Positions 1 through 64,000 of a stretch of 64,000 nt of DNA are shown here, one piece after another. Location of the stretch: positions 1 through 64,000 of the forward strand of contig NZ_JAGGKQ010000008.1 of the NCBI RefSeq assembly GCF_017873815.1, in the 5' to 3' direction. Below the pieces are notes generated by a model. It did not search any database. It saw only the letters and a program-made list of their open reading frames with translations, and was not told where the DNA came from. How positions within the stretch are numbered: the stretch's first letter is position 1; every line of letters starts with the position of its first letter. The DNA is from Halorubrum alkaliphilum. Lineage in GTDB: Archaea; Halobacteriota; Halobacteria; Halobacteriales; Haloferacaceae. Made by a program: the position numbers and the translations under genes.

Positions 1-182
1 CTCCCCTGCGACAACTGACGGCGAGTCCCACATCAAAGCCCCACCCTCCACGAGCGAACCCGTCAGGGTGAGCGAAGTAGGGTGGGGTCGGTTACACCTG
101 CTATCGCTCACCACTGTGTCCACGCGATCACAGCGGGATGGCGTTCACCACCTGCCGGGCACCCCGGCGGTGTCGTCGGCTC
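1..182. other. Gene-free left edge
   Basis: I see no credible gene in this stretch, which lies beyond the 3' end of the minus-strand PAC2-family gene. Its only clear structure is the inverted repeat at 39-87. Reading frames that cross it continue as antisense shadows of the PAC2 gene and lack the acidic composition of real proteins here. Confidence 0.5.
39..87. repeat. Inverted repeat (9-bp arms), possible mobile-element end
   Basis: CCCCACCCT at 39-47 is exactly complementary to AGGGTGGGG at 79-87, with a 31-nt loop. An inner AGGGTG at 65-70 could pair with the left arm instead. The loop holds two copies of GAGCGAA (52-58 and 70-76). It could be a terminator for a gene left of the window, or a subterminal hairpin of an IS200/IS605-type element; no transposase is visible. 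TCAAAGCCCCA at 33-43 resembles the core of the dispersed repeats at 9.6, 34.2 and 37.8 kb. Confidence 0.4.
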
Positions 183-938
183 CTACCCGATGTACCGTAG
201 GTCGTCGTCGGGGACCGCGGGTCCGTCCTGCATCTCGCGGATCTTACCGACGACCTCCTCCATCTCCTCGGCACGGTCCTCGAGGGAGGCGTAGTCGACC
301 TCGAAGTCGAGCATGGTCTCAAGAACTTCCAGCACGGCCTGTGCGCTCTTCGGATCGACGAGGTAGCCGCTTGTCTCACCCATCAGACACGCCGCCCCGA
401 TACCGCGTCGACCGCCAAGCCCCAACACGAGCCCCGAGACGCCGACGATCCCGCCGGCCGGCTCGTCGGGACGGAACTCGACGTCGGCCTCCCGGAGCTC
501 ATCGGCCAGCGATGCCTCCGAGACGGCCCCGAGCACCGTGTACTCCTCGACGAGTTCGCCGGTCGGCACGCCGCCGAGCGCGAACGCCCGCTCCGCGCCG
601 AACGACTCGGCGACGTCGAGAAACGTGGAGGTGAGTCGGTAGTGACCCTCGTTCGACCCGGCTTGGTGGTCCCCGGTCAACACGAGCAGGTCGGAGCCCC
701 CGGTGTCGACCGCGTGGAACTCCGCACACGTCAACGACGCGACGCCGTCCTCGCCCTCGACGCTCACCTGTGGCGGGAACTCCGTCGCGTACACCCGTCG
801 CACGAGCTCGCCGTCGAACTCCTCGAGGAGGTGTTCGGCCGCGAGCTTCCCTACGTGGCCGACGCCCGGAAGCCCCTCGATCAGTACCGGGTCGTCGAGC
901 TCCGGCGTCGCCACCTCGTCGATCTCGATGTCGTCCAT
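183..938 (-). CDS. PAC2 family protein (proteasome-assembly chaperone-like)
   Basis: A 251-residue acidic protein with the archaeal PAC2 fold signature: an N-terminal stretch with LIEGLPGVGHVGKLAAEHL, a central LLVLTGDHQ and a glycine-rich segment around residues 165-185. Archaeal PAC2 proteins (PbaB relatives) are homologous to eukaryotic proteasome assembly chaperones, but haloarchaeal members are uncharacterised. The C-terminus is a charged helix. It is the last gene of the minus-strand translation operon, 122 bp after nop10, and may have its own promoter in that gap. Family assignment is firm; a chaperone role is inference. Confidence 0.85.
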   Translation of the reverse strand: MDDIEIDEVATPELDDPVLIEGLPGVGHVGKLAAEHLLEEFDGELVRRVYATEFPPQVSVEGEDGVASLTCAEFHAVDTGGSDLLVLTGDHQAGSNEGHYRLTSTFLDVAESFGAERAFALGGVPTGELVEEYTVLGAVSEASLADELREADVEFRPDEPAGGIVGVSGLVLGLGGRRGIGAACLMGETSGYLVDPKSAQAVLEVLETMLDFEVDYASLEDRAEEMEEVVGKIREMQDGPAVPDDDLRYIG

Positions 939-1060
939 ACCGGATCTAGAGAGGTGGCAGTCACAAGAGGGTGGCTATTCGGTCGTCGCGACGCGGACGC
1001 CCGACCTTCCCGATCAGCGAGAACCGTCCGTTTCCGGCAACATCCACTCGTCCGCCCGTC

Positions 1061-1255
1061 CTATTCGTCCTGCTCGTCCGGCCCGGCCGGCCGTGCCCGC
1101 CGACGGTATTCTCCGTAGCGATCGGTCGGGTCGAACGGGGCCGGGGCGCTGTTCGCCGCGGGACCGTCACAGACCGGACACCTGTCGCCGAGCGTGTACA
1201 CCGGTCGGTCATGGGTCGTCTCCCAGTTCGCACAGACCCGAATATCCGAGTGCAT
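1061..1255 (-). CDS. nop10: H/ACA ribonucleoprotein component Nop10
   Basis: A 64-residue protein, a typical Nop10 length. It has the half zinc ribbon (Cys8 and CPVC at residues 26-29), the core phrase YTLGDRCPVC, and the conserved C-terminal helix containing PFDPTDRYGEYRR. Nop10 binds Cbf5 in the H/ACA particle that guides pseudouridylation of rRNA. The start MHSDIRVC was chosen because the longer frame upstream is an out-of-frame shadow of aIF2-alpha. It lies 49 bp downstream of the aIF2-alpha gene, and this order is common in Euryarchaeota. A short acidic tail follows the family core. Confidence 0.93.
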   Translation of the reverse strand: MHSDIRVCANWETTHDRPVYTLGDRCPVCDGPAANSAPAPFDPTDRYGEYRRRARPAGPDEQDE

Positions 1256-1304
1256 GAGTGATGACGTGAAAGGGCGCGTGGTGGCTGAAAACGAACCGAA
1301 CGGG

Positions 1305-2105
1305 CTACTCGTCGTCCTCGCGTCGCTCGCGGTGGAAGCCGCCGGTCCCGCCGTTGGACTCGATCGACTCGCGAGCGCGTCCCGCGGCCGCCTCGAGCTG
1401 GTGTTCGGCTGTCTTGTAGTCCGGCGCGCGGACCTTGATCCGGTACTCCGGTGAGCCGACGTAGCCGACATCGAGTTCGACGCCGTCGGGGATCTCGCCG
1501 TTTCCTTCCGCCGCTTCGAGGGCGGCTTTGACGTCGTCGACGCCGTCGGATGCCGGCGATTCGAGGTCGACGTAGCCGGTGACGTCGACGTAGGGGACCG
1601 AGACGTTGTCCCGGGCGGCGGCGACGATCGCGTCGGCCGCCTCCTCGTCGATGTCGACGTCTTCAAGCGCCTCGTCGCCGCTGATCGCGGCTGCCTCGAA
1701 GGCGTCGTACAGCGATTCGTACTCGACTAAGAGCGCGTTGGCGACGCCGGTGTACCGGTCGTCGTCGACATCCTCGCCGAGGGCGATCAGCATCCAGTTG
1801 TCGGCCTTGCGCTCGTTCTTCCAGTCCTGTATCGTCTCCTTGCGCTGGTGTTCGTTGACGTCCTTGATCGACAGGTCGATCTGGTTCGAGGACTCGTCGA
1901 CCTCGAGCACCTTCGCGACGACGGTCTGTCCCTCGCGGACGTGGTCGCGGACGTTCTTGATCCAGCCGGAGGCGACCTCGCTGATGTGACAGAGGCCGCG
2001 TTTGTCCTCGTACTGGTCGAGATCGACGAACACGCCGAAGTCGGCGATCTCGTCGACGTCGCCGACCACCAGTTCGCCGGGTTCGGGCCAGCCGCTGTAC
2101 TTCAT
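1305..2105 (-). CDS. eif2a: Translation initiation factor aIF2 subunit alpha
   Basis: A 266-residue protein with an N-terminal S1 RNA-binding domain (about 8-84, [20 protein letters not shown], then [15 protein letters not shown]), a helical middle domain (about 88-170) and a C-terminal alpha/beta domain (about 172-255) that contacts the gamma subunit. aIF2 delivers initiator Met-tRNA to the small ribosomal subunit. The start begins [11 protein letters not shown], typical for haloarchaea. It sits 18 bp after rps27e in the same operon. Residues after about 250 form a charged tail. Confidence 0.97.
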
Positions 2106-2123
2106 GACGGAGCGGCGAGGCGG

Positions 2124-2297
2124 TTACCGCGCCTCAACGGTTTCGACTATCTCGCCGTGTAGCTCCGCCTCCCCGCCGGTTGGCGTCGCGAGCGTCGTGC
2201 CACAGACCGCACACGACACCGTCGAGGAGGCCTTGCCGAAGACGACCTGTTCGTTCTCACAGTCGCCGCAGGCCAGAAGGTGGAAGCTTCCCGCCAT
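2124..2297 (-). CDS. rps27e: 30S ribosomal protein S27e
   Basis: A 57-residue zinc-ribbon ribosomal protein with cysteine pairs CGDC (10-13) and CAVC (29-32) that bind one zinc, and the conserved ATPTGG turn. It starts [13 protein letters not shown] and ends VETVEAR. The start codon lies 2 bp after the L44e stop, so the two are translationally coupled. aIF2-alpha follows after 18 bp. The length is normal for archaeal S27e. Confidence 0.95.
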
Positions 2298-2299
2298 GC

Positions 2300-2581
2300 T
2301 TACTCCTGGAACGTGAGCCGGCCCGCGCGCCAGCCCTCGCGCATGTGGGCCTTCCCGCAGTCGCTACAGCGGTAGTTCAGGTGGGTCTTCTTCGTCGGCT
2401 TGTCGCCACCGGGCACCTTCGAGTACCCGCCGGCGTTGCCGATCGTCGCGAGCGCGCGGCGCTGCTGTCGCGCGTCGCGTTTCATTCCGGTCGCTCGACC
2501 CGATCGGACCTTCTCGACCTCGTGCTCCTGATGGGAGTCACAGTGAGGGCAGTACGTATTGAAACGACGTGGCATTTCCAT
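2300..2581 (-). CDS. rpl44e: 50S ribosomal protein L44e
   Basis: A 93-residue zinc-binding ribosomal protein with N-terminal [20 protein letters not shown], the CPHC and CSDC knuckles, and a basic middle ending [14 protein letters not shown]. The start MEMPRRF was chosen because haloarchaeal L44e begins Met-x-Met-Pro-Arg-Arg; a start 6 bases downstream is also possible. It is first in the operon; a GTTTTAAGC promoter element lies on the minus strand around 2617-2625, giving a very short leader. The E-site location is family knowledge. Confidence 0.96.
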
Positions 2582-2714
2582 GGATATCGACCTTGTGACG
2601 CGGTTCGTCGCCGACGCTTAAAACGGGTTTGGTCTGTGACGGCCCGTCCCCGACGCGTGTCTATCTCGGCTCTCGCGGGGTGTCGTCGGATACCCCGCGA
2701 GAGCGTACTCTTCC

Positions 2715-3767
2715 TCACAGCGTGTAGTCGTGATCGCCGGTCTCGGACTCCAGAAACGCCGTCAGCAGGTCGATCGTCGCCGCAACGTCGTCACCGTCGG
2801 CGGTCTCCGTTACCGTGTGGAGATACCGGGTCGGGATCGAGATCGCGCCGACGGGTTTCGCGCCGTGGGTGTTCTGGAAGCCGGCGGTATCGGTGCCGCC
2901 CGCGGGCAACACCTCGTGTTGGTGGTCGATCCCCTCGGCTTCCGCGACGTCGGTCAGCCGGCCGTGGACCTTCGGACTGGTGATCACCGAGGAGTCCTTG
3001 AGCTTGATCGCGGTCCCCGCGCCGAGTTCCGTCACCGCGTCGGCCTCTCCCGCTATCTGTGGCACGTCGTTGGCGACCGTGACGTCGAGCGCGACCGCCA
3101 GATCCGGGTCGATGTCGACGCCGAGCGCTCTCGCCCCGCGGAGACCGACCTCCTCCTGAACCGTCGCCGCGAAGTGGATCGTCACGTCCGGATCCGCTAT
3201 CCGCGCCGCGGCCGCAAGCATCGCGAACACACAGACTCGATCGTCGAGCGCCTTTCCGGTCACCCGGTTCCCCATTCGTGTCGTCGTCTGGTCGAGGGTG
3301 ACCAGATCGCCGACGCTCACCAGATCCGCGACCGTCTCGGCGTCGCGGCCGAGGTCGATGAACACGTCTTTCACCTCGTCGTCCGTCTCCCGTTGTTCCT
3401 CCGTGAGCGTGTGCGGCGGGACCGACCCGATGACGCCGGTGAGGTCCTCGTCGCCGTGGACGGTGACGCGTTGTGCCCGGAGCACGCGCGCGTCGAAGCC
3501 GCCGAGCGGGTCGACCTGGACGAACCCCTCGTCGGTGACGTGTCGAACCATGAACCCGATCTCGTCCATGTGGGCGGCGACCGCGACCGAGTAGTCCGAG
3601 TCGCCCTCGATCGTTCCGACGACGTTCCCCATCGCGTCGGTCTCCACGCGGTCGACGCGGTCCGCGAACTCCCGGCGGACGACCTCGCGCACGTCATCCT
3701 CGTAGCCGGGGACGCCCCGCGCTTCGGTCAGCTCACACAACAGATCGTAGTCGAAATCGAACACCAT
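2715..3767 (-). CDS. M42 family aminopeptidase (TET-like)
   Basis: A 350-residue dinuclear-metal peptidase. Visible motifs are AAHMDEIGFMV (first His ligand and adjacent Asp), GKALDDRVC (bridging Asp), VQEEVGLRGA (Glu general base and Glu ligand), ALDVTVAND (Asp ligand) and PAGGTDTAGFQ. M42 enzymes form tetrahedral TET particles that trim peptides released by the proteasome; some relatives were misnamed cellulases. I place the start at the Met of MVFDFDYDLL; nine more residues upstream are possible. It is monocistronic and divergent from the MTH865-family gene. Confidence 0.9.
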   Translation of the reverse strand: MVFDFDYDLLCELTEARGVPGYEDDVREVVRREFADRVDRVETDAMGNVVGTIEGDSDYSVAVAAHMDEIGFMVRHVTDEGFVQVDPLGGFDARVLRAQRVTVHGDEDLTGVIGSVPPHTLTEEQRETDDEVKDVFIDLGRDAETVADLVSVGDLVTLDQTTTRMGNRVTGKALDDRVCVFAMLAAAARIADPDVTIHFAATVQEEVGLRGARALGVDIDPDLAVALDVTVANDVPQIAGEADAVTELGAGTAIKLKDSSVITSPKVHGRLTDVAEAEGIDHQHEVLPAGGTDTAGFQNTHGAKPVGAISIPTRYLHTVTETADGDDVAATIDLLTAFLESETGDHDYTL

Positions 3768-3935
3768 GTCGATCGCTGGCGACGCCAAGGTCAAAGTACC
3801 GCAGGTTCCGGCACGGGTCGCCTCCTATCCGACGGGGGCTACCCGTCTCGGAACGTCTCGCCTCCTTTCTAAAACGACAAACCAGTTTATCGTTGTTCCG
3901 CAACGCTTTTGCGGCCGCTCCGGGGACACCAGTGT

Positions 3936-4193
3936 ATGACGGACGTCAAAGCGGAACTCCGCGAACAGTTCATGGACGCGTTCGGCGGTGCCGACTACCC
4001 GGTCGAGAACCAGATGGATCTCGTGCCGGCGCTCCCGAACGGGCCGGGTACCAAGTTCGAGGCGGGCGACGTGAGTCTCACCGCCATGGAGATGGCCGCC
4101 AAACTCGGCAGCGAACAGGAGTTCCCCTACGACGACGTCGAGTCCCTCGTCGACGATATCCTGGAGGGACTCGAAGCGAAAGGCATGATCTGA
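3936..4193 (+). CDS. MTH865 family small protein
   Basis: An 85-residue acidic helical protein starting MTDVKAELREQFMDAF. It matches the MTH865 family pattern: a short helical domain containing NQMDLVPALPNGPGTKFEAGD and ending in paired helices. The family has a known structure from a methanogen but no established function. A TATA-like CAGTTTATCG lies about 40 bp upstream, giving a short leader. Adjacent genes do not suggest a role. Confidence 0.8.
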   Translation: MTDVKAELREQFMDAFGGADYPVENQMDLVPALPNGPGTKFEAGDVSLTAMEMAAKLGSEQEFPYDDVESLVDDILEGLEAKGMI

Positions 4194-4280
4194 ACGCTCG
4201 GCTCGAACCGTCCCCGTTTCGGGACGAGATCACTCCCGTTTCGACGTGAGGTTGATACGGACGGAACCGTAACGAGGAGC

Positions 4281-5000
4281 GTGACCGCTGAGGGAGCCAT
4301 CGTCGTTCCGCCGTGGGTCCTCTTAGGTGCGGCCCTCGGGATCCTCGCGTCCGTCGGCGTCGCGCTCGTGTTTTATTTCGGCAACCGCCTCGCGCCGACG
4401 CCAGAGCCCAAGATCGGGACGTCGGAGACGACAGGATCGGCGGGAGACGACCGGCGACACGCGGAGATCCGGTCGTACCTGACGGCGATCGGCGAGCGGT
4501 TCCACGAGGACCACCCCGTCGGCGGCGTCACCGTCCCCTTCTATCTCCCCGAGCGCGAGGTAGCCGTCACGTTCGACGCGCACGACTACTTCCGGCTCGA
4601 CGGCGAGGGGGTCTACACCGTCCTCTGTGAACACGAGATGCCCGGGCGGGGGCTCGGACGCCGGCTTCCGTTCGACGTGACGGAACCCGACTGGGGCCCC
4701 GATCCGGACCGGCCGCGGCGCGATGACCCTGTCGACGACGCCTTCGCGGAACTCGGACTGCCCGCGGACGCCGACAGCGACGAGGTGAAGCGGGCGTACC
4801 GTGAGCGCGTCAAGGAGACGCATCCGGACCGCGGCGGCGACGAGGGCGCGTTCATGCGCGTCCAAGAGGCGTACGCGACCGCGAGCGACCACGCTGAGGG
4901 CGGATCGCGCTCCGGGTCCCGGAACGGCGGGAATCCGACCGACCGCGCGAGACGGGGATCGAGAACCGGTCGCGCACCCCGGTCGGACTCCCGTCGATGA
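4281..5000 (+). CDS. Membrane-anchored J-domain protein
   Basis: A 239-residue protein starting at GTG. Residues 9-32 form one membrane helix, followed by a soluble domain of about 120 residues that I do not recognise. A J-domain occupies about 151-205: the sequence runs LGLPADADSDEVKRAYRERV and then HPD within THPDRGGDE, the tripeptide that stimulates DnaK. The tail is Arg/Ser/Gly-rich. It is not a full DnaJ: it lacks the Gly/Phe and zinc-finger regions. It probably recruits Hsp70 to the membrane (inference). Its stop overlaps the next start (ATGA), so the two are coupled. Confidence 0.8.
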   Translation: MTAEGAIVVPPWVLLGAALGILASVGVALVFYFGNRLAPTPEPKIGTSETTGSAGDDRRHAEIRSYLTAIGERFHEDHPVGGVTVPFYLPEREVAVTFDAHDYFRLDGEGVYTVLCEHEMPGRGLGRRLPFDVTEPDWGPDPDRPRRDDPVDDAFAELGLPADADSDEVKRAYRERVKETHPDRGGDEGAFMRVQEAYATASDHAEGGSRSGSRNGGNPTDRARRGSRTGRAPRSDSRR

Positions 5001-5704
5001 ACGACGTCGCCTTCGCCGACCGAGCCGCCTACTTCGAAGTGCCGGACGTGCTCGTGCTTGCGGACCTCCACGTCGGACGCGACGAGTCGTCCGCGGTCGC
5101 CCTCCCGATCGGCGAGCGAGAGGACCTCCACGAACGGCTCGCGTCGCTCCTCGAACGGTTCGAACCCGAGACGGTCGTGGTTGCCGGCGACGTCGTCCAC
5201 ACGTTCGATGGAGTCAGCGCTCGGAGTCTGAAGACCCTCGATCGCCTCACGGAGACCTGTCGTGACGCGGACGCGACTCTCGAACTCGTCGCCGGCAACC
5301 ACGATAGCGCGCTTTCGGCGGCGTGGGACGGGATCGTCCACGACGAGTACGTGGTCGGCGAGGACACGAGGACACCACGGGCCGTGATCTGCCACGGTCA
5401 CGAGCCCCCTCGACGGAGCGGCGATCGGTACGTCTTCGGCCACGTCCACCCGACGATCGAGATCGAGGGCGACCGACGACCCTGTTTCCTGTACGGGAAC
5501 GAAACCTATCGCGCCGGCGACGTGCTCTGTCTCCCCGCGTTCACCCGCCTCGCGCCGGGTGTCGACGTGGGAAACGTGGCGACGGACGAGTTCGAGACGC
5601 CGCTCGTCGCCGACGCGAACCGGTTGGAGCCGATCGTTATCGAGCCGGGCAGCGGCGAGCCGCTTCGATTCCCGCCGCTGGGGGAGTTCAGGTCACTATT
5701 GTGA
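4997..5704 (+). CDS. Calcineurin-like metallophosphoesterase (COG1407-type)
   Basis: A 235-residue enzyme with the metallophosphoesterase motifs in order: LADLHVG, VVAGDVVHTF, AGNHD, then ICHGHEP and FGHVHPTIEI. These supply the Asp, His and Asn ligands for two metals. Members of this archaeal group are predicted DNA- or nucleotide-acting phosphoesterases, some linked to helicases or ligases, but the substrate is not known. The start ATG overlaps the stop of the J-domain gene by 4 bases. Confidence 0.85.
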   Translation: MNDVAFADRAAYFEVPDVLVLADLHVGRDESSAVALPIGEREDLHERLASLLERFEPETVVVAGDVVHTFDGVSARSLKTLDRLTETCRDADATLELVAGNHDSALSAAWDGIVHDEYVVGEDTRTPRAVICHGHEPPRRSGDRYVFGHVHPTIEIEGDRRPCFLYGNETYRAGDVLCLPAFTRLAPGVDVGNVATDEFETPLVADANRLEPIVIEPGSGEPLRFPPLGEFRSLL

Positions 5705-5732
5705 GCCAATTGCGGAGTGTTAACAACTAACG

Positions 5733-5739
5733 TTTATGA
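5733..5739 (+). promoter_or_regulatory. TATA box of the zinc alcohol dehydrogenase gene
   Basis: TTTATGA lies 24-30 bp before the ATG at 5763, the normal distance from an archaeal TATA box to the transcription start. This predicts a leaderless mRNA and argues against the upstream ATG at 5736, which falls inside the box. Confidence 0.6.
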
Positions 5740-5762
5740 TCGTTCCTGATCACGTCTGTCAT

Positions 5763-6803
5763 ATGGAAGCAGCCAGACTCCACGAGTACACGGAGGACAT
5801 GACGAGCGGACTCTCGATCGACGAGGTCGCCGAGCCCGAAGTGGCGGGGCCCGACGACGTGATCGTCGCCGTCGAGGGCGCGGGGTGGTGTCAGACGGAC
5901 AACCACATCATCGAGGGGATGTGGGAGCAGTACGTGCCACAGCCGCTACCGATGACGCTCGGCCATGAGAACGCCGGCACCGTCGTCGAAACCGGCTCCG
6001 AGGTCGAACTCGTCTCCGAGGGCGACCCGGTGATCTGTCACCCCGTCCAGACCTGTGGGACGTGTCGCCCCTGCCGGCTCGGCGAGACGATGTACTGCGA
6101 GAACGACGCGTTCAACGGACTGACAACTGACGGCGGGTTCGCCGAGTACCTCCACACGAGCGAGCGGTCAGTGATCCCCCTGCCGAGTGGCGTCGAACCG
6201 ATCGACATCGCGCCTCACGCGGACGCCGGGATTACGGCGTATCACGCCGCCAAAAAGGCCGTTTCGGAGCTGAACCCCGGCGACCACGCCGTCGTCATCG
6301 GCGTCGGCGGACTCGGCCACATCGGCCTCCAGTGTCTGAACGCCATGAGCGCCGCGCGGATCACGGCCGTCGACGTGAAACCGTCCGCGCTGGAGTTGGC
6401 CCAGCGCTATGGCGCCGATCACGTCGTCAACCCGACCGATGCCGACGTTCCGGCGGAGTTGGAGGGTATCACCGACGGTACCGGCGCCGCACAGGTGTTA
6501 GACTTCGTCGGCGAGGACGTGACGACGGCGTACGCGCCCGACATCACCGCTGCGGGTGGCGATCACCACATCATCGGGTATGGCGGTCACATCCACGAGC
6601 CGGCACAGGCGCTCGTCAACGGAGAGTTCTCGTTCGTCGGCAATATCGTCGGTCGCTATGCCGAGCTCCAGGAACTCGTCGCGCTGGTCGAGCAGGGCGA
6701 CGTCGACCTCCACACGAGCCGGTACGATCTCGACGAAGTGAACGATGTCGCGGAGATGCTCGAACACGGCGAGATCGACGGGCGAGCGGTCATCGTCCCC
6801 TGA
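5763..6803 (+). CDS. Zinc-dependent alcohol dehydrogenase (MDR family)
   Basis: A 346-residue medium-chain dehydrogenase/reductase. The catalytic zinc site is Cys43, His68 and Glu69 (GWCQTDNH and LGHENAG). The structural zinc site is Cys98, Cys101, Cys104 and Cys112. The Rossmann dinucleotide motif is GVGGLGHIG at about 180-188, and Asp at the end of the second strand (AVDVKPS) suggests NAD preference. Physiological substrate unknown; haloarchaeal relatives oxidise various alcohols. The start is set by the TATA position. Single gene. Confidence 0.92.
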   Translation: MEAARLHEYTEDMTSGLSIDEVAEPEVAGPDDVIVAVEGAGWCQTDNHIIEGMWEQYVPQPLPMTLGHENAGTVVETGSEVELVSEGDPVICHPVQTCGTCRPCRLGETMYCENDAFNGLTTDGGFAEYLHTSERSVIPLPSGVEPIDIAPHADAGITAYHAAKKAVSELNPGDHAVVIGVGGLGHIGLQCLNAMSAARITAVDVKPSALELAQRYGADHVVNPTDADVPAELEGITDGTGAAQVLDFVGEDVTTAYAPDITAAGGDHHIIGYGGHIHEPAQALVNGEFSFVGNIVGRYAELQELVALVEQGDVDLHTSRYDLDEVNDVAEMLEHGEIDGRAVIVP

Positions 6804-6871
6804 CGACGACTCCGCACGGCCTCCGCGCGACCTCCGCGAGGTTTTTGCCCACGCGCCGCCCGGAACCGTAC

Positions 6872-7651
6872 ATGCGAATCGAGAACAGCTTCATCCCGGT
6901 CGAGGGGGTCGGCGAGCGAACCGAACGCCGTCTCTGGGAGCGGGGTGTTCGGACGTGGGACGACTTCGACCGCGACGTCGACGTCGCCGGCGTCGGCTCG
7001 ACGACAGCCGGCCGGATCGAGTCGTTCATCGCGGACGCGCGGGCTCACCTCGACGACGGGGACGCCCCGTACTTCGATCGGCGGTTTCCGAGCGGCGAGC
7101 GCTGGCGGCTCTACGAGAACTTCCGTGACACGACCTGCTTTTTCGACATCGAGACGACCGGCCTCGACGAACGCCGCGACCGAGTGACGACCGTCAGCTT
7201 TCATCAGGACGGCGAGACGACCACGCTCGTCGCCGGCGACGACCTCACGGCTCGCCGCCTCGAAGCACAGTTCCGGGACGCCGACTTGCTCGCGACGTTC
7301 AACGGTGCGCGGTTCGATGTCCCGTTTTTGGAGACCTCCTTCGGGATCGACGTCGACACGCCCCACCTCGATCTGATGTACCCGTGTAAGCGGATCGGGC
7401 TCTCAGGCGGGCTGAAACCCATCGAGAAGGAGATTGGGATCGGTCGCGACCGCCCCGACCTGTCCGGACGCGACGCGGTCCGGCTGTGGCGTGAGTACGA
7501 GCGCGGAGACGACGACGACGCGCTCGACACGCTGGTGTCGTACAACCGCGAGGACACGGAGAACCTGCGAACGCTCGCCGATGTCGTCTCGGAGTCGCTC
7601 CACGAGGACGTGTTCCAACCGATCGTCGGCGGTGCGGCGGACCGGAACTGA
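6872..7651 (+). CDS. RNase H-like 3'-5' exonuclease (YprB type)
   Basis: A 259-residue protein. Residues 8-55 resemble a helix-hairpin-helix DNA-binding unit (GVGERTERRLWERGV and VAGVGSTTAGRI). A DEDD-type exonuclease fold follows, with FFDIETTGLD (Asp92, Glu94), ATFNGARFDVPFL and YNREDTENL. These are the predicted metal ligands. YprB-like domains are predicted 3'-5' exonucleases of unknown pathway, probably DNA repair. A GTTTTTGCC element 24-32 bp upstream predicts a leaderless mRNA beginning at this ATG, so longer upstream extensions in this frame are not used. Confidence 0.88.
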   Translation: MRIENSFIPVEGVGERTERRLWERGVRTWDDFDRDVDVAGVGSTTAGRIESFIADARAHLDDGDAPYFDRRFPSGERWRLYENFRDTTCFFDIETTGLDERRDRVTTVSFHQDGETTTLVAGDDLTARRLEAQFRDADLLATFNGARFDVPFLETSFGIDVDTPHLDLMYPCKRIGLSGGLKPIEKEIGIGRDRPDLSGRDAVRLWREYERGDDDDALDTLVSYNREDTENLRTLADVVSESLHEDVFQPIVGGAADRN

Positions 7652-7692
7652 TCAGACAAAGCTGACGGAACTCACGGGGAGCGCATAACCGA

Positions 7693-8892
7693 TCACGGCG
7701 GGTCGGCAGTGTCTTCGATGGCTTCGTTCATCGTCTCGTCGTTGGCCGATCTTTCAGGAAGATCCGTTGCGCTACTCGTGCCGTCAGTACCGTTCGTGTC
7801 GCCATCCGGTCCATCGTCCACGCCGTGTTCACCGTCCGTGGTCTCCGTGTCGTCACCGTCACCGAGGTTCTCGCTGCTGGCGTCCTCGGCGTCGTCGTCA
7901 TCGCGGTCCTCGGCGGCGTCGACGCCGGCTTCGGACGCCGACCGCTCCGCATCGTCTGACCGCTCCGCATCGTCTGACCGCTCCGCATCGTCTGACCGCT
8001 CCGCATCGTCCGACTCATCTTCCTCGATCCGCTCATTGTCCGATCCGGGCTCGCCCGTCGACTGGATCAGCTTCATTTCGCCACGGGCCCGGAGACTGCC
8101 GTCGATCTCCGCACCCTCGTAGATCACGAGGTCGCCGCCGGACACGTCCCCGAGGACGCGTGCGCCCGCCTCCACGGTGACCGTTCCATTCCGGGTCGTG
8201 ACGTCACCGTGGATCGTGGTGTCGGCCCCGACGGACACGCCCTCGCGGGCCCGAAGCGAGCCGAACACCTCGTTGCGCTCGCCGACCGTGATCGACTCCG
8301 CACGCAGGTTCCCGTGGATCCGACAGTCGTCGCCAACGGTCGCGGGCGTCGACACCCGCCAGGCGTCGTCGGAGACCTCCGCGCCGCGCGGGATCAGGAG
8401 GGGATCGCGCACGTCGTCGCCGTCGGCAAGGGCTTCGGCAAGCTCGTCGGCGGCGTCGGTTTCGCCCGCCCTGAGCAGCTGTGAGAGCACGATGAAGTAG
8501 AAGACAAGGGTGGGGACCGGGTTCCGGATGACGATCCAGCCGTTCGCCTCGAACCCCTCCTCGATGTTCACGTCGTCGCCGATGTCGAGGTCGCCGGAGA
8601 CCATCAGTCGACCCGTGACGGTGACGCGTTCGCCGAGGTAGGCGTCCTCGCCGACGAGCACGTTGCCGTCGACGGTACACCACGTGTCAAGCCGACAGTC
8701 GCCGTCGGCCTCGATGTCGTCGTCCACCTCGACGCGCTCGCCGATCGCGACGTTGCGGCCGCGGAGCCCGAACTCGACCGTCGACTGACCGCCGACGAGC
8801 ACGTCGCCGTCGACGACGACGTCGTGCTCCTCGACGGTGGTTCCCGAAGGAACCGCGAGTTCGTCTATCGGACTGCCGCCGCGTACTGGCAC
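7693..8892 (-). CDS. Polymer-forming (bactofilin-like) beta-helix protein
   Basis: A 399-residue protein. Residues 10-275 consist of short repeated strands with a valine/glycine/aspartate rhythm (VVVDGDVLVGG, VDGNVLVGEDAYLG, IHGNLRAESITVG, IHGDVTTRNGTVTV), the pattern of a right-handed beta-helix of the bactofilin/polymer-forming cytoskeletal family. A hydrophobic segment at about 120-140 interrupts it. Residues 280-399 are a low-complexity acidic Asp/Glu/Ser/Thr tail containing four copies of SDDAER. The role is probably structural, possibly cell-shape or envelope associated (inference). Confidence 0.8.
   Translation of the reverse strand: MPVRGGSPIDELAVPSGTTVEEHDVVVDGDVLVGGQSTVEFGLRGRNVAIGERVEVDDDIEADGDCRLDTWCTVDGNVLVGEDAYLGERVTVTGRLMVSGDLDIGDDVNIEEGFEANGWIVIRNPVPTLVFYFIVLSQLLRAGETDAADELAEALADGDDVRDPLLIPRGAEVSDDAWRVSTPATVGDDCRIHGNLRAESITVGERNEVFGSLRAREGVSVGADTTIHGDVTTRNGTVTVEAGARVLGDVSGGDLVIYEGAEIDGSLRARGEMKLIQSTGEPGSDNERIEEDESDDAERSDDAERSDDAERSDDAERSASEAGVDAAEDRDDDDAEDASSENLGDGDDTETTDGEHGVDDGPDGDTNGTDGTSSATDLPERSANDETMNEAIEDTADPP
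7941..8012 (-). repeat. 18-bp tandem repeat x4 inside the bactofilin-like gene
   Basis: Four head-to-tail units of ACCGCTCCGCATCGTCTG (plus strand). The first three are identical and the fourth differs by one base (7941-7958, 7959-7976, 7977-7994, 7995-8012). The unit is a multiple of three, so changes in copy number keep the frame; it encodes the repeated hexapeptide SDDAER in the acidic tail. Confidence 0.95.
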
Positions 8893-9045
8893 ACCCGGTA
8901 GCAGTCACCCGGGAAATATAAACGACAGGGGGAGTCAGACGCACGTCGGACGCACAGACACCCCCGTCGCTCACCCGGTGTGTGGAGCCGTGTCGCAGCA
9001 CGCGGCGGTCACCGCCTTTTTCACTGACCTCCCGAAAGCCGTAGT

Positions 9046-9225
9046 ATGGGATTCGGATCGTACGACGAAAGCGAGCAGGGGGGACAGGAGGTTGACACCG
9101 ACGACGAGGACGCCGTGAACGTCCACGAGCACGAACACGACGGCGACGTCTCCGTCGAGGGCGGCGACGACACCGACGAACTCGTCGGCCGCCTCGCCGC
9201 GATGAAGGACGACGACGACGAGTAA
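9046..9225 (+). CDS. Small conserved haloarchaeal protein (DUF5786-like)
   Basis: A 59-residue, very acidic protein starting MGFGSYDESEQ, with a central HEHEHDGDVS stretch and a C-terminal helix ending in a run of Asp. From memory it fits the haloarchaeal DUF5786 family; function unknown. A CTTTTTCAC element 22-30 bp upstream of the ATG predicts a leaderless transcript, supporting expression. Separate from the next small gene by 75 bp. Confidence 0.75.
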   Translation: MGFGSYDESEQGGQEVDTDDEDAVNVHEHEHDGDVSVEGGDDTDELVGRLAAMKDDDDE

Positions 9226-9300
9226 CTCGATATCGGACCGACCGACGACGGAGACGCTCGTGTCACGCCGCTTTTATCAGTCGGTCGGCTACGATGCCGT

Positions 9301-9498
9301 ATGAGCACCGAGCTGACGTTCAACGAGGACGGTGTCGACGTCGTGTATCAGGGCACCGAGTTCGAACTGGAGAAGGATCTGATCGAGGAGGCCACGGGGA
9401 AGGGATACCGGGACGTGACCGATCACGAGGTCCTCCAGATCATCGCCGAGGAGCCCGAACTCAACGGCGAACCGGTCCGCATCGGCGACGTGTTGTAG
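9301..9498 (+). CDS. Small conserved haloarchaeal protein (DUF5800-like)
   Basis: A 65-residue acidic protein with the core VDVVYQGTEFELEKDLIEEA followed by a helix and PVRIGDVL at the end. From memory it fits haloarchaeal DUF5800; function unknown. CTTTTATCA lies 22-30 bp before the ATG, predicting a leaderless mRNA. A weak GGTCG/CGACC hairpin follows the stop. The 926-bp gene-free repeat block starts here. Confidence 0.75.
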   Translation: MSTELTFNEDGVDVVYQGTEFELEKDLIEEATGKGYRDVTDHEVLQIIAEEPELNGEPVRIGDVL

Positions 9499-9552
9499 TC
9501 GGTCGTCTCCGGCCGACCCGTGGCTCCGTGTTAGTCCTCGGTGAGACGGACG

Positions 9553-9653
9553 TTTATAAGTATCTGACGGGAGGGTGGACAAGTTGAAAGCTCCAGTCGT
9601 CCGTTTATAAATCAGAGACTGCGGATCGGCGGTGAACTGCTTCAAAGCCCCAG
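9553..9653 (+). repeat. Paired TTTATAA/CCCCAG repeat, locus A
   Basis: Two related units in the same direction. Unit 1 is TTTATAA at 9553 with CTCCAG at 9591-9596. Unit 2 is TTTATAA at 9604 with CCCCAG at 9648-9653, a start-to-start distance of 44 nt. The two TTTATAA boxes are 51 nt apart. Conserved text before the second motif is GGTGAACTGCTTCAAAG. The same layout recurs at loci B (34.3 kb) and C (37.8 kb). Each TTTATAA is preceded by CG and looks like a haloarchaeal TATA box. Confidence 0.8.
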
Positions 9654-9682
9654 CCGTGCGGGCGGCGTACGCTCGCTGTCGT

Positions 9683-10193
9683 CCGAAAATCGAAGATTTT
9701 CGGGATGTCGTCAGAACTCTTTGAGTTCTGACTGCTAGCCAAAAATCTCCGATTTCTGGCAATGACGAGAGAGCTTCGCTCTCTCGAACCACGCTCCTCG
9801 TCGCTCACTCCGTTCGCTCCTGCGGTGCTTGCGTCGTCATCAGAACGCTGCGCGTTCTGATTGGCTCACGAGAGCGGAGCTCTCGTGAACGCCTACGCCG
9901 CCCGCAACGGCAGCGAGGCGCTCCGCGCCTCGGGCAGCCGGACGTAGTCCGGCGACTGCCCCTTTGAGTCCCACCCACACAGCAATCGCACCTCAGGCCT
10001 CCCCAGCCTCGTCACCGGCGGCTTTGCCGCCGGTTGCAAGCGAGAGCTTTGCTCTCGCCCTGTCGGCGACCCCCGCCGGACCGCTCGGCGGGGGTCGCCG
10101 ACTCCCTCGCGCCGTCGTCGCCGGCGCGTAGCGCCGGCTGCCAGAGGGACCCTCGGTCCCTCGCGGTTCGCGCACTTAAAAGGGCGCGAACCG
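9683..10193. repeat. Array of 14 short hairpins, mostly with 3-nt loops
   Basis: Hairpins (arm, loop, arm) lie at 9683-9703 (9 bp), 9711-9731 (9 bp), 9738-9760 (10 bp, one mismatch), 9766-9786 (9 bp), 9839-9861 (10 bp), 9866-9888 (10 bp), 9914-9932 (8 bp), 9937-9953 (7 bp), 10014-10034 (9 bp), 10040-10058 (8 bp), 10063-10101 (16 bp, 7-nt loop), 10120-10138 (8 bp), 10144-10162 (8 bp) and 10164-10193 (10 bp, 10-nt loop). Twelve have exactly three unpaired bases. The arms differ in sequence, so this is not a tandem copy array. Confidence 0.9.
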
Positions 10194-10424
10194 GGGCGCG
10201 CCACCGCATCGATTACTTATAAAATATCGTCGCTACCGCTCAAATACCTTTTAAATACGATCTCGTTGCTATCGATCTGCGATCTACTCCCGAAATCACT
10301 CGAAACGTGGTCTCCGACGGTCGGCCGTAGGACGACGGTCCGATCCTGAAAAGGGACTCCACCCGTTCAACCCGCCCGTCCCGAAAGCGCAACGCCGATA
10401 CCGTGCCGATGAGAAACGTGGTCC

Positions 10425-11129
10425 ATGTACGAGGCGGTCCACGCACACCCGGACGGCGAGACCACCGTCGCGCGTCACGCGGCAACCGCGGCACGATACG
10501 GGTACGACGGGGTAGTCGTCCGCACGGGGACGAGCGCGGATCCCGCCACCTACTCCGACATCGCCGAGGAGTACGGGATCGACGTGGTCGACGCGGTCGA
10601 GATCGATGCCGGCGATCGGACGGCCGCGTCCGGCGCGGTCGGCTCTCGCCGCCCCGATCACACGCTCGTCTGTGTCGTCGGGGGCGACGACGGGCTGAAC
10701 CGGTACGCGGTCGAGGAACCCCGCATCGACGTGCTCGTCCGGCCGAACGGCGACTCCGGCGGGTTCAACCACGTTCTCGCGAAGGCCGCCCGCGACAACG
10801 GCGTCCACGTGGAGTTCGACTTCGGGCCGGTGTTGCGCGCGACCGGCGGCAAGCGGGTGCGGGCGCTTTCGGACCTACGGAAGCTCCGCGAGATCGTGAC
10901 CTACTACGACGCCCCCCACGTCGTCAGTGCGAACGCAACCTCCCATCTCGAACTCCGACCACCTCGCGAGCTGGTCGCCGTCGCCGAGCGCGCCGGCTTC
11001 GACCCCGAATGGGTTCGCGACGGGCTCCGTGCGTGGCGGGAGATCGCGGAGCGGAACCGGGAGCGACGCTCCGGGGCCTTCATAGAGCCGGGGGTCCGAC
11101 GTGGGAGACATGAAGAAACCGGTCGATGA
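10425..11129 (+). CDS. rnp3: Ribonuclease P protein component 3 (Rpp30)
   Basis: A 234-residue TIM-barrel-like protein of the Rpp30/p30 family, with HPDGETTVARHAATAARYGYDGVVVR near the N-terminus and FDFGPVLRATGGKRVRALSDLRKLREI with ISA-type strand VVSANATSHLELRPPREL later. It is a subunit of archaeal RNase P, which removes tRNA 5' leaders, and pairs with Pop5/Rnp2 encoded two genes downstream. The methyltransferase gene overlaps its 3' end by 20 bases. The tail after about 210 is charged and variable. Confidence 0.92.
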   Translation: MYEAVHAHPDGETTVARHAATAARYGYDGVVVRTGTSADPATYSDIAEEYGIDVVDAVEIDAGDRTAASGAVGSRRPDHTLVCVVGGDDGLNRYAVEEPRIDVLVRPNGDSGGFNHVLAKAARDNGVHVEFDFGPVLRATGGKRVRALSDLRKLREIVTYYDAPHVVSANATSHLELRPPRELVAVAERAGFDPEWVRDGLRAWREIAERNRERRSGAFIEPGVRRGRHEETGR

Positions 11130-11745
11130 ACACGCCGAGCGGTTCTCGGAGAAGGCGGCGGAGTACGACGACTCCAAGAGCGACGAATATCACGCCTGTG
11201 CCGACCTCGTCGTCTCCTATGCCGATCCGGGGCCCGAGGACACCGTCGCGGACTTCGGTGCCGGCACCGGGGCAATAGCCCTCGCGCTCGCGCCGGACGC
11301 GAGACGAGTGCTCGCCCGCGACATCAGCGAGGGGATGATGGAGCAGGGCCGACGCAAGGCGTCCGAAGCACGGATCACGAACGTCGAGTTCGCGTACGGC
11401 GAGTTCCGCGAGCCGAACCTCGGCGACGTCGACATCGACATCGTCACCTCGAACTTCGCGCTCCACCACCTCGCGGACGACGAGAAGCGCGAGGCGATCC
11501 GCGTGATGGCGGAGACGGGGGCCCGCCGGATCGTCCTCGGCGACGTAACCTTCTTCGGCGAGCCGAACCCCGAGGAGCCGTTCTACAGCCCCGAGGTCGA
11601 CGACCCGGCGACGGTCGGCACGCTCGTCGAGGCGTTCACCGACGTCGGCTTCGCGGTGACGGTCGCGGAGCGCGTCCACGACCAGGTCGGCGTTCTCGTC
11701 GCCGAACGGATCGGCTCGGGCGACGAGGTTCCGGGGGCGGAATGA
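11110..11745 (+). CDS. Class I SAM-dependent methyltransferase
   Basis: A 211-residue methyltransferase starting MKKPVDEHAERFSEKAAEYD. The SAM-binding motif I is VADFGAGTGAIALALA, followed by the acidic end of strand 2 (VLARDIS) and IDIVTSNFALHHLAD as the post-motif region. The substrate is unknown; the YcgJ/UbiE-like layout does not decide it. It starts inside rnp3 and precedes rnp2, so it is co-translated with two RNase P subunits, which suggests an RNA or tRNA-related target (inference). A GTG nine bases upstream is an alternative start. Confidence 0.85.
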   Translation: MKKPVDEHAERFSEKAAEYDDSKSDEYHACADLVVSYADPGPEDTVADFGAGTGAIALALAPDARRVLARDISEGMMEQGRRKASEARITNVEFAYGEFREPNLGDVDIDIVTSNFALHHLADDEKREAIRVMAETGARRIVLGDVTFFGEPNPEEPFYSPEVDDPATVGTLVEAFTDVGFAVTVAERVHDQVGVLVAERIGSGDEVPGAE

Positions 11746-11788
11746 TGGCGGCGCGCGCGCCAACGACCGGTGTAGGGGTGTTCGGTCC

Positions 11789-12268
11789 GTGAAACACCTC
11801 CCGAAACACCTCCGACCGCGATGGCGATACGTCGCCGTCGGGTTGGAGGCGTGGCCCGACGCCGACGTCGACCGTCGGGGGTTCCAGCGCGCGCTGTGGT
11901 ACGGTGCGGGCAACCTCCTCGGCGACACGGGGAGCGCGGACGCCGGGTTGAAGTTGCTCTCCTTCTCCTTCTCGGACGGGGAAGGCGAAGCCGTCGTTCG
12001 GGTCCGGCACGGACACCTCGACGACGCGCGTGCAGCCATCGCGTGCGTGAGCGAGGTCGACGACGATCCCGTCGGGATCCGGATACGCGGGGTTTCGGGG
12101 ACGGTGCGTGCCTGTGAAGAAAGATATATGGGTCGCGCGGCCGGCAGTTCGACACAGCGAGACGTCGCGTTCGAGGATGCCGATCAGACCGCCGTCGTGC
12201 GTGGAGACGTGTACGACGTTCGGGTCGGGTCGGGGTACGTCGGCGCGGCGGCGTTCGACATCGAGTGA
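11789..12268 (+). CDS. rnp2: Ribonuclease P protein component 2 (Pop5)
   Basis: A 159-residue protein starting at GTG: MKHLPKHLRPRWRYVAVGLE, with the Pop5 core RALWYGAGNLLGDTGSADAGLKLL and VRVRHGHLDDARAAIACV. Pop5 pairs with Rpp30 and activates the catalytic RNA of RNase P. It is slightly longer than most archaeal Pop5 because of an acidic tail. The psmA start follows the stop by 4 bases, so the two are tightly linked. Confidence 0.92.
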   Translation: MKHLPKHLRPRWRYVAVGLEAWPDADVDRRGFQRALWYGAGNLLGDTGSADAGLKLLSFSFSDGEGEAVVRVRHGHLDDARAAIACVSEVDDDPVGIRIRGVSGTVRACEERYMGRAAGSSTQRDVAFEDADQTAVVRGDVYDVRVGSGYVGAAAFDIE

Positions 12269-12272
12269 TATC

Positions 12273-13043
12273 ATGCAGGGCCAATCCCAACAACAGGCGT
12301 ACGACCGAGGAATCACCATCTTCTCTCCCGACGGCAGGCTCTACCAGGTCGAGTACGCCCGGGAGGCAGTGAAACGGGGGACCGCGAGCGTCGGCATCCG
12401 CGCGGAGGACGGCGTCGTCCTCGCCGCGGACAAGCGAGCTCGCTCCCCGCTGATGGAGCCGGCGAGCATCGAGAAGCTCCACAAGGCCGACGACCACGTC
12501 GGCGTCGCGAGCGCGGGCCACGTCGCGGACGCCCGCCAGCTCATCGACTTCGCGCGCCAGCAGGCGCAGGTGAACCGCCTCCGCTACGGCGAGGCGATCG
12601 GCATCGAGAACCTGACGAAGACGATCACCGACCACATCCAGCAGTACACCCAGATCGGCGGGGCGCGCCCCTTCGGCGTCGCGCTCATCGTCGGCGGGAT
12701 CGAGGACGGCGAGCCACGCCTGTTCGAGACGGATCCCTCCGGCACGCCCTACGAGTGGCAGGCGCTCTCGATCGGCTCCGACCGGAGCGACCTCCGCGAC
12801 TACCTCGAAGACAAGTACGAGGCTGGACTCTCCACCGATGAGGCGGTCGGCCTCGCGCTCGATACCCTCGCCGAGTCGAATGACGGCGAGCTGACGCCCG
12901 AGGGAGTCGGCGTCGCCACGATCACGGTGGACGACGAACGGTACACCGAGCGGACGGACGAGCAGCTCGAAACCGTCCTCGCGGAGCGCGACCTGCTTCC
13001 GACCGAGGACGACGAGAACGGCGACGACGAGACCGAGGAGTAA
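12273..13043 (+). CDS. psmA: Proteasome subunit alpha
   Basis: A 256-residue 20S alpha subunit. The N-terminal gate region is AYDRGITIFSPDGRLYQVEYA, the family signature, followed by the alpha-type EAVKRGTASVGI. Later segments are ADARQLIDFARQQAQ and the YTQIGGARPFGVALIVGG strand. It has no N-terminal catalytic Thr, as expected for alpha subunits, which form the outer rings and bind regulatory ATPases. The C-terminus is a run of Asp/Glu. It directly follows rnp2. Confidence 0.97.
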   Translation: MQGQSQQQAYDRGITIFSPDGRLYQVEYAREAVKRGTASVGIRAEDGVVLAADKRARSPLMEPASIEKLHKADDHVGVASAGHVADARQLIDFARQQAQVNRLRYGEAIGIENLTKTITDHIQQYTQIGGARPFGVALIVGGIEDGEPRLFETDPSGTPYEWQALSIGSDRSDLRDYLEDKYEAGLSTDEAVGLALDTLAESNDGELTPEGVGVATITVDDERYTERTDEQLETVLAERDLLPTEDDENGDDETEE

Positions 13044-13147
13044 CGCGACCCGTCCCCCGTCACGCTCCTGCTCGTTCCACACGGCGGCGACGACCGCGCA
13101 CACCGTATCCTCTTCTCCCGGCCGAACGGCTCGCTCCACACCACCAC

Positions 13148-13155
13148 CTTATAAT
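13148..13155 (+). promoter_or_regulatory. TATA box of coaBC
   Basis: CTTATAAT lies 27-34 bp before the coaBC ATG at 13182. The spacing predicts transcription starting at or a few bases before the start codon. Confidence 0.6.
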
Positions 13156-13181
13156 CCCTCGCAGAGACAACCATCCCGATA

Positions 13182-14351
13182 ATGTTGGAGGGCGTCAACG
13201 TCGCGCTCGGCGTGTCGGGCAGCATCGCGGCGGTGAAGGTCGTCGAACTCGCCCACGAACTGCGCCGGCAGGGCGCGAGCGTGCGCGCGGTCATGACACC
13301 CGCCGCGACGAACATCGTACACCCGTGGGCGGTCGACTTCGCCACCGACGAGCCCGTCGTCACGGAGATCACCGGTGATGTCGAACACGTCGAACTCTGT
13401 GGCCGGGAGGGGTGGGCCGACGTGCTGCTTCTCGCGCCAGCGACCGCGAACACCGCGGGAAAGATCGCCGCGGCGGTCGACGACACGCCCGTGACGACCT
13501 GCGCGACGACCGCGCTTGGAGCGGGGGTTCCGGTCGTGATGGCACCGGCGATGCACGAGCCGATGTACGACCACCCGGGCGTGCTCGACGCGCTCGACAC
13601 GATCTCGGCGTGGGGCGTGACGTTTGCGGATCCCCGCGTCGAGGAGGGAAAAGCGAAGATCGCGGCGGAGCCGGCGATCGTCACTGAGGTCGCCCGTGCG
13701 ACGACGCCGGACACGCTTGCCGGGGTCCACGTCGTCGTCACCGCGGGGGCCACGAAAGAGCGGATCGATCCGATCCGGATCCTGACGAACCGGGCGTCCG
13801 GCAAGACGGGACGGGCGGTCGCTCGCGCCTGCTACGTCCGTGGTGCGGACGTGACGCTCGTTCACGACGGCAGCGACGTGACTTACGCCGACGTGCTCGC
13901 GGTCGAGACTGCCGACGAGATGATCGAGGCCTGCCGCGAGGCGGCAGTGACCGCGGATGCGCTGGTGTCGGCGGCGGCCATCTCGGATTTCACCGCCGAC
14001 GCGGTCGACGAGAAGATCCGCTCTGGCTCCCCGCTATCGGTCGATCTGCGGCCGACACCGAAACTGCTCGATTCGGTCCGGGAGGCGCACCCGAAGCTCC
14101 CGCTCGTCGGATTCAAAGCCGAGACCGCGGGTGACGACGCTGCGATGATCGCCGAGGCGGAGCGGATCCGCGACCGCGTCGACCTCGCGTTCGTCGTCGC
14201 CAACGACGCGAGCGTGATGGGCGGAGAGCACACGCGGGTCCTGCTCGTGGGGTCGCCCGGCACCGATCCCGAGGAGGCAGCAGGCACGAAGGACGCCGTC
14301 GCCGGACGGATCGCCGACCGGCTGGGCGGGATCCTCGAAACGATCGATTGA
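13182..14351 (+). CDS. coaBC: Bifunctional phosphopantothenoylcysteine decarboxylase / phosphopantothenate-cysteine ligase
   Basis: A 389-residue fusion for two steps of coenzyme A synthesis. The N-terminal flavoprotein half (about 1-180) has LGVSGSIAAVKVVELAHELRR, PATANTAGKIA and the PAMHEPMY signature. The C-terminal ligase half (about 185-389) has VVVTAGATKERIDPIRILTN, RASGKTGRAVA, AAAISDFTAD and KPTPK-like RPTPKLLD. The promoter predicts a leaderless mRNA. Monocistronic; the Mrp operon follows after 157 bp. Confidence 0.95.
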   Translation: MLEGVNVALGVSGSIAAVKVVELAHELRRQGASVRAVMTPAATNIVHPWAVDFATDEPVVTEITGDVEHVELCGREGWADVLLLAPATANTAGKIAAAVDDTPVTTCATTALGAGVPVVMAPAMHEPMYDHPGVLDALDTISAWGVTFADPRVEEGKAKIAAEPAIVTEVARATTPDTLAGVHVVVTAGATKERIDPIRILTNRASGKTGRAVARACYVRGADVTLVHDGSDVTYADVLAVETADEMIEACREAAVTADALVSAAAISDFTADAVDEKIRSGSPLSVDLRPTPKLLDSVREAHPKLPLVGFKAETAGDDAAMIAEAERIRDRVDLAFVVANDASVMGGEHTRVLLVGSPGTDPEEAAGTKDAVAGRIADRLGGILETID

Positions 14352-14462
14352 TCATCGACACGCCGGTGTCGGACAGGGTTTCGTGGGCACGGGAGCCGGC
14401 AGCGTCGATACGGATACAAACTGTTTTGAGTCGGTAGAATCACCCGTCGGGTAGACATCACC

Positions 14463-14516
14463 ATGTGTATTCAGACGGCCATTACCGACACCGCGGGAGG
14501 TGACACGGGTGGCTGA
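14463..14516 (+). CDS. Possible 17-residue upstream reading frame before mnhE
   Basis: An ATG at 14463 opens 17 codons that end in TGA at 14514-14516, past the proposed mnhE start at 14509. The Shine-Dalgarno sequence of mnhE lies inside it. A GTTTTGAG element at 14423-14430 would put the transcription start shortly before this ATG. Ribosomes reading it could help open mnhE translation. It may equally be chance: the length is short and there is no protein homology to test by eye. Confidence 0.25.
   Translation: MCIQTAITDTAGGDTGG
14496..14503 (+). promoter_or_regulatory. Strong Shine-Dalgarno sequence deciding the mnhE start
   Basis: GGAGGTGA is complementary to the 3' end of archaeal 16S rRNA. 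It ends 5 bases before GTG 14509 but overlaps GTG 14500, so 14509 is the likelier start of mnhE. Confidence 0.65.
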
Positions 14517-15699
14517 CGACGACACACCGCCCCCCGAGCGCGGATCGGTCGTCGTTCCCGTCGAGTCGACGTCGACCCTCCGAACCACGGTTACACACCT
14601 CATCGAATCGGCTGCGGCCGGCGAGTTCGAGTCGATCCACTTCGTCGTCCTCGCCTCGTGGCGACGGGACGATCCCGAGACGGCAGCACGGAACGCCGAC
14701 GCCGAACGCCTTCTCGACCGGGTGTCCGCGTGGGCTGACGCCGACCTCGACGACGCCGAAGTTGAAGGCGTCGAGATCGCCACCGCGGTCGTCGGTGCCG
14801 ACGAGTACCTGTTCGGCCCCGGCGATTATGCCCGCGAAATCGTCACGTACGCCGACGATCACGGAATAGACTCCGTCGTTTTGGATCCGGAGTACACGCC
14901 GGTCGGGAACACGACACTGCTCCAGCCGCTGGCGTTCGAACTGTCGAACACCGACCTCGTCGTTCGGGAAGCACCCGTGTCCCGCCCGACGCGCCGTGAA
15001 CGACTACGTAAGGAGGCGACCGGCAAGCGGTTCGCCGCGCTGTTCGGTGCCTCGTTTGCGTTCTACCTACTCCTCGGCGATCCGCTCTACTGGTTTGACT
15101 GGCTGACCGGCGTCGCGAGCGCGGCGATCGTCGCGATCACCCTCTCGCGGGTCAGTATCGACACCGAGCCGTCGTTCCCTCGGACCCCGATGCGGGTCCT
15201 TCGGGGGCTGGTCTACGTTCCCGTGCTGCTGTTCGAGATACTCAAATCGAATCTCGTCGTCGCGCGGGTGATACTCGACCCCCGGCTCCCGATCGACCCG
15301 ACGTTGAACCGGGTGCGGGTGCTCGTCGGCAGCGGTCTCCCGCTGATGACGCTCGCGAACTCGATCACGTTGACCCCCGGAACGCTGACCGTCCGTGCGC
15401 GTGACGGGGACCTCTACGTCCAGTCGCTCATCCCGTGGGCGCGGGACGGACTGTTCGACGGCTCCCTGGAGCGGTGGACCCGGTTCATCTATTACGGTCG
15501 CGAGGCCGCTCGGCTTCCGACCCCGCGCGAGCGCGACGATGTCGCGGTCTTTCAGGGGCCGGACGCGACAGAAGAACTCCCCCTCGCTCGTGCGGACGGC
15601 GGCGACGAAACCGATCGCCGACACACCGATACAGGCGCTACGCGCGACGCACCCACCGGAAGCGACGCTGACGAGACGACGGAGGTGACAGACGAATGA
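14509..15699 (+). CDS. mnhE: Mrp-type Na+/H+ antiporter subunit E with N-terminal USP-like domain
   Basis: A 396-residue protein starting at GTG. Residues 1-155 resemble a universal-stress-protein fold (VVVPVESTSTLRTTVTHLIE, then YADDHGIDSVVLDPEY). Residues 175-330 are the MnhE membrane domain, with ITLSRVSIDTEPS-type text, LVYVPVLLFEILKSNLVVARVIL and the conserved ANSITLTPGTLTV. The tail is acidic. The fusion is usual in haloarchaeal MrpE. MrpE is one subunit of the large cation/proton antiporter complex in the cytoplasmic membrane. First gene of the operon; mnhF overlaps its end by 4 bases. Confidence 0.9.
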   Translation: MADDDTPPPERGSVVVPVESTSTLRTTVTHLIESAAAGEFESIHFVVLASWRRDDPETAARNADAERLLDRVSAWADADLDDAEVEGVEIATAVVGADEYLFGPGDYAREIVTYADDHGIDSVVLDPEYTPVGNTTLLQPLAFELSNTDLVVREAPVSRPTRRERLRKEATGKRFAALFGASFAFYLLLGDPLYWFDWLTGVASAAIVAITLSRVSIDTEPSFPRTPMRVLRGLVYVPVLLFEILKSNLVVARVILDPRLPIDPTLNRVRVLVGSGLPLMTLANSITLTPGTLTVRARDGDLYVQSLIPWARDGLFDGSLERWTRFIYYGREAARLPTPRERDDVAVFQGPDATEELPLARADGGDETDRRHTDTGATRDAPTGSDADETTEVTDE

Positions 15700-16001
15700 G
15701 TTTCGTCGAAACGACGGTCGTCGCCGGCTACACCGTGAGCGACTTCCTGCTCGCGGCCGCGGCCGGCTTCGTCGTTCTCGCCGTCGGCATGCTCTACCGT
15801 GCGGTGAAGGGACCGACGATGCAGGACCGGGTGCTCGCGGTGAACGTGCTCGGCACCAACACGGTCGTCATCCTCGCGATGTTGGGGGCGGCGCTCTCGG
15901 AGCCGACGTTCCTCGACATCGCGCTGATCTACGCCCTGTTGAACTTCCTGATGGCAGTCGCCATCTCGAAGTTCACGGTCGAGCGAGGTGGAGTCCTGTG
16001 A
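15696..16001 (+). CDS. mnhF: Na+/H+ antiporter subunit F
   Basis: A 101-residue protein with three membrane helices and the MrpF signature YRAVKGPTMQDRVLAVNVLGTNTV. It starts MSFVETT after a GGAGGTGA ribosome binding site within the end of mnhE. Overlaps mnhE and mnhG by 4 bases each. Confidence 0.93.
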   Translation: MSFVETTVVAGYTVSDFLLAAAAGFVVLAVGMLYRAVKGPTMQDRVLAVNVLGTNTVVILAMLGAALSEPTFLDIALIYALLNFLMAVAISKFTVERGGVL

Positions 16002-16327
16002 TCGAGACGCTCGAACCGGTGCGAATCGGGCTGGTCGTCCTGTTCGTGCTCATCGGGCTGTTCTTCACGTTCGTCTCGATGACGGGCGTGATCCGGCTGC
16101 CCGATGTCTACTCGCGGGCACACACCGCCTCACAGGCCGACACGCTCGGGGCCGGCTTCGCGCTCGCCGCGGTCGCGCTCGTGATCGGCTGGGAGGGTGC
16201 GGGATTCAAGTCCGTGATCCTGCTGTTTTTCATCTTCGTAACGAACCCGACGGCGGCCCACGCGATAGCCCGGGCCGCCTTCGAGGAGGGGATCGTGCCG
16301 TGGACGGAGGGTGACGAGCGCCGATGA
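15998..16327 (+). CDS. mnhG: Na+/H+ antiporter subunit G
   Basis: A 109-residue protein starting at GTG, with three membrane helices and the MrpG phrase TGVIRLPDVYSRAHTASQADTLG, followed by the FFIFVTNPTAAHAIARAA segment. Overlaps both neighbours by 4 bases. Confidence 0.93.
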   Translation: MIETLEPVRIGLVVLFVLIGLFFTFVSMTGVIRLPDVYSRAHTASQADTLGAGFALAAVALVIGWEGAGFKSVILLFFIFVTNPTAAHAIARAAFEEGIVPWTEGDERR

Positions 16328-16917
16328 GTGGAGTCGACCTCGTCGCCGCCGGCTCCGTACCCCAGCCTGTGATCGCACAGGTCACCGCCATCGAGGCGAG
16401 CCTGTTCGTCTTCGTCGTCCTCACGGCGATCGTTACGGCACTCGCACGTGACGTGCTCGCCGCAGTCATCGTCTTCGGGGCCTACAGCCTCGGGATGGCG
16501 GCATTGTATACGTTCTACCGCGCGCCCGACGTGGCGATGACGGAGGCGGCCATCTCGGCCGGCGTGACGACGATCCTGTTGCTTCTCACCCTCGCGAAGA
16601 CGACCCGTATCGACCACGAGGTCGCCTTCGAGTCGGTGAACCTCCCGGCCGCCGGTGCGGCTGGCTTGTTGTTCGTCGGTCTTCTCTTGACGACGGCAGA
16701 GATCCCCGCCGTCGGCGACCCCGACGCACCCGCGTGGAGCAACGTCGACGTTACGCAGTGGTACATCGCCGAAACGTACGCGGAAACCGGCGTCGAGAAC
16801 GCCGTGATGGCCGTGCTCGCGGCGTTCCGCGGGTTCGACACCTTCGGCGAGGCGGTCGTCGTCTTCGCCGCGGGGATCGCCGTTCTCGTCGTGTTACGAC
16901 GGGAGGTGTTCGCATGA
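16324..16917 (+). CDS. Na+/H+ antiporter subunit with DUF4040 domain (MrpA C-terminal-like)
   Basis: A 197-residue membrane protein. Its first half has the DUF4040 pattern (LARDVLAAVIVFGAYSLGMA and YRAPDVAMTEAAISAGVTT), which in bacterial systems is the C-terminal part of MrpA or subunits MbhD/MbhE. The second half has a periplasm-side loop and a last helix ending VVLRREVFA. It supplies the piece missing from the separate MnhD-like subunits of this operon. Some annotations would call it subunit B. Confidence 0.85.
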   Translation: MSGVDLVAAGSVPQPVIAQVTAIEASLFVFVVLTAIVTALARDVLAAVIVFGAYSLGMAALYTFYRAPDVAMTEAAISAGVTTILLLLTLAKTTRIDHEVAFESVNLPAAGAAGLLFVGLLLTTAEIPAVGDPDAPAWSNVDVTQWYIAETYAETGVENAVMAVLAAFRGFDTFGEAVVVFAAGIAVLVVLRREVFA

Positions 16918-17546
16918 GCGATCGATCGGGAAGCTCGGACAGCCTCGACGACGGCACCAGTGAGGGTATCGATGGCTTCGGCGACAGGGCTCCTTCTGAC
17001 ACTGACGGCCCGTCCCGAACCGGTCGGCTCGACTCCGAGGTGAGACAGGGGTCGCCGTACACGGAGAGTCAGGTGATCATGCCGACCGTGAAGGTGGTCG
17101 CTCCGTTCGCGTTCACCTACGGACTGTTCGTCACCTTCCACGGCGGCGGCTCGCCGGGCGGCGGGTTCCAAGGCGGCGCGATCATGGCGGCGGTCGTGTT
17201 CATGATCGCCTTCGCGTTCGGTATCGAGGCGACCCGCGAGTGGCTCGCGAACACGGTCGTCGTCGGCCTCGCGGTCGGCGGGACGCTGGTGTTCGCTGGA
17301 ATTGGTATCGTGACGATGACACAAGGCGGGGCGTTCCTTCAGTACGAACTGCTCCCAGTCCCGCTCTCGCGGATCAACCGAGTGACGTACGGAATGGAGG
17401 CGGTGGAGATCCTCGGTATCGCCTCGATCGTAAGCGGCGTGCTCATGGGGCTGTTCTTCCTGCTCGCGCGTGGGTTCTCCTCCGAGGGGGGCGCGAGCGG
17501 TACCGGTGACTCGACCGCCCGAACCGACGGGGGTGACGACCGATGA
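16914..17546 (+). CDS. mnhB: Na+/H+ antiporter subunit B
   Basis: A 210-residue protein. Residues 1-55 are a hydrophilic, acidic extension; the MnhB domain (about 56-200) has FHGGGSPGGGFQGGAIMAA, the family hallmark, with four membrane helices. The tail is short and charged. Start and stop overlap both neighbours by 4 bases, and GGGAGGTG precedes the ATG. Confidence 0.92.
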   Translation: MSDRSGSSDSLDDGTSEGIDGFGDRAPSDTDGPSRTGRLDSEVRQGSPYTESQVIMPTVKVVAPFAFTYGLFVTFHGGGSPGGGFQGGAIMAAVVFMIAFAFGIEATREWLANTVVVGLAVGGTLVFAGIGIVTMTQGGAFLQYELLPVPLSRINRVTYGMEAVEILGIASIVSGVLMGLFFLLARGFSSEGGASGTGDSTARTDGGDDR

Positions 17547-18040
17547 CCGCGTCCTCCGTTCTCTCGGCCGCGCCGGTTATCGGAGCGTCGGGAGTGCTCG
17601 ACGTGCTGGCCACTCGCCACGCGTACGTGGTGTTCGCGTTGTTGTTGTGTATCGGACTCTACATGATGATCGCCAATCCGAACCTGATCAAGAAGCTGAT
17701 CGGACTCAACCTGTTCCAGACCGCGATATTCCTGCTATTCGTCGTCTCCGCGTACGTCGAGGGCGGTGCGATCCCGATCATTCCTGCGGGGACCGAGCAG
17801 GGTGCGGCCTACGCCAGTCCACTCCCACACGTTATCGTGCTCACCGCCATCGTCGTCGGCGTGAGCCTCACCGCGGTCGGGCTCGCGCTCTGTATCCGGA
17901 TCTACGACGAGTACGGGACGCTTCGGGCCGACACCCTCCGAGACCTGATGCGCGAGGAGGGGTCGCTGCCCGCAGAGGTCGGTCAAGAGCCGGACGCTGC
18001 GGGTGTCGCGCGCTCCGACGGAGGTGAGACGAATGAGTGA
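17543..18040 (+). CDS. mnhC: Na+/H+ antiporter subunit C (NuoK-like)
   Basis: A 165-residue protein with three membrane helices in the MrpC/NuoK pattern: GLYMMIANPNLIKKLIGLNLFQTA, PLPHVIVLTAIVVGVSLTAVGLAL. The C-terminus is hydrophilic. mnhD starts inside its last codons after GGAGGTGA. Confidence 0.93.
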   Translation: MTASSVLSAAPVIGASGVLDVLATRHAYVVFALLLCIGLYMMIANPNLIKKLIGLNLFQTAIFLLFVVSAYVEGGAIPIIPAGTEQGAAYASPLPHVIVLTAIVVGVSLTAVGLALCIRIYDEYGTLRADTLRDLMREEGSLPAEVGQEPDAAGVARSDGGETNE

Positions 18041-19661
18041 GCCGCTCCCGCTGATCGAGCTGCTCCTTCCGTTGGCAGTCGTCGTTCCCATCGTGGCGGC
18101 GACGCTCCCGCTGGCGCTCGGGCTCCGATACGACGATGTCGGCTGGTCGGTCGCCGCGGTCACGAGCGTCGGACTCGTCGGGATCGCGGGCGCGGTCGCG
18201 GCCGAGGTGTACACGGCGGGGCGGTTCGCCCACGAGCTCGGCGGCTACCAGCCCCCCGTCGGGATCGAACTCGTCGCCGACGAGCTCTCCGCGGCGGTGC
18301 TCGTCCTGATCGCCGTCGTTGCCGCGGCGACGCTCGCCTTCTCTCGGGTCGCCGGCCCGCGAGGAAACGCGTTCTACAGCGGGTACCTCCTGTTGACCGG
18401 GGGACTCTCGGGCGTGGTGCTCACCGGTGACCTGTTCAACCTGTTCGTCTTCTTGGAGATCGTCGGGCTCACGACGTACGCCCTCATCGCCGCCGACCGG
18501 TCGGGTGCGAGCGCGTACGCCTCCCTGAAGTACCTGATGTTGGGAACCGTCGGCGCGTCGCTGTACCTCGTCGGCGTCGGATACGTCTTCCTCGCAACGG
18601 GGTCGCTGAACATGCTCGACCTCCAGACGCAGATCGTTGAACAGGCCTCCTATACGGATCCGCTGATACAGGCCGGGTTCGCCTTCATCGTGGCCGGCTT
18701 CGCGTTGAAGATCGCCCTGTTCCCGGTCCACACTTGGCAGCCGGACGCCTACCAGCGCGCGCCGGACTCGGTGACGGTATTCGTCGCCGCGCTGGTGTCG
18801 ACGGCGGGTGCGTACGCGCTGATCCGCGTGACCTACACCGTGTTCACCGTCGACTTCCTGCTCGCAAACGACGCGATAACGACGGTGCTGCTCGTCGTCA
18901 CCGGCGTCTCGATCCTCGCGGGCTCCGTGCTCGCAGCGATGCAGTCGGATCTCAAGCGGATGTTCGCGTACTCGTCGGTGGCCCAGTTCGGGATGATCGC
19001 CGCCGCGGTCGCGCTCGCCAACGAGTGGGCGCTGCTCGGCGGCATCGTCCACCTGCTCGGCCACGGGCTGTTGAAGTTCGGGCTGTTCCTCGCCGCCGGC
19101 CTGCTCGCGCTCGGGTACGGCGCTCGACGCGTCGAGGACCTCGCGAGTCTCGCTCGACGCGCCCCGTACACCGCGGGGTCGCTCGCGGTGCTCGGGCTCG
19201 CCCTGGTCGGGATCCCCCCCTCGATCGGCTTCCTCGGGAAGTGGTACATCGCCTTCGGCGCCGTACAGGAGAGCGGTGCCGGCGGCGGCGCGGTCGGGAT
19301 CGGGATCGCGGCCGTGATATTCATCAGTACGCTGTTCACGCTGGCGTACGTCGCCCGGCTGATAGAACAGCTGTACTTCGCCGGCGTCGGCCTCGACGAC
19401 GGTCACGGCGAGGGAGTCGCTGACACCGACGAACACGGCGGCAATGTCGTCGCCGACGGCGGACAGGCCGCCGACCACGACGCGGACGACCCGATCTCGC
19501 CGAAGTCCGGTGCGCCGACGACGCTCGGCGTCCCGGATCGCGTCCCCACAGGGGCGTTCGTCGTCCTGCTTTTGGCTACCGCTACCGCCGTCGCCCTCGG
19601 GTTCGCCGGGGCGACGTTCGCGGACCTGTTCGACCCGTTCCTCAGTGAGGTGTTCGCATGA
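18033..19661 (+). CDS. mnhD: Na+/H+ antiporter subunit D (first of three NuoL/M/N-like subunits)
   Basis: A 542-residue polytopic protein of the proton-translocating NADH-dehydrogenase family. Signatures are VVLTGDLFNLFVFLEIVGLTTYAL (Glu in helix 5), ALKIALFPVHTWQPDAYQRAP (Lys in helix 7) and LKRMFAYSSVAQFGMI (Lys in the helix 12 region). These charged residues form the ion path. Residues near 465-505 are a hydrophilic acidic loop with scattered His. The start ATG overlaps mnhC by 8 bases. Confidence 0.92.
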   Translation: MSEPLPLIELLLPLAVVVPIVAATLPLALGLRYDDVGWSVAAVTSVGLVGIAGAVAAEVYTAGRFAHELGGYQPPVGIELVADELSAAVLVLIAVVAAATLAFSRVAGPRGNAFYSGYLLLTGGLSGVVLTGDLFNLFVFLEIVGLTTYALIAADRSGASAYASLKYLMLGTVGASLYLVGVGYVFLATGSLNMLDLQTQIVEQASYTDPLIQAGFAFIVAGFALKIALFPVHTWQPDAYQRAPDSVTVFVAALVSTAGAYALIRVTYTVFTVDFLLANDAITTVLLVVTGVSILAGSVLAAMQSDLKRMFAYSSVAQFGMIAAAVALANEWALLGGIVHLLGHGLLKFGLFLAAGLLALGYGARRVEDLASLARRAPYTAGSLAVLGLALVGIPPSIGFLGKWYIAFGAVQESGAGGGAVGIGIAAVIFISTLFTLAYVARLIEQLYFAGVGLDDGHGEGVADTDEHGGNVVADGGQAADHDADDPISPKSGAPTTLGVPDRVPTGAFVVLLLATATAVALGFAGATFADLFDPFLSEVFA

Positions 19662-21769
19662 CTGACGTTCCACTATCCGACCTCCGACCGTTGCTGGCAG
19701 TCCTCGTGTCGTTCGTCGCGACGGCCTTCATCGTCGCGTCGTACCGCTCGCCGAACGTTCGCGAGGGGTGGACACTCCTCGCGGCGCTCGTCAAGTTCGG
19801 GATCGTCGCGTCGATGCTGCCCGGCGTGCTCGACGGCGCGGTGTACGAGACGTCGATCGCGACGTTCCTGCCCGGGATCGAGTTCGCGCTGCGGGCGGAC
19901 GCGCTCGGGATGCTGTTCGCGTTCCTCGCGAGCGGACTGTGGATCGTCACGTCGTTTTACAGCATCGGCTACATGCGCGGCAACGACGAGATCAACCAGA
20001 CTCGGTACTTCGCCGCCTTCGCCGTGTCGCTGTCGGCGACCATGGGGATCGCGTTCGCGGGCAACCTCGTGACGATCTTCGTCTTCTACGAGCTGTTGTC
20101 GATCGCGACGTATCCGCTCGTCGCACACGACGAGACGGACGAGGCGCGCTCTGCCGGCCGGAAGTACCTCGCGTACACGATGTTCGGCGGCGGCGTCCTC
20201 GTGCTCGCCGGCACCGTCATGGTGTACTGGCTCGCCGGCTCCGTCGCGTTCACGCCCGGTGGCATCCAGGAGCTCGCGAACGCCGACCCCGGGCTGGCGA
20301 TGGTCGCCTTCTTCCTGCTCGCGATCGGGTTCGGCGTGAAAGCCGGCATCATGCCGCTCCACCAGTGGCTCCCCGAGGCGATGGTCGCGCCGACGCCGGT
20401 CTCCGGACTGCTCCACGCGGTCGCGGTCGTCAAGTCCGGCGCGTTCGGCGTCTCCCGGGTGATACTCGACGTGTTCGGCCCCGAGCTCGTCTTTTCGCTG
20501 TCGCTGCCGTTCGGCTTTACCGCCGGACTCGTCCTCTCGACCATCGGCGCGATCACGCTCACGGCGGCCTCGCTCATCGCCTTACGGAAGGACCATCTGA
20601 AACAGCGGCTCGCGTACTCGACGGTGAGTCAGCTGAGCTACATCGTCCTCGGGCTCGGACTGTTCGGGTGGTACGGGCTCGTCGGCGCGCTGCTCCACAT
20701 CCCGGCACACGCGTTCATGAAACTCACCCTGTTCTTCTGTGCGGGGTGTATCCACGTCGAGACCCACACCGACTACATCTCGAAGATGGCCGGGATCGGC
20801 AAGCGGATGCCGGTGGTGATGGGCGCGTTCACGGTCGCGGCGCTCGGGATGGCCGGCATCCCGCTGCTCGCCGGCTTCGTCAGCAAGTACTACATGCTGA
20901 TCGGCGGGATCCAAATGGGCGCGGAGTTGACGCCCGTCGCGTACTACCTCGTGGGCGCGCTGCTGCTGTCGGGCGTGCTCAACGTGGCGTACTTCTGGCC
21001 GGTGATCTACACCGCCTTCTTCGAGTCGGAGGACGCTCACGACGCGAAACCGCTCGTCGACTTCAAAATGGGCGGTGAGACGCGGTCGACGCTCCCCGCT
21101 ACGGATGGGGGCCGCCCCCCCGAGGACGACGATGACGAGTCCGTCAACGACGGACCAACTGACGACGAACCAATCGACGAGGTCGTCGAGAACGCGGAGA
21201 ACGGCGATGGCGAAACCGATACCGCGGACGTGCCAACCGGATCGGACGTCCCAGACGCGGAGGACGACGACTCGGAGGGTAACGGCGGATCGTTCGACGA
21301 TCTCCCGACCGACGAGGAGGGCGTGGTTCGGCCGGACTTCGACACGAGCGATCGGGACTTCTCCGAGACCGCGAAACGCGTCGACACCGGCGACTACGCG
21401 GTCGACCAGCGCCCCTCCGATGTCAACGTTCCGTTCGGCGTCGAGCGCGATGACCGCGCTCACGACGACGAGGACCACGCCGTCGACGATGACCGCCACG
21501 AGACTCACGACGGACACGAAAGCCATGACGAGCACGACGACCACGGCGGACACGACCACCACGGTGGTCCGCCAGCCGGCGGTTGGGAGCGCGTGGACGG
21601 GCTCGACGCCCTTCGCGGGCGCGAGTCGACGTGGTTCATGCTCGGGCCGATCCTCACGGCGATGACGCTGGCGCTCATGCTCGGCGTGATCCCCTACGAG
21701 ATGGGCTTTCTGGAGCTGATCGAGCTGATAGTCGACACGCGGCTCCCCGAGGAGGTGGCTCGCCCATGA
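19658..21769 (+). CDS. Na+/H+ antiporter subunit D-like, with long acidic His-rich insertion
   Basis: A 703-residue NuoL/M/N-like subunit. The core (about 1-460) has GNLVTIFVFYELLSIATYPLV, GVKAGIMPLHQWLPEAMVAP and LKQRLAYSTVSQLSYI. Residues about 462-645 are an unusual acidic insertion before the last helix; residues about 598-639 are His/Asp-rich (repeats of DDH, HDGH and DHGGHDHH). The protein resumes with WFMLGPILTAMTLALMLGVIP. The insertion is too polar to be in the membrane and may bind metal ions (inference). Overlaps both neighbours by 4 bases. Confidence 0.9.
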   Translation: MTDVPLSDLRPLLAVLVSFVATAFIVASYRSPNVREGWTLLAALVKFGIVASMLPGVLDGAVYETSIATFLPGIEFALRADALGMLFAFLASGLWIVTSFYSIGYMRGNDEINQTRYFAAFAVSLSATMGIAFAGNLVTIFVFYELLSIATYPLVAHDETDEARSAGRKYLAYTMFGGGVLVLAGTVMVYWLAGSVAFTPGGIQELANADPGLAMVAFFLLAIGFGVKAGIMPLHQWLPEAMVAPTPVSGLLHAVAVVKSGAFGVSRVILDVFGPELVFSLSLPFGFTAGLVLSTIGAITLTAASLIALRKDHLKQRLAYSTVSQLSYIVLGLGLFGWYGLVGALLHIPAHAFMKLTLFFCAGCIHVETHTDYISKMAGIGKRMPVVMGAFTVAALGMAGIPLLAGFVSKYYMLIGGIQMGAELTPVAYYLVGALLLSGVLNVAYFWPVIYTAFFESEDAHDAKPLVDFKMGGETRSTLPATDGGRPPEDDDDESVNDGPTDDEPIDEVVENAENGDGETDTADVPTGSDVPDAEDDDSEGNGGSFDDLPTDEEGVVRPDFDTSDRDFSETAKRVDTGDYAVDQRPSDVNVPFGVERDDRAHDDEDHAVDDDRHETHDGHESHDEHDDHGGHDHHGGPPAGGWERVDGLDALRGRESTWFMLGPILTAMTLALMLGVIPYEMGFLELIELIVDTRLPEEVARP

Positions 21770-23559
21770 ACGGGCTGGTGACCGCGGTGCCGCCGTTCCT
21801 CGTCCTCGCGGTCGCGGCGGCGCTCGTGCTCGCGCTCCCGCGCGCGGTCGGCCACGCGCTCGGTGCGGCGGCGACCGCGTTCGTGTTCGTACAGGCGTGG
21901 CTCGCGCCCGACGGCACCCACCTCGCGACGGAGTTCCTCGGCTTCTCGGTGGTCTTCCTGAACGTCGACCCCTTCTCCGCGATGATGGGACTCGTTATCG
22001 GCTTCCTCGCCACGGCCGCCGTGATCTACGCGTACGCCAGCGACGCGCCACGGTGGCTCACGTCGTTCGCGCTGTTGTACGTCGCCTCGACGGTCGGCAC
22101 GGTGTACGCCGGCGACTGGCTCTCCGTGATCTTCTTCTGGGAGCTGATGGCCGTCACGAGCACTCTCCTCGTCTGGCAATACGGCGGCGAGGCCGTCCGA
22201 GCGGGGTACCGCTACGCCATCGTCCACGGGATCGGCGGCACGATCCTGCTCGGGGCGGTCGTCGTCCACTTCGTCGAGGTCGGGAGCTTCCTCTTCACCG
22301 CGGAGACGGGGATCCACGCGACCGCGGCGGTGCTCGCGGCGATCGGGATCGGGATCAACTGCGGGTTCATCTTCCTCCACACGTGGATCCCGGACACCTA
22401 CCCGCGGCCACACATCGCGGCGTCGGTGTTCCTCTCGGTGTTCACCACCAAGACCGCGGTGTACGTGATGTACCGCGCGTTCCCCGAGGGCGGCTGGTGG
22501 CTCGCGTACCTCGGCGGGTTCATGGCCGTCTACGGCGTCTTCTTCGCCCTGCTTCAGTACGACCCGCGCCGCCTGCTCTCGTATCACATCCAAGCGCAGG
22601 TCGGATACATGCTCGCGGGGATCGGGCTCGCGACGCTCGGCGGCGAGTGGGGTCAGTTCGCGGTCGCCGGCGGGTTCGCGCACCTGTTCAACAACGTACT
22701 GTACAAGAGCCTGCTGTTCATGGTGTGTGGCGTCGTGATCTATCGGACCGGATCGAACTACATCAAGGAGATGGGCGGGCTCTGGACGGTGATGCCCGTG
22801 GCGTTCCTGATCTATCTCGTCGGTGCGGCCTCCATTACCGCGGTGCCCGGGTTCAACGGCTACGTCTCGAAGGGGCTCGTGCTCGACGCGACCGAGCAGA
22901 TATCCGGCAACTATCCCCTGCTGTTCGGCTATGACCTGCTGTGGTGGCTGTTGATGATCGGCGCGGTCGGGACGTTCATGTCGTTCATCAAGCTCGGCTA
23001 CTACATCTTCTTCCACGGGGAGGCGAAGCCCGAACACCGCGGGCTCGCCGACGCGAAACCGCTCCAGACGGTCGGGATGTCGATGGCTGCGGTCGCGTGC
23101 GTCGTTCTCGGCGTCGTCTACACCGCACAGCTCGATCTACTCCCGTTCGCGGACGTCGCGAACGACCTCTCGAACCCGTACAGCTACTACCTCGATCCGC
23201 TCCAGTTCGGGCATATCGAGAAGGCTGCGGTGCTCATGACCGCCGGATTCGTCGGGTTCTTTTCGCTGAAGCGCCCACTCGGCTGGCTCGCACACCACAT
23301 GCGTGACGTCGATGCCGTGTTACATCCGGCCGCGTTCTACGCCGGCCGCGGCGCGGTGTGGGGCGTCACGGAGCTGTGGGCCGCCGTCGACCGCCTGACG
23401 ATGCGGACCGCGGGCGCGACGATGCGGACCGCGATGAACCCCCGCGCGGCGTTGGCGGAGGCGGGGATCGACGCCGAGATCCGGACCGGAATCGGCCGAA
23501 GCGTACTGATCCTGACGCTCGCGGCGGCGGTGGCTCTGTTCGCGTTATTGCTCGGGTGA
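21766..23559 (+). CDS. Na+/H+ antiporter subunit D-like (third NuoL/M/N-like subunit)
   Basis: A 597-residue polytopic protein with VIFFWELMAVTSTLLVWQYGG, CGFIFLHTWIPDTYPRPHIAAS, YDPRRLLSYHIQAQVGYMLAG and HLFNNVLYKSLLFMV. It is likely the MrpA/MrpD-type ion-translocating partner. The last gene of the nine-gene operon, it ends 6 bp before a hairpin terminator candidate. Its start overlaps the preceding stop by 4 bases and follows GAGGAGGTGG. Confidence 0.92.
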   Translation: MNGLVTAVPPFLVLAVAAALVLALPRAVGHALGAAATAFVFVQAWLAPDGTHLATEFLGFSVVFLNVDPFSAMMGLVIGFLATAAVIYAYASDAPRWLTSFALLYVASTVGTVYAGDWLSVIFFWELMAVTSTLLVWQYGGEAVRAGYRYAIVHGIGGTILLGAVVVHFVEVGSFLFTAETGIHATAAVLAAIGIGINCGFIFLHTWIPDTYPRPHIAASVFLSVFTTKTAVYVMYRAFPEGGWWLAYLGGFMAVYGVFFALLQYDPRRLLSYHIQAQVGYMLAGIGLATLGGEWGQFAVAGGFAHLFNNVLYKSLLFMVCGVVIYRTGSNYIKEMGGLWTVMPVAFLIYLVGAASITAVPGFNGYVSKGLVLDATEQISGNYPLLFGYDLLWWLLMIGAVGTFMSFIKLGYYIFFHGEAKPEHRGLADAKPLQTVGMSMAAVACVVLGVVYTAQLDLLPFADVANDLSNPYSYYLDPLQFGHIEKAAVLMTAGFVGFFSLKRPLGWLAHHMRDVDAVLHPAAFYAGRGAVWGVTELWAAVDRLTMRTAGATMRTAMNPRAALAEAGIDAEIRTGIGRSVLILTLAAAVALFALLLG

Positions 23560-23565
23560 CGTTCT

Positions 23566-23585
23566 CCCCGTCGTAAACGGCGGGG
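23566..23585. terminator. Hairpin between convergent transcription units
   Basis: CCCCGTCG, loop TAAA, CGGCGGGG: an 8-bp stem with one G-T pair, 6 bp after the antiporter operon. The flanks are pyrimidine-rich but lack a long T run. It could end the operon or be a relic of an IS200/IS605-type hairpin end. Confidence 0.45.
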
Positions 23586-23659
23586 TTCTCTCCTCGAAAA
23601 GGGATAGGCGGTCGTCGGCTTTCGGCGTCGTTTCGGTTGATCGGCGGTGTTGCCGTCGA

Positions 23660-24892
23660 TCAGTACGAGGGCGACGTGAACCCGTCGTACTCGCCGATCG
23701 GCCGGACGCCGATCCCGTGAAAGTCGCTGTCAGGGTTGTCGGAGTCCGGCTGGACCATGTCCACGCGCTCGCGCGAGTCGATGTCGAACACGGCGTATCC
23801 CGGGTTGAATCCGGTCGCCGCATGCGGGTCGCCGGAGAGCGGGTTCGGTCCGCGAGTGGTGACGAACATGTACTCGCCGTCAGGCGACGCCCACATGATG
23901 TCCGGCGCGTCCGACTCGGTGGGATCGTCGGACTGTTCGGGGCCGAACGCGTCGATCTCGTCGATGACCTCGTCGGTCTCGGGGTCGATGACCAGCCCGT
24001 CGTTCGTCTCGCGGTTGAGTACCCACAGCTCCTCCCCGTCCGGAGTGAACCAGAAGCCGTGCGCGTCGACGCCGCGCGTCGACTCGACGGTCGTGACTTC
24101 GTCCTCGGCCGTGTCGTACACGTAGAAGTCGCCCACTCCCGCAGCGGCGTCGGGATCCTCGTCGGGGTCCGCGTCCGGATCGGAGGGAAGCCCCGCGGTG
24201 AGGTAGAACTTCTCCTCGGTCGGGTGTGAGACGGTCCCACAGTTCGTCGGGATATCGTCGCCGGAGTACGCGCGGTCGACCGAGAAGTCGTCATGGTCGA
24301 CGATCACGAGCGCGGCGTCGTGGTAGCTCGGTCCCATCGTGTGGAGCGAGCGGCCGTCCTGCGCGTACTGGTGACAGATCGGCGAGCCGTCCTCGATGCC
24401 CGCGTCGACGATCGTGTCGTTCTCGCGGACGTCGATCGAGTCGACCTGCTCGAACTCCTCGTTCTCGAGGTCCACGTCCACGCGGACGATCTCCTCCTCG
24501 CCGATGGCGTCGACGTGGATGTACTCGTCGTCCGGCGAGAAGCCGGCGAAGTGCGAGCCCGCGCCGGTTTCGAGGTTCGCGACCAGTTCGCGGTCCTCGG
24601 TCCGATAGACGAGGGTCCGCGCGCCCGCCGTACAGGCGACCGCGGCGTACTCGTAGTCCGACGAGTAGTCCACCATGTGCGGGACCTCGCCGCCCTCCGC
24701 GCCGGTGTCGATCTCGTCGACCTCGTCGAATCCACCGTCGCCGTCCGGTTCGTGGATGTATATCGTGTTCGTCCCCTGGTCCGCGCCCCAGATCTCGTAG
24801 CCGTCCACGTCGTCGTCGGCACATCCGGCCAGTCCGGCCAGACTCGCGCCCGCAGCACCCGCGAGGAACGTCCGTCGAGTCGTTTGGTCCAT
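23660..24892 (-). CDS. Tat-exported lipoprotein with YncE-like beta-propeller
   Basis: A 410-residue protein. The N-terminus has a twin-arginine motif (TRRTFLAG) and lipobox LAGC with Cys24 as the lipidation site. The mature part has seven-bladed propeller-like repeats, for example HFAGFSPDDEYIHVDAIG, HTMGPSYHDAALVIVDHD, AHGFWFTPDGEELWVLNRE and IMWASPDGEYMFVTTRG. It is probably anchored outside the membrane. The substrate is unknown; such propellers often accompany metal or redox proteins, but no such neighbour is visible. Transcribed divergently from the cohesin-like gene. Confidence 0.85.
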   Translation of the reverse strand: MDQTTRRTFLAGAAGASLAGLAGCADDDVDGYEIWGADQGTNTIYIHEPDGDGGFDEVDEIDTGAEGGEVPHMVDYSSDYEYAAVACTAGARTLVYRTEDRELVANLETGAGSHFAGFSPDDEYIHVDAIGEEEIVRVDVDLENEEFEQVDSIDVRENDTIVDAGIEDGSPICHQYAQDGRSLHTMGPSYHDAALVIVDHDDFSVDRAYSGDDIPTNCGTVSHPTEEKFYLTAGLPSDPDADPDEDPDAAAGVGDFYVYDTAEDEVTTVESTRGVDAHGFWFTPDGEELWVLNRETNDGLVIDPETDEVIDEIDAFGPEQSDDPTESDAPDIMWASPDGEYMFVTTRGPNPLSGDPHAATGFNPGYAVFDIDSRERVDMVQPDSDNPDSDFHGIGVRPIGEYDGFTSPSY

Positions 24893-25170
24893 AGTGTATC
24901 GTCATCCGGGCCCGGAAAGTAAACACTGTCGATACTCACAACGGGATCGTACGGTAGAGGCGCTACAGTCGCTGTTATCGGCAGAATTCCCGCGTCATAG
25001 GTGGGCGCATATATTGCTTCAAACGAGGACACCACACTACATCCGATCGGGCCGATATCAGTCCGTAGAGACGGGCCCGTCGCCCGATCACGTCCACCGA
25101 CTACGTCACGAGTCACGGTAGCGGCCGTACCCACGGACAGCCTCTTTTCGAGCCGCTTCGTAGGCACGAT

Positions 25171-25926
25171 ATGACCGTTCCGGACCACGAGGCTCGATCG
25201 CGACGAGAGCGTTCTCGTGTGACGGTCGGGATCAGCGTACTCGTCCTGATTTGCGGGGTGCTCGCGGTCGGGCTGGTGGCCCCGGTCGGACCCGCCGCCG
25301 CCGGCGACAACCCCGGACTGCTCGGCTTCGATCCGGCCGAGACGGAGGTCGACCGCGGTGACACCGTCGAGGTGAACGTCTGGTTCCGCGCGATGGCCGG
25401 CTACAGCGACGACGGGGTCGCGTCCTACGAGTACGCGGTCGCCTACGACCCCGAACTCCTGACTGCCGTCGACGTCGAACCCGGCCCGTGGCTCGAACGC
25501 GGCGAGGAGACGACCGTGAGCCACGAGACGGACATCGACGAGGCGGCCGGTCTCGTGACCGTCGCGGCCGAGCGGGACCCGCCGGCGGGCGGCGTGGGCG
25601 ACACTGCTGAGGACCGGACGCCGACGGCGACGATCACCTTCGAAGTCGCCCCGGACGCGCCCGCAACCGAGACGGTGGTGGGATTCGAGTCGGCGGACGC
25701 ACAGCTGCTTCAGTACCCGTTGCCGGTGTTAACTGATCGTGAGGCCGTCGTCGAGATCGGCAGCACCGAGAGCGGGGGAACCGAGGCGGATGGCGTGACG
25801 CCCGACGCAGAGGACGGGGCGACCGGGGGCGACGACCCGAGCGCGACCACGGTGGCCGCGATCATCGGTCTCGGTCTCGTCGCCGTTGGAACCCTCGCGA
25901 TCGGAGCGGTCCGGCGGCTCCGTTGA
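25171..25926 (+). CDS. Secreted cohesin-like domain protein with C-terminal membrane anchor
   Basis: A 251-residue protein. Residues 17-43 are a hydrophobic signal or anchor segment. Residues about 48-190 look like a type-I cohesin/dockerin-binding beta-sandwich (VDRGDTVEVNVWFRAM, YAVAYDPELLTAVDVEPGP, TATITFEVAPDAPA). Then comes a Gly/Thr/Asp-rich linker, a membrane helix at about 228-247 and basic VRRLR. This is a surface-anchored topology. No partner dockerin is seen in the window. Confidence 0.75.
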   Translation: MTVPDHEARSRRERSRVTVGISVLVLICGVLAVGLVAPVGPAAAGDNPGLLGFDPAETEVDRGDTVEVNVWFRAMAGYSDDGVASYEYAVAYDPELLTAVDVEPGPWLERGEETTVSHETDIDEAAGLVTVAAERDPPAGGVGDTAEDRTPTATITFEVAPDAPATETVVGFESADAQLLQYPLPVLTDREAVVEIGSTESGGTEADGVTPDAEDGATGGDDPSATTVAAIIGLGLVAVGTLAIGAVRRLR

Positions 25927-25978
25927 GCCGACGTGGATGCCGCGCCCTACCTTCCGAACCGGGTCTCGCGCCGGACCG

Positions 25979-27484
25979 CTATCCGCTCTTCTCGCGCAGC
26001 GTTCCGCCTCCTAACCCCTCCCACGCGACCCGGTAGCCGAGTCGGGAGAGCGCGGCGCTCGCGTCCGCTATCCCGTGGTCATCGAGAACCGACTCGGCCT
26101 CCTCGAGAGCCGCGCCGGGGGCGAGCGCCTCGTCGACCGCGTCCAGCACCGCGGGTCGAACGAGGGTTCGCCCCACGAGCTCGTGCTCGGGGAACCGCTT
26201 GTCCTCGATCGCGTCGACGCCGACCCCGAACGCTGACGCGACCGCTGTGAGATCGACGACGTCCTCGTCGGGGGCCAGCTCATCCGGGAGTGCCGCGGCC
26301 GCGTCGGCGACGAACTCCGACTCGTATTCGCGTAACACGTCAACTACGTCCTTCACCCGGACGTGTCCCGAGTAGGTGACGACCCGGTGGTCGCGCGCGG
26401 CGATCTCCTCGCCGACGCCGAGGCTCTCGTCGACCGCGACGAGCAGTTCGACATCCTCCACGTCCGCGAGCTGGGCGAGCTTCTTTTCGACGTACTCGGG
26501 GGTCCAAAAGCCCATCACCTCGAAGTAGAGCCGGAAGTCGGCGTGCTCGTAGTCGAACGCGAAGTCCGGGATCATCACCCGCGTCCCCGTCTCCAGTGGC
26601 TCCGGCTCGCGAATTAGCGACCAGTCGAGGTCGAGCCCGCGGAACCGCCCCGCGAACTCTGCCTCGACCCCGCTGTCGAAGGCGGGTTCGGCGACCGGGT
26701 CGACGCCTGGGACCGTCACGTCGCCCGCGGAGAGCGTCATCGTCCGCTCGGTACCGCGGTCGTCGATGGTCGCCTCCAGTCGCCACTCCGTCGTTCCCGC
26801 GACCGTCCGGAGGAGCCGGGCGAACGCGGTCCCGTACCGCCTCGTCCGGCGAAAGAGGGTGTCCGGTCCGGTGACGAGCAGCTCCCGTCCGCTCTCGGTT
26901 CGTCGGAGCTCGTACATCAGGCCAAGTCGTTTGACCGCGCTCACGAGCGCCTTGGGGTCGACCGAGCGGATCCGGATCTCGGTGGCGTCGAACAGCGCGG
27001 TCTGTGCTAACGAGAGGTCGTACTGTTCGAGCAGCGAGTCGGGATCCCAGCGCACGTCGGCGTCGACGAGCACCTGCCGCGTGTCGCGGTCGGCGTACAG
27101 GTCCCCGTCGACGACGCCGGGGTCGACGCCGAGCCGATCCGCGGCTCGGTCGATCGCCAGTTCGCGCTCCTCGTCGCTCGCGACTCCGACCGATTCGGCC
27201 GCCTCGAAGGTGGCCCGGCGGACCCGCGGCGGCGGGACCGTCGCCCGCGTCTCGAACTCGCACTCGCGTTCGACGAGGGCTGCCAGCCCCCGAACGAGCT
27301 TGAAGTCGTCGGAATCGGCCTCCAGCGACTCCAGCGCGTCCGTCAGCTCCGCCCGCGTGTCGCCGACGGCCGCGTGAAACGTCCCGAGCACGCGAGCGGC
27401 GAGCGGTCGATGCTCGCGACCGACGAACTCCGGCCGGTAGCCGCCGCCCGCCCGGGAGACCCGGAGGAGGTCCTTCCGTAACAC
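25979..27484 (-). CDS. DUF790 family nuclease (Bax1-like)
   Basis: A 501-residue protein starting at GTG with LRKDLLRVSRAGGGYRPEFVG, the DUF790 opening. A nuclease region near 330-400 has PDFAFDYEHADFRLYFEVMGFWTPEYVEKKL, with the Asp, Glu and Lys layout of a PD-(D/E)XK-type site. Archaeal Bax1 proteins are nucleases that work with the XPB helicase in DNA repair. Here no XPB is adjacent; the upstream gene on the same strand is a Dna2-like helicase-nuclease. The GTG is set by a TATA box 23-30 bp upstream. Confidence 0.87.
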   Translation of the reverse strand: MLRKDLLRVSRAGGGYRPEFVGREHRPLAARVLGTFHAAVGDTRAELTDALESLEADSDDFKLVRGLAALVERECEFETRATVPPPRVRRATFEAAESVGVASDEERELAIDRAADRLGVDPGVVDGDLYADRDTRQVLVDADVRWDPDSLLEQYDLSLAQTALFDATEIRIRSVDPKALVSAVKRLGLMYELRRTESGRELLVTGPDTLFRRTRRYGTAFARLLRTVAGTTEWRLEATIDDRGTERTMTLSAGDVTVPGVDPVAEPAFDSGVEAEFAGRFRGLDLDWSLIREPEPLETGTRVMIPDFAFDYEHADFRLYFEVMGFWTPEYVEKKLAQLADVEDVELLVAVDESLGVGEEIAARDHRVVTYSGHVRVKDVVDVLREYESEFVADAAAALPDELAPDEDVVDLTAVASAFGVGVDAIEDKRFPEHELVGRTLVRPAVLDAVDEALAPGAALEEAESVLDDHGIADASAALSRLGYRVAWEGLGGGTLREKSG

Positions 27485-27506
27485 GCTCCGACGTTGACGA
27501 CGGGGA

Positions 27507-27514
27507 TATATAAG
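27507..27514 (-). promoter_or_regulatory. TATA box of the DUF790/Bax1-like gene
   Basis: CTTATATA on the minus strand, 23-30 bp upstream of the GTG at 27484, predicts a leaderless mRNA and a promoter separate from the upstream helicase gene. Confidence 0.6.
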
Positions 27515-27638
27515 CGATCGAGACCGGCGCGACGGAGGCAAGCGCGATGGACGGTCGCCGCCGAGGCTGAAAGGCATGAGGCTGTGGTTGCGGTGCGGGC
27601 GGGTGGGGGTTTGGACCTGTCGGCGGAGCGATCACGCA

Positions 27639-30326
27639 CTATCGTCGTGCCCAGTCCAGCATTCGGGTATAAAAGGGATCGGAGGAGAGCGCGTCGGCGT
27701 CGCCGACGAGCGTTAACTGGTTCTTCGCGCGGGTCAGCGCGACGTTCACGCGGCGGTGGTCCTCGAAGATGGGCCCCGCCAGCGTGCCGGTCGCGACGAA
27801 CGAGACGACGATCACCGCCTTCGAGGAGCCTTGGAACCGGTCGACCGTGTCGACGGTGACTGCCGTTCGCCGGCTTATCTCCGCGACCTGCGCGCGGAAC
27901 GGGGCGATGACGCCGATGTCGTCTGGGTCGACGCCGGCCGCGAGATAGGCGTCGACGACCTCGGCGACCCGCTCGGCCTCCCGGACGTTGCGGTTGCCGT
28001 CGCGGTCGCCGTCGGGATCGACGACGGAGACCCCGCCGCGAAGTTCGGCGGGGAGGTCCTCCGGATCGACGCCGAGGTCGGCGAGCGTTCGCCCCGCGAC
28101 TTCGGGCGTTGCCGGCCGCAACGCGCCGTCGTAGAACTCCGTGGAGGCGAACGCCTGGATCCGCTGGCTCATCCGGTACTGTCGGTCGAGCATGACGCTC
28201 GCGTCCGGATACGCCTCGACGAGCCGCTCGAAGAGGGAGGTTTGAAGGTCGTTCTCCGCACGGACGACCGGCGGAAGCTGCTCGTGGTCGCCGACGAGGA
28301 CGAAGCGGTCGGCGAGCGTGATCGCGGCGTGGGTGCTCGGCTCCGTGAGCTGTGAGGCCTCGTCGACGACGGCAACGTCGAACTCGCACTCGCGGAGCAC
28401 CCGGGAGCCGCAGGCGGCGGTGGTGGCGGCGATCACCGGCGCGTTCCGCAGCTCGGCCGCCTTCCGGTTGGGGTCGCCGCGCTGGACCAGCCGCACGTCC
28501 TGCATGTCGTCGCGGACGCCCGTCTCGCTGCCGACCCGGAGCACGTCCGTAAACCCCTGATCGCGGAGCGCTTCGAGCGCGTTGTCGACGGCGCGGTTGG
28601 TGAACGCCGACAGCAACACCCGGTTCCCGTCGGCGACGAGCGCGCGGATCGTCCGGGCGATGGTGTAGGTCTTCCCGGTTCCCGGCGGGCCGTGGATCAG
28701 CGCGCAGTCCTCGGCGGTCACCGCCAGATTCACGGCCTCGTTCTGGGCCGCGTTGTTGTCGATGTACGTCCCGTGGTCATCACGAAACCGCGGCGGCTCG
28801 ACCTCGTCGTCATCACCGCCGAAGATCACGTCCTTTCGACGCTCGTCACCCTTTAAAACGGCGTCGTGGAGGGCGGTGAGCATCCGGTCGACGGAGATCT
28901 CGGAGGGATACACGTCGAGTCGGTGGAGATCGACCGGCTCGTCCGTCTCGACGACGACCTCGTCGCCCAACTCGCGGATCCGGCCCAGCTCTCCGTGTCC
29001 GGAGACGGGGTCGCCGTCGCTCGCGAGCGCCACGTCGCCCTCGCGGAGCTTCGAGACGGCGTCGTCGGTTCTGCGAGCCCGGAGCTCCCAGCGGTTCTCC
29101 GCGATCTCCGTCCGCGAGACCGGCTCCAGATCGATCAGCGCGCGGTCGTCGGCGGCACGCTCCGCGGGCGTCTGCTCCCACAGCTTCCGGTACTCCGCGT
29201 GGGTCTCGCGGCGCTCCTCCTCGATCGCGGTGTAAAAACGGTCGAAGTAGTCGCGCTCCGCCTCGGGGACCGGGGTGCCGACCTGCCCCGCCTTCGACTC
29301 TTGGTTCAGTCGCCCGGAGACGACCATACAGGTGTCCTGCTCGAAACAGTAGCTACAGTTCGCGTCCGCCTCGTAGCCGGTGGGAACGGTCGGGCGCTCG
29401 CCGCGCTCGTTGAGCCCGCGCCACTCCATCGCGGCGAGTTCGTTGCGCGTGCGGACGACGAACTTCAGGAGGCCGTTCCCGACCGGGAACTCCTTGGCCG
29501 GCGCGAGGTCGCCGCTCTCCTCGTTGCGGTCGAGCGCCGTGTTCTTGGTGTATAAGAGGGTCCCGATGTCCGGGTCGACGCCGCGCTCCTCCAACATCAG
29601 GGCGTAACAGGCCGCCTGTATCTTGTCCTGAAACCGGGGCTCCCGGTTCGTGTTCTTGCCGGTTTTGAGTTCGACGGGGGTGCCGCGGCGGAGCGCGTCC
29701 GCGCGCCCTTTTAAGCCGAACGTCGGCGAGATCAGGGTGAACTCCGACCGCCACGTGTCCCCGTCGGTCAGCGTCCCCTGTGCGAGCCACCCCTCGATGG
29801 CGGCCGCATTCCGCCGCACCTCGTCGGCGACCTCCTCGGCCTCGTACCCCAGCAGGCCGAGTTCGAGGCCGGCCTCCGCCACGCGGTCCGAGACGGACGC
29901 CTCGAGATCCATCCCGCGCAACAGATCGCCAAACACCTCGTGGACGATGTTCCCCTTGACGACCGGGTAGTTCAGCGGGATCCCCGAGAGCTTATTTAAG
30001 TAGTACATCCGCGGACACTGGACCCACGAGCGGATCCCCGTCACGTCGACGAGGAAGTCGGGTTCGAGGACGACCCACGAGTCGCCGGTGGTCGCGTAGC
30101 CCGTCTCGCCGTCATACTCGTCCGCCTCCGCGTCCGTCACCAACAGCTCCATGCCCGGTTCGGCGTGCTCGGCGGTCTCAGCCCAGTCGCCCCACAGCGT
30201 CACGTCGACCGGATCGCCTGCGCCGCGCTCCGGCCGGATCCGGAGCTCGCGGAGCTCCCGGTCACCGTACGACGTCGACACCGTCCGCGCCTCCCCGACG
30301 GAGAGGATCGGCCCCCGAACGTTCAC
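27639..30326 (-). CDS. Dna2-like nuclease-helicase (Cas4-type nuclease plus SF1 helicase)
   Basis: An 895-residue protein starting at GTG. Residues 1-95 look like an OB-fold. A RecB/Cas4-like nuclease follows, with His129, Asp210, Glu219 and Lys221 (VELKTGK) and four cysteines at 104, 324, 327 and 333, which probably hold a 4Fe-4S cluster. The SF1B helicase (about 525-895) has Walker A GPPGTGKT (546-553), DEASQL (655-660), DRQYRMS, DTVDRFQGSSK and NVALTRAKNQL. Dna2-type enzymes process Okazaki flaps and resect DNA ends. This is a chromosomal gene, not a CRISPR component. Confidence 0.92.
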   Translation of the reverse strand: MNVRGPILSVGEARTVSTSYGDRELRELRIRPERGAGDPVDVTLWGDWAETAEHAEPGMELLVTDAEADEYDGETGYATTGDSWVVLEPDFLVDVTGIRSWVQCPRMYYLNKLSGIPLNYPVVKGNIVHEVFGDLLRGMDLEASVSDRVAEAGLELGLLGYEAEEVADEVRRNAAAIEGWLAQGTLTDGDTWRSEFTLISPTFGLKGRADALRRGTPVELKTGKNTNREPRFQDKIQAACYALMLEERGVDPDIGTLLYTKNTALDRNEESGDLAPAKEFPVGNGLLKFVVRTRNELAAMEWRGLNERGERPTVPTGYEADANCSYCFEQDTCMVVSGRLNQESKAGQVGTPVPEAERDYFDRFYTAIEEERRETHAEYRKLWEQTPAERAADDRALIDLEPVSRTEIAENRWELRARRTDDAVSKLREGDVALASDGDPVSGHGELGRIRELGDEVVVETDEPVDLHRLDVYPSEISVDRMLTALHDAVLKGDERRKDVIFGGDDDEVEPPRFRDDHGTYIDNNAAQNEAVNLAVTAEDCALIHGPPGTGKTYTIARTIRALVADGNRVLLSAFTNRAVDNALEALRDQGFTDVLRVGSETGVRDDMQDVRLVQRGDPNRKAAELRNAPVIAATTAACGSRVLRECEFDVAVVDEASQLTEPSTHAAITLADRFVLVGDHEQLPPVVRAENDLQTSLFERLVEAYPDASVMLDRQYRMSQRIQAFASTEFYDGALRPATPEVAGRTLADLGVDPEDLPAELRGGVSVVDPDGDRDGNRNVREAERVAEVVDAYLAAGVDPDDIGVIAPFRAQVAEISRRTAVTVDTVDRFQGSSKAVIVVSFVATGTLAGPIFEDHRRVNVALTRAKNQLTLVGDADALSSDPFYTRMLDWARR

Positions 30327-30460
30327 GCCCGTTGTCCTCGCCGGCCGCGAAAAACGCTGTCGGTGCGGTGAGAGATGAGAGGAGCAGGCCGTGTCTATCC
30401 AGAGCGCTCCCGGCCGACCGAACTCGTAGTCTCCTTATATACGGAGCCGTCAGTACAGGT

Positions 30461-30832
30461 ATGAGCGATTCGCTGTACGACCGGTACGGGCGACGGGTCA
30501 TCGGCGGCATCATCCTCGCGCTGGCGACGCTGTCGATCGTGAGCGGCTACTTCAGGATCGGACAGGAGGGGCTTGCTGCGGTCGGCGAGGTCGCCGTCAG
30601 CCTCTACATCGCCGGTGTCGTCCTCTGGGGACTGCTCGATGAGGGGTTCGACACGTTCCGGTTCAGGGTTGCGCTGTATGTCGGGATGGTGCTGTGGGGT
30701 GTCTCCGACTTCGTCGCTGGCACCGATTCGATGGTCTCGCTCGTCGTTCTGGTCATCGGATCGGTGCTCCTGACCCGGGCGGTGTACCGCTACGTTCAGA
30801 CGCAGCGAAAGCCGGTGTACGAGCGACGGTAG
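30461..30832 (+). CDS. Small membrane protein, unknown function
   Basis: A 123-residue protein with about four hydrophobic helices (near 12-32, 42-60, 66-82, 88-108) and a basic C-terminus. I do not recognise the family. CTTATATAC at 30433-30441 lies 20-28 bp before the ATG and predicts a leaderless mRNA, which supports this start over an upstream in-frame one. Followed by another small membrane protein gene. Confidence 0.65.
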   Translation: MSDSLYDRYGRRVIGGIILALATLSIVSGYFRIGQEGLAAVGEVAVSLYIAGVVLWGLLDEGFDTFRFRVALYVGMVLWGVSDFVAGTDSMVSLVVLVIGSVLLTRAVYRYVQTQRKPVYERR

Positions 30833-30909
30833 CCGAGGGTTCTCGGGTCCTCTCCGTGTGATCCGTTCCGGGGAAACGGTTTTGTCGTCTCCCGCGAGTC
30901 GTCGAGGAC

Positions 30910-31290
30910 GTGAAGGGATCCGAAACCGACCGGCTACTCCGGACCGATGCGGTCGGTTCGTGGGGGCTCCGCTACTGGACGGGGCTCGGCTGCTCGGTTG
31001 GCATCGTCGCCGTGAACCTCGTCGTCTGGGCGGAGACCGGGATGCCGCAGTTCCTCGCGATCGCCGGGAGCTTCCTGTTCGGTATCGGCCTGTTCCTCAC
31101 TCGCTTTTGGAACCCCGTGTTGTACCTCGTCGGTATCGCGCACGTGCTTGCGCTGGGCGTCGTCTGGGTGCTCGGCGGCCAAGACTTTCTCCGGTTAGGT
31201 GCCGTGAACGGCGTATTGGGGCTCACCCTTGCGGCGGTCGCCCTGTCGCTGTTCGTCGAGGAGAACCGTGCGGGAGTCGACACGGACTGA
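30910..31290 (+). CDS. Small membrane protein, unknown function
   Basis: A 126-residue protein starting at GTG, with four predicted membrane helices after a hydrophilic N-terminus (WGLRYWTGLG onward) and the FLFGIGLFLTRFWNPVLYLVG segment. No recognised motif or partner. Same direction as the gene before it, with a 77-bp gap. Confidence 0.6.
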   Translation: MKGSETDRLLRTDAVGSWGLRYWTGLGCSVGIVAVNLVVWAETGMPQFLAIAGSFLFGIGLFLTRFWNPVLYLVGIAHVLALGVVWVLGGQDFLRLGAVNGVLGLTLAAVALSLFVEENRAGVDTD

Positions 31291-31356
31291 GGATCCCCGG
31301 CTGGACGGCCGCGACCGACACGCTCATCCGGCCTCACTCCCGAGTTGTCGGCGACG

Positions 31357-31908
31357 ATGCGCGTCCGAAACTGGCGAGAGATCCTTGCGGACGTGGCGAG
31401 CGATTCGACCGATCCCGACGGCTGGCGGGCCGTCGCCGGGTCCCGCCGCGACGGACTCGGCGAGGACCTCTACTTCGGCCACCCGAGCGTCGGCGTCTAC
31501 CAGCTGAAGACGTACGCGAAGAACCCCCGTGAGCTTCGCGGCGTCGGCACGCGGGTCGCCCGGAAGGTTGACGACGAGCTCGATCCGCTGCTTCCCGACG
31601 ACGACTCCCCCGGTCGGTTCGCGGTGCGGAGCCCGCCCGAGGACGAGGCGGAGGCGAAAACGATGGCGACTCGGCTGGAGGAGACGCTGAAGGTCCACGC
31701 GGAGGCCCCGACGGACCCGGACCACCTGTTCGAGGACGTGATGGAAGCGGTTGACTCGCCCGCGTTCGGCCCGATGGATTACGAGTTCGACGGACGCCCC
31801 GACGATCTCGACGAGTTGAGCGACACCTTCGAGGAGGCCGAACGGCTGCTCTCCAGCGAGCTCGACGACCTGATCGAGGACGACGACGTCGGTCGCGGGT
31901 TCCAGTAG
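31357..31908 (+). CDS. Conserved haloarchaeal soluble protein, unknown function
   Basis: A 183-residue acidic protein beginning MRVRNWREILADV, with GEDLYFGHPSVGVYQLKTYAKNP in the first half and an acidic helical C-terminus. I do not recognise the family. The start was placed at the second in-frame ATG because the first adds only four residues. It converges on menC with 19 bp between the stops. Confidence 0.65.
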   Translation: MRVRNWREILADVASDSTDPDGWRAVAGSRRDGLGEDLYFGHPSVGVYQLKTYAKNPRELRGVGTRVARKVDDELDPLLPDDDSPGRFAVRSPPEDEAEAKTMATRLEETLKVHAEAPTDPDHLFEDVMEAVDSPAFGPMDYEFDGRPDDLDELSDTFEEAERLLSSELDDLIEDDDVGRGFQ

Positions 31909-31927
31909 CCACCGATTCTCGTCGCGT

Positions 31928-33013
31928 TCACAGCAAGTCTTCGAACGCGTCGCCGGCGAGCCCCGGCCCCTCCGGAACCGCGATCCGTCCGTCCGAGACC
32001 GGACACGGGTCCGGCGCGAGGTCCGCCGCGAGCAACTCGCCGGTGGCGAGCCCACAGGCCGCGACGTTCGGAACCGCGCCGGCGACGTGGACGGCCGCGG
32101 TCCGCGCGACGACCGCATCGATCGTCGTCGTGATCACTGGTTCGACGTCCGCCTCGCGAGCCCGCCTCGCGGCGTCGACTGCCCGGTCCGGGCCGCCGAG
32201 GGCCATCGGCTTGAGAACCACGACGTCCGCGGCGTCGGCCGCGAGGACCGACTCGATGGAGTGGTCCGCAAGCGACTCGTCGAGCGCGATGGGAACCGAG
32301 GTCTCCGCTCGAAGCCGGGCCGTCTCGGCAACGCTCTCCGCCGGAAGCGGCTGCTCGACGTACGCGAGGTCGAGACCCTCCAGCCCGTCCAGCGCCCGTC
32401 GGGCGGTCTCCAGATCCCACGCGCCGTTGGCGTCGGCGCGCAACTCGACGGTCGGACCGACCGCCTCGCGGACCGCACGGAGCCGCGAGACGTCGGCGTC
32501 GACCGGGCGCGCGCCGACTTTGGCTTTTATACAGCCGTACCCGTCGTCGACGGCCCGCTCCGCCGCCGCGACCGTTTCCGATCTCGACCCGTCCCCGATC
32601 GTCGCGTTCACCGGGACGGATGTCGACGGTAACGGTTCGGCTGCCCCCGAGAAGCCGGCTCGTTCGGCGAGACGCGCGGCGAGCGGCCGTCCGGACTCCC
32701 GAGCCGCCGCGTCGGCGACCGCGACCGCGACGCCGTGTCGGGCGGCGGGCGTCTCGTGTGGGTCGATATCGCTGGGGGCGGGAGACCCGTCGCCGTCGAG
32801 GACTGCCTCACACGCCGACAACGACTCTGTCCAGCCGGGCAACGGGGTCGCCTCGCCGACGCCGGTGGCGGAGCCGCGGTGGTTGTCGTTGCCGCCATCA
32901 TCGCCGTTGCTACTCCCGCCGACGCCGACCAGAATCCCCTCGCGCTCGGCGATCTCTCCGTGGGCGGTCCGGAGCGGGCTCGACAGGTCGACCGAGAAAG
33001 GACGGACCCGCAT
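31928..33013 (-). CDS. menC: o-Succinylbenzoate synthase
   Basis: A 361-residue enolase-superfamily enzyme. Motifs are KAKVG (first Lys of the catalytic pair), RADANGAWDLETA (metal Asp), YVEQPL (metal Glu), ALDESLAD (metal Asp) and VVLKPMALGG (second Lys). A low-complexity Gly/Asn/Asp insertion lies at about 32-47. MenC dehydrates SHCHC to o-succinylbenzoate in menaquinone synthesis. Its start overlaps the menA stop by one base, so the two form an operon, and the pairing with menA favours MenC over other racemase-type members. Confidence 0.88.
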   Translation of the reverse strand: MRVRPFSVDLSSPLRTAHGEIAEREGILVGVGGSSNGDDGGNDNHRGSATGVGEATPLPGWTESLSACEAVLDGDGSPAPSDIDPHETPAARHGVAVAVADAAARESGRPLAARLAERAGFSGAAEPLPSTSVPVNATIGDGSRSETVAAAERAVDDGYGCIKAKVGARPVDADVSRLRAVREAVGPTVELRADANGAWDLETARRALDGLEGLDLAYVEQPLPAESVAETARLRAETSVPIALDESLADHSIESVLAADAADVVVLKPMALGGPDRAVDAARRAREADVEPVITTTIDAVVARTAAVHVAGAVPNVAACGLATGELLAADLAPDPCPVSDGRIAVPEGPGLAGDAFEDLL

Positions 33014-33942
33014 CAGACCGCGAGGCCGACGGCGAACGCGACGGCGTACGCCGCGAGCAGTTTCCCGGTCGATTCGAGCGCGGGGTTGAGCGCCTCCCCG
33101 GCCGTCTCAGTCAGTACCGTCCGGCTCACGCCGGCCGCGAGCGGAAGGGTGACGAGCGGGAGGAGCGCCGCGAATCCGTAGCCGTTCGCGAGGAACCAGA
33201 ACGGTGCCAGGTACGCGAGCGCGACGAGCGCGAGGAACTGTCCTCGGGAGAAACGGTAGCCGAACCGGACCGCGAGCGTCCGTTTGCCCGTCTCCGCGTC
33301 CTCCTCGCGGTCCCGGACGTTGTTCACGACGAGGATGTTCGTCGACAGCGCGGCCACGGGGAGGCTGGCGACAACCGCCGGGAGGGTGACGGTCCCGTCG
33401 GGGATCCACAGCGGGAACACCCCGCCCGCGAGCGCGGCGGCTTGGACGTAGTAGGTGCCCGTGACGGCGATCACGCCGAAGAAGACGAACACGAACAGGT
33501 CGCCGAGCCCGTGGTAGCCGAGGGGATAGGGGCCGCCGGTGTAGGCGATCCCGGCCGCGACCGAGGCCAGTCCGACGACGAGGATCGGGACGCCGCCGAC
33601 GGCGACGAGGTACGTGCCGACGCCGATGGCCGCGGCGAACGTCAGCCACATCGCCCGCTTGACCTCCGCGGGTTCGATGAGGCCGCTGGCGACGACGCGG
33701 GTGAACCCCTCGCGGTCGTCGGTGTCGGCACCCTGAATCGCGTCGTAGTAGTCGTTCGCGAAGTTGGTGCCGACCTGTATCAGCGCCGCGCCGACGAACG
33801 CCGCGAACGCAGGCAGCGGAGCGAACACGCCCGCCTCGACCGCGAGCCCGACCCCGACGATCACGGGCGCGGCCGCCGCGGGAAGCGTCTGCGGCCGCGC
33901 TGCGATCAGCCACGCCCGCCCTCGCGACGTCTCGGTACTCAT
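33013..33942 (-). CDS. menA: 1,4-Dihydroxy-2-naphthoate polyprenyltransferase
   Basis: A 309-residue UbiA-family membrane prenyltransferase with about nine helices. The first Asp-rich motif is NFANDYYDAIQGAD and the second is NNVRDREEDAETGKRTLAVRFG; both bind the Mg-diphosphate of the prenyl donor. It attaches the prenyl tail in menaquinone synthesis. The start is set by a TATA box at 33967-33974. First gene of the menA-menC operon. Confidence 0.93.
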   Translation of the reverse strand: MSTETSRGRAWLIAARPQTLPAAAAPVIVGVGLAVEAGVFAPLPAFAAFVGAALIQVGTNFANDYYDAIQGADTDDREGFTRVVASGLIEPAEVKRAMWLTFAAAIGVGTYLVAVGGVPILVVGLASVAAGIAYTGGPYPLGYHGLGDLFVFVFFGVIAVTGTYYVQAAALAGGVFPLWIPDGTVTLPAVVASLPVAALSTNILVVNNVRDREEDAETGKRTLAVRFGYRFSRGQFLALVALAYLAPFWFLANGYGFAALLPLVTLPLAAGVSRTVLTETAGEALNPALESTGKLLAAYAVAFAVGLAV

Positions 33943-33966
33943 TACGCGTGATTGGCGGGTGGCGTC

Positions 33967-33974
33967 CCTTAAGG
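33967..33974 (-). promoter_or_regulatory. TATA-like box of the menA-menC operon
   Basis: CCTTAAGG, a perfect palindrome, lies 25-32 bp upstream of the menA ATG at 33942, predicting a leaderless mRNA and ruling out the in-frame Met at 33981, which lies upstream of the box. Confidence 0.5.
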
Positions 33975-34127
33975 TTACCATCTAACCGCTCTCGTGGGCT
34001 CCCTCCGATCGATCCGCGACAGGTGATCGAGCAGTACGGAGTGTTCGTTGAACGATAGCGGGAGTGAATCTCACGGATCGACGGCAACGAGGTCGTATTT
34101 AAAGGCTGAACGGGCGATGGCGGCGGT

Positions 34128-34355
34128 GGTTTATAACAAAAATTGCGGTGGCGCGCGCGAGAAACGCGCGCGAGGTCGCCGGCGACACCGCAGGGAGCGA
34201 GTGAAACGCGTGACTGAGGCGCACAGTGATCGTGCGCCGCCCGCACGGCTGGGGCTTTGGAGGCGTTCACGGCCGAGTTGCCGTCGATCGCTTATAAACG
34301 ATCGACTGGGGCGTTGGCGGTGTTCGCTGCCGATCCGACAGCAACGACATATAAA
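34128..34355 (-). repeat. Paired TTTATAA/CCCCAG repeat with hairpin tail, locus B
   Basis: On the minus strand: TTTATAT starting at 34355 and CCCCAG starting at 34311 (44 nt apart), then TTTATAA starting at 34298 and CCCCAG starting at 34254 (again 44 nt). GTGAACGCCTCCAAAG precedes the last motif. The tail contains a GGCGCAC hairpin (34218-34238), the palindrome GTCGCCGGCGAC (34175-34186), the hairpin CGCGCGCG-AGAAA-CGCGCGCG (34152-34172) and, at the far end, GCCACCGCAATT followed by TTATAA. The order matches locus A. Confidence 0.8.
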
Positions 34356-34497
34356 CGAACGTTCGGATCTTCGAACCCGTGTACCGAGCCAGCAACGATT
34401 CACTTGGGGTTTCAACGGCCCGGCAGGATCGACTCCTTACAGGCGGGTGGACGGGATCGACCGACAGATACGACACACTTCGGTCCGTACGATCGGT

Positions 34498-34770
34498 ATG
34501 TCGGATACGACGGCAGCGAACGGCGTCACCGCCCGCTACGAGGAGACTGACGAGGAGCGCCTGCTCACGTTCTCGGCGGACGGCCGGACCGCAGCGGTCG
34601 CCCAGAACGTCGACGGCTACGCGATGTTGAAGGTCCGAACCGCCCCGGACGGCGACGAGCTCGAACGGTACTACGGCTTTGACATGGCGCTCGACCACGC
34701 CGCCGAGCTGCTCGGCGTCGAGGTCCACGATCTCCCGGTTCCCGAGGACGCGGCAGACATGGGTATGTGA
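34498..34770 (+). CDS. Small conserved acidic protein, unknown function
   Basis: A 90-residue protein with the segment RLLTFSADGRTAAVAQNVDGYAMLKVRTA and the conserved-looking ERYYGFDMALDHAAELLGV, ending PVPEDAADMGM. It looks like a compact alpha/beta domain and is of a kind I remember as widespread in haloarchaea, but I cannot name a function. No operon partner. Confidence 0.7.
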   Translation: MSDTTAANGVTARYEETDEERLLTFSADGRTAAVAQNVDGYAMLKVRTAPDGDELERYYGFDMALDHAAELLGVEVHDLPVPEDAADMGM

Positions 34771-34780
34771 CGCTCGGATG

Positions 34781-34824
34781 CCGCACCGAGTCGTCGATAC
34801 GTCCCCGCACCGAGTCGTCGATAC
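34781..34824 (+). repeat. 24-bp direct repeat
   Basis: CCGCACCGAGTCGTCGATAC occurs at 34781-34800 and 34805-34824, identical over 20 bp, separated by GTCC. It lies just after the stop codon of the 90-residue gene. Confidence 0.9.
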
Positions 34825-34947
34825 CAGCAATCGAATCCGGTATCACGCACGACCTCGGATCCGCGACACGGATGGAATACGTTCGCGCTCTCCGCTATCC
34901 TCGGGATAACGCGGCTTAAACCCGTTATCTCTCTGTGACGACGCTTC

Positions 34948-35046
34948 ACACACTCCTATATTAATTACTACCAAACATCATAGCTGCGATTAAATATTCT
35001 CCATAGCCATATTGCCTTATGAAGGGGACGTATATGAAGCGTTACG
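34948..35046 (+). promoter_or_regulatory. AT-rich promoter region of the ABC importer operon
   Basis: This stretch is AT-rich in a GC-rich chromosome. ATTAAATAT at 34989-34997 fits a TATA box; the predicted transcription start is near 35020, leaving a leader of about 27 nt with GAAGGGG as a weak ribosome site. TATATTAAT at 34957-34965 is a partial inverted match to the TATA box and could be a regulator site. Confidence 0.45.
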
Positions 35047-36033
35047 ATGAAGCGAAGACAGTTCCTCGGCGGCACCGGCGCGGCGATCAGCAGCTCGCTG
35101 CTGGCCGGCTGTATCGGGGGGAACGATGGTGGGACGGTGACGGTCGATTACGCCTACTACAACCCGGTCAGCCTCGTGTTACGTGAGAAGGGGTGGATGG
35201 CGGAGGCGTTCGACGACACTGACGTCGAGGTCGAGTGGGTGTTGAGTCTCGGAAGCAACCAGGCCAACGAGTACTCACAGGGCGGGCAGGCGGAGGTCGC
35301 CTCGACCGCCGGCGTTGCCGCGCTGATGGCGCGTTCAAACGGCGTCCCGATCACGACGCCCTACATCTACTCCGAGCCCGAGTGGACCGCCCTCGTCGCC
35401 TTCGAGGATAGCGACATCGAGACCGTAGCCGATCTGGAGGGGAAGCAGGTCGCCGCGACGCGCGGCACCGACCCGTACTTCTTCCTGCTTCAGGCGCTCG
35501 ACGATGCCGGACTGAGCGAGGACGACGTGGAGGTCGTCCACCTCCAACACCCGGAGGGACAGTCGTCGCTCGTCCGGGAGGACGTGGACGCGTGGGCCGG
35601 TCTCGATCCGCACATGGCCGAGTTGGAGCTCGAACACGACGGCGCGGAGCTGTTCTATCGCGAGCCGAACTTCAACACCTACGGGTTCCTGAACTTCCTT
35701 GACGAGTTCATCGCGGACCGTCCGGAGGACGCCCGTCGCGTGATCAGAGCGTACGAGCGCGGCCGCGAGTGGGCACTAGAGAACCCCGAGGAGACGGCGG
35801 AGATCCTCGCGAGCGAGTCCGACATGTCCGAACCGGTCGCCCAGCGAGTGTTCACCGAGCGCAACGACCTCACCGAGCAGATCCCCGGTGACGACCACCA
35901 CGACCTGCTCTCCGACCTCGCGCCGATCCTCGAACGTGAGGGACTGGTCAACGACGACGCCGACCCGGCGGGCAGCGTCGACGAGCTGCTCGACACGGGG
36001 TTCGCGGCCGGTATCGGCCCGGGAGGAGAGTGA
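35047..36033 (+). CDS. ABC transporter substrate-binding lipoprotein (SsuA/TauA/NMT1-like)
   Basis: A 328-residue periplasmic-type binding protein with twin-arginine signal RRQFLGGTGAA and lipobox LAGC (Cys22). The mature part has the NMT1/SsuA pattern: YYNPVSLVLREKGWMAEAF, VEWVLSLGSNQANEYSQGGQAEVASTAGVAAL split over two segments, and LEGKQVAATRGTDPYFFLLQALD. The ligand could be an alkanesulfonate, taurine, nitrate or a vitamin precursor; the sequence does not decide. It precedes the permease by one base. Confidence 0.88.
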   Translation: MKRRQFLGGTGAAISSSLLAGCIGGNDGGTVTVDYAYYNPVSLVLREKGWMAEAFDDTDVEVEWVLSLGSNQANEYSQGGQAEVASTAGVAALMARSNGVPITTPYIYSEPEWTALVAFEDSDIETVADLEGKQVAATRGTDPYFFLLQALDDAGLSEDDVEVVHLQHPEGQSSLVREDVDAWAGLDPHMAELELEHDGAELFYREPNFNTYGFLNFLDEFIADRPEDARRVIRAYERGREWALENPEETAEILASESDMSEPVAQRVFTERNDLTEQIPGDDHHDLLSDLAPILEREGLVNDDADPAGSVDELLDTGFAAGIGPGGE

Positions 36034-36034
36034 G

Positions 36035-36853
36035 ATGGCGACGACCCGCGAGACGGACCGGATCGGCTCCGACCACGACGCCGAGAGCGACTCGGGCGTC
36101 CTCCCGGCGCTCAGCCGGTTCCGGTGGTTGCTGGGGCTCGTCGTACCTGCCGGGCTCGTCGTGGTCTGGCACGTACTCGTGGCTACGGGTGTGTTCGCCC
36201 CGCACCAGCTGCCGGAGCCGCTCCGCGTCGTCGGGACGCTCTACGCGATGGGCGTCTCCGGCGAGCTGTGGGGCCACATCTCGATCACGCTCCAGCGCGT
36301 GTTCTTCGGGGTCCTTCTCGGGGTAAGCGTCGGGGTCGTTTTCGGCACCGTAACCGGGCTGTACGGGCTTGCGAACGACCTGCTCGACCCGCTCCTCCAG
36401 AGCCTGAAGAACATCCCCTCGCTGGCGTGGGTCCCGCTGTTCCTGTTGTGGTTCGGGATCGGCGAGAGCGCGAAGGTGCTCCTCATCGCGCTCGGGGCCT
36501 TCTTCCCCGTGTATCTCAATCTCTCGACGGGGATCGCGAACGTGGGCGACGAGCTGATCGAGGTGGCCGAGGTGTACGACCTCGGCCGGATCGAGTCGCT
36601 CCGTCGAGTCGTCTTTCCGGCCGCGGTGCCGAGCCTGCTCGTCGGGATCCGCGGCGGCGTCGGGCTGGCGTGGATGTTCGTCGTGGCCGCGGAGCTAATC
36701 GCCGCGAGTCAGGGGATCGGGTTCCTGATGAGCGACGGGCGGGTGCTCGCGCGCCCCGACATCATCGTCGGCTCGATCCTGCTGTTCGCGTTCTTCGGAA
36801 ACCTCTCGGATCTCGCCGTCAAGGGGGTGGAACGCCGTGTCGTCGACTGGTGA
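36035..36853 (+). CDS. ABC transporter permease (SsuC/TauC-like)
   Basis: A 272-residue permease with six membrane helices and the EAA loop in the segment EVAEVYDLGRIESLRRVVFPAAVPSLLVG. The phrase LKNIPSLAWVPLFLLWFGIGE is typical of the SsuC/TauC/NrtB family. Start ATGG follows GGGAGGAG. The ATPase gene begins inside its end (17-base overlap). Confidence 0.93.
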   Translation: MATTRETDRIGSDHDAESDSGVLPALSRFRWLLGLVVPAGLVVVWHVLVATGVFAPHQLPEPLRVVGTLYAMGVSGELWGHISITLQRVFFGVLLGVSVGVVFGTVTGLYGLANDLLDPLLQSLKNIPSLAWVPLFLLWFGIGESAKVLLIALGAFFPVYLNLSTGIANVGDELIEVAEVYDLGRIESLRRVVFPAAVPSLLVGIRGGVGLAWMFVVAAELIAASQGIGFLMSDGRVLARPDIIVGSILLFAFFGNLSDLAVKGVERRVVDW

Positions 36854-37589
36854 CCACACCCTCGCGGTCGAGGGGCTCACGAAGCGGTACGGCGACACCG
36901 TCGCGCTCGACGGGGTCGACCTGACGGTCGAGGAGGGGGAGTTCGTCGCGGTCGTCGGCCCCTCCGGCTGCGGGAAGTCGACCCTGCTGCGTGTGCTGTC
37001 CGGACTAGAGGAGCACTTCGAGGGTCGTGCCGCGGTCGACGGGGTCGACGTCCGCGACGGCGGTAGCGACGCGGTCGGGATGGTGTTTCAGGAGCCCCGG
37101 CTCCTCGCGTGGGCGGACGTGCGCGAGAACGTCGCGGTCGGACTCCCGAGCGGGGTCGACCGCGGCGACGCCGCCGCCCGCGACCGCGTCGACGACCTGA
37201 TCGAGACGGTCGGTCTCGACGGGTTCGCCGGGAGTCGTCCGAGCGAGCTCTCCGGCGGGATGGCCCAGCGCGTGTCGCTGGCGCGGGGGCTCGCGTATCG
37301 GCCCGAGGTGTTGCTGCTCGACGAGCCGTTCTCCGCGCTCGACCAGCTCACCAAGTACGAACAGCAGGACAACCTCTTGGAGGTGTGGGCCGAGCAGGGG
37401 ACGACGATCGCACTCGTCACGCACGACGTGGAGGAGGCGGCGTACCTCGCCGACCGCGTCGTCGTGCTCGGTGGCCAGCCGGGGACCGTCGAGACGGTGG
37501 TCGACGTGGACGCACCGCGCCCGCGCGACCGGACCGACCCGGAGCTGCTCGCGGCTCGAGACGCGATCACGGACGCGCTCGGGCTGTGA
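36837..37589 (+). CDS. ABC transporter ATP-binding protein (SsuB/TauB-like)
   Basis: A 250-residue ATPase starting at GTG, with Walker A GPSGCGKST (41-49), Q-loop VFQEPRLLAW, signature ELSGGMAQRVSLARGL, Walker B LLLDEPFSALD and switch His in LVTHDVEEA. This is the SsuB/TauB/NrtD group, matching the binding protein and permease. End of the three-gene importer operon. Confidence 0.93.
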   Translation: MSSTGDHTLAVEGLTKRYGDTVALDGVDLTVEEGEFVAVVGPSGCGKSTLLRVLSGLEEHFEGRAAVDGVDVRDGGSDAVGMVFQEPRLLAWADVRENVAVGLPSGVDRGDAAARDRVDDLIETVGLDGFAGSRPSELSGGMAQRVSLARGLAYRPEVLLLDEPFSALDQLTKYEQQDNLLEVWAEQGTTIALVTHDVEEAAYLADRVVVLGGQPGTVETVVDVDAPRPRDRTDPELLAARDAITDALGL

Positions 37590-37699
37590 GACGACTTCGT
37601 TGTAATCCTCTCCTCCAGATACATCTGAACCAACCGTTCGGTGAAGAGTGCGTAGTGATCGACTCCGGGAGTGGGTCTCGCCATACGGCCTGGTAGTTA

Positions 37700-37834
37700 T
37701 TTATACGTGAACTAGTGGTGTTGCTGGCGGCTGTTCATATATAGTTGCGGTGATATCTGCTGCTTTCAGACCCCAGCTGATTCGTTTATAAGCAGTTGAC
37801 GACGAATAGACGGTGGACACCTCCAAAGCGCCAG
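37700..37834 (+). repeat. Paired TTTATAA/CCCCAG repeat, locus C (degenerate)
   Basis: TTTATAC at 37700, ATATATA at 37737, CCCCAG at 37771-37776, then TTTATAA at 37785 and CGCCAG at 37829-37834, the last pair again 44 nt apart. GGTGGACACCTCCAAAG precedes the final motif, as in loci A and B. About 160 bp further on, TTGCGGTGGCG near a TATA-like run matches the far end of locus B but lies in the opposite orientation relative to this unit. Confidence 0.7.
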
Positions 37835-38084
37835 CCTGCTCCTCTGTGTCCCACCCTGCCGGCCACCTCGTCGGCCCGCTCGGAGCCGCGCGCCAGCGAC
37901 GACCGGAGTGAAACGAACGTCTATTCTCCTTATTAACCCGGTTCCGAAACGGCAGAACGGCTTGGAGACGAGTTTGGTATATATTATATAAGGTATTGCG
38001 GTGGCGTTGAGGTACTGCGGTTTTCCGGTTTCGGGTGGGCTGTCGGACGGTCCGCGTCGGTCGAATGTTGCGAGCGGCGGAACC

Positions 38085-38090
38085 TTTAAG
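38085..38090 (+). promoter_or_regulatory. TATA-like box of leuA
   Basis: TTTAAG, preceded by the purine-containing GGAACC, lies 26-31 bp before ATG 38116. The spacing predicts a leaderless leuA mRNA and supports 38116 as the real start. Confidence 0.55.
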
Positions 38091-38115
38091 TAGCGGTACC
38101 CGCTGGTGTGAGTCG

Positions 38116-39337
38116 ATGACAGACATCACGGAGGATTCGTCGGACACCCCGGCGGGTCGAGTTCTTCCAGGGCACGATAGCTTCTAACATCGATATCGGT
38201 CCTGTACGGATCTTCGACACGACGTTACGAGACGGCGAACAGTCACCACGGACATCGTTCAGCTACGACGAGAAACGCCGCATAGCGGCGACGCTGGACG
38301 ACATGAACACCCACGTCATCGAGGCGGGGTTCCCGGTGAACTCCGAGGCGGAGTTCGAGGCCGTGAGCGATATCGCGAGCGCGACGGACACCACCGTCTG
38401 TGGACTGGCCCGCGTCGTCGAGGGCGACATCGACGCTGCCATCGACGCCGGCGTCGAGATGGTCCACGTGTTCGTCTCCACCAGCGACGTCCAACTCGAG
38501 GACTCAATGCACGCCACCCGCGAGGAGGCGAAATCGCGGGCGGTCGACGCCGTCGAGCAGGTGAAAGACGCCGGCGTCGAGTGTATGTTCTCGCCGATGG
38601 ACGCGACGCGGACCGACCCCGACTACCTGATCGACATCGTCGAGGCGGTATCCGACGCGGGCACCGACTGGATCAACATCCCGGACACCTGCGGCGTCGG
38701 GATGCCGACCAGCTTCGGGAAGACGGTGAAGGCGGTCGTCGAGGCGACGGACGCGCGCGTCGACGTCCACACCCACGACGACTTCGGGATGGCCGCGGCG
38801 AACGCGGTCGTCGGCTTCGAGAACGGTGCGGAGCAGGCGCAGGTGTCGGTCAACGGGATCGGCGAGCGCGCCGGCAACGCCGCCTACGAGGAGGTCGTGA
38901 TGGCGGTCGAGTCGGTGTACGGCGTCGACACCGGCATCGATACGACACAGATCACGAAGTTGGCCCGGATCGTCGAGGAGGCCTCGGACATCCCGGTGCC
39001 GGCGAACAAGCCGATCACCGGGCGGAACGCGTTCGCCCACGAGTCGGGCATCCACGCCGCGGGCGTCATCGAGAACGCCGATACGTTCGAACCCGGCGTG
39101 ATGACGCCGGAGATGGTCGGCGCGGAACGCGAGTTCGTGTTGGGTAAACACACGGGCACCCACAGCGTCCGAAAACACCTCGTCGAGGCGGGCTTCGACC
39201 CCACCGAGGGCGAGGTGCGCGAGATCACCAAACGCGTCAAGGAGTACGGCTCCGGTAAGCGGCAGGTGACTGCGGGCGACGTGGAGCGGTTCGCCCGGGA
39301 GGTCGACGTCAACCGCGAGGAGGAGGTCCGTCTCTGA
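38116..39337 (+). CDS. leuA: 2-Isopropylmalate synthase, frameshifted near the N-terminus
   Basis: LeuA/HMGL-like acyltransferase committing 2-oxoisovalerate to leucine. The promoter-proximal ATG (38116) opens a frame that reads 15 codons and then meets TAA at 38185-38187. The body is in the next frame: VEFFQGTIAS (from 38156), FDTTLRDGEQSP (metal and catalytic residues), HTHDDFGMAAANA, NGIGERAGNAAYEE, and the C-terminal regulatory-domain start VLGKHTGTHSV. That frame has no ATG, GTG or TTG before 38303, which would omit the catalytic TTLRDGEQ. One extra G in GCGGGTCGAG (38152-38161) explains it; repaired length is about 406 residues. It could be a sequencing error, a real mutation or programmed frameshifting. 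Confidence 0.85.
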
Positions 39338-39428
39338 TGGCCTCCCCCGCGGACGCCGCGATCGCTCCGCAGCCGCTGCGCCGGGATCACCGGACCGGAT
39401 TCGGTACGGAGTCGATCGTGGGCCGAAC

Positions 39429-39458
39429 TGTCGTGTTGAATGATACCACAACTCGACA
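39429..39458. promoter_or_regulatory. Inverted repeat next to the ilvB-operon TATA box, candidate operator
   Basis: TGTCGTGTTG (39429-39438) and CAACTCGACA (39449-39458) are complementary at 9 of 10 positions, with a 10-bp spacer. Arm centres are 20 bp apart, about two helical turns, as expected for a dimeric regulator. It ends 4 bp before TTTATA, over the BRE position, so a bound protein could block or recruit TFB. An Lrp-type regulator is a guess. Confidence 0.5.
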
Positions 39459-39462
39459 GACA

Positions 39463-39468
39463 TTTATA
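39463..39468 (+). promoter_or_regulatory. TATA box of the ilv-leu operon
   Basis: TTTATA lies 26-31 bp before ATG 39494, so transcription should begin at or next to that ATG. No other TATA box is visible up to ilvB at 39705, giving a 5' region of about 210 nt. Confidence 0.6.
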
Positions 39469-39493
39469 CGCGGCTGCCATCAGCCTAGTCTAC

Positions 39494-39568
39494 ATGCGAC
39501 GGAACGCGACGACACGGGCACTCCCCGGCGTAGCCGCGGCCGTCGCGACGATTATTGTAGGGGTATAA
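39494..39568 (+). CDS. Candidate leader peptide of the ilv-leu operon (24 residues)
   Basis: ATG at 39494 begins 24 codons and TAA at 39566-39568 ends them. The peptide starts MRRNATTRALPG and ends in a hydrophobic run rich in Val, Ala and Ile, with the last codons ATT ATT GTA GGG GTA. Placement at the predicted transcription start means a leaderless, efficiently initiated reading frame. The stop codon is in the loop of a hairpin (39557-39576). The resemblance to bacterial ilv and leu attenuator leader peptides is striking; translation and regulatory use are inference. Confidence 0.6.
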   Translation: MRRNATTRALPGVAAAVATIIVGV

Positions 39569-39585
39569 GCCCCTACACTACCCCT
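39557..39585 (+). promoter_or_regulatory. Two mutually exclusive hairpins at the leader-peptide stop (attenuator-like)
   Basis: GTAGGGG (39557-39563) pairs with CCCCTAC (39570-39576) across a 6-nt loop. Alternatively AGGGGTA (39559-39565) pairs with TACCCCT (39579-39585). Both are perfect 7-bp stems sharing the same left arm, which consists of the last Val-Gly-Val codons of the leader peptide. A ribosome stalled on the ATT-ATT-GTA codons would cover that arm. There is no long T run downstream, so a classic intrinsic terminator is not evident. Confidence 0.5.
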
Positions 39586-39704
39586 TCCTCACCGACCCGA
39601 CGTATCGACGAACGCCGACGACCGGGCCCGGAACCGCCCGTCTGTCGGCCGTTCGGATCGAACGACGCTCGTACCCGAGAGACACCAACACACCACACAC
39701 GACG

Positions 39705-41552
39705 ATGAGCGATTCAGCAGCACACCAACGAGATGACGACCCCGAGGAGACGGAGCCGCCGTCAGCGTCCGACGCGGACGGATCGGGGGACGGATCGGAC
39801 CCGACGACTACCGGTACACCGGACGCGGACGGCACAGAGCCGACGGACGGAACGAACGCGACCGGCGCGACATCGGTCGTCTCCGCGCTCGAAGCCGCGG
39901 GCGCGGAGACGGCCTTCGGCGTGCAGGGCGGGGCGATCATGCCTGTCTACGACGCCTTATATAGCTCGTCGATCCGGCACGTGACGATGGCCCACGAGCA
40001 GGGCGCGGCGCACGCCGCCGACGCGTACGGCGTCGTCGCCGGCGAGCCCGGCCTCTGTCTGGCCACGTCCGGTCCCGGCGCGACCAACCTCGTCACCGGT
40101 ATCGCCGACGCCGACATGGACAGCGACTCCATGCTCGCGTTGACCGGGCAGGTCCCGACCGAGTTCGTCGGCAACGACGCCTTCCAGGAGACGGACACGG
40201 TCGGCGTCACTCGGCCGATCACGAAACACAACTACTTCGCGGGTGACGCCGATTCGGTCGGCGACGTTGTCGGGGAGGCGTTCGAGCTGTCGCGAGTCGG
40301 TCGCCCCGGCCCGACGCTCGTCGACCTCCCGAAGGACGTCACACAGGAAGAGACCGACGAAACGCCCGGTCCGGCGGAGGCACCGCCCGGAACCGACCCG
40401 AACCCGGAGGCACGGGCGGACGCGGTGGAGGCGGCCGCGCGGGCGATCGAGCGAGCCGACCGTCCGGTCTGTCTGTTCGGCGGCGGCGTTATCAAGGGCG
40501 AGGCGAGCGACGCCGCGCGCTCGTTCGCACGAACCTACGAGATTCCGGTGACGACGACGATGCCGGGGATCGGCTCGTTCCCCGAGGACGACGACCTGTG
40601 TCTCTCGTGGGCAGGCATGCACGGCACCGGCTACGCCAACATGGCGATCACGCACACCGACTGCCTGATCGCGGTCGGAACCCGGTTCGACGACCGGCTC
40701 ACCGGCGGCATCGACACGTTCGCGCCGGAGGCGGAGGTCGTTCACATCGACATCGACCCCGCCGAGATATCGAAGAACGTTCACGCCGACTATCCGCTGG
40801 TTGGCGACGCGGAGACGGTCCTCGAACAGCTGACGGCCGCGATCCGAACCGTGCCGGACGCCGACGAGTGGCGCGAGCAGTGTCTGGAGTGGCAGGAGAC
40901 GTATCCGATGACGTACGCCACGCCCGACGACGAGCCGCTCAAGCCACAGTTCGTCGTCGAAGCGTTCGACGAGGCAACCGACGACGACACGATCGTGACG
41001 ACGGGGGTCGGCCAACACCAGATGTGGGCCTCACAGTTCTGGACGTACACCGAACCTCGTACGTGGGTCTCCTCACACGGGCTCGGCACGATGGGATACG
41101 GATTGCCCGCCGCGATCGGCGCGCGCGTCGCCGCCGACACCATGGGTGACCCCGACCGCGACGTGATCTGTTTCGACGGCGACGGATCCTTCCTGATGAC
41201 GCTCCAGGAGCTGTCGGTCGCGGTCCGTGAGGACCTCGACATTACCGTCGCGGTTCTCAACAACGAGTATATCGGGATGGTCCGGCAGTGGCAGGACGCC
41301 TTCTACGAGGGGCGCCACATGGCCTCCGAGTACAACTGGATGCCCGAGTTCGACAAGCTCGCCGAGGCGTTCGGCGCGCTCGGGATCCGTGTCGACGGCT
41401 ACGACGAGGTCGCACCCGCGGTCGAGGAGGCGCTCGCGTACGACGGTCCGGCTGTCATCGACTTCCACGTCGACCCAGAGGAGAACGTCCTGCCGATGGT
41501 GCCGAGCGGCGGCGCGAACGGGCAGTTCGCCCTCTCGGAGGATCAGCTATGA
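39705..41552 (+). CDS. ilvB: Acetolactate synthase large subunit
   Basis: A 615-residue thiamine-diphosphate enzyme. After an acidic low-complexity N-terminus (1-48) come the three domains: PYR (VSALEAAGAETAFGVQGGAIMP, catalytic Glu in MAHEQGAAHAADAYG), the FAD-type middle, and PP with GDGSFLMTLQELSVAV and NNEYIGMVRQWQ binding ThDP-Mg. It joins two pyruvates, or pyruvate and 2-oxobutyrate, starting valine and isoleucine synthesis. First gene of the ilvBNC-leuCDB operon, 136 bp after the leader peptide; overlaps ilvN by 4 bases. Confidence 0.96.
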   Translation: MSDSAAHQRDDDPEETEPPSASDADGSGDGSDPTTTGTPDADGTEPTDGTNATGATSVVSALEAAGAETAFGVQGGAIMPVYDALYSSSIRHVTMAHEQGAAHAADAYGVVAGEPGLCLATSGPGATNLVTGIADADMDSDSMLALTGQVPTEFVGNDAFQETDTVGVTRPITKHNYFAGDADSVGDVVGEAFELSRVGRPGPTLVDLPKDVTQEETDETPGPAEAPPGTDPNPEARADAVEAAARAIERADRPVCLFGGGVIKGEASDAARSFARTYEIPVTTTMPGIGSFPEDDDLCLSWAGMHGTGYANMAITHTDCLIAVGTRFDDRLTGGIDTFAPEAEVVHIDIDPAEISKNVHADYPLVGDAETVLEQLTAAIRTVPDADEWREQCLEWQETYPMTYATPDDEPLKPQFVVEAFDEATDDDTIVTTGVGQHQMWASQFWTYTEPRTWVSSHGLGTMGYGLPAAIGARVAADTMGDPDRDVICFDGDGSFLMTLQELSVAVREDLDITVAVLNNEYIGMVRQWQDAFYEGRHMASEYNWMPEFDKLAEAFGALGIRVDGYDEVAPAVEEALAYDGPAVIDFHVDPEENVLPMVPSGGANGQFALSEDQL

Positions 41553-42232
41553 GCGGCCACACGTCCGGGTCGACCGACGGCGACGAGGAGCGGACGGCCG
41601 GTATGCCCGGTCCCGCTCCCGAGGACCGACCCCATCCCGAGGGACGACGGAACCTCGAAGGAACCCGTATCGACCCCGTCGTCGAGGCGGAACACGACAC
41701 CCGGCGCGCGGTCATCTCCGCGCTCGTCGAGGACGAACCCGGCGTGCTCGCGCGCGTCTCCGGGCTCGTCTCACGGCGACAGTTCAACATCGAGAGCCTG
41801 ACGGTCGGTCCGACGACCGTGGAGGGTCACTCCCGGATCACGATGGTCGTCGAGGAGACCGACCCCGGGATCGACCAGATCGAGAAACAGACCGCGAAGC
41901 TGAAGCCCGTCATCTCCGTCGGCGAGGTGTCCGGAAACGCGATCACTTCGGAACTCGTCTTGCTCAAGGTACAGGGCGACGAACCCGATAAGGTCCACGC
42001 GGTCACGGAGATGTACGACGGAACGACGCTCGACGCCGATAGCGAGACCATCACCGTCGAACTCACGGGCGACGAGACGACGATCGACGACGCGCTCGAC
42101 GCGTTCGACCAGTTCGGGATCATCGAGATAGCCCGGACGGGGCAGACCGCGCTCGCGCAGGGGACCGTCCCCACCGCACCAGGAGAGAAACCCGGCACGG
42201 CCGGCGAACCGACGACGCCGAACACCAACTAG
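41549..42232 (+). CDS. ilvN: Acetolactate synthase small (regulatory) subunit
   Basis: A 227-residue protein. An acidic 50-residue extension precedes an ACT domain (about 53-125: [32 protein letters not shown] in two pieces) and the C-terminal regulatory domain ([26 protein letters not shown] region). The subunit confers feedback control by valine and boosts activity. ATGA overlap with ilvB; ilvC follows after 7 bases. Confidence 0.95.
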
Positions 42233-42239
42233 ACACATA

Positions 42240-43298
42240 ATGCCAGCAGACGACACACAAACGTTCGATTCGACAGTATACTACGACGACGACGCGGACC
42301 CGAGTCACATCGCCGACAAGACGGTGGCCGTACTCGGCTACGGCTCGCAGGGCCACGCGCACGCACAGAACCTCTCCGAGAGCGGCGTCAACGTGGTCGT
42401 CGGCCTCCGCGAGAGTAGCTCCTCCCGGACGGCCGCCGAGAGCGACGGACTCCGCGTGGAGACCCCTGCGGACGCGGCCGCGGAGGCCGACGTCGTGAGC
42501 GTGCTCGTTCCCGATACCGTCCAGCCGGACGTATACGAGAACGCTGTTGAGCCGAACCTGGAGGCGGGCGACACGCTCCAGTTCGCACACGGGTTTAACA
42601 TCCACTACAACCAGATCCAGCCGCCCGAGGACGTCGACGTGACGATGGTTGCGCCGAAGTCGCCGGGCCACCTCGTCCGCCGTAACTACGAGAACGACGA
42701 GGGGACGCCCGGCCTGCTTGCGGTGTATCAGGACGCGACCGGCGACGCGCACGACGAGGGGCTCGCGTACGCGGCCGCGATCGGTTGTACCCGTGCCGGC
42801 GTCGTCGAGACATCGTTCCGCGAGGAGACTGAGACCGACCTGTTCGGCGAGCAGGCCGTCCTCTGTGGCGGCGTCACCTCGCTGGTGAAACAGGGGTACG
42901 AGACGCTCGTCGACGCCGGCTACTCCCCGGAAATGGCGTACTTCGAGTGTCTCAACGAGCTCAAGCTCATCGTCGACCTGATGTACGAGGACGGGCTCGG
43001 CGGTATGTGGGACTCCGTCTCCGACACCGCCGAGTACGGCGGGCTCACGCAGGGCGACGTGGTCGTCGACGAACACGCCCGCGAGAACATGGAGGAGGTC
43101 TTAGAGAAGGTCCAGAACGGCCAGTTCGCCCGCGAGTGGATCGCGGAGAACCAGGCGGGACGACCCTCCTACACGCAGCTCCGGACCGCGGAGAAGAACC
43201 ACGAGATCGAGGCCGTCGGCGAGGAGCTTCGCGGGCTGTTCGCGTGGCAGGACGAGAGCGAGGAGGACGACGAGGAGACGGCCGAGGTGACGGCCTGA
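42240..43298 (+). CDS. ilvC: Ketol-acid reductoisomerase
   Basis: A 352-residue class I enzyme with the NADP-binding [13 protein letters not shown] and [11 protein letters not shown] (Ser-rich loop favouring NADPH). Then [11 protein letters not shown], the metal ligands in [18 protein letters not shown], and the C-terminal [17 protein letters not shown] segment. It performs the second common step of valine and isoleucine synthesis. The C-terminus is acidic. Its stop overlaps the leuC start by one base. Confidence 0.97.
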
Positions 43299-44758
43299 TG
43301 AGCGAGGGGACGCTGTACGACGAGGTATGGGAGAAACACAAGGTCACGGAGCTGCCGAACGGACAGGACCAGCTGTTCATCGGCCTCCATCTCGTTCACG
43401 AGGTGACGAGCCCGCAGGCGTTCGGCATGCTTCGCGAGCGTGACCTCGATGTTGCGTACCCGGATCGGACGTTTGCGACGACCGATCACATCGCGCCCAC
43501 GGAGGCCGAAAAGCGTGAGCGACCGCTGGCCGATGACCAGGCCGAAGAGATGCTCTCCGCGCTCGAACGCAACACGAGCGAGAGCGGGATCACCTTCTTC
43601 GGCTTCGAGTCCGGCAAACAGGGGATCACGCACGTCGTCGCGCCCGAGTTGGGACTCTCCCAGCCGGGAATGACCGTCGCCTGCGGCGACAGCCACACCG
43701 CGACCCACGGCGCGTTTGGGTCTATCGGGGTCGGCATCGGCACGAGCCAGATCCGTGACGTGCTCGCGACGGGCTGTATCGCGGCTGACAAACAGAAGGT
43801 CCGCCGGATCGAAGTCGAGGGCGAACTCGGCGAGGGCGTCTACGCCAAGGACGTGATCATGAAAGTGATCCAGGACCTCGGCGTCGACGGCGGCGTCGGC
43901 CACGTCTACGAGTACGGCGGCCCCGCGATCGAGGCGCTCGACATGGAGGGGCGGCTCGCGGTGTGTAACATGTCCATCGAAGGCGGTGCCCGCGCCGGCT
44001 ACGTCAACCCGGACGAGACGACCTACGAGTACCTCCGCGGACGCGAGTACGTCCCCGAGGGCGAGGCGTTCGAGGAGCGGAAGGCGTACTGGGAGTCGAT
44101 ACGGTCGGACGACGACGCCGAGTACGACGACGTGGTCACGGTCGACGCCGACGGGATCGACCCGATGGTCACCTGGGGGATCAACCCCGGACAGGTGATC
44201 GAGATCACCGACCGCGTCCCGCATCCCGACGACTTCGAGGCGCGGACGGACCGGGAGGCGGCCGAGCAGGCGCTCGATCACATGGCGATCGATCCCGGAC
44301 AGTCGATGGTCGGGTACGACGTCGACGTGGCCTTCCTCGGCACCTGTACGAACGGCCGCCTCTCCGACTTCGCCGAGGCCGCGAAGGTACTGGAGGGCCA
44401 CACGGTCGACGAGGGCGTGCGTGCGCTGGCGGTTCCCGGCTCCGAGACCGTCCGCCAGCAGTGTGAGGAGCGCGGCATCGACGAGACGTTCATCAACGCC
44501 GGCTTCCAGTGGCGGCGCGCCGGCTGCTCGATGTGTCTCGCGATGAACGACGACGCTCTGGAGGGCGACGAGGTCTGCGCGTCCTCCTCGAACCGGAACT
44601 TCATCGGCCGGCAGGGATCGAAGGACGGTCGGACCGTGCTGATGAGTCCGGCGATGGTCGCGGCCGCGGCCGTCGAGGGTGAGGTCGTCGACGCTCGCGA
44701 CTATCTGGACGACGAGCCGGCCGGCGGTGCCGGCGGCGTCGAGGAGGTGGCTGACTGA
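43298..44758 (+). CDS. leuC: 3-Isopropylmalate dehydratase large subunit
   Basis: A 486-residue aconitase-family protein with ATTDHIAPTE, CGDSHTATHGAFGSIGVGIG, and the iron-sulfur ligands in FLGTCTNGRLSDF and AGCSMCLAMN. The length and text are of the bacterial-type LeuC rather than the shorter archaeal homoaconitase type. It forms the isomerase with leuD next door. Overlaps ilvC and leuD by one base each. Confidence 0.95.
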   Translation: MSEGTLYDEVWEKHKVTELPNGQDQLFIGLHLVHEVTSPQAFGMLRERDLDVAYPDRTFATTDHIAPTEAEKRERPLADDQAEEMLSALERNTSESGITFFGFESGKQGITHVVAPELGLSQPGMTVACGDSHTATHGAFGSIGVGIGTSQIRDVLATGCIAADKQKVRRIEVEGELGEGVYAKDVIMKVIQDLGVDGGVGHVYEYGGPAIEALDMEGRLAVCNMSIEGGARAGYVNPDETTYEYLRGREYVPEGEAFEERKAYWESIRSDDDAEYDDVVTVDADGIDPMVTWGINPGQVIEITDRVPHPDDFEARTDREAAEQALDHMAIDPGQSMVGYDVDVAFLGTCTNGRLSDFAEAAKVLEGHTVDEGVRALAVPGSETVRQQCEERGIDETFINAGFQWRRAGCSMCLAMNDDALEGDEVCASSSNRNFIGRQGSKDGRTVLMSPAMVAAAAVEGEVVDARDYLDDEPAGGAGGVEEVAD

Positions 44759-45381
44759 TGGCCCCCGACACAGACACGGGCGCAGATCAGCACATCACAG
44801 AGGTTGGGGGGACTGGCGTACCGATCCCCGGCGACGACGTGGACACCGACCAGATCCTGCCGGCGAAGTTTATGAAAGAGGTCACGTTCGACAATATGGC
44901 GGACTACCTCTTTTACGACGCCCGGCGGGACGACGACGGCGAGTTCAACGATCACCCGCTCAACCGGTTTGAGGGCGCATCGATCGCGGTCGTCAACTCC
45001 AACTTCGGCTGTGGCTCCTCGCGAGAGCACGCGCCGCAGGCGATGATGCGGTGGGGGATCGACGGCGTGATCGGCGAGTCGTACGCGGAAATCTTCCGAG
45101 ACAACTGTAAGTCGCTCGGCATCCCCGCAGTGACGACCGACCACGAGACGGTCGTCGAACTACAGGAGTGGATCGAGGCGAACCCCGACGGCGACGTCGA
45201 GATCGACGTGGAAGCGAAGACGGTCACCTACGGCGATACGACGATCGACGTCGACATCGACGGGGCGATGCGCGAGGCGCTCGTCGACGGGATCTGGGAC
45301 ACGACGGCGCTGATGTACTCGAACCGGAGCAAGGTCGACGCGACGGTCGACGGGCTCCCGTACGTCGAGGGTGACGACTGA
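44758..45381 (+). CDS. leuD: 3-Isopropylmalate dehydratase small subunit
   Basis: A 207-residue swivel-domain protein with GDDVDTDQILPAKFMKEV, VVNSNFGCGSSREHAPQAM and the later IDGVIGESYAEIFRDNC. It completes the substrate pocket of LeuC. Immediately followed by leuB with no gap. Confidence 0.95.
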   Translation: MAPDTDTGADQHITEVGGTGVPIPGDDVDTDQILPAKFMKEVTFDNMADYLFYDARRDDDGEFNDHPLNRFEGASIAVVNSNFGCGSSREHAPQAMMRWGIDGVIGESYAEIFRDNCKSLGIPAVTTDHETVVELQEWIEANPDGDVEIDVEAKTVTYGDTTIDVDIDGAMREALVDGIWDTTALMYSNRSKVDATVDGLPYVEGDD

Positions 45382-46380
45382 ATGGTTGAGGAGATCGTCG
45401 TCATCGAGGGTGACGGCATCGGGCAGGAGGTCGTTCCGGCGGCCATCGACGTGTTGGAGGCGATCGAGCCGGAGTTCGAGTTCGTCGAGGCGGACGCGGG
45501 CGACGCGACGAAGGCCGAGACCGGCGCGGCGCTCCCCGATGCGACCTACGAACTGGCGGCGAACGCGGATGCGACGCTGTTCGGCGCGGCCGGTGAGACG
45601 GCCGCCGAGGTCATCCTCCCGCTGCGGGAGGCGGTCGGCTCGTTCGTCAACGTTCGGCCGGCCAAAGCGTATCCCGGCGTCGACGCGCTCCGCCCGGAGA
45701 CGGACGTGGTCTTCCTCCGGGAGAACACCGAGGGAGTCTACTCGGGCCACGAGGACCGGCTGAGCGACGACCTCTCGACGCTAACGCGCGTCGTCACCTC
45801 TTCCGCCTCGCGCGAACTCGCCGAGTTCGCCTGCGAGTACGTGATGGAGGGACGCGGACCGGCAAACGGTCCCGAGTCGGGGTTCACGGTCGCGCACAAG
45901 GCGAACGTGATGCGCGAGACGGACGGACGCTTCCGCGAGGAGGTGCTCGCGGTCGCCGAGGAGCGCGGGATCGACGCCGACGAGGAGCTGATGGACGCGT
46001 TCGCGACGAAACTCCCGCTGGACCCGACCCAGTACGGGACGATCGTCTGTCCGAACCTCGCCGGCGACGTGCTCTCGGATCTCGCCGCGGGACTTGTCGG
46101 CGGGCTCGGCCTGTTGCCGTCGGCGAACATTGGTCACGAAAACGCGCTGTTTGAGCCGGTTCACGGTACTGCGCCGGACATCGCGGGCGAGGGGGTTGCC
46201 AACCCGACGGCCGCGATCCTCTCGGCCGCGATGCTGGTCGAGTACCTCGGCCACCAAGACGAGGCGGCAGCGATCCGGTCCGCCGTGGAGTCGGTTCTCG
46301 CGGACGGCCCGCGAACCGGTGATCTCGGCGGGGACGCAACCACCGAGGGGGTCACCGCCGCGATCATCGAGCGACTGTAG
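45382..46380 (+). CDS. leuB: 3-Isopropylmalate dehydrogenase
   Basis: A 332-residue beta-decarboxylating dehydrogenase starting [20 protein letters not shown]. Substrate-binding segments are [17 protein letters not shown] and the [13 protein letters not shown] pair, then [15 protein letters not shown] (metal Asp residues) and [20 protein letters not shown]. Placement after leuCD argues for 3-isopropylmalate over isocitrate or homoisocitrate. Last gene of the operon. Confidence 0.94.
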
Positions 46381-46387
46381 CAGATAC

Positions 46388-46400
46388 GCCCGCTTCGGGC
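46388..46400. terminator. Short hairpin after leuB
   Basis: GCCCG-CTT-CGGGC, a 5-bp stem 7 bp after the leuB stop. It is small, and no T run follows, so this is a weak terminator candidate. Confidence 0.3.
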
Positions 46401-46490
46401 CGATAAATCGATTCTGTGCGAGTTTCGACCGATCATTCGCTTCGCCGACGAACCACAAGAGACGAAACCCTGCGGGTCGTTCACCGAGAT

Positions 46491-46868
46491 ATGAGCAACT
46501 ACGCGGTCGCGATGGAAGCAGCCTGGTTGGTGCGAGACGTTGAAGAGACGGACGACGCCATCGGCGTGGCGGTCAGTGAGGCCGGCAAGCGGCTCAACGA
46601 GACAGACAAGCAGTACGTCGAGGTTGAGCCCGGACTGACCGGCTGCCCCGCGTGCGGCGAGCCGTTCGACGCTGCCTTCCTCGCAGCTAACACCGCGCTC
46701 GTCGGCCTCTTGCTGGAGATCGACGTGTTCAACGCCGAGACCGCGGAACACGCCGAGCGGATCGCCAAAAGCGAGGTCGGCGGGGCGCTCCGAGACGTGC
46801 CACTGGAAGTCATCGAAGTCGTCGAGACCGAGGCCGACGACGAGGACGAAGACGACGAGAGTCGATAG
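46491..46868 (+). CDS. DUF555 (UPF0212) family protein
   Basis: A 125-residue protein starting MSNYAVAMEAAWLVRDVEE, with a CPACGEPFDAAF zinc-knuckle-like pair and LVGLLLEIDVFNAETAEHAERIAKSEVG. It matches the archaeal DUF555/UPF0212 family; function unknown. The C-terminus is Asp/Glu-rich. Probably its own transcript, just upstream of the XRE-CBS regulator. Confidence 0.85.
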   Translation: MSNYAVAMEAAWLVRDVEETDDAIGVAVSEAGKRLNETDKQYVEVEPGLTGCPACGEPFDAAFLAANTALVGLLLEIDVFNAETAEHAERIAKSEVGGALRDVPLEVIEVVETEADDEDEDDESR

Positions 46869-46906
46869 CGTCGCTGTCGGCGGGGCAGCCGGCGACGAAA
46901 GCTTTT

Positions 46907-46927
46907 CTAATAACCCCTAGTTATTAG
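46907..46927. promoter_or_regulatory. Perfect palindrome upstream of the XRE-CBS gene, candidate operator
   Basis: CTAATAAC, spacer CCCTA, GTTATTAG: 8-bp arms with no mismatch, ending 4 bp before the ATG at 46932. The AT-rich arms cover the promoter and start region, so a bound protein would block transcription. Autoregulation by the XRE protein is the simplest reading. Confidence 0.55.
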
Positions 46928-46931
46928 TCGT

Positions 46932-47471
46932 ATGGAACTGCCGACGCCCCAAGACCTCCGGGAACGACGGACGACGCTCGAACTGACACAGAACGAGTTG
47001 GCCGACGCCGCGGGCGTCTCACAGCCGCTTATCGCCCGGATCGAGGGCGGCGATGTCGACCCACGGCTGTCGACGCTCCGTCGTATTGTCAATGCGCTTC
47101 AGGAGGCCGAGGGCGAGGTCGTTCGCGCAACTGACCTGATGAACGAGACCGTGATCAGCGTTGCGCCCGACGACGCCGTGCGCGAGGCCGTCGACCTGAT
47201 GGAGGGTGAGGCGTACTCCCAGCTCCCGGTGTTACAGAACGGCGTCCCAGTGGGGTCGATCAGTCAGAGTGATGTCGTTCACGCCGGCGAGAACGTCGGA
47301 AACCATCCGGTTAGCGAGGTAATGAGCGAGTCCTTCCCGACGGTTGCGCCGGGCGCGACCGTCGACGAAGTGCGGAATCTGTTAGACCATTATAAGGCGG
47401 TGATAGTCACCGACGGCGGCGAGACGGTCGGTATCATTACCGAGGCCGACATCGCGGCTCACCTGTCGTGA
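46932..47471 (+). CDS. XRE-family HTH regulator with two CBS domains
   Basis: A 179-residue protein. Residues 8-62 are a helix-turn-helix of the XRE/Cro type (LRERRTTLELTQNELADAAGVSQPLIARIEGG). Residues about 66-117 and 126-179 are paired CBS domains (DLMNETVISVAPDDAVREAVDLM, VSEVMSESFPTVAPGATVDEV), which usually bind adenine nucleotides. Such fusions, known in archaea, suggest energy- or nucleotide-responsive gene control. A perfect palindrome overlaps its promoter. Confidence 0.88.
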   Translation: MELPTPQDLRERRTTLELTQNELADAAGVSQPLIARIEGGDVDPRLSTLRRIVNALQEAEGEVVRATDLMNETVISVAPDDAVREAVDLMEGEAYSQLPVLQNGVPVGSISQSDVVHAGENVGNHPVSEVMSESFPTVAPGATVDEVRNLLDHYKAVIVTDGGETVGIITEADIAAHLS

Positions 47472-47548
47472 ACCGGCTCAGCCTGTTCCGCCTGTAGAAC
47501 ACCGGACTACGCACCCACGCCACGTTGAGAAGCCAGCATAGCACCCAC

Positions 47549-47557
47549 TTTTAAATA
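47549..47557 (+). promoter_or_regulatory. TATA box of the histidine kinase gene
   Basis: TTTTAAATA centred near 47553 predicts transcription from about 47579. That lies downstream of ATG 47566 and 14 nt before ATG 47593, so the start is probably 47593. Confidence 0.55.
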
Positions 47558-47592
47558 CAAACGTCATGCTATCCGACACAGGGTATTCCGAG

Positions 47593-48663
47593 ATGGATCC
47601 GATCGGCGGCTCGATATCAGTCCTCCTCGTCGGGTGGACCGCGGACGCCAGAGCATCGATAGCGACGGCGCTCGAACGCACGGACGACCGCCTCGATGTG
47701 TTCACCGTGGTGGACGCCGACAGCGCGTTACGACGACTGGAGGTCCGTGAGTACGACTGTGTCGTGTCGGCGTACGAACTGCCGGACCGGGACGGAATCG
47801 ATCTTCTGGAATCGGTTCGGGAGCGTGACGCCGACCTCCCCTTCCTTCTCTACACCGACACGGGAAGCGAGGCGATAGCCAGTCGAGCCGTCTCCGCCGG
47901 CGCAACCGGGTACATCCGAGCCGCCACTGCCGGCGACGACCACGCGGCGCTCGCTGACTGGATCCCCACGGCGGTGGCGTCGTATCACGCCCGAATTCGC
48001 GCTCAACGAGAGCGAGAGCGGCTGGAACGGTTCGTTTCCGTGGTCTCACACGACCTCCGGAGCCCGCTGAACGTCGCGCAGGGGCGACTGGCGCTCGCGC
48101 GTGACGAGTGTGAAAGCGAACACCTCGAACCCGCGGCCAACGCCGTTGACCGGAGTCTAACGCTCATCGACGATCTGTTGACCCTTGCGCGAGAGGGAAA
48201 AACCGTCACGGACGCCACTGAAATTAACCTTAGAGAGCTTATTGAGGCCTGTTGGGACACCGTCGAGACGGCCGATGCGACGCTCGTCGTCGAGACCGAC
48301 CGGACGATTCGTGGCGATCCGGGGCGCGTGAAACAGCTCTTTGAGAACCTAATCGGCAACGCGGTCCGTCACGGGGGCTCAGACGTGACGGTTCGGATCG
48401 GGACGATGGAGCCGATGTTCACGTCGACGCGGGCCGACAGTAACCGTCCGACAGGGATCTACGTTGCCGACGACGGGCCGGGGATCCCCGAAGCAGAGCG
48501 GGAGCGAGTGTTCGACACGGGCGTTTCGAGCGACGCCGACGGAACCGGATTCGGACTCAACATCGCCCGGGAGATAGCGAGAGCACACGGATGGGACATG
48601 CGCGTCACGGAAAGCGAGACGGGCGGTGCGCGCCTCGAAATCACCGACGTCGACCTTGACTGA
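47593..48663 (+). CDS. Sensor histidine kinase with degenerate receiver domain
   Basis: A 356-residue cytoplasmic hybrid. Residues 8-112 are a receiver-like domain; residues 140-356 are the kinase core with H-box FVSVVSHDLRSPLN (His153), N-box FENLIGNAVRHGG, and ATP-lid motifs DDGPGIPEAE and GTGFGLNIAREIA. In the receiver the usual phosphoacceptor Asp is Ala60 (VVSAYELPDRDG), and the Lys of the usual TGKGSE loop is Thr90 (TDTGSE). So it probably senses or binds rather than accepts phosphate. No transmembrane segment or cognate output regulator is adjacent. Confidence 0.88.
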   Translation: MDPIGGSISVLLVGWTADARASIATALERTDDRLDVFTVVDADSALRRLEVREYDCVVSAYELPDRDGIDLLESVRERDADLPFLLYTDTGSEAIASRAVSAGATGYIRAATAGDDHAALADWIPTAVASYHARIRAQRERERLERFVSVVSHDLRSPLNVAQGRLALARDECESEHLEPAANAVDRSLTLIDDLLTLAREGKTVTDATEINLRELIEACWDTVETADATLVVETDRTIRGDPGRVKQLFENLIGNAVRHGGSDVTVRIGTMEPMFTSTRADSNRPTGIYVADDGPGIPEAERERVFDTGVSSDADGTGFGLNIAREIARAHGWDMRVTESETGGARLEITDVDLD

Positions 48664-48694
48664 CGAACGCAGGACGGGTTGAACCCTGCGATCG

Positions 48695-49669
48695 CTATAG
48701 TTCGAGTCCACGGATCGCGACGGTCTCACCTGTCTCCACGCGCCCAATGACGCGACCGCCGGTAGCCGCCGCCAGCGACTCGGCAGATTCGGGATCGAGC
48801 GCGGCGACGAACCCGGTACCCATATTGAAGGTTCGATGCATTTCCTCGTCGGACACGTTGCCTTCGGACTGGACAAAGCCGAACACTGGCTGTGCGTCAA
48901 ACGGGTCTTCAACCGCGTACCGGTTCTCGCCGAGCCGTTCGAGGTTGCTCCAGCCCCCGCCGGTGATGTGGGCCGCCCCGTGGACGCCGTGGTCACGCAT
49001 CGGATCGAGGAGATCGGTGTAGATTCGGGTCGGTTCAAGTAGCGCTTCGCCGAGCGTCTCGTACCCCTCGAACGGCGCAGGATCGGCGTAGTCGTGACTT
49101 CGAGTGACTGCCTCGCGCGCAAGCGTCAGTCCGTTCGAGTGGATCCCCGAGGAGCGCCAGCCGACGAGCGCGTCACCCGGTTTTGCCTCGCCGTCGAACA
49201 CCGCGCCCTTGCCGGCGAGCCCAGCACAGGTCCCGGCGAGGTCGAGTCCGCGGACGACCTCGGGCATCACCGCCGTCTCGCCGCCAACGAGTTCGATGTC
49301 GGCACGGTCCGCACCGGCAGCGAGCCCCTCGCCGACCTGCTCGGCGAACGCCTCGTCCGGCTCCTCGACCGCGAGGTAGTCGACGAACGCCACCGGTCGG
49401 ACGCCGGCAGCGACGAGATCGTTGACGTTCATCGCGATACAGTCGATCCCGACCGTCGAGTAGTCGGCGAGCGCCTCCGCGACGAGCAGTTTCGTCCCGA
49501 CGCCGTCGGTCGCGAGCGCGAGGTAGCGGTCACCGATGTCGAGGAGCCCGGCGTAGTCGCCCTCGCCGTCCCCGACCATCCCGATCAGCGCCGCCGTCGC
49601 CGCCTCGCTCGCGTCGATGTCGACGCCCGCGTCGGCGTACGTGAGTTCGTCGCCGTCGTTGTCGGCCAT
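48695..49669 (-). CDS. purM: Phosphoribosylformylglycinamidine cyclo-ligase
   Basis: A 324-residue AIR synthetase, the fifth step of purine synthesis. Signatures are LTYADAGVDIDA, ALATDGVGTKLLVAEA, GIDCIAMNVNDLVAAGVRPV, LVGGETAVMPEVV, GWRSSGIHSNGLTLAR and AHITGGGWSNLERL. The length is normal for PurM. Monocistronic, convergent with the kinase gene. Confidence 0.95.
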   Translation of the reverse strand: MADNDGDELTYADAGVDIDASEAATAALIGMVGDGEGDYAGLLDIGDRYLALATDGVGTKLLVAEALADYSTVGIDCIAMNVNDLVAAGVRPVAFVDYLAVEEPDEAFAEQVGEGLAAGADRADIELVGGETAVMPEVVRGLDLAGTCAGLAGKGAVFDGEAKPGDALVGWRSSGIHSNGLTLAREAVTRSHDYADPAPFEGYETLGEALLEPTRIYTDLLDPMRDHGVHGAAHITGGGWSNLERLGENRYAVEDPFDAQPVFGFVQSEGNVSDEEMHRTFNMGTGFVAALDPESAESLAAATGGRVIGRVETGETVAIRGLEL

Positions 49670-49740
49670 ACACGTCTCGTGGCGCGCCGGAGCAAAAACA
49701 CACCGCTTACCCGTCGATCGCCGTCCGCCAGCGTTGCCGA

Positions 49741-50409
49741 TCAGAAGGGTCCGCCGAAGCCGAGTCCGCCGACGAACACCAGACCAACCGTGAGGAGAAC
49801 AGAGGGGACAAAGATCGCGACCCAGACGGGCTTGCTCCAGTCGAGCACCGTCCTCCCGTCGAGGGGGCCGTACGGGATCAGGTTGAACGCCGCGAGGAAG
49901 ACGTTGATCGCGAGGCCGCGTTCACCGATCAGACTCACGACTTCGTTGCCGAGCAGGATCCCGGCGGCCAGCACCGGCAGGAAAACCGCCAGCAACAGGA
50001 GGTTGACCACTGGGCCGGCGAGCGCGATCCGCCCGTGCTCGGCCGCGGTCAGTCGCCCGCGGTGGTGGACCGCGCCCGGGGCCGCGAAGATGAATCCGAG
50101 TAGTGCGCTCATCACCGCCACGAACAGCATTCCGTTGTCGGCCCGGAACTCCGCAACCTGATCGTATCGGACGGCGACGACCTTGTGGGCGACCTCGTGG
50201 AGCAGGAAGGCGACCCCGGCAGTCAACAGACTGACCGCGAGCGGTAACACGACCCCCGCCGCGAGGAGCCGGTCGAAGCCGGCGGCACCACCCGCGAAAA
50301 ACAGCATGAATGCGACGCCGAGCGCGAGCCACGCGACGAGCAGATCTCTGAGTTCGGTGCCGCTGAAGTAGAGGCCGCCGATCCGGCGACCGCGTACGTT
50401 GGTTCCCAT
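49741..50409 (-). CDS. Site-2-protease-type metallopeptidase (M50)
   Basis: A 222-residue membrane protease with five or six helices. The zinc motif is HEVAH (71-75) within LLHEVAHKVVAVRYDQ, and the second active-site motif is NLIPYGPLDG (176-185), whose Asp is the third zinc ligand. Family members cut membrane-spanning substrates, often membrane-tethered regulators. It lies 13 bp after the TraB-family gene on the same strand, and close to a divergent gene for a membrane-anchored HTH protein. Confidence 0.9.
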   Translation of the reverse strand: MGTNVRGRRIGGLYFSGTELRDLLVAWLALGVAFMLFFAGGAAGFDRLLAAGVVLPLAVSLLTAGVAFLLHEVAHKVVAVRYDQVAEFRADNGMLFVAVMSALLGFIFAAPGAVHHRGRLTAAEHGRIALAGPVVNLLLLAVFLPVLAAGILLGNEVVSLIGERGLAINVFLAAFNLIPYGPLDGRTVLDWSKPVWVAIFVPSVLLTVGLVFVGGLGFGGPF

Positions 50410-50422
50410 GTGTGTCGAGGTG

Positions 50423-52186
50423 TTAGACCGCTGTGACCAGTCCGCGGATCAGGTCGACGCTGTTTCGCGCGCCATCGAGCATGAGCCGGCTGATCTCGTC
50501 GACGCCGCCGATCTCCGCGCCGAACATGACCGGGATCACGTACACGACGAACAGGAAGCTCGCGACGATGCTGCCGACGTTCGTCAGCGCGACGACCACG
50601 ATGAGTTTGAACAGCGGCACGTCGAGCATCGACGAAACGAGAGCGGTAGGAGAGAGGCTCTCGTCCGAGAGCAACTCGTTGAGTTTCCCAATGTCGCCGA
50701 CGTTCACGGTGAGGTGTCGCAACTCCACGTACCCGGTGAACCAGCCGGGAGCGAGAAGCGGGTTGATCGAGGTCATCCACGCGACCGCGCCGCCGACGCC
50801 GGCCGACGACCAGCGCGCGCCGGCCACCTTCGCGAAGCCGAACGCGAAGACGGCGTTGATGAGGAACCACGCGCCGAACAGCCGGAGCAGGAACTCGTTG
50901 CGAACGCCGGCCATCGCCAGCAGGACGAAGAAGGCGATGAATGCGATCGCGATCCCGTAGCCGATCAGCTTCTTCCAGGGGAGCCCGCGACCCTGCTCTT
51001 TCCCCACTAACCCCTCGACCGGCGGGAGGCTGTCCGGGTCCGCGAGATAGCGCTCGATCCCGGCCCGGTGGCCCGCGCCGACGACGGCGACGACGTCGTG
51101 GCCGGCGTCCCGGAGCGCGACGAGCCGGTGGGCGATGAAGGCGTCTCGTTCGTCGATGAGTGCCTCCGCGCCGCCCGGCGAGAACTGGCGGAACTCCTCC
51201 ATCATCATCGTCACCACGTCCGTGTCGGTAAGATCCTCCATGTCGAGCGACTCGATTCCGCCGTGGTCGGTGGGCTCGTTGCTTCCGAGCACCCCGAGCA
51301 CGCTCAACGCCGACGCCGCGAGGAAGCCGACGGTGAGGCCGAGCGCGATCCCGATCCCGAGGCTCCCGATCGCTCTGACCGTGAACCCGCCGAGATACGT
51401 CGCAACGACCCCGTCGGCGAAGCCGAGTGCGACTGCGGCGAGTCCAGCCGTCGCACCGACCCCCGCCGCGGCGAACAGGCGGGTGTCGGGCGAGAGTCCG
51501 ACCCGGCCGACCTGATCGACCACGACCCCGACGACGACCGCTACCAACACGCCCGCAGTTACGCTCGTTAGGATCGGTTCCGTTATGCCGACCGATCCAC
51601 CGAAAACGCCGATCGCAGGACCGGCGAAGATCCCGGCCAGCAAGCCGGCGGTCACGCCGACGACTCGTGGGTCCGTGATCCCGAACGCAAGGCCGCCGAC
51701 CATCCGCAGCTTCTCGATGATCGTCATTCGGGCCCAGAACCGCTGGATCGTCGTTTGGATGTCGCGGTCAACAAGGGCGACGTCGATGCCGAGCCCCTCG
51801 GCGACGTCGACAGCGGCTTTCATGTCCGCGCCGGGATCGATGTCGAACCGCTCGCCGAGTTGCGTCTGGACGTACGAGAGCATCCAGTAGGCGAGAAACT
51901 GGAAGACGGTGTTCCCCTTCAGGAGGTCGCCCGCGTCGAGGTCGTCGGGAGTCTCGCCTTTCATCTGGCGGTACCGACCCTCGTCGAGCTCGACGGCGAC
52001 GACATCGGGACGCTCCCGATCGATCGTCTCCTCGACCTCCTCGACGGAGTGCTCCGAGATGTGGGCGGTCCCGACGACCGTCACCGATCCGGGGTCGCGG
52101 TTGCCGGGAGCGTCCGCGTCGGCGTTCGCCGCGGGAGCCGACGGATCCGACGGCGCGTCGGACGAGCCCCCAGGCGTCTCTGTCAT
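50423..52186 (-). CDS. TraB-domain membrane protein
   Basis: A 587-residue protein. An acidic/Ala-rich start is followed by the TraB/GumN-like domain: VVGTAHISEHSVEEVEETI (GTAHIS at 39-44), VAVELDEGRYRQM and VDRDIQTTIQRFWARM. Then come long hydrophobic stretches (at least eight helices), a cytoplasmic part ending VVAVVGAGHRAGIERYL, and more helices. Archaeal TraB proteins resemble TIKI proteases by fold, but their substrates are unknown. ATG 52186 is about 25 bp from a minus-strand TATA-like CCCTAAACG, so the mRNA may be leaderless. Operon with the M50 protease gene. Confidence 0.87.
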   Translation of the reverse strand: MTETPGGSSDAPSDPSAPAANADADAPGNRDPGSVTVVGTAHISEHSVEEVEETIDRERPDVVAVELDEGRYRQMKGETPDDLDAGDLLKGNTVFQFLAYWMLSYVQTQLGERFDIDPGADMKAAVDVAEGLGIDVALVDRDIQTTIQRFWARMTIIEKLRMVGGLAFGITDPRVVGVTAGLLAGIFAGPAIGVFGGSVGITEPILTSVTAGVLVAVVVGVVVDQVGRVGLSPDTRLFAAAGVGATAGLAAVALGFADGVVATYLGGFTVRAIGSLGIGIALGLTVGFLAASALSVLGVLGSNEPTDHGGIESLDMEDLTDTDVVTMMMEEFRQFSPGGAEALIDERDAFIAHRLVALRDAGHDVVAVVGAGHRAGIERYLADPDSLPPVEGLVGKEQGRGLPWKKLIGYGIAIAFIAFFVLLAMAGVRNEFLLRLFGAWFLINAVFAFGFAKVAGARWSSAGVGGAVAWMTSINPLLAPGWFTGYVELRHLTVNVGDIGKLNELLSDESLSPTALVSSMLDVPLFKLIVVVALTNVGSIVASFLFVVYVIPVMFGAEIGGVDEISRLMLDGARNSVDLIRGLVTAV

Positions 52187-52246
52187 CACCACGACGTACT
52201 TCGCCACCGCGTTTAGGGCTTGTGAGTCCGTGCCGGGGCGAGCGGT

Positions 52247-52318
52247 CCGGCAGTCTCGTCGGTCCACCCGGTTCGACGCACCGGCAGTCTCGTCGGTCCA
52301 CCCGGTTCGACGCACCGG
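52247..52318. repeat. 34-bp direct repeat between divergent promoters
   Basis: Two perfect copies of a 34-bp unit (52247-52280 and 52281-52314) plus the first bases of a third (CCGG to 52318). Each begins CCGGCAGTCTCGTCGGTCC and ends GGTTCGACGCA. The block lies about 60 bp upstream of the TraB start and about 60-130 bp upstream of the HTH-membrane gene, so it could serve both promoters. Confidence 0.9.
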
Positions 52319-52376
52319 TTCGTTCCGGCCCGGTCGTCCCGACAGATTTGTATCATAGCACCGTTCATACGGGCAC

Positions 52377-53150
52377 ATGTCCCGGCTGTTACCCTCCCTG
52401 CCGGACTCCACGCCGGAGGACCGCGATCCGCGCGTCGTCGGCGTCGACGACGACGACGCCGAGGACGTCATCTCCGCGCTCGGCTCCGAGACCGCCAGGA
52501 ACGCCCTCTCCGCGCTGCACGAGGAACCGGCAACGACCTCGGAGCTCGCCGACGAGCTCGACACGTCCCTCCAGAACGTCCAGTACCACCTTTCGAAGCT
52601 CTCCGAGGCCGACGTCGTCGACGTCGTCGACACGACCTACTCGGAGAAGGGCCGCGAGATGAACGTGTACGCGCCGACCGACGAGCCGCTCGTGTTGTTC
52701 GCGGGCGGCTCCGAGGAGTCGACCGGGATCAAAACCGCCCTGAAGAAACTGCTCGGCGGCTACGGGATCATCGGTCTCGCCGCCCTCGCCACCCAGGAAG
52801 CGTTCACGTCGTTCCTCTCGGAGACCGCGACGGGGGGTGCCGACGACGCGCCGGCAGCAACGGCCGACGAGGATGCTGCGGACGACGACGTGGGGTTCGC
52901 AGCCGAGGAGTCAGACGAAGCGGGGGACGTCGAGGAAGACGTGGCCGCGGACGAAGACGTCGATGACTTCGACTCCGCGGCGGACGTCGAGCCCGACGAC
53001 GGGTTCGCGATCGAGGACAGCGCGAGCGAGCGGGCGGACCTCCTCGTCGACATCGCGGAAGTGCTTGCGGAGCCCGGCGTGGTGTTCTTTCTCGGGGCCG
53101 GACTCGTGTTCACGCTCGCGTGGGCATACTGGTACCGGAGCAAGCGATAG
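52377..53150 (+). CDS. Membrane-anchored HTH transcriptional regulator
   Basis: A 257-residue protein. Residues 29-100 are an ArsR-type winged helix (DVISALGSETARNALSALHE, TTSELADELDTSLQNVQYHL). Residues 127-148 are a first hydrophobic segment, 150-220 a disordered acidic linker, and 233-253 a C-terminal membrane helix followed by YWYRSKR. This is a DNA-binding domain held at the membrane. It is divergent from the TraB/M50 protease operon, which suggests release by intramembrane cleavage (inference). Confidence 0.85.
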   Translation: MSRLLPSLPDSTPEDRDPRVVGVDDDDAEDVISALGSETARNALSALHEEPATTSELADELDTSLQNVQYHLSKLSEADVVDVVDTTYSEKGREMNVYAPTDEPLVLFAGGSEESTGIKTALKKLLGGYGIIGLAALATQEAFTSFLSETATGGADDAPAATADEDAADDDVGFAAEESDEAGDVEEDVAADEDVDDFDSAADVEPDDGFAIEDSASERADLLVDIAEVLAEPGVVFFLGAGLVFTLAWAYWYRSKR

Positions 53151-53230
53151 ATGACCGCAGAAACCGATCGATGGGCCCCAGTGCGTCCCCCGGGGACAAC
53201 TATTCATGCGGCCGTACCGAACCCGTAAAC

Positions 53231-53701
53231 ATGGAACACGAAGCCGAGGTCGTCGGCGTCGGTGCCGGCTCCGCGCCCGGTGGCGACGTCCCGGCAGTCA
53301 TCCTCCGCGCACGGGATCGGTACGTCCCGATCTTCGTCAGCGGCGATCAGGCGCGGTCGATCGGCACCGTCATCGAGGGGGAGCCGTTCGACCGCCCGCT
53401 CACGCACGATCTCTTCGTCGAGGTGCTCACGGAGTTCGGCGGTGCGGTGGATCGGATCCGGATCGACGACCTCACGGACGGCACCTTCTACGCCAAGGTC
53501 GACGTCGAACGATACGAGGACGGCGAGCCGGAGACGTTCGTCTTCGACGCCCGACCGTCGGACGCGCTCGCGCTCGCGGTCCGCGTCGAGTGCCCGGTCG
53601 TCGTCTCCGACGAGGTGATAGACGAGGCGGGGCGGCCGCCGGACTCGATCCGGTTCGGCGGAGACGGTGGCGAGGGTGACGGAGGATTCGAGGGAAGGTA
53701 G
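53231..53701 (+). CDS. Bifunctional nuclease family protein
   Basis: A 156-residue protein with the BFN domain (DUF151): VPAVILRARDRYVPIFVSGDQARSIG in two pieces, RPLTHDLFVEVLTEFGG, and the ARPSDALALAVRVECPVVVSDEV stretch. The family is named for nuclease activity reported for plant members; archaeal function is untested. A hydrophilic Gly-rich tail. 34 bp before the thioesterase gene. Confidence 0.88.
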   Translation: MEHEAEVVGVGAGSAPGGDVPAVILRARDRYVPIFVSGDQARSIGTVIEGEPFDRPLTHDLFVEVLTEFGGAVDRIRIDDLTDGTFYAKVDVERYEDGEPETFVFDARPSDALALAVRVECPVVVSDEVIDEAGRPPDSIRFGGDGGEGDGGFEGR

Positions 53702-53735
53702 CTGGGTTCAAGTTCCCGGACCGTCCATCGCGAAC

Positions 53736-54296
53736 ATGACCGACCCGGAATCGACGGCGGACGCGGAGACGAGTCCGGACACGGAAACGAGCGGGAACGA
53801 GGAACCAGAAGCGGGAACGGCCACGGCGACGCTCGCCGAGTCGTACACCGAGATGACGGAGATGCTCCTGCCGAACGACACCAACAACCTCGGCCGGGCG
53901 CTCGGGGGAGCGGTACTCCACTGGATGGACATCTGTGGCGCCATCGCGGGGATGCGCTTTGCCAGCCGACAGGTGGTCACCGCGTCGATGGACCACGTCG
54001 ACTTCATCGCGCCGATCGAGATGGGTGAGGTCGTCACCATCGAAGGGTACGTGTTCAACACCGGACGGACGAGCCTCGACGTGAAAGTCGAGGTGCGCGC
54101 GGAGAACCCGCGAACCGGAGAGACCCGGCGCACCACCACCTCGTACTTCACTTTCGTCGCGCTCGACGAGGAGGGGGGGCCGACGACCGTTCCGGACCTC
54201 GAAAGCCCGACCGCGGAGGAGGCGGCCCTCCGCGAGCGCGCCGTGGAGGGGCGACGCGAACAGCTCCGGGAAGTCGTCGAGCGCTACGACGTCTGA
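53736..54296 (+). CDS. Acyl-CoA thioesterase (hot-dog fold)
   Basis: A 186-residue protein. An acidic extension of about 30 residues is followed by a hot-dog domain: YTEMTEMLLPNDTNNLGRALGG, GGAVLHWMDICGAIAGMRFA, MDHVDFIAPIEMGEVV and TTSYFTFVALD. The Asn/Asp and Asp pattern is that of YciA-type acyl-CoA hydrolases. The natural acyl chain is unknown. Start at MTDPES. Confidence 0.88.
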   Translation: MTDPESTADAETSPDTETSGNEEPEAGTATATLAESYTEMTEMLLPNDTNNLGRALGGAVLHWMDICGAIAGMRFASRQVVTASMDHVDFIAPIEMGEVVTIEGYVFNTGRTSLDVKVEVRAENPRTGETRRTTTSYFTFVALDEEGGPTTVPDLESPTAEEAALRERAVEGRREQLREVVERYDV

Positions 54297-54306
54297 CGGC
54301 TCCGCG

Positions 54307-54786
54307 TTACGGATCCGATCTCCGACAGCCCCGTGTCTCGGTTTCGGTCACGGACTCGTACGTCTCCACGACCCGATCGATCAGGTCTTCCAACTCCGTC
54401 GCCCACGAGAGGTGGCTGGCGCAGTCACAGTCGGACGCGCCGAAGCCAGCGACCGGACCGTCGGGAAGCCGGTCGGCCACCGCACACTCGACGTCCGCTC
54501 CCGGCCCGTGAACGACCCGGTCGATCTGAGCCGCGGGGCGTCCGAGGAAGTAGTCGACGTGCCAGTGGCGCACGTCGTGGTCGCCGCGAGCGGTCCGGCG
54601 GTGCCGACGAACCCGCGAGAACCCGCCCGACCCGAGCGCGCTCCCGGTGTAGGCGTACGCGCCGGCGGGGAACTCGTGCTCGCCGAGCGCGCCGACGTCG
54701 ATGGCGATCGGCTCCGGGAGCTCGACGACGAGGGTATAGGTGCCGCCGACGGGAGCCCGCTCCGCCGCGTCGTCGGCCACGGTCAC
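54307..54786 (-). CDS. DUF123 (GIY-YIG-like) protein
   Basis: A 159-residue protein starting at GTG. It has TYTLVVELPEPIAIDVGALG, AYAYTGSALGSGGFSRVRRH and RHWHVDYFLG, the DUF123 pattern related to GIY-YIG nucleases but with altered key residues. Cysteines cluster near ASDCDCASHL. The GTG overlaps the preceding stop (GTGA), so it is translationally coupled to the DCC gene; a start 6 bases further on is an alternative. Function unknown, possibly nucleic-acid cleavage. Confidence 0.78.
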   Translation of the reverse strand: MTVADDAAERAPVGGTYTLVVELPEPIAIDVGALGEHEFPAGAYAYTGSALGSGGFSRVRRHRRTARGDHDVRHWHVDYFLGRPAAQIDRVVHGPGADVECAVADRLPDGPVAGFGASDCDCASHLSWATELEDLIDRVVETYESVTETETRGCRRSDP

Positions 54787-55217
54787 GCGGTCCGTTCCGG
54801 CGGATCGCTCGCCGCCGGGCGGAGCGAGTCGACCAGCTCCGCCGCCTCGTCGGTCAGCTCGTACGTGTCGTGGAAGTCGTCCGGGTCGCGACCGCGACCC
54901 GAGAGCGCGCCGACCACCCCGGCGATCCGGTCGTAGTTGTCGCGAACGAGACCGCCAACGATCCCCGGTGTTCCCGCCCTGTCGGCCAGCTCCTCGGCAG
55001 CGGACCGGCCGGCGTACACCGACCGCTCGGCGGGATCGACGAGCACCATCGCGAACGGCCGCGCGTCGAACTGCGCGTCGAGGAACGGGCCGACCGGATC
55101 GGCCTCCCACGGCACCGCCTCGACGCCGTCGAGCCGACGGAGCGCGCCCGCCGCGATGGAGCAGTACGGGCAATCGCCGTCGAAGACCAATACGGGCGCG
55201 TCCGGTCCGTGATCCAT
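54783..55217 (-). CDS. DCC family thiol-disulfide oxidoreductase-like protein
   Basis: A 144-residue protein with the family hallmark VLVFDGDCPYCS (residues 9-20, Asp-x-Asp-Cys-x-x-Cys) and the ALRRLDGVEAVPWE region. DCC (DUF393) proteins are thioredoxin-fold relatives of unproven function. First of the two-gene DCC-DUF123 operon. Confidence 0.88.
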   Translation of the reverse strand: MDHGPDAPVLVFDGDCPYCSIAAGALRRLDGVEAVPWEADPVGPFLDAQFDARPFAMVLVDPAERSVYAGRSAAEELADRAGTPGIVGGLVRDNYDRIAGVVGALSGRGRDPDDFHDTYELTDEAAELVDSLRPAASDPPERTA

Positions 55218-55307
55218 ACCTCACCGTACGTTCCACCGGAACTTAAGAAGCGGGCCGCCACGAAACCGGTCGGCCACGTCGAGTCCCATCGGAACCGACA
55301 CGCCGGG

Positions 55308-55586
55308 TCAGTCGTACGGATATCGGCCCGTCGCGCCGCACTCGCGACACCGAACGACGACGCGTCCAGGGCCGAGCCGGACGCGACTCGTCCTTCCGGG
55401 ACGGAGATACACGTCACAGCCGTCACAGGTCTTCCGCTCGAACTCCCGCGGGACGCCACAGCGGTTCCGCTCGGCGATCCGTCTCGCGAGACGGACGTAC
55501 TCCCGTGCGCGGTCGTACTCGTCGTCGATGACCGCCTCCCGGGCGAGTCCGAACAGCCGCTCTATCCGTTCCGACGGGATCCCCAT
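55308..55586 (-). CDS. rnp4: Ribonuclease P protein component 4 (Rpp21)
   Basis: A 92-residue zinc-ribbon protein: helical N-terminus RIERLFGLAREAV and EYVRLARRIAERNR, then CDGC and CREC cysteine pairs around VYLRPGRTSRVRLG, ending ATGRYPYD. Rpp21 pairs with Rpp29 on the specificity side of RNase P. The start was placed at MGIPSER, because the frame upstream is an antisense shadow of the Trm112-like gene. Rnp2 and Rnp3 are also in this window. Confidence 0.92.
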   Translation of the reverse strand: MGIPSERIERLFGLAREAVIDDEYDRAREYVRLARRIAERNRCGVPREFERKTCDGCDVYLRPGRTSRVRLGPGRVVVRCRECGATGRYPYD

Positions 55587-55713
55587 GTCGTTTCGCGCGG
55601 GACCGTCGGGCAAAGGCGTTGCCATCGCCGTGAGCCACGAGGGGTCTCGGTACCCGGGAACGTCCGCGCCCGCAACCCGCAGGCTTTTGAGCGATCCGCG
55701 CGAACCGGCGCGC

Positions 55714-55923
55714 ATGAAGGAGTCGCTGATGGACGTGATCTGCTGTCCGCTCGACAAGGGAGACCTCGAACTCGACGTCGACGAACGCGACGGCGAGGAG
55801 ATACTGGAGGGGACGCTCACGTGTACCGAGTGTGGCGAGACCTACCCGATCGAGGATGGGATCCCGAACCTCCTCCCGCCCGATATGCGCGAGGAGGAAG
55901 AGAACGGGGAGGCGGCGGCCTGA
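55714..55923 (+). CDS. Trm112-like zinc-ribbon protein
   Basis: A 69-residue protein with MKESLMDVICCPLDKGDLEL, a CTECGETYPIEDGIPNLLPP segment and an acidic tail. This is the Trm112 pattern: archaeal Trm112 activates several RNA and protein methyltransferases by binding them. Opposite strand to rnp4, head to head with a short promoter gap. Confidence 0.88.
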   Translation: MKESLMDVICCPLDKGDLELDVDERDGEEILEGTLTCTECGETYPIEDGIPNLLPPDMREEEENGEAAA

Positions 55924-56022
55924 ACCGGGATCGAGAACTCGGTCGGCCCCGCGGTCTCGAACGGCGAGTGAACCCCCCGGATGGAGTGAATCTTTTTCAG
56001 ATCAGGGTGTGAGAGACCACAC

Positions 56023-56604
56023 GTGGCGACTCTCGAAGTCGAACTGAACGGGGACGAGGTCCACGCCATCGAGGGACCCGACCGGTTCACGACGACGAAG
56101 CCGTTCTCCATCGAGCTGGCGAACCTCGGCCGATCGACGCACGTTCACCTCCACTTCGACGACGATCTGGACCGCGTCACGTCGATAGACGAGGTGAACC
56201 ACTTCGTCGAGGACGAGGCCGTCAAGCGGGTCCACGTCTCGAAGCGGGACGTCGACGAGCCCGTTCGCGGGAAACTCAAGGTCGTGACGGGTTACGGATC
56301 GAACTCGACGTACGTCGACGTGCGGATCGAACCGTCGGTCGAGACGGCCCCGGACGAGGTCGTGGTCGACGAGCGGCTCTCGAAGCCGCCCGAGCGGACG
56401 CCGTCTCCCCCGGCCTCCCGGCGGTTCGCGGACGCACTTGAACGCGCGATCGAGCGCGGCGGGGTCACCGCGCTCGTTTTCGCGTTCCTCGCCGTCGGGC
56501 TTGGCGTCGCGGTCGCGTTCGCGGTCGACAGCGTTCTGGTGTTCCTCGTCGTCGGCGTGGTACTCACCGTAACGATCGCGGTCACGTTGCTCGCGCTGTG
56601 GTGA
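56023..56604 (+). CDS. Conserved haloarchaeal protein with two C-terminal membrane helices
   Basis: A 193-residue protein starting at GTG. The N-terminal 110 residues form a beta-rich soluble domain (LEVELNGDEVHAIEGPDRF, HVHLHFDDDL), followed by a linker with SKPPERTPSPPASRR and two membrane helices (about 146-190). CTTTTTCAG upstream at 55992-56000 predicts a leaderless mRNA. I do not recognise a function. Confidence 0.7.
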   Translation: MATLEVELNGDEVHAIEGPDRFTTTKPFSIELANLGRSTHVHLHFDDDLDRVTSIDEVNHFVEDEAVKRVHVSKRDVDEPVRGKLKVVTGYGSNSTYVDVRIEPSVETAPDEVVVDERLSKPPERTPSPPASRRFADALERAIERGGVTALVFAFLAVGLGVAVAFAVDSVLVFLVVGVVLTVTIAVTLLALW

Positions 56605-56685
56605 GCGACATCGGCGTGCCGGGGCCGGCGGACGCGGGCGAACCGGATCCGCGCGCTTTTAAGCGTCCCGGCGGAACGAACGGGC

Positions 56686-56874
56686 ATGAGCTTCGAGAAG
56701 GAAGACGAGGTCGTCCTCCACGACAAACACAGCGAGTACGACGGCGAGTCCGGGCAGATCACGCAGGTGATGGAGACGATGTTCGGCGACGCGACCTACA
56801 CCGTCAGCTTCGAGGACGGACAGGAGACCGGCGTCCCTGAGGGCTCGCTCGAGGCCGTCGAGGACGAGGAATAA
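56686..56874 (+). CDS. Small SH3-like protein (DUF1918-like)
   Basis: A 62-residue acidic beta-barrel-like protein: EDEVVLHDKHSEYDGESGQI and ATYTVSFEDGQETGVPEGS. It resembles DUF1918-type small barrels; function unknown. CTTTTAAGC at about 56656-56664 lies 26 bp upstream, predicting a leaderless transcript. Confidence 0.72.
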   Translation: MSFEKEDEVVLHDKHSEYDGESGQITQVMETMFGDATYTVSFEDGQETGVPEGSLEAVEDEE

Positions 56875-56895
56875 CCCCGTTTTTCAGCGCCCGTA

Positions 56896-57342
56896 ATGCC
56901 CGAAGTTCCGTTTCATTACGTCGATCTCCGGACGTTCTCGTACGCGACCGAGGACGAGAAGCGCGTCGAGGACGCGCTCCGCTCGCTGCTCCCCGAGGAC
57001 GCCGAGATCGACCGCATGGAGAACGTCGGCCATCACGGCGACCGGATCGTCGTGTTGTCCGCGCGGATCGAGGTCGCTGACGGGATGCGACACGTGCTCG
57101 ACCGTCTCTCCGAACTCGACGATCTCGACCGCGTGCTCGCCGAGCTCGACCAGCGGGTGGACGACAACTGCGCGCTGTTCATGCGGCTCGACAAACAGGC
57201 GGCGTTCCGCGGCGACGTCGTGCTCGGCCCGGGGATCACCGTCCGGGCGAAAGTCGAGGCCTATCCGGCGAAGAAGGCGGCAGCGGTCGAGAACGCTCGT
57301 GAGACCCTTGAACGGTTAGCCGACGACGGGAACGAGAACTAG
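56896..57342 (+). CDS. RNA-binding domain protein (COG1325, exosome-associated type)
   Basis: A 148-residue protein starting MPEVPFHYVDLRTFSYATEDE, with ENVGHHGDRIVVLSARIE and CALFMRLDKQAAFRGDVVLG. It matches the archaeal COG1325 family, predicted RNA-binding and once annotated as exosome subunit; direct evidence is lacking. It follows the small barrel gene by 21 bp. Confidence 0.82.
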   Translation: MPEVPFHYVDLRTFSYATEDEKRVEDALRSLLPEDAEIDRMENVGHHGDRIVVLSARIEVADGMRHVLDRLSELDDLDRVLAELDQRVDDNCALFMRLDKQAAFRGDVVLGPGITVRAKVEAYPAKKAAAVENARETLERLADDGNEN

Positions 57343-57370
57343 TCACGGCCGTCACTCGGTGCCGGGATCG

Positions 57371-57670
57371 TCACTCGTCGCCGAGGCGGTCCGTGTCGAT
57401 GCTCGTCCCCGGTGGCGTGACGACGAGAAACCCGCGGAAATGCATTAACTCGCCGCCCATGTCTCGTATCTCGCGTGCGAAGCCGGCGGCGAGTTCGTTG
57501 AGGTCGCCGTCGATGGACAACAGCAGCGTGTTGCCGTAGTCGACGCTGCGGATCCACGTCTCGGGATCGGTCGTCCCGTCCAGTACGCCGAGGACGACGT
57601 CGCCGCTGTCGGCGAACGCCTCGTCCATCTGCTCTTCGGCGTCCCGCAGGTCGAGGTCCCAGTCGCTCAT
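57371..57670 (-). CDS. Small conserved haloarchaeal protein (DUF5779-like)
   Basis: A 99-residue acidic protein: MSDWDLDLRDAEEQMDEAF, VVLGVLDGTTDPETWIRSV, LNELAAGFAREIRDMGGEL and HFRGFLVVTPPG. From memory it fits DUF5779; function unknown. The frame continues upstream as an antisense shadow of the DsbA-like gene, so the start was placed at this Met. Confidence 0.75.
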   Translation of the reverse strand: MSDWDLDLRDAEEQMDEAFADSGDVVLGVLDGTTDPETWIRSVDYGNTLLLSIDGDLNELAAGFAREIRDMGGELMHFRGFLVVTPPGTSIDTDRLGDE

Positions 57671-57772
57671 ACCCGAGAGTCGCCACACGCCGGCAAAAGC
57701 GTTCGGGGCTCGTCGAGTCATCGGTCTCCGGACCTCGGTGTGATTAAGTGTCCGCCACCCCGACTGACGGGC

Positions 57773-58429
57773 ATGAACCATACGCGACGCGCCCTGCTCG
57801 CGGGCGTCGCCGCCGGCGGCGTCGTCGGCGCGGCCGGCTGTCTCGGCGAGGACGGACCCGACACGGATGACACCGGGGAGTACGACTGCGATCTGGACGA
57901 GCCCGTCGTGCCGGACCCCGAGTTCCGTGCGGTCATCGGTGACCCCGACGCCGACGTGGTCGTTCAGGCGTACGAGGACTTCACCTGTCCCGGATGTGCG
58001 CAGTTCAAACTCCAACAGTTCCCCGCGATCCGCGAGGAGTACATCGATCCCGGCACCGTCCGCTACGAGCACTGGGACTTCCCGATTCCGTCCGACGAGG
58101 AGTGGGCGTACGCGGTCGCCAGCGCGGCTCGCGGGGTCGGCGTCCGCGAGGGCGGCGAGGCGTTCTTCGCGTTCGCCTCGACGATCTACGAGTCACAGGA
58201 GGAGTACAACTTGGAGGCGATCGGATCGGCGGCCGAGACCGCCGGCGACGACCCGTGTGCCGCCATGGCCGATGCCCTCCACGAGAGCGCTCGGTCCGCC
58301 ATTGAGGACGACAGGGAGGCAGGCAGCGCTCGCGGCGTCAACGCGACGCCGACCGTAGTCGTCAACGGCCAGGCGGTCGCCGAGCCGACGGCCGAGGCAG
58401 TCGGAAACGCGATCGACGCCGAACGCTGA
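57773..58429 (+). CDS. DsbA-family thiol-disulfide lipoprotein
   Basis: A 218-residue exported protein. Signal with TRRALLAGVAAGG and lipobox AAGC (Cys23), then a thioredoxin-fold domain: VVVQAYEDFTCPGCAQFKL (Cys72-Pro-Gly-Cys75), a helical insert, and the cis-Pro loop GVNATPTVVVNGQ. It probably catalyses disulfide exchange outside the cell. The Met chosen is directly before HTRR; upstream codons are outside the likely transcript. Confidence 0.9.
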   Translation: MNHTRRALLAGVAAGGVVGAAGCLGEDGPDTDDTGEYDCDLDEPVVPDPEFRAVIGDPDADVVVQAYEDFTCPGCAQFKLQQFPAIREEYIDPGTVRYEHWDFPIPSDEEWAYAVASAARGVGVREGGEAFFAFASTIYESQEEYNLEAIGSAAETAGDDPCAAMADALHESARSAIEDDREAGSARGVNATPTVVVNGQAVAEPTAEAVGNAIDAER

Positions 58430-58504
58430 CGACCGAGGACGCGACTCTCCGCCTCTGACCAGCCGACTACCCCTGAACGCCCCCGACCGCTCCGAACGCC
58501 GCTC

Positions 58505-58512
58505 TTTTTTAT
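58505..58512 (+). promoter_or_regulatory. TATA-like box of the MFS transporter gene
   Basis: TTTTTTAT centred at 58508 lies 26 bp before ATG 58535. The in-frame ATG at 58511 is inside the box, so 58535 is the likely start of a leaderless mRNA. Confidence 0.6.
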
Positions 58513-58534
58513 GGCCGGGGTCTCGGATGGATCG

Positions 58535-59779
58535 ATGACATCGGGCGACCGTGAGGACCGACGGCGGCTGGGAGCCGTGGTGCTCGCGGTGCTGATCTCA
58601 CAGGTTCTGCTGTATCCCGGCGTCCCGACCCTCGTGACGGCGCTCGGCGCGCCCTCCGGGATCGACGCCGGCACTGCGTTCCTCGTGGCGGAGTTCGCCG
58701 CGTTCGTCGCGTTCGCGGTCGTGTGGGGGGCCGCAAGCGACGCGCTCGGTCGCCGGGTCCCGTTGGTGGTCGTCGGCGCGTTCGGCGGCGCGCTCTCGTA
58801 CGTCGCGCTCGCCGCGGTCCCCCGACTCGGGCTCGGGTTCGAGGCCGCGCTCGCGATTCGGGTCGGCGGCGGCGCGCTCACCATCGGCGCGTTCTCGCTC
58901 GCGATCACGATGCTGATGGACCTCCGCGGCGGCAACGGCCGGAACATGGGAACCGCCGGGCTGGCGATCGGTCTCGGCGCGGCTGTCGGCTCCGTAATCG
59001 GCGGCGTCCTCGCCGATCTTGACGTCTTCTATCCCGTCTACGCCGGGGCGGCGGTGCTCGCGCTCTCGGGCGTCCTCGCCGCGACCGTCGACGATCGGAC
59101 GGGAGTCGACGATGGGGACCTCCACGGGGACGTTGATCGCGCACCCGATATCGGGTTCCGGGACGTGCTCGCGCGAGCACGCGAGACGCCCGCACTGCTC
59201 GTTCCGTTCGCGTTCGGTTTCGTCGACCGACTCACGGCCGGGTTCTTCGCGCTCGTTGGCGTCTACTACTTCCAGGATCCGGAGACGTTCGGCCTCTCGG
59301 CGGCCGGCGCGGGGGCGACCCTCGCGCTGTTTTTCGTCCCGTTCGCGCTCCTTCAGGCACCGCTCGGAACGCTGTCGGACCGGATCGGCCGGTTCTACCC
59401 GGTCGTGATCGGATCGCTCGCGTACGGGATCGTAACGATCGGCGTCGGCGTCGCACCGATATATCCGATCGCCGCGGGCCTGATGGTGCTCGTCGGGGTC
59501 TGTGGCGCGCTGATGGCCCCGGCGACGATGGCGCTCGTCACGGACCTGGTCGACCCCGAGGCACGCGGCGCGGCGATGGGGCTGTTCAACGTGTTCGGCT
59601 CGCTCGGCTTCCTGACCGGGTTTCTCGTCGGCGGCGCGACGACGGACGCGTTCGGCTACACGACCGCGTTTCTCGCGGTCGGCGGACTCGAACTCGCCAT
59701 TGCGCTGACGTTGCTGCCGGCGGTCCGTGCGGTCGCGCCGCGGTTGGACGGGAGCGTGCGGACGGCGACGGGCGAGTGA
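58535..59779 (+). CDS. MFS transporter
   Basis: A 414-residue major-facilitator protein with 12 predicted helices. The loop 2-3 motif is WGAASDALGRRVPLVVVGA and the second-half copy is GTLSDRIGRFYPVVIG. A hydrophilic acidic loop separates the two halves. The substrate is unknown; the pattern resembles drug or sugar exporters. Single gene. Confidence 0.9.
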   Translation: MTSGDREDRRRLGAVVLAVLISQVLLYPGVPTLVTALGAPSGIDAGTAFLVAEFAAFVAFAVVWGAASDALGRRVPLVVVGAFGGALSYVALAAVPRLGLGFEAALAIRVGGGALTIGAFSLAITMLMDLRGGNGRNMGTAGLAIGLGAAVGSVIGGVLADLDVFYPVYAGAAVLALSGVLAATVDDRTGVDDGDLHGDVDRAPDIGFRDVLARARETPALLVPFAFGFVDRLTAGFFALVGVYYFQDPETFGLSAAGAGATLALFFVPFALLQAPLGTLSDRIGRFYPVVIGSLAYGIVTIGVGVAPIYPIAAGLMVLVGVCGALMAPATMALVTDLVDPEARGAAMGLFNVFGSLGFLTGFLVGGATTDAFGYTTAFLAVGGLELAIALTLLPAVRAVAPRLDGSVRTATGE

Positions 59780-59877
59780 GTGGCCTTCCGGGAGCGAGAC
59801 GGCGACTGAGCGGTCCGCCACGGGCGACGCGGAGTCGATTCTTTTTACCGGTGGCGCGCCCTCCGTTCGAACGACCA

Positions 59878-60651
59878 ATGGATCTACTGGTCGTCGGCGC
59901 TGGCGAGATCGGCCGCTGGGTGGCTGACACCCTGACAGCCGACGGCTCCCCGGTCGACGCGACCGTGACGTTCACCGACAGGGACCTCGCGGTCGCCGAG
60001 GACGCCGCGGCCGCGCGAGACGCCGCGGTCGTCCCCGCGGACGGCGACACGACTCACGACGCGGTCTGTCTCGCGGTTCCGATGTCGGTCGTTCCCGAGG
60101 CGGTCGCGGCGTACGCTCCCCGAGCCAGCCGAGCGATCTTCGACGTCTCCGGCGAGATGACCGACGCAGTCGCGGCGATGCGCGAGCACGCTGGCGAGCT
60201 CGAACGCGCCAGCTACCACCCGCTGTTCGCCCCGCCGCGGGTACCCGGTAACGTCGCCGTCGCGGTCGACGAACCCGGCGAGACCGTGGAAGCGGTGTCG
60301 GCGGCGATCGAGGCCGGCGGCAACGAGGTGTTCGAGACGACGCCGACGGAACACGACGAAGCGATGGAGACGGTTCAGGCGGGAGCCCACGCGGCGGTTC
60401 TGGCGTGGCGGCTCGCCGGCGAGGACGTTCGCGAGGAGTTTCATACGCCCGTGTCGGCCGCGCTGGAGGGGGTTGCCGACACCGTGACCGAAGGGGCACC
60501 CGGCGTGTACGCCGAGATCCAGCACGCCTTCGACGGCGCGGACGACGTAGCCGACGCCGCGAGAGCGATCTCCGACGCCGACGCGGAGGGGTTTGCGGAC
60601 CTCTACGAGGCGGCACGCGGCGACCGGGACCCCCGCGAGCGACACGACTGA
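59878..60651 (+). CDS. tyrA: Prephenate dehydrogenase
   Basis: A 257-residue enzyme of the TyrA/NADP-oxidoreductase fold: MDLLVVGAGEIGRWVADTL (dinucleotide motif), AVCLAVPMSVVPEAVAAYA, IFDVSGEMTDAVAAM and SYHPLFAPP with the conserved His-Pro-Leu-Phe of prephenate binding. It makes 4-hydroxyphenylpyruvate for tyrosine. The short length fits haloarchaeal TyrA. A TTTTTACC element 29-37 bp upstream. Confidence 0.9.
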   Translation: MDLLVVGAGEIGRWVADTLTADGSPVDATVTFTDRDLAVAEDAAAARDAAVVPADGDTTHDAVCLAVPMSVVPEAVAAYAPRASRAIFDVSGEMTDAVAAMREHAGELERASYHPLFAPPRVPGNVAVAVDEPGETVEAVSAAIEAGGNEVFETTPTEHDEAMETVQAGAHAAVLAWRLAGEDVREEFHTPVSAALEGVADTVTEGAPGVYAEIQHAFDGADDVADAARAISDADAEGFADLYEAARGDRDPRERHD

Positions 60652-60693
60652 CGACCTCCCCGCAACCACCTCCGAAGACGAGCGACACACACC

Positions 60694-62205
60694 ATGATCG
60701 ACAGAACGGCGGTCCGAAACACCGCCAACTACCTGCGAAACGTTCGCCCCATCGACCCCGAGGAGATATCCGAGTACATCGAGGGGGTGCCACATCCCGG
60801 CGTCGTCCGTGAGACGCTCCGCGAGGAGGCGTTCGACCTCCGGCTCCGCGAGCGCGAGGACGGAACCTTCGTTCCCGTCGACGACGGGCCGGTGGCGACT
60901 CCCGGCTGGAGCCCGACCGAGTTCCCCGAGTCGTACGCGTTCGTGGTCGAGGACCTGCTCCTCGAGGAGTTCGGCGCGGACTGGCACGCCGGGGAGTCCG
61001 GCGACCGGCTGCGGGCGACGCTCCGCGATCTCAAGACCGACTATCTCTACGGCAACGATGTCGACTACGACCGGATCGCCGCGCTCGCGTACGCAACATA
61101 CCACCTCCCCGACTACTACGCGACGATCGGCTACGTCCTCGACGACCTGGTCGAGAACGGCCTGCTCGACCGAACGCCCCGCGTCCTTGATGTCGGCGCT
61201 GGCGTCGGCGGTCCCGCCCTCGGGCTCCACGACTACCTCCCCGAGGACGCGGTCGTCGAGTACCACGCGGTCGAGCCGAGCGCGGCCGCCGACGTGCTCG
61301 ACCGCCTGCTCGCCGAGACAGGCCGGAACTTCCGTACGACGGTGCACCGGACGACCGCGGAGTCGCTGTTCGGGATACCGGGCGTCGGCGCGACCGCCGA
61401 AACCGACGCGACCGCTGAAACCGACGCGGGCGGCACGGCGATGCGAGCCGCGGATCGAGGTGCCCCGGTCCTCGACGAGCCGTTCGATCTCGTCGTCTTC
61501 GGCAACGTCCTCTCCGAGCTCGACGACCCCGTCGCGGTGGTCGAGGCCGGAATCGACGCGCTGGCCGACGACGGAAGCGTCGTCGCGCTCGCACCGGCCG
61601 ACCGCGAGACGGCCATCGGGCTCCGCCAAGTCGAGCGCGCGGTCGCCCCGCCCGGAAGCGGGGCGGACGTCTACTCGCCCGAGCTCCGACTATGGCCCGA
61701 TGTCGCGCCGACCGATCGCGGCTGGTCGTTCGACGTCCGCGAGGACCTCAACGTACCACCGTTCCAGCGCCGGCTCGACGAGGCGGCAAGCAGGGGGACC
61801 GACGACGAACCGGGAGAGTTCCACAACGTCGACGTCCAGTTCGCCTACTCGATCCTCCGGACGGACGGGGAGCGCCGGGTCGACATCCGGGCGAGCGAGG
61901 ACCGCTGTGCTCGGATGGCCGACTCTGAGTCGCACGTCACCGACCGTGTGAACCTGCTCGCAGTGAAACTGGGTCACGACCTTAGCGAGGGGGACAACGC
62001 GGTGTACCGCGTTGGCGACGGCTCACAGTCGATCGACCACTACCTCGTGAACACCCGCGAGACGACGCTCAACCGCGATCTCCGCGAGGCCGGATACGGC
62101 GCGGTCCTGTTCGTCGAGAACGGACTCGTCCTCTGGAACGAGGACGAGGGCGCGTACAACGTCGTGGTCGACGACGAGACGGTCGTCGACCTCGTGGCTC
62201 CCTAA
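60694..62205 (+). CDS. Rsm22-like SAM-dependent methyltransferase
   Basis: A 503-residue protein. The N-terminal half is helical (VRNTANYLRNVRPIDPEEI); the SAM domain starts near 165 with RVLDVGAGVGGPALGLHDYL and a later FDLVVFGNVLSELDDPVAVVEAG. Rsm22 proteins are ribosome-assembly factors of mitochondria and some archaea or bacteria; a low-complexity insertion lies at 233-250. The target is not proved. It follows tyrA by 42 bp and may be co-transcribed. Confidence 0.83.
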   Translation: MIDRTAVRNTANYLRNVRPIDPEEISEYIEGVPHPGVVRETLREEAFDLRLREREDGTFVPVDDGPVATPGWSPTEFPESYAFVVEDLLLEEFGADWHAGESGDRLRATLRDLKTDYLYGNDVDYDRIAALAYATYHLPDYYATIGYVLDDLVENGLLDRTPRVLDVGAGVGGPALGLHDYLPEDAVVEYHAVEPSAAADVLDRLLAETGRNFRTTVHRTTAESLFGIPGVGATAETDATAETDAGGTAMRAADRGAPVLDEPFDLVVFGNVLSELDDPVAVVEAGIDALADDGSVVALAPADRETAIGLRQVERAVAPPGSGADVYSPELRLWPDVAPTDRGWSFDVREDLNVPPFQRRLDEAASRGTDDEPGEFHNVDVQFAYSILRTDGERRVDIRASEDRCARMADSESHVTDRVNLLAVKLGHDLSEGDNAVYRVGDGSQSIDHYLVNTRETTLNRDLREAGYGAVLFVENGLVLWNEDEGAYNVVVDDETVVDLVAP

Positions 62206-62216
62206 CTGTACTCCTC

Positions 62217-63143
62217 TCACGAGACCGACCGGAGGTCGACCCGCCGAGCAATGACGATCCCGACGAGTGCGAGCGGGACTCCGACCGTGAGGAGGTACGG
62301 TGCGGCGTACGCGGCACCGACAACCGCGGCTCGCAGCGCGGTCCCGACGCCGCTTACGGATTCGAGAAAGGCCGACGAGACGCCGGTTTCGTACCACGCT
62401 TCGGGCTCTGTTTCCGGCGGCTCCTCGGAGAGCTCGACGTGGATCGTTGCCAGCGCGACACGCTCTTCGAGCGAGTCGAGTTGCGTGTCCAGTCGCTCGA
62501 CTTCCGACTGGACGTCGGCGAGTTCGGACTGGACCGCGAGCACGTCCTCCGTGGTGTTCGCCTCCTCGTAGAGGGTACGAAGCCGGTCGCGCTCCGCTTC
62601 GCGGTTCTCGAGTCTCGCCTCCAAGTCGGCGAGCTGCTCGCCGACGTCCTCGCTTTCGGTCGCGGAACGCTCCACCTCACCGAGCGCTTCGAGGTCGGCC
62701 ATCGCGGCGTCGAACTCGTCGCTCGGAACCCGCAAGACGAGCTCGCCGGAGACGTACTCCCGTTCGTTGCGCTCGCGCGTCTCGCGTGCGCCCTCGCTCA
62801 CGAACCCGTCGTACGACTCGACGATCTCGCGAGCCTCCTCGTCGGCGTCGGCGAACTCCTCGACTGTCACGCGAAGCTCGCCGGTTCGTATCAGCTGTCG
62901 CTCGGCCGCGAGCGCAGCCCGCTCGCCCTCGTCCGCACCCGCCGCCGTGAAGCTCGCTTCGAGGTTCGACTCGTCGCCGACTCCCGAGTCGAGTTCGTCG
63001 TCGGCCGCGACATCGTCTTCGATACCCCCGGTCGTCTCGACGTCTCCCGGTGCGCCATCGTCGCCGTCGCCGAGGCCGGCACAGCCTGCGAGGGCGACCA
63101 TCGACGCCAGCGCAACGACGATGAGTAGTCGTTTGGTGTCCAT
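62217..63143 (-). CDS. DUF4349 lipoprotein
   Basis: A 308-residue protein with lipobox VALAGC (Cys21), an acidic linker, the DUF4349 domain (about 85-245: RQLIRTGELRVTVEEF, YVSGELVLRVPSDEF, SATESEDVGEQLADLEARLENREAE as a coiled coil split in segments) and a membrane helix at about 272-298. Function unknown; probably cell-envelope. Convergent with the Rsm22-like gene. Confidence 0.87.
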   Translation of the reverse strand: MDTKRLLIVVALASMVALAGCAGLGDGDDGAPGDVETTGGIEDDVAADDELDSGVGDESNLEASFTAAGADEGERAALAAERQLIRTGELRVTVEEFADADEEAREIVESYDGFVSEGARETRERNEREYVSGELVLRVPSDEFDAAMADLEALGEVERSATESEDVGEQLADLEARLENREAERDRLRTLYEEANTTEDVLAVQSELADVQSEVERLDTQLDSLEERVALATIHVELSEEPPETEPEAWYETGVSSAFLESVSGVGTALRAAVVGAAYAAPYLLTVGVPLALVGIVIARRVDLRSVS

Positions 63144-63229
63144 ACGCGGCGGAAACGGCCCGGTAGCACGTAAACGGACCTAAGGAACAAACGGTCGTTT
63201 GTCCCTCGACTCGGGACGCTTCGATCGGT

Positions 63230-64000
63230 TCACTTCCCGTCGTCTCGTCCCGTCTCGTCCGTGCCGGCCCCGTCGGTCCGCGTTTCGGTTTCGAGTTCGT
63301 CGAGGATCGGCCGGTACTTGAGCTGTATCTCGTCCCACTCCCGGTCGGGGTCCGAGTCGGCGACGATCCCCACGCCCGCGAACAGGGTTGCCCGCCGCCT
63401 GCTCGCGACCGCCGAGCGGATCGCGACCGCGAACGCGCCGTTGCCGGCGGCGTCGATCCAGCCGACGGGCGCCGCGTACCAGCCGCGGTCGAACGGCTCC
63501 GTCTCGTGGATCGTTTCGAGCGCGCGCTCGGGCGGGAGTCCACCGACCGCCGGCGTCGGATGGAGCGCCTCGACCAGTTCGAGGACGTGTCTGTCCGCGT
63601 TCAGCTCCGCGGTGATCGGCGTATGGAGGTGTTGGACGGTGGCGAGCCGCCGGACGCGCCGTGCTCCTGCCGACACCGACGCCGCGTACGGCTCCAACTG
63701 CTCGCGAACCGTCTCGGCGACGAGCTCGTGTTCGTGGACGTTCTTCTCGTCGTCGAGCAGCTCCTCGGCGAGCCACTCGTCCTCCGCGGGCGTCTCGCCG
63801 CGTCCGGTCGTCCCCGCGAGCGCGTCCGTTTCGACGGTCCGCCCGCGCAACGAGACCAGCCGTTCCGGAGTCGCGCCGAAGAAGACGCTCGACCCGTCGT
63901 CGGGCTCGAAACAGTAGCGGTGACAGTCGGGGTACTTCGCCGCCAGCCGCTCTATCGTGGCCGCACGCGGGAAGTCGGCTTCGAGGTCGGCCTCCAGCGC
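63230..64000 (-). CDS. menF: Isochorismate synthase, partial (N-terminus beyond the window)
   Basis: The visible 256 residues are the C-terminal part of a chorismate-binding enzyme: FFGATPERLVSLRGRTVETDALAGT in segments, HELVAETVREQLEPY, HLHTPITAELN, LHPTPAVGGLPPERAL and GWYAAPVGWIDAAGNGAFAVAIRSA. Together these are the isochorismate synthase (MenF/EntC) pattern. It starts menaquinone synthesis. The gene enters the window at 64000 on the minus strand and is complete at its 3' end. Menaquinone genes menA and menC lie 30 kb away in this window. Confidence 0.92.
   Translation of the reverse strand, partial: ALEADLEADFPRAATIERLAAKYPDCHRYCFEPDDGSSVFFGATPERLVSLRGRTVETDALAGTTGRGETPAEDEWLAEELLDDEKNVHEHELVAETVREQLEPYAASVSAGARRVRRLATVQHLHTPITAELNADRHVLELVEALHPTPAVGGLPPERALETIHETEPFDRGWYAAPVGWIDAAGNGAFAVAIRSAVASRRRATLFAGVGIVADSDPDREWDEIQLKYRPILDELETETRTDGAGTDETGRDDGK

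Follow-up and report, generated by a model that had tools for sequence, protein, structure and literature searches.

The 64,000-nucleotide stretch of Halorubrum alkaliphilum DNA analysed here (the window) contains, at positions 9683-10193, a 511-bp block in which short hairpins follow one another almost without interruption, which raises the question whether the hairpins arose where they stand or were brought in as units, and if so of what kind. The fourteen hairpins counted in an earlier note on the sequence, twelve of them with 3-nt loops, are borne out: there are eleven perfect triloop hairpins with arms of at least 7 bp, a further perfect hairpin with 17-bp arms and a 7-nt loop, a near-perfect triloop hairpin at 9738-9760 (GCCAAAAATC-TCC-GATTTCTGGC), and a hairpin of 10-bp arms and a 10-nt loop at 10164-10193. 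The longest stem, put in that note at 16 bp, is present but measures 17 bp, and the description of the hairpins as perfect holds for the twelve with loops of 3-8 nt but not for that at 9738-9760, which has a single A.C mismatch.

Chance or base composition is a hardly credible source of such a series, and the high G+C of the DNA is all that could be cited in its favor. In 2,000 dinucleotide shuffles of 9683-10193 the number of triloop hairpins averaged 0.07 with a maximum of 2, and with loops of 3-8 nt admitted the same shuffles gave a mean of 0.34 and a maximum of 4; a similar density in shuffled sequence, named in the earlier note as a possible refutation, is thus ruled out, and modules common to several genera also speak against chance. 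The other refutation proposed there, that the block codes for a conserved protein, was looked at in a Pfam search of the ORFs inside the block, which gave nothing above cut-off. The whole window contains 28 such triloop hairpins, 11 of them inside the block. The block is probably a mosaic of small palindromes that are mobile as units, REP/RPE-like in character, and lodged in a larger MITE-like host element.

The frame element around the block

The larger element, here called the frame, is a non-coding, dispersed repeat, in most copies ~0.4-0.8 kb from end to end, bounded by terminal inverted repeats (TIRs), restricted to Halorubrum and polymorphic in position. Its window copy occupies 9540..10302 of the forward strand, as delimited by own-genome matches, aligned ends, a genus-wide search and the TIR, and lies between the genes of a 65-aa DUF5800 protein (9301..9498, forward strand; PF19115, E=5e-35) upstream and of the RNase P subunit p30, Rnp3 (10425..11126, forward strand; PF01876, E=3e-33), downstream. 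A search of the 3.1-Mb own genome (64 contigs) with 9540-10260 as query gave 119 matches in ~39 clusters, i.e. ~40 dispersed copies, a minimum count since draft contigs often end in frame repeats. Own-genome contigs C8, C11, C6, C2, C15, C25 and C35 end inside or near frame copies.

The aligned copies share three blocks. The left block consists of ~57-bp repeats (TTTATAAGT...CCAAAGCCCCAGCCG), which in other copies form a tandem array with an anchor spacing of 57 bp; in the window copy it spans 9553..9656, with TTTATAA at 9553-9559 and 9604-9610 and a conserved CAAAGCCCCAGCCG anchor. The middle block (CTGCCCCTTTGAGTCCCACCCC...CTCCCCAGCCTCG in the aligned copies) is found at 9956..10012 as CTGCCCCTTTGAGTCC ... 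CTCCCCAGCCTCG, and the right block (GCGCGCCACCGCA...TTTATAA...TTTTAAATACG) at 10196..10302, recognized from the aligned copies and the TIR search by its GCGCGCCACCGCA, TTATAA and TTTTAAATACG motifs, all on the forward strand. The TIR is 17 bp long (TGAGCGATnnCGGGAGT) and has 98 own-genome matches with at most two mismatches, compared to 1 for a reversed control, mostly as facing pairs ~370-800 bp apart. In the window copy the right TIR (ACTCCCGAAATCACTCG) is at 10286-10302, and the left end is truncated or degraded, its TIR not being recognizable. A second copy at 34049..34380 of the reverse strand (~34.05-34.38 kb; TIR at 34049-34065) has a matching frame that is nearly hairpin-free. The region that contains this copy, 34020-34400, sits upstream of a menA-like prenyltransferase gene.

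The left anchor was found in 49 of 52 Halorubrum genomes, up to 186 times per genome, and was absent from all 118 genomes that represented 27 other (sister) genera of the family; among loci of named records the frame is present in 26 of 28 from Halorubrum vs 2 of 52 others. As to position, the DUF5800 gene and rnp3 are adjacent, without the element, at the orthologous locus of genome G115, and G139 carries, upstream of rnp3, another element that G112 lacks. In being TIR-bounded, short, non-coding and of high copy number the frame resembles MITEs; unlike these, it has yielded no target duplication, nine copies inspected having no consistent direct repeats outside the TIRs, and in the own genome no TIR pair was found that encloses a transposase. 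The only longer pair there (1.6 kb), a candidate for an autonomous relative sharing the TIR, encloses an agmatinase-like gene. A phage origin was rejected on the lack of a match in phage records, and residence on plasmids on the lack of a match there to the left-part consensus, only the double-hairpin units matching.

Double-hairpin units and the sites that they occupy

Constant linkers join the hairpins in pairs, and the arm sequences are not arbitrary. A unit of 49-60 bp consists of a CGTC tag, an arm of 7-10 bp, a 3-nt loop, the second arm, a linker and a second hairpin. The linker is 4-7 nt long and TGCYA-like (TGCCA, TGCTA, TGGC and TGCAA were seen, with CCA in part of them only), and the spacing to other hairpins is flat; the feet of the arms vary (e.g. 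GCC, CGA, GTC, ATC), and loops in the own-genome loci number 118 of 3 nt, 27 of 4 nt and 7 of 5 nt. The earlier statement that the arms differ and hence do not represent one expanded repeat is accurate in that several families exist, and misses that these families are related double-hairpin units.

The window copy carries, all on the forward strand, three sites at which the occupancy of aligned copies could be compared. Site S1 (9679..9791) is filled with 113 bp of nested double hairpins: an outer one (9683-9703 and 9766-9786) has a second unit (9710-9732, linker TGCTA, 9738-9760) within its linker. Site S2 is empty (9827..9828, GCGGTG^CTTGCG). Site S3 (9837..9891) holds, after a CGTC target tag, a 55-bp double hairpin, ATCAGAACGC-TGC-GCGTTCTGAT / TGGC / TCACGAGAGC-GGA-GCTCTCGTGA, defined by site occupancy and of a type also present in other genera. 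To the right of these follow a double hairpin recognized by hairpin scan and linker spacing (CGAGGCGC-TCC.. / GGCA / GCCGGAC-GTA.., 9914..9953) and, beyond the middle block, one directly 3' of CGTC with GTC ... GTC flanks (ACCGGCGGC-TTT.. / TGCAA / GCGAGAGC-TTT.., 10014..10058), which occurs by itself, too, on a plasmid from a different genus (query 471-531; L245). The hairpin with 17-bp arms and a 7-nt loop occupies a slot, B1, defined by slot comparison (10062..10102); it is followed by a double hairpin after CGTC (GCCGGCGC-GTA.. / TGCCA / GAGGGACC-CTC.., 10120..10162) that matches other genera (query 555-638), and hairpin inspection places the terminal hairpin of the variable zone at 10164..10193 (CGGTTCGCGC ... 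GCGCGAACCG).

The units fill defined sites as all-or-nothing insertions that are sometimes nested in a linker. With states scored from frame-sequence anchors only, S3 is empty in 17 copies and has exactly +55 bp in 19; S2 is empty in 37 and holds a 49-bp double hairpin in 5; S1 is empty (18 nt) in 31 and has +56, 58 or 60 bp in 9, the arms differing but being self-complementary, while two copies, that of the window (131 nt) and L019 (132 nt), have a unit within a unit. The filled and empty members of these comparisons are paralogues or come from different species rather than from isogenic strains, and gene conversion, instead of fresh insertion, could account for part of the movement of units from one frame copy to another. 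The suggestions in the earlier note that the hairpins have a common origin and were inserted in a larger element agree well with these filled and empty sites and with the matching hairpin-free frames.

The insertion sites share a short tag. CGTC lies within 8 nt of the foot in 125 of 239 distinct units (52%) vs 14% expected, GTC lies within 6 nt of the outer foot in 196 of the same 239 (82%) vs 21.5% at random, and in all five cases in which the target was reconstructed its left side ends in CGTC. Direct repeats flanking the units are short and variable (~2 to 6 bp), and consequently the target-site rule is no cleaner than CGTC.

Outside the frame the units occur throughout Halobacteria, including in-frame in protein genes. 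The S3 hairpin (TCAGAACGC-N3-GCGTTCTGA) is found across Halobacteria, commonly with the same partner hairpin or in four-hairpin arrays, and in a blastn comparison of the window element with plasmids other haloarchaeal genera match over the double-hairpin units only. Bacterial matches to the 18-base hairpin pattern (4 of the 80 matches listed) were discounted as approximately the chance level in 257 Gb. A TnpB gene of Haloferax larsenii contains a 51-bp unit in reading frame of which three homologues are empty, one TnpB homologue has a shorter remnant of the unit, and a Halomarina NAD(P)-binding protein gene contains another in-frame unit; in the own genome an IS605-type element has a unit that is absent from a related copy, with junctions (CGTC) as at S3.

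Further ORFs contain such units as judged by their presence alone. A histidine kinase ORF of Halorussus aquaticus (L070, 4929-6593) has several in-frame hairpins in the ATPase domain, a YjjX-like nucleoside triphosphatase ORF of Halobacterium sp. (L110, 709-1353) has a hairpin pair that amounts to an extra peptide RKTTTSSSAARQNASRSEDDDH, and a Hef-like helicase ORF of Natrialba aegyptia (L109, 2-1642) has an in-frame S3-type hairpin (NSSSDQNAERSENE).

Constancy of arms, variation of loops, and inversion

In 30 filled S3 sites, selected by a filter that leaves out unrelated 55-bp stretches, departures from the consensus number 2 among 1,200 arm positions, 5 among 120 linker positions and 91 among 180 loop positions, and the loops form 24 different pairs. 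Some of these sites were retrieved by means of the first hairpin, which biases its arm; the second arm (2 of 600 changed) and the own-genome copies are free of that bias. Loops of the GNA class, read on either strand, make up 63% of 307 in double hairpins, compared to GNA or TNC in only 17 of 121 background triloop hairpins from two other Halorubrum genomes. GNA and TNC are balanced, and the closing pair is C-G in at least 90%. The prevalence of GNA triloops and the near-invariance of the arms support the selection for structure considered in the earlier note, or else a constraint on structure. In DNA, triloops of the form C(GNA)G are of exceptional stability. Calculated DNA folding energies, with the parameters used, did not separate GNA from other triloops, so the argument from GNA rests on loop statistics and on known mini-hairpin behavior (PMC10527192 discusses DNA mini-hairpins of extraordinary stability). 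The loop pattern suggests that the machinery reads the folded DNA and not the sequence at its tip.

Since GNA loops are equally frequent on both strands, a DNA structure is favored over a transcript. This bears on a quite unlikely account in which the frame encodes a structured RNA, with TTTATAA as promoters and the hairpins folding in the transcript. TTTATAA resembles haloarchaeal TATA boxes and is repeated in the left block, and slots retain hairpins while their sequence changes. The strong transcription of a different Halorubrum repeat, a PATE (PMC10544981), counts for the same account. Against it, neither strand is preferred in the loops or in the slots, which invert; the units also lie inside protein genes and IS elements; and an Rfam search of the block gave no match.

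Slot B1 shows that folding can be kept while sequence is replaced: its 88 unique sequences have a mean stem of 10.0 bp vs 3.1 bp when shuffled, and the unrelated sequences that occupy it in other copies also fold. This, together with near-invariant arms and linker and free loops, is what recommends the decidedly improbable view that the hairpins are DNA sites which the host selects for a role in the nucleoid, in supercoiling, in replication or in termination, and which purifying selection maintains, as selection for binding sites would give such invariance. However, occupancy of the sites is patchy within one genome, the frame is absent at orthologous loci in relatives, and two other Halorubrum genomes have many frame copies with few triloop hairpins.

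Some hairpin slots are exact inversions of one another, including own-genome loci L019 and L051, and hence inversion between arms does happen; it would interconvert GNA and TNC loops. The process that acts on the hairpins in this way afterwards could be template switching. As a source of the hairpins themselves, template switching or quasi-palindrome correction at short imperfect palindromes, which would make them in place without any mobile unit, is unlikely, although perfect arms and exact slot inversions fit arm-templated copying, and the unrelated arms that fold in B1 and the constancy of arms beside varying loops point the same way. Fixed sizes (49, 55 and 56-60 bp), fixed sites and empty counterparts do not accord with it, nor does the recurrence of the same arms and linkers, along with the CGTC tag, across many genera and within genes; template switching uses local sequence and does not bring in a shared 55-bp two-hairpin unit. 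Because the hairpins are recurrent modules of 49-60 bp, sharing their arms, their linkers and the CGTC tag across many genera, the proposal in the earlier note of template switching at short palindromes is unsupported as their main source. One slot hairpin in zone B of locus L032 is made up almost entirely of runs of G and of C (GGGGGCCCCCCCCCCCC...) and may be either an extreme palindrome of recent origin or an artifact of assembly.

Proposed mobilization and relation to known palindromic elements

If the block is such a mosaic, its units would spread by site-selective insertion 3' of CGTC, probably through a single-stranded, hairpin-forming intermediate as for bacterial REP/RPE palindromes, and by a putative trans-acting enzyme of the IS200/IS605-type HUH class or by a replication-based route. 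Inversion between the arms after insertion would flip the loops, a step seen in part in the inverted slots and the equality of GNA and TNC; the arms may be near-invariant because the folded DNA is what is recognized, and the frame may accumulate units because it offers several CGTC sites at which landing does no harm. A more specific and more tentative possibility is a dedicated haloarchaeal single-strand DNA system with a non-RAYT enzyme, in which GNA double hairpins insert 3' of CGTC, loops are rewritten or inverted while arms are kept, and a genus-specific TIR element serves as collecting platform.

No dedicated transposase for the units was found. Of two Y1 transposases in the own genome, one is intact, short and of the IS200 type and the other is broken; Y1 matches there are only of this short type, and RAYT was not found. 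From archaea only IS200-type subclass 1.1 of TnpA-Y1 has been reported (PMC6006769). A Y1 search of the genus gave no match in 10 of 51 genomes, some of them hairpin carriers, and an association with Y1 transposase was rejected on this ground and on the single intact own gene. Derivation of the units from IS605 ends was also rejected: ends defined from aligned near-identical IS copies carry different hairpins, e.g. with 4-nt loops.

The closest known kind is the CGTC-tagged REPs (PMC3733652), which include Rickettsia RPE-4 and RPE-6, have no known mobilizing enzyme, and have been described in bacteria only, with no archaeal members reported; our search of the open literature likewise found no description of an archaeal REP or RPE. 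Both kinds are short stem-loops, mostly paired, dispersed and also intragenic, with CGTC at one end and without a known dedicated transposase, and the tag of the bacterial elements (CGTC, or TGTC or CCTC, at the palindrome foot) is matched by the units here. Other features differ: loops are 4-5 nt in the bacterial elements but 3 nt and GNA here, and stems of 8-9 bp whose first two pairs are A/T contrast with 7-10 bp and varied feet. For the unpaired CCA tail of the bacterial elements the comparison is mixed, CCA being present in part of the linkers. The haloarchaeal units also have a TGCYA-like linker, can be nested, and have a host frame bounded by TIRs. On account of the loops and stems they are not filed as members of the CGTC-tagged REPs, although they would work like a REP/RPE system.

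Insertion in-frame in protein genes (TnpB, NAD(P)-binding protein) is shared with Rickettsia-type palindromic elements, and two palindromes per mobile unit, intergenic mosaics and a single-strand logic with REPINs, BIMEs and RAYT systems; REPIN/RAYT systems, however, use a GTAG tag and the RAYT (TnpA-REP) enzyme, whereas the tag here is GTC/CGTC. Among archaeal elements the closest are the PATEs and SMRs of Haloquadratum, which differ in ends and size. PATEs (PMC3119063) are haloarchaeal, non-coding and palindrome-bearing without target duplication, and their terminal-only forms are 52 bp; they are related to IS605 ends and have near-terminal palindromes and, unlike the frame, no TIRs. SMR-A (PMC3119063) is likewise small, without target duplication and inclined to insert in other palindromic elements, but is ~110 bp long with terminal inverted repeats, as against 49-60 bp and two triloop hairpins. 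The hairpin pairs thus look like previously undescribed tiny mobile DNA. From bacteria, REP-like palindromes were already known decades ago; an archaeal counterpart makes the question of the mobilizing enzyme testable, with a target, unit boundaries and many natural insertions at hand in hosts that are not known to have RAYTs.

The frame itself may have consequences for gene order. Comparison of a pair of related Halorubrum genomes, G139 (L231, 9521-10100 and 16386-16648) and G112 (L237), shows breaks of synteny at frame elements, which suggests that these mediate rearrangement; a 6.3-kb block that two frame copies enclose in G139 is found elsewhere and inverted in G112. From this one species pair, frames at breakpoints may have a part in shaping the order of the genome in a genus that is common in salt lakes.

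Follow-up and report, generated by a model that had tools for sequence, protein, structure and literature searches.

What does the short open reading frame in front of ilvB do in haloarchaea, and does it regulate the genes that follow it? The question arose from a 64,000-nt stretch of Halorubrum alkaliphilum DNA (assembly GCF_017873815.1, contig NZ_JAGGKQ010000008.1, positions 1-64,000, forward strand), hereafter referred to as the window. The window carries the gene order leuA-[leader]-ilvB-ilvN-ilvC-leuC-leuD-leuB, which we confirmed with NCBIfam; ilvB was identified by TIGR00118 (699.9 bits, cut-off 538), and its closest relatives are the ilvB genes of Halorubrum. An earlier note on this DNA had proposed that the sequence before ilvB encodes a leader peptide with Ile/Val control codons, whose translation decides between two mutually exclusive stems. 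We note separately that conserved N-terminal residues of LeuA (VEFFQGTIASN...RIFDTTLRDGEQSP) are encoded at 38165-38302, in frame 5′ of the first ATG at 38303, and that this segment contains no usual start codon, pointing to a start or sequence problem in leuA.

Direct reading of the window bore out the local architecture that had been described: a TATA box 26-31 bp 5′ of a reading frame, exactly 24 codons in that frame with the ending ATT ATT GTA GGG GTA TAA, and an ilvB start 136 nt 3′ of its stop codon, with no further TATA-like site in between upon inspection by eye (Table 1). We refer to this frame as uORF1.

Table 1. Features of the ilvB leader region in the window (positions counted from the first nucleotide of the window).
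Feature	Position	Strand	Remarks
TATA box TTTATA (leader promoter)	39463-39468	+	-31 to -26 from the uORF1 ATG; direct reading
uORF1, predicted leaderless leader peptide MRRNATTRALPGVAAAVATIIVGV	39494-39568	+	24 codons; stop TAA at 39566-39568
Control codons ATT ATT GTA, then GGG, at the end of uORF1	39551-39562	+	GTA and GGG in 79/79 loci
Conserved hairpin UGUAGGGGU-AUAA-GCCCCUACA	39556-39577	+	uORF1 stop codon within the loop; supported by fold, conservation and compensatory change
G-free C/U/A tract 3′ of the hairpin, with T cluster at 39585-39589	39574-39593	+	Candidate pause/termination zone
Second stem AGGGGTA (39559-39565) / TACCCCT (39579-39585)	39559-39585	+	Present in the window; not a conserved part
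Remaining 5′ UTR up to ilvB	39594-39704	+	Holds uORF2 in most relatives; none in the window's clade
ilvB, acetolactate synthase large subunit, first gene of ilvB-ilvN-ilvC-leuC-leuD-leuB (to 46380)	39705-41552	+	

To place uORF1 among its relatives, we fetched 80 ilvB loci from sequenced species, 78 of which reach the leader region and together with the window make up a set of 79 loci. Short ORFs in these loci end in a shared tail that is read in frame, such as MRRHTTAAARASVPGAVAPIIVGV in Halorubrum, MTVRASLSARVRTVDTSALAPIRIVGAS in Natrinema and MTSHDEHAVRATPDAGASDAAVGAIRSLIIVGA in Haloferax, each followed directly by the stop codon. Openness of the frame was set aside as evidence: in this GC-rich DNA an open frame alone carries little information, since 99% of loci also have a second open frame, and the motif itself closes the third. 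The register was assessed by a frame-blind procedure that takes the best TATA-like site 5′ of the motif and then the first ATG 22-40 nt downstream of it. This ATG was in frame with the tail [Ile/Val/Leu]-GTA-GGG-G in 78/78 cases, so that the conserved start codon predicted for other haloarchaea is indeed present. A TATA-like site lies about 30 nt 5′ of an in-frame ATG in 78 of the 79 loci, the exception (L041) having no ATG there. The distances from ATG to tail fall into 16 different lengths, each a multiple of three, with mostly 19-38 codons before the tail. The chance of such a register is about (1/3)^16 if every length class is treated as an independent draw, a figure that shared ancestry weakens; shared ancestry does not explain the register itself, because leaders of unequal length all keep the frame. 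The TATA-to-ATG spacing and the in-frame tail thus define a short ORF at the predicted 5′ end of the transcript.

Conservation of uORF1 is concentrated at its end. No purifying selection on the body of the leader peptide was detected; the absence of an excess of synonymous changes suggests that the peptide itself is apparently not the product under selection, and the body sequence of leader peptides is usually not under selection. Ile, Leu and Val account for 36% of the 8 codons preceding the motif, compared to 20% across the whole body. Within the motif, the Val codon GTA and the Gly codon GGG are each found at all 79 loci. GTA is a rare choice, used for 0.4% of valines by the ilvB genes at these loci, and the tail Ile is encoded by ATT in 52 of 79 loci, compared to 6% in ilvB. 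GTA is fixed even where it is not fully paired: in 55/109 loci, the base that follows CCCC is no pairing partner for its A. Apart from one divergent leader (L115, described below), the residue preceding GTA, where it is not Ile, is Val (L048, L113, L114) or Leu (L117). These patterns seem to reflect one constraint on the tRNA that is read and another on the hairpin described below. The control codons match the products of the operon, an [Ile/Val/Leu]-Val(GTA) tail standing before ilv and leu genes, and the Ile/Val/Leu codons that the earlier note expected to be conserved are so.

Since Ile-Val-Gly-Ala/Val is the sole conserved peptide stretch, we also considered that the tail ...(I/V/L)VG(A/V) stalls within the ribosome with a free amino acid as the trigger, in the manner of TnaC, which responds to tryptophan. 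We regard this kind of nascent-peptide arrest as highly improbable. Arrest leaders conserve residues independently of the codon, whereas here the tail spans 3-4 residues, its Val and Gly codons do not vary even in nucleotide sequence, and the last residues and the length of the peptide vary; the body, as noted, carries no sign of purifying selection. One divergent leader (L115, from genome G010) dispenses with the Gly altogether: it has lost GGG, keeps GTA after Ile-Arg, and ends ...SIRVRAAMAH before the stop. Its hairpin is built from another sequence (GGGCC-GCGAU-GGCCC) and folds no better than shuffles (z -0.73), making this leader a natural variant useful for mechanism tests.

The tail codons overlap a conserved hairpin of the form GGGG(C)...(G)CCCC. 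In the window, the perfect stem 39557-39563/39570-39576 is extended by the pair T39556-A39577 and a T39564·G39569 wobble to a 9-bp hairpin with the loop AUAA. Folded alone, positions 39548-39590 form these 9 bp (39556-39564/39569-39577) at -15.2 kcal/mol, compared to -7.26 ± 2.17 kcal/mol for shuffled sequences (z -3.66). GGGG-CCCC pairing is possible in 79/79 loci, with a spacing of 5 to 9 nt between the arms, and a hairpin of at least 6 bp is present in 81% of the 79 loci, compared to 10% of shuffles. The stop codon of uORF1, whose conservation had likewise been anticipated, lies in the hairpin loop at 103 of 108 loci. The pair adjoining GGGG/CCCC is C-G, U-A (Haladaptatus, Halonotius, L046, L065, L083) or U·G; it is Watson-Crick in 74/78 non-Halorubrum loci, compared to 63.4 expected when the right-hand bases are re-dealt, and none of 20000 permutations reached the observed value, a test that is uncorrected for relatedness.

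The earlier claim of two perfect 7-bp stems is accurate for the window, where both are present. Beyond the window, the first is conserved and varies in a compensatory manner at the pair adjoining GGGG/CCCC; the second has a Watson-Crick run of at least 6 pairs in only 15/79 loci. On this count we reject the second stem as a general antiterminator, and a limited search for other pairing partners gave no conserved competing antiterminator among these loci. We therefore do not accept the proposed two-stem switch. Compared with a terminator/antiterminator pair, a simpler two-state device, in which the ribosome would block a single hairpin, is the better fit.

The same nucleotides could be conserved for a different reason, namely as a regulator site, either an inverted-repeat operator (GTAGGGG/CCCCTAC) or a hairpin bound by a protein, with the ORF being incidental. 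ATYGTAGGGG is almost invariant as a nucleotide sequence, and in Halorubrum the inverted repeat is perfect. A dimeric operator, however, typically has symmetric half-sites at a fixed spacing, whereas here the left arm is invariant, the right arm is invariant only at CCCC, and the spacing between them ranges as given above. The regulator-site explanation also leaves unexplained why the ATG keeps its register with the tail and why Ile is exchanged only for Val or Leu. We consider it very unlikely.

The leader is conserved across the class Halobacteria. The exact core ATYGTAGGGGN2-12CCCC occurs, usually once, in 139/145 haloarchaeal genomes and 55/58 genera; most of the 145 genomes lack the reversed pattern that served as a control. 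Of 30 core matches that we fetched, 29 lie 206-295 nt 5′ of the conserved ilvB domain; the position of the motif is known for these fetched matches, and the count for the other genomes is one of motif presence only. A variant leader precedes ilvB in five of the six genomes that lack the exact core, giving a core or variant leader in 144/145. In the remaining genome (G021, locus L118), no leader was found; its ilvB is 60% identical and seems to lie directly 3′ of the upstream gene. In about 240 genomes from the other classes of the phylum, the pattern occurs near background. With the ATG register, the tail codons and the hairpin all conserved class-wide, the core proposal of the earlier note, a leader peptide with Ile/Val control codons before the ilv-leu operon, is upheld.

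The thirtieth of the fetched matches is a second copy within one genome (L083; G123:C2, ~397923-397943), with its own promoter-like sequence, the leader MRQLDTDSHTAPASGGAVGARLIVGV (uORF ending ...ARLIVGV and a stop) and a hairpin. It precedes a 45-aa ORF (MTENRR...FERGNEGRR) that has no Pfam or NCBIfam match. We also note that a locus labelled Halobellus captivus (L003) has an ilvB 92% identical to that of the window and a leader of Halorubrum type; for the other Halobellus loci the figure is about 80%, and L003 is possibly mislabelled.

The DNA that follows the hairpin is equally distinctive. The first G after the right arm appears at a median distance of 18 nt (108 loci), compared to a median of 0 nt and a 99th percentile of 7 for control CCCC runs in the same DNA. 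Within this tract, T makes up 53-69% at positions +11 to +13 past the hairpin and C makes up 68% at +14 (108 loci). Hairpin-stabilized pauses at a similar distance are known from bacterial his and trp leaders, and the fixed distance from hairpin to T/C cluster (~11-14 nt) would also suit a leader in which the hairpin merely detains the polymerase ~11 nt further on, so that the leader ribosome can catch up and the two stay together, the decision being taken at a later element. We give this pause-only reading very little credence, as no second T cluster was seen before ilvB and the rest of the spacer is T-poor. With mostly 3-4 T per 6 nt, the cluster itself is short, and it lies 11 nt away from the hairpin; both features set it apart from intrinsic terminators in bacteria. 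It does resemble intergenic transcript ends in H. volcanii, which consist of T stretches stopping at C (PMC7237163). In an H. volcanii reporter, an inserted hairpin ended 59% of transcripts (PMC7237163). Archaeal transcription is also terminated by FttA/aCPSF1, a factor analogous to Rho, and the exclusion of this factor by a coupled ribosome is a published hypothesis (PMC11616081).

We propose that the leader probably acts in cis, as a leaderless, ribosome-mediated attenuator that controls the ilvBNC-leuCDB operon in haloarchaea. The promoter-ATG-tail register, the codon choice, the hairpin, the tract, the position before ilvB and the distribution are properties of the DNA itself; from them we infer the transcript start, the stalling, the sign of the effect and a transcriptional output, as follows. 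The mRNA would begin at or next to the uORF1 AUG, and a ribosome would load on its 5′ end as it emerges and trail the RNA polymerase. The last sense codons, AUY or an equivalent followed by the rare GUA, would form or adjoin the left arm of the hairpin, whose loop contains the stop codon. Under a shortage of charged tRNA-Ile or tRNA-Val, the ribosome would wait at AUY/GUA and cover GUAGGGG; with the left arm covered, the hairpin cannot form, and the operon would be transcribed. When the charged tRNAs are plentiful, the ribosome would complete uORF1 and leave, allowing the hairpin to fold. Folding would take place with the polymerase ~11-14 nt beyond, in the G-free U/C tract, and would increase pausing or termination. 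In the simplest reading, the hairpin promotes pausing or termination, so a shortage of Ile- or Val-tRNA would raise expression of the operon.

The main competing explanation places the output at translation: the leader and hairpin would act on translation of ilvB, with the hairpin and the ribosome's position on uORF1 governing whether a second small ORF, coupled to ilvB through AUGA, is accessible or used for reinitiation. This frame, uORF2, lies between the hairpin and ilvB in most relatives (among them L048, L053, L064 and L076) and overlaps the ilvB start as ATGA. Of the 61 loci with at least one ATG between hairpin and ilvB, 60 have as their first ATG the start of a frame that terminates on the ilvB start. 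Ile, Leu and Val codons are almost absent from uORF2 (2.4%, compared to 9% expected from base composition), which could therefore be translated during starvation. We also observed that it often holds a GGAGG-like site. Where uORF2 is present, ilvB is likely translationally coupled to it, and its presence in most genera points to some translational coupling in addition to attenuation. As the sole output, translational control nevertheless appears unlikely to us. The window's clade lacks uORF2, and much of Halorubrum has it only as a remnant of about nine codons, whereas uORF1 and the hairpin are kept in both, and a purely translational mechanism leaves the G-free tract and the T cluster at a fixed distance unexplained.

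Leaders of this kind may not be confined to ilvB. We scanned chosen amino-acid genes in 24 relatives for other leaders and found, in 17/24 haloarchaeal genomes, a TATA-linked small ORF ending in Phe codons before pheS. In the genome from which the window was taken, this leader is MPSEHAAGGITRGTDGDAFGAFFR, ending at the stop codon (L161, G000:C4), and lies ~860-930 nt upstream of the pheS core match (86561-87391); the others are L156-L160, L162, L164-L167, L169, L171-L173, L175 and L176. In several other families the tails are of the ...GFGFFFA type (e.g., ...GFGFFFAA and a stop), and GC-rich inverted repeats follow. E. coli pheM is the Phe-rich leader of pheST and stands before pheS; the haloarchaeal leader is likewise Phe-rich and before pheS, and differs from pheM in gene, in sequence and in its archaeal, TATA-linked start. 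We consider it a candidate pheM-like attenuator. A 26-aa uORF before pheS in H. volcanii appears in a published list (Babski et al. 2016, PMC4983044).

For hisG, trpC, tyrS and ilvD, an equivalent scan gave no consistent leader, which argues that the ilvB and pheS positives are not noise. No leader was found for trpE, which may sit inside its operon, and trpS was covered by only 7 loci; a scan of the upstream flank of leuA gave no consistent second Ile/Leu/Val leader. The pheS leader suggests that the device has been used more than once. Taken together, we lean slightly toward class-wide leaderless ribosome-mediated attenuation in haloarchaea, at ilvB for the branched-chain amino acids and at pheS for Phe, in which the single ilvB hairpin and the G-free tract would stop the polymerase, possibly with aCPSF1/FttA, unless a starved ribosome is there.

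We compared the leader with known systems. A search of Rfam, including riboswitch, T-box and leader families, gave no match at gathering score (best chance match 10.7 bits, cut-off 45), and no Pfam family was found. With the bacterial ilv/leu attenuators (E. coli ilvL, ivbL and leuL; the Corynebacterium ilvBNC leader) it shares a short ORF at the predicted transcript start, control codons for what the operon makes, a hairpin linked to those codons, and the operon itself. It differs from them in being archaeal and leaderless, in having one hairpin with the stop codon in its loop and no conserved antiterminator, and in its G-free tract, where a T cluster lies 11 nt off in place of a U run adjacent to the hairpin. 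We judge that its mode of action is probably that of the leader-peptide attenuators established in bacteria. We do not file it as a classical attenuator, because the competing antiterminator of that class is not conserved and the function is a prediction.

Among other bacterial leaders, tnaC senses free Trp and blocks Rho, and pyrL senses UTP through coupling. The ilvB leader resembles E. coli tnaC and pyrBI in that a ribosome at the leader end would block an element that overlaps it or lies just downstream. It differs in that its codons point to tRNA-Ile/Val and in that the counterpart of Rho would be FttA/aCPSF1 (PMC11616081). For Corynebacterium, a uORF of ilvB (PMC10272879) and a three-hairpin attenuator (PMC11857589) have been described.

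Small ORFs in haloarchaeal leaders are likewise known from the long 5′ UTRs of H. volcanii (Babski et al. 2016, PMC4983044). The table of these ORFs does not include ilvB, and the part of the paper devoted to them gives them as small proteins and proposes no attenuation mechanism. Full-text searches of open papers returned bacterial ilv leaders only and no archaeal one; as subscription papers and preprints were outside their scope, priority is uncertain. According to an archaeal transcriptome paper of 2014, direct experimental evidence for attenuators or riboswitches at work in vivo in Archaea was lacking (PMC4247193).

If our class-wide reading is true, the device would be the first amino-acid attenuator to be established in Archaea and would provide evidence for tight transcription-translation coupling in haloarchaea: a conserved tRNA-sensing leader would mean that archaeal ribosomes trail the polymerase closely enough for control. 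Alternatively, it would mean that ribosomes control the message in another way, from its very 5′ end. The leader is small and open to testing in a group with tractable genetics, and it would account for the way haloarchaea regulate branched-chain amino-acid synthesis.
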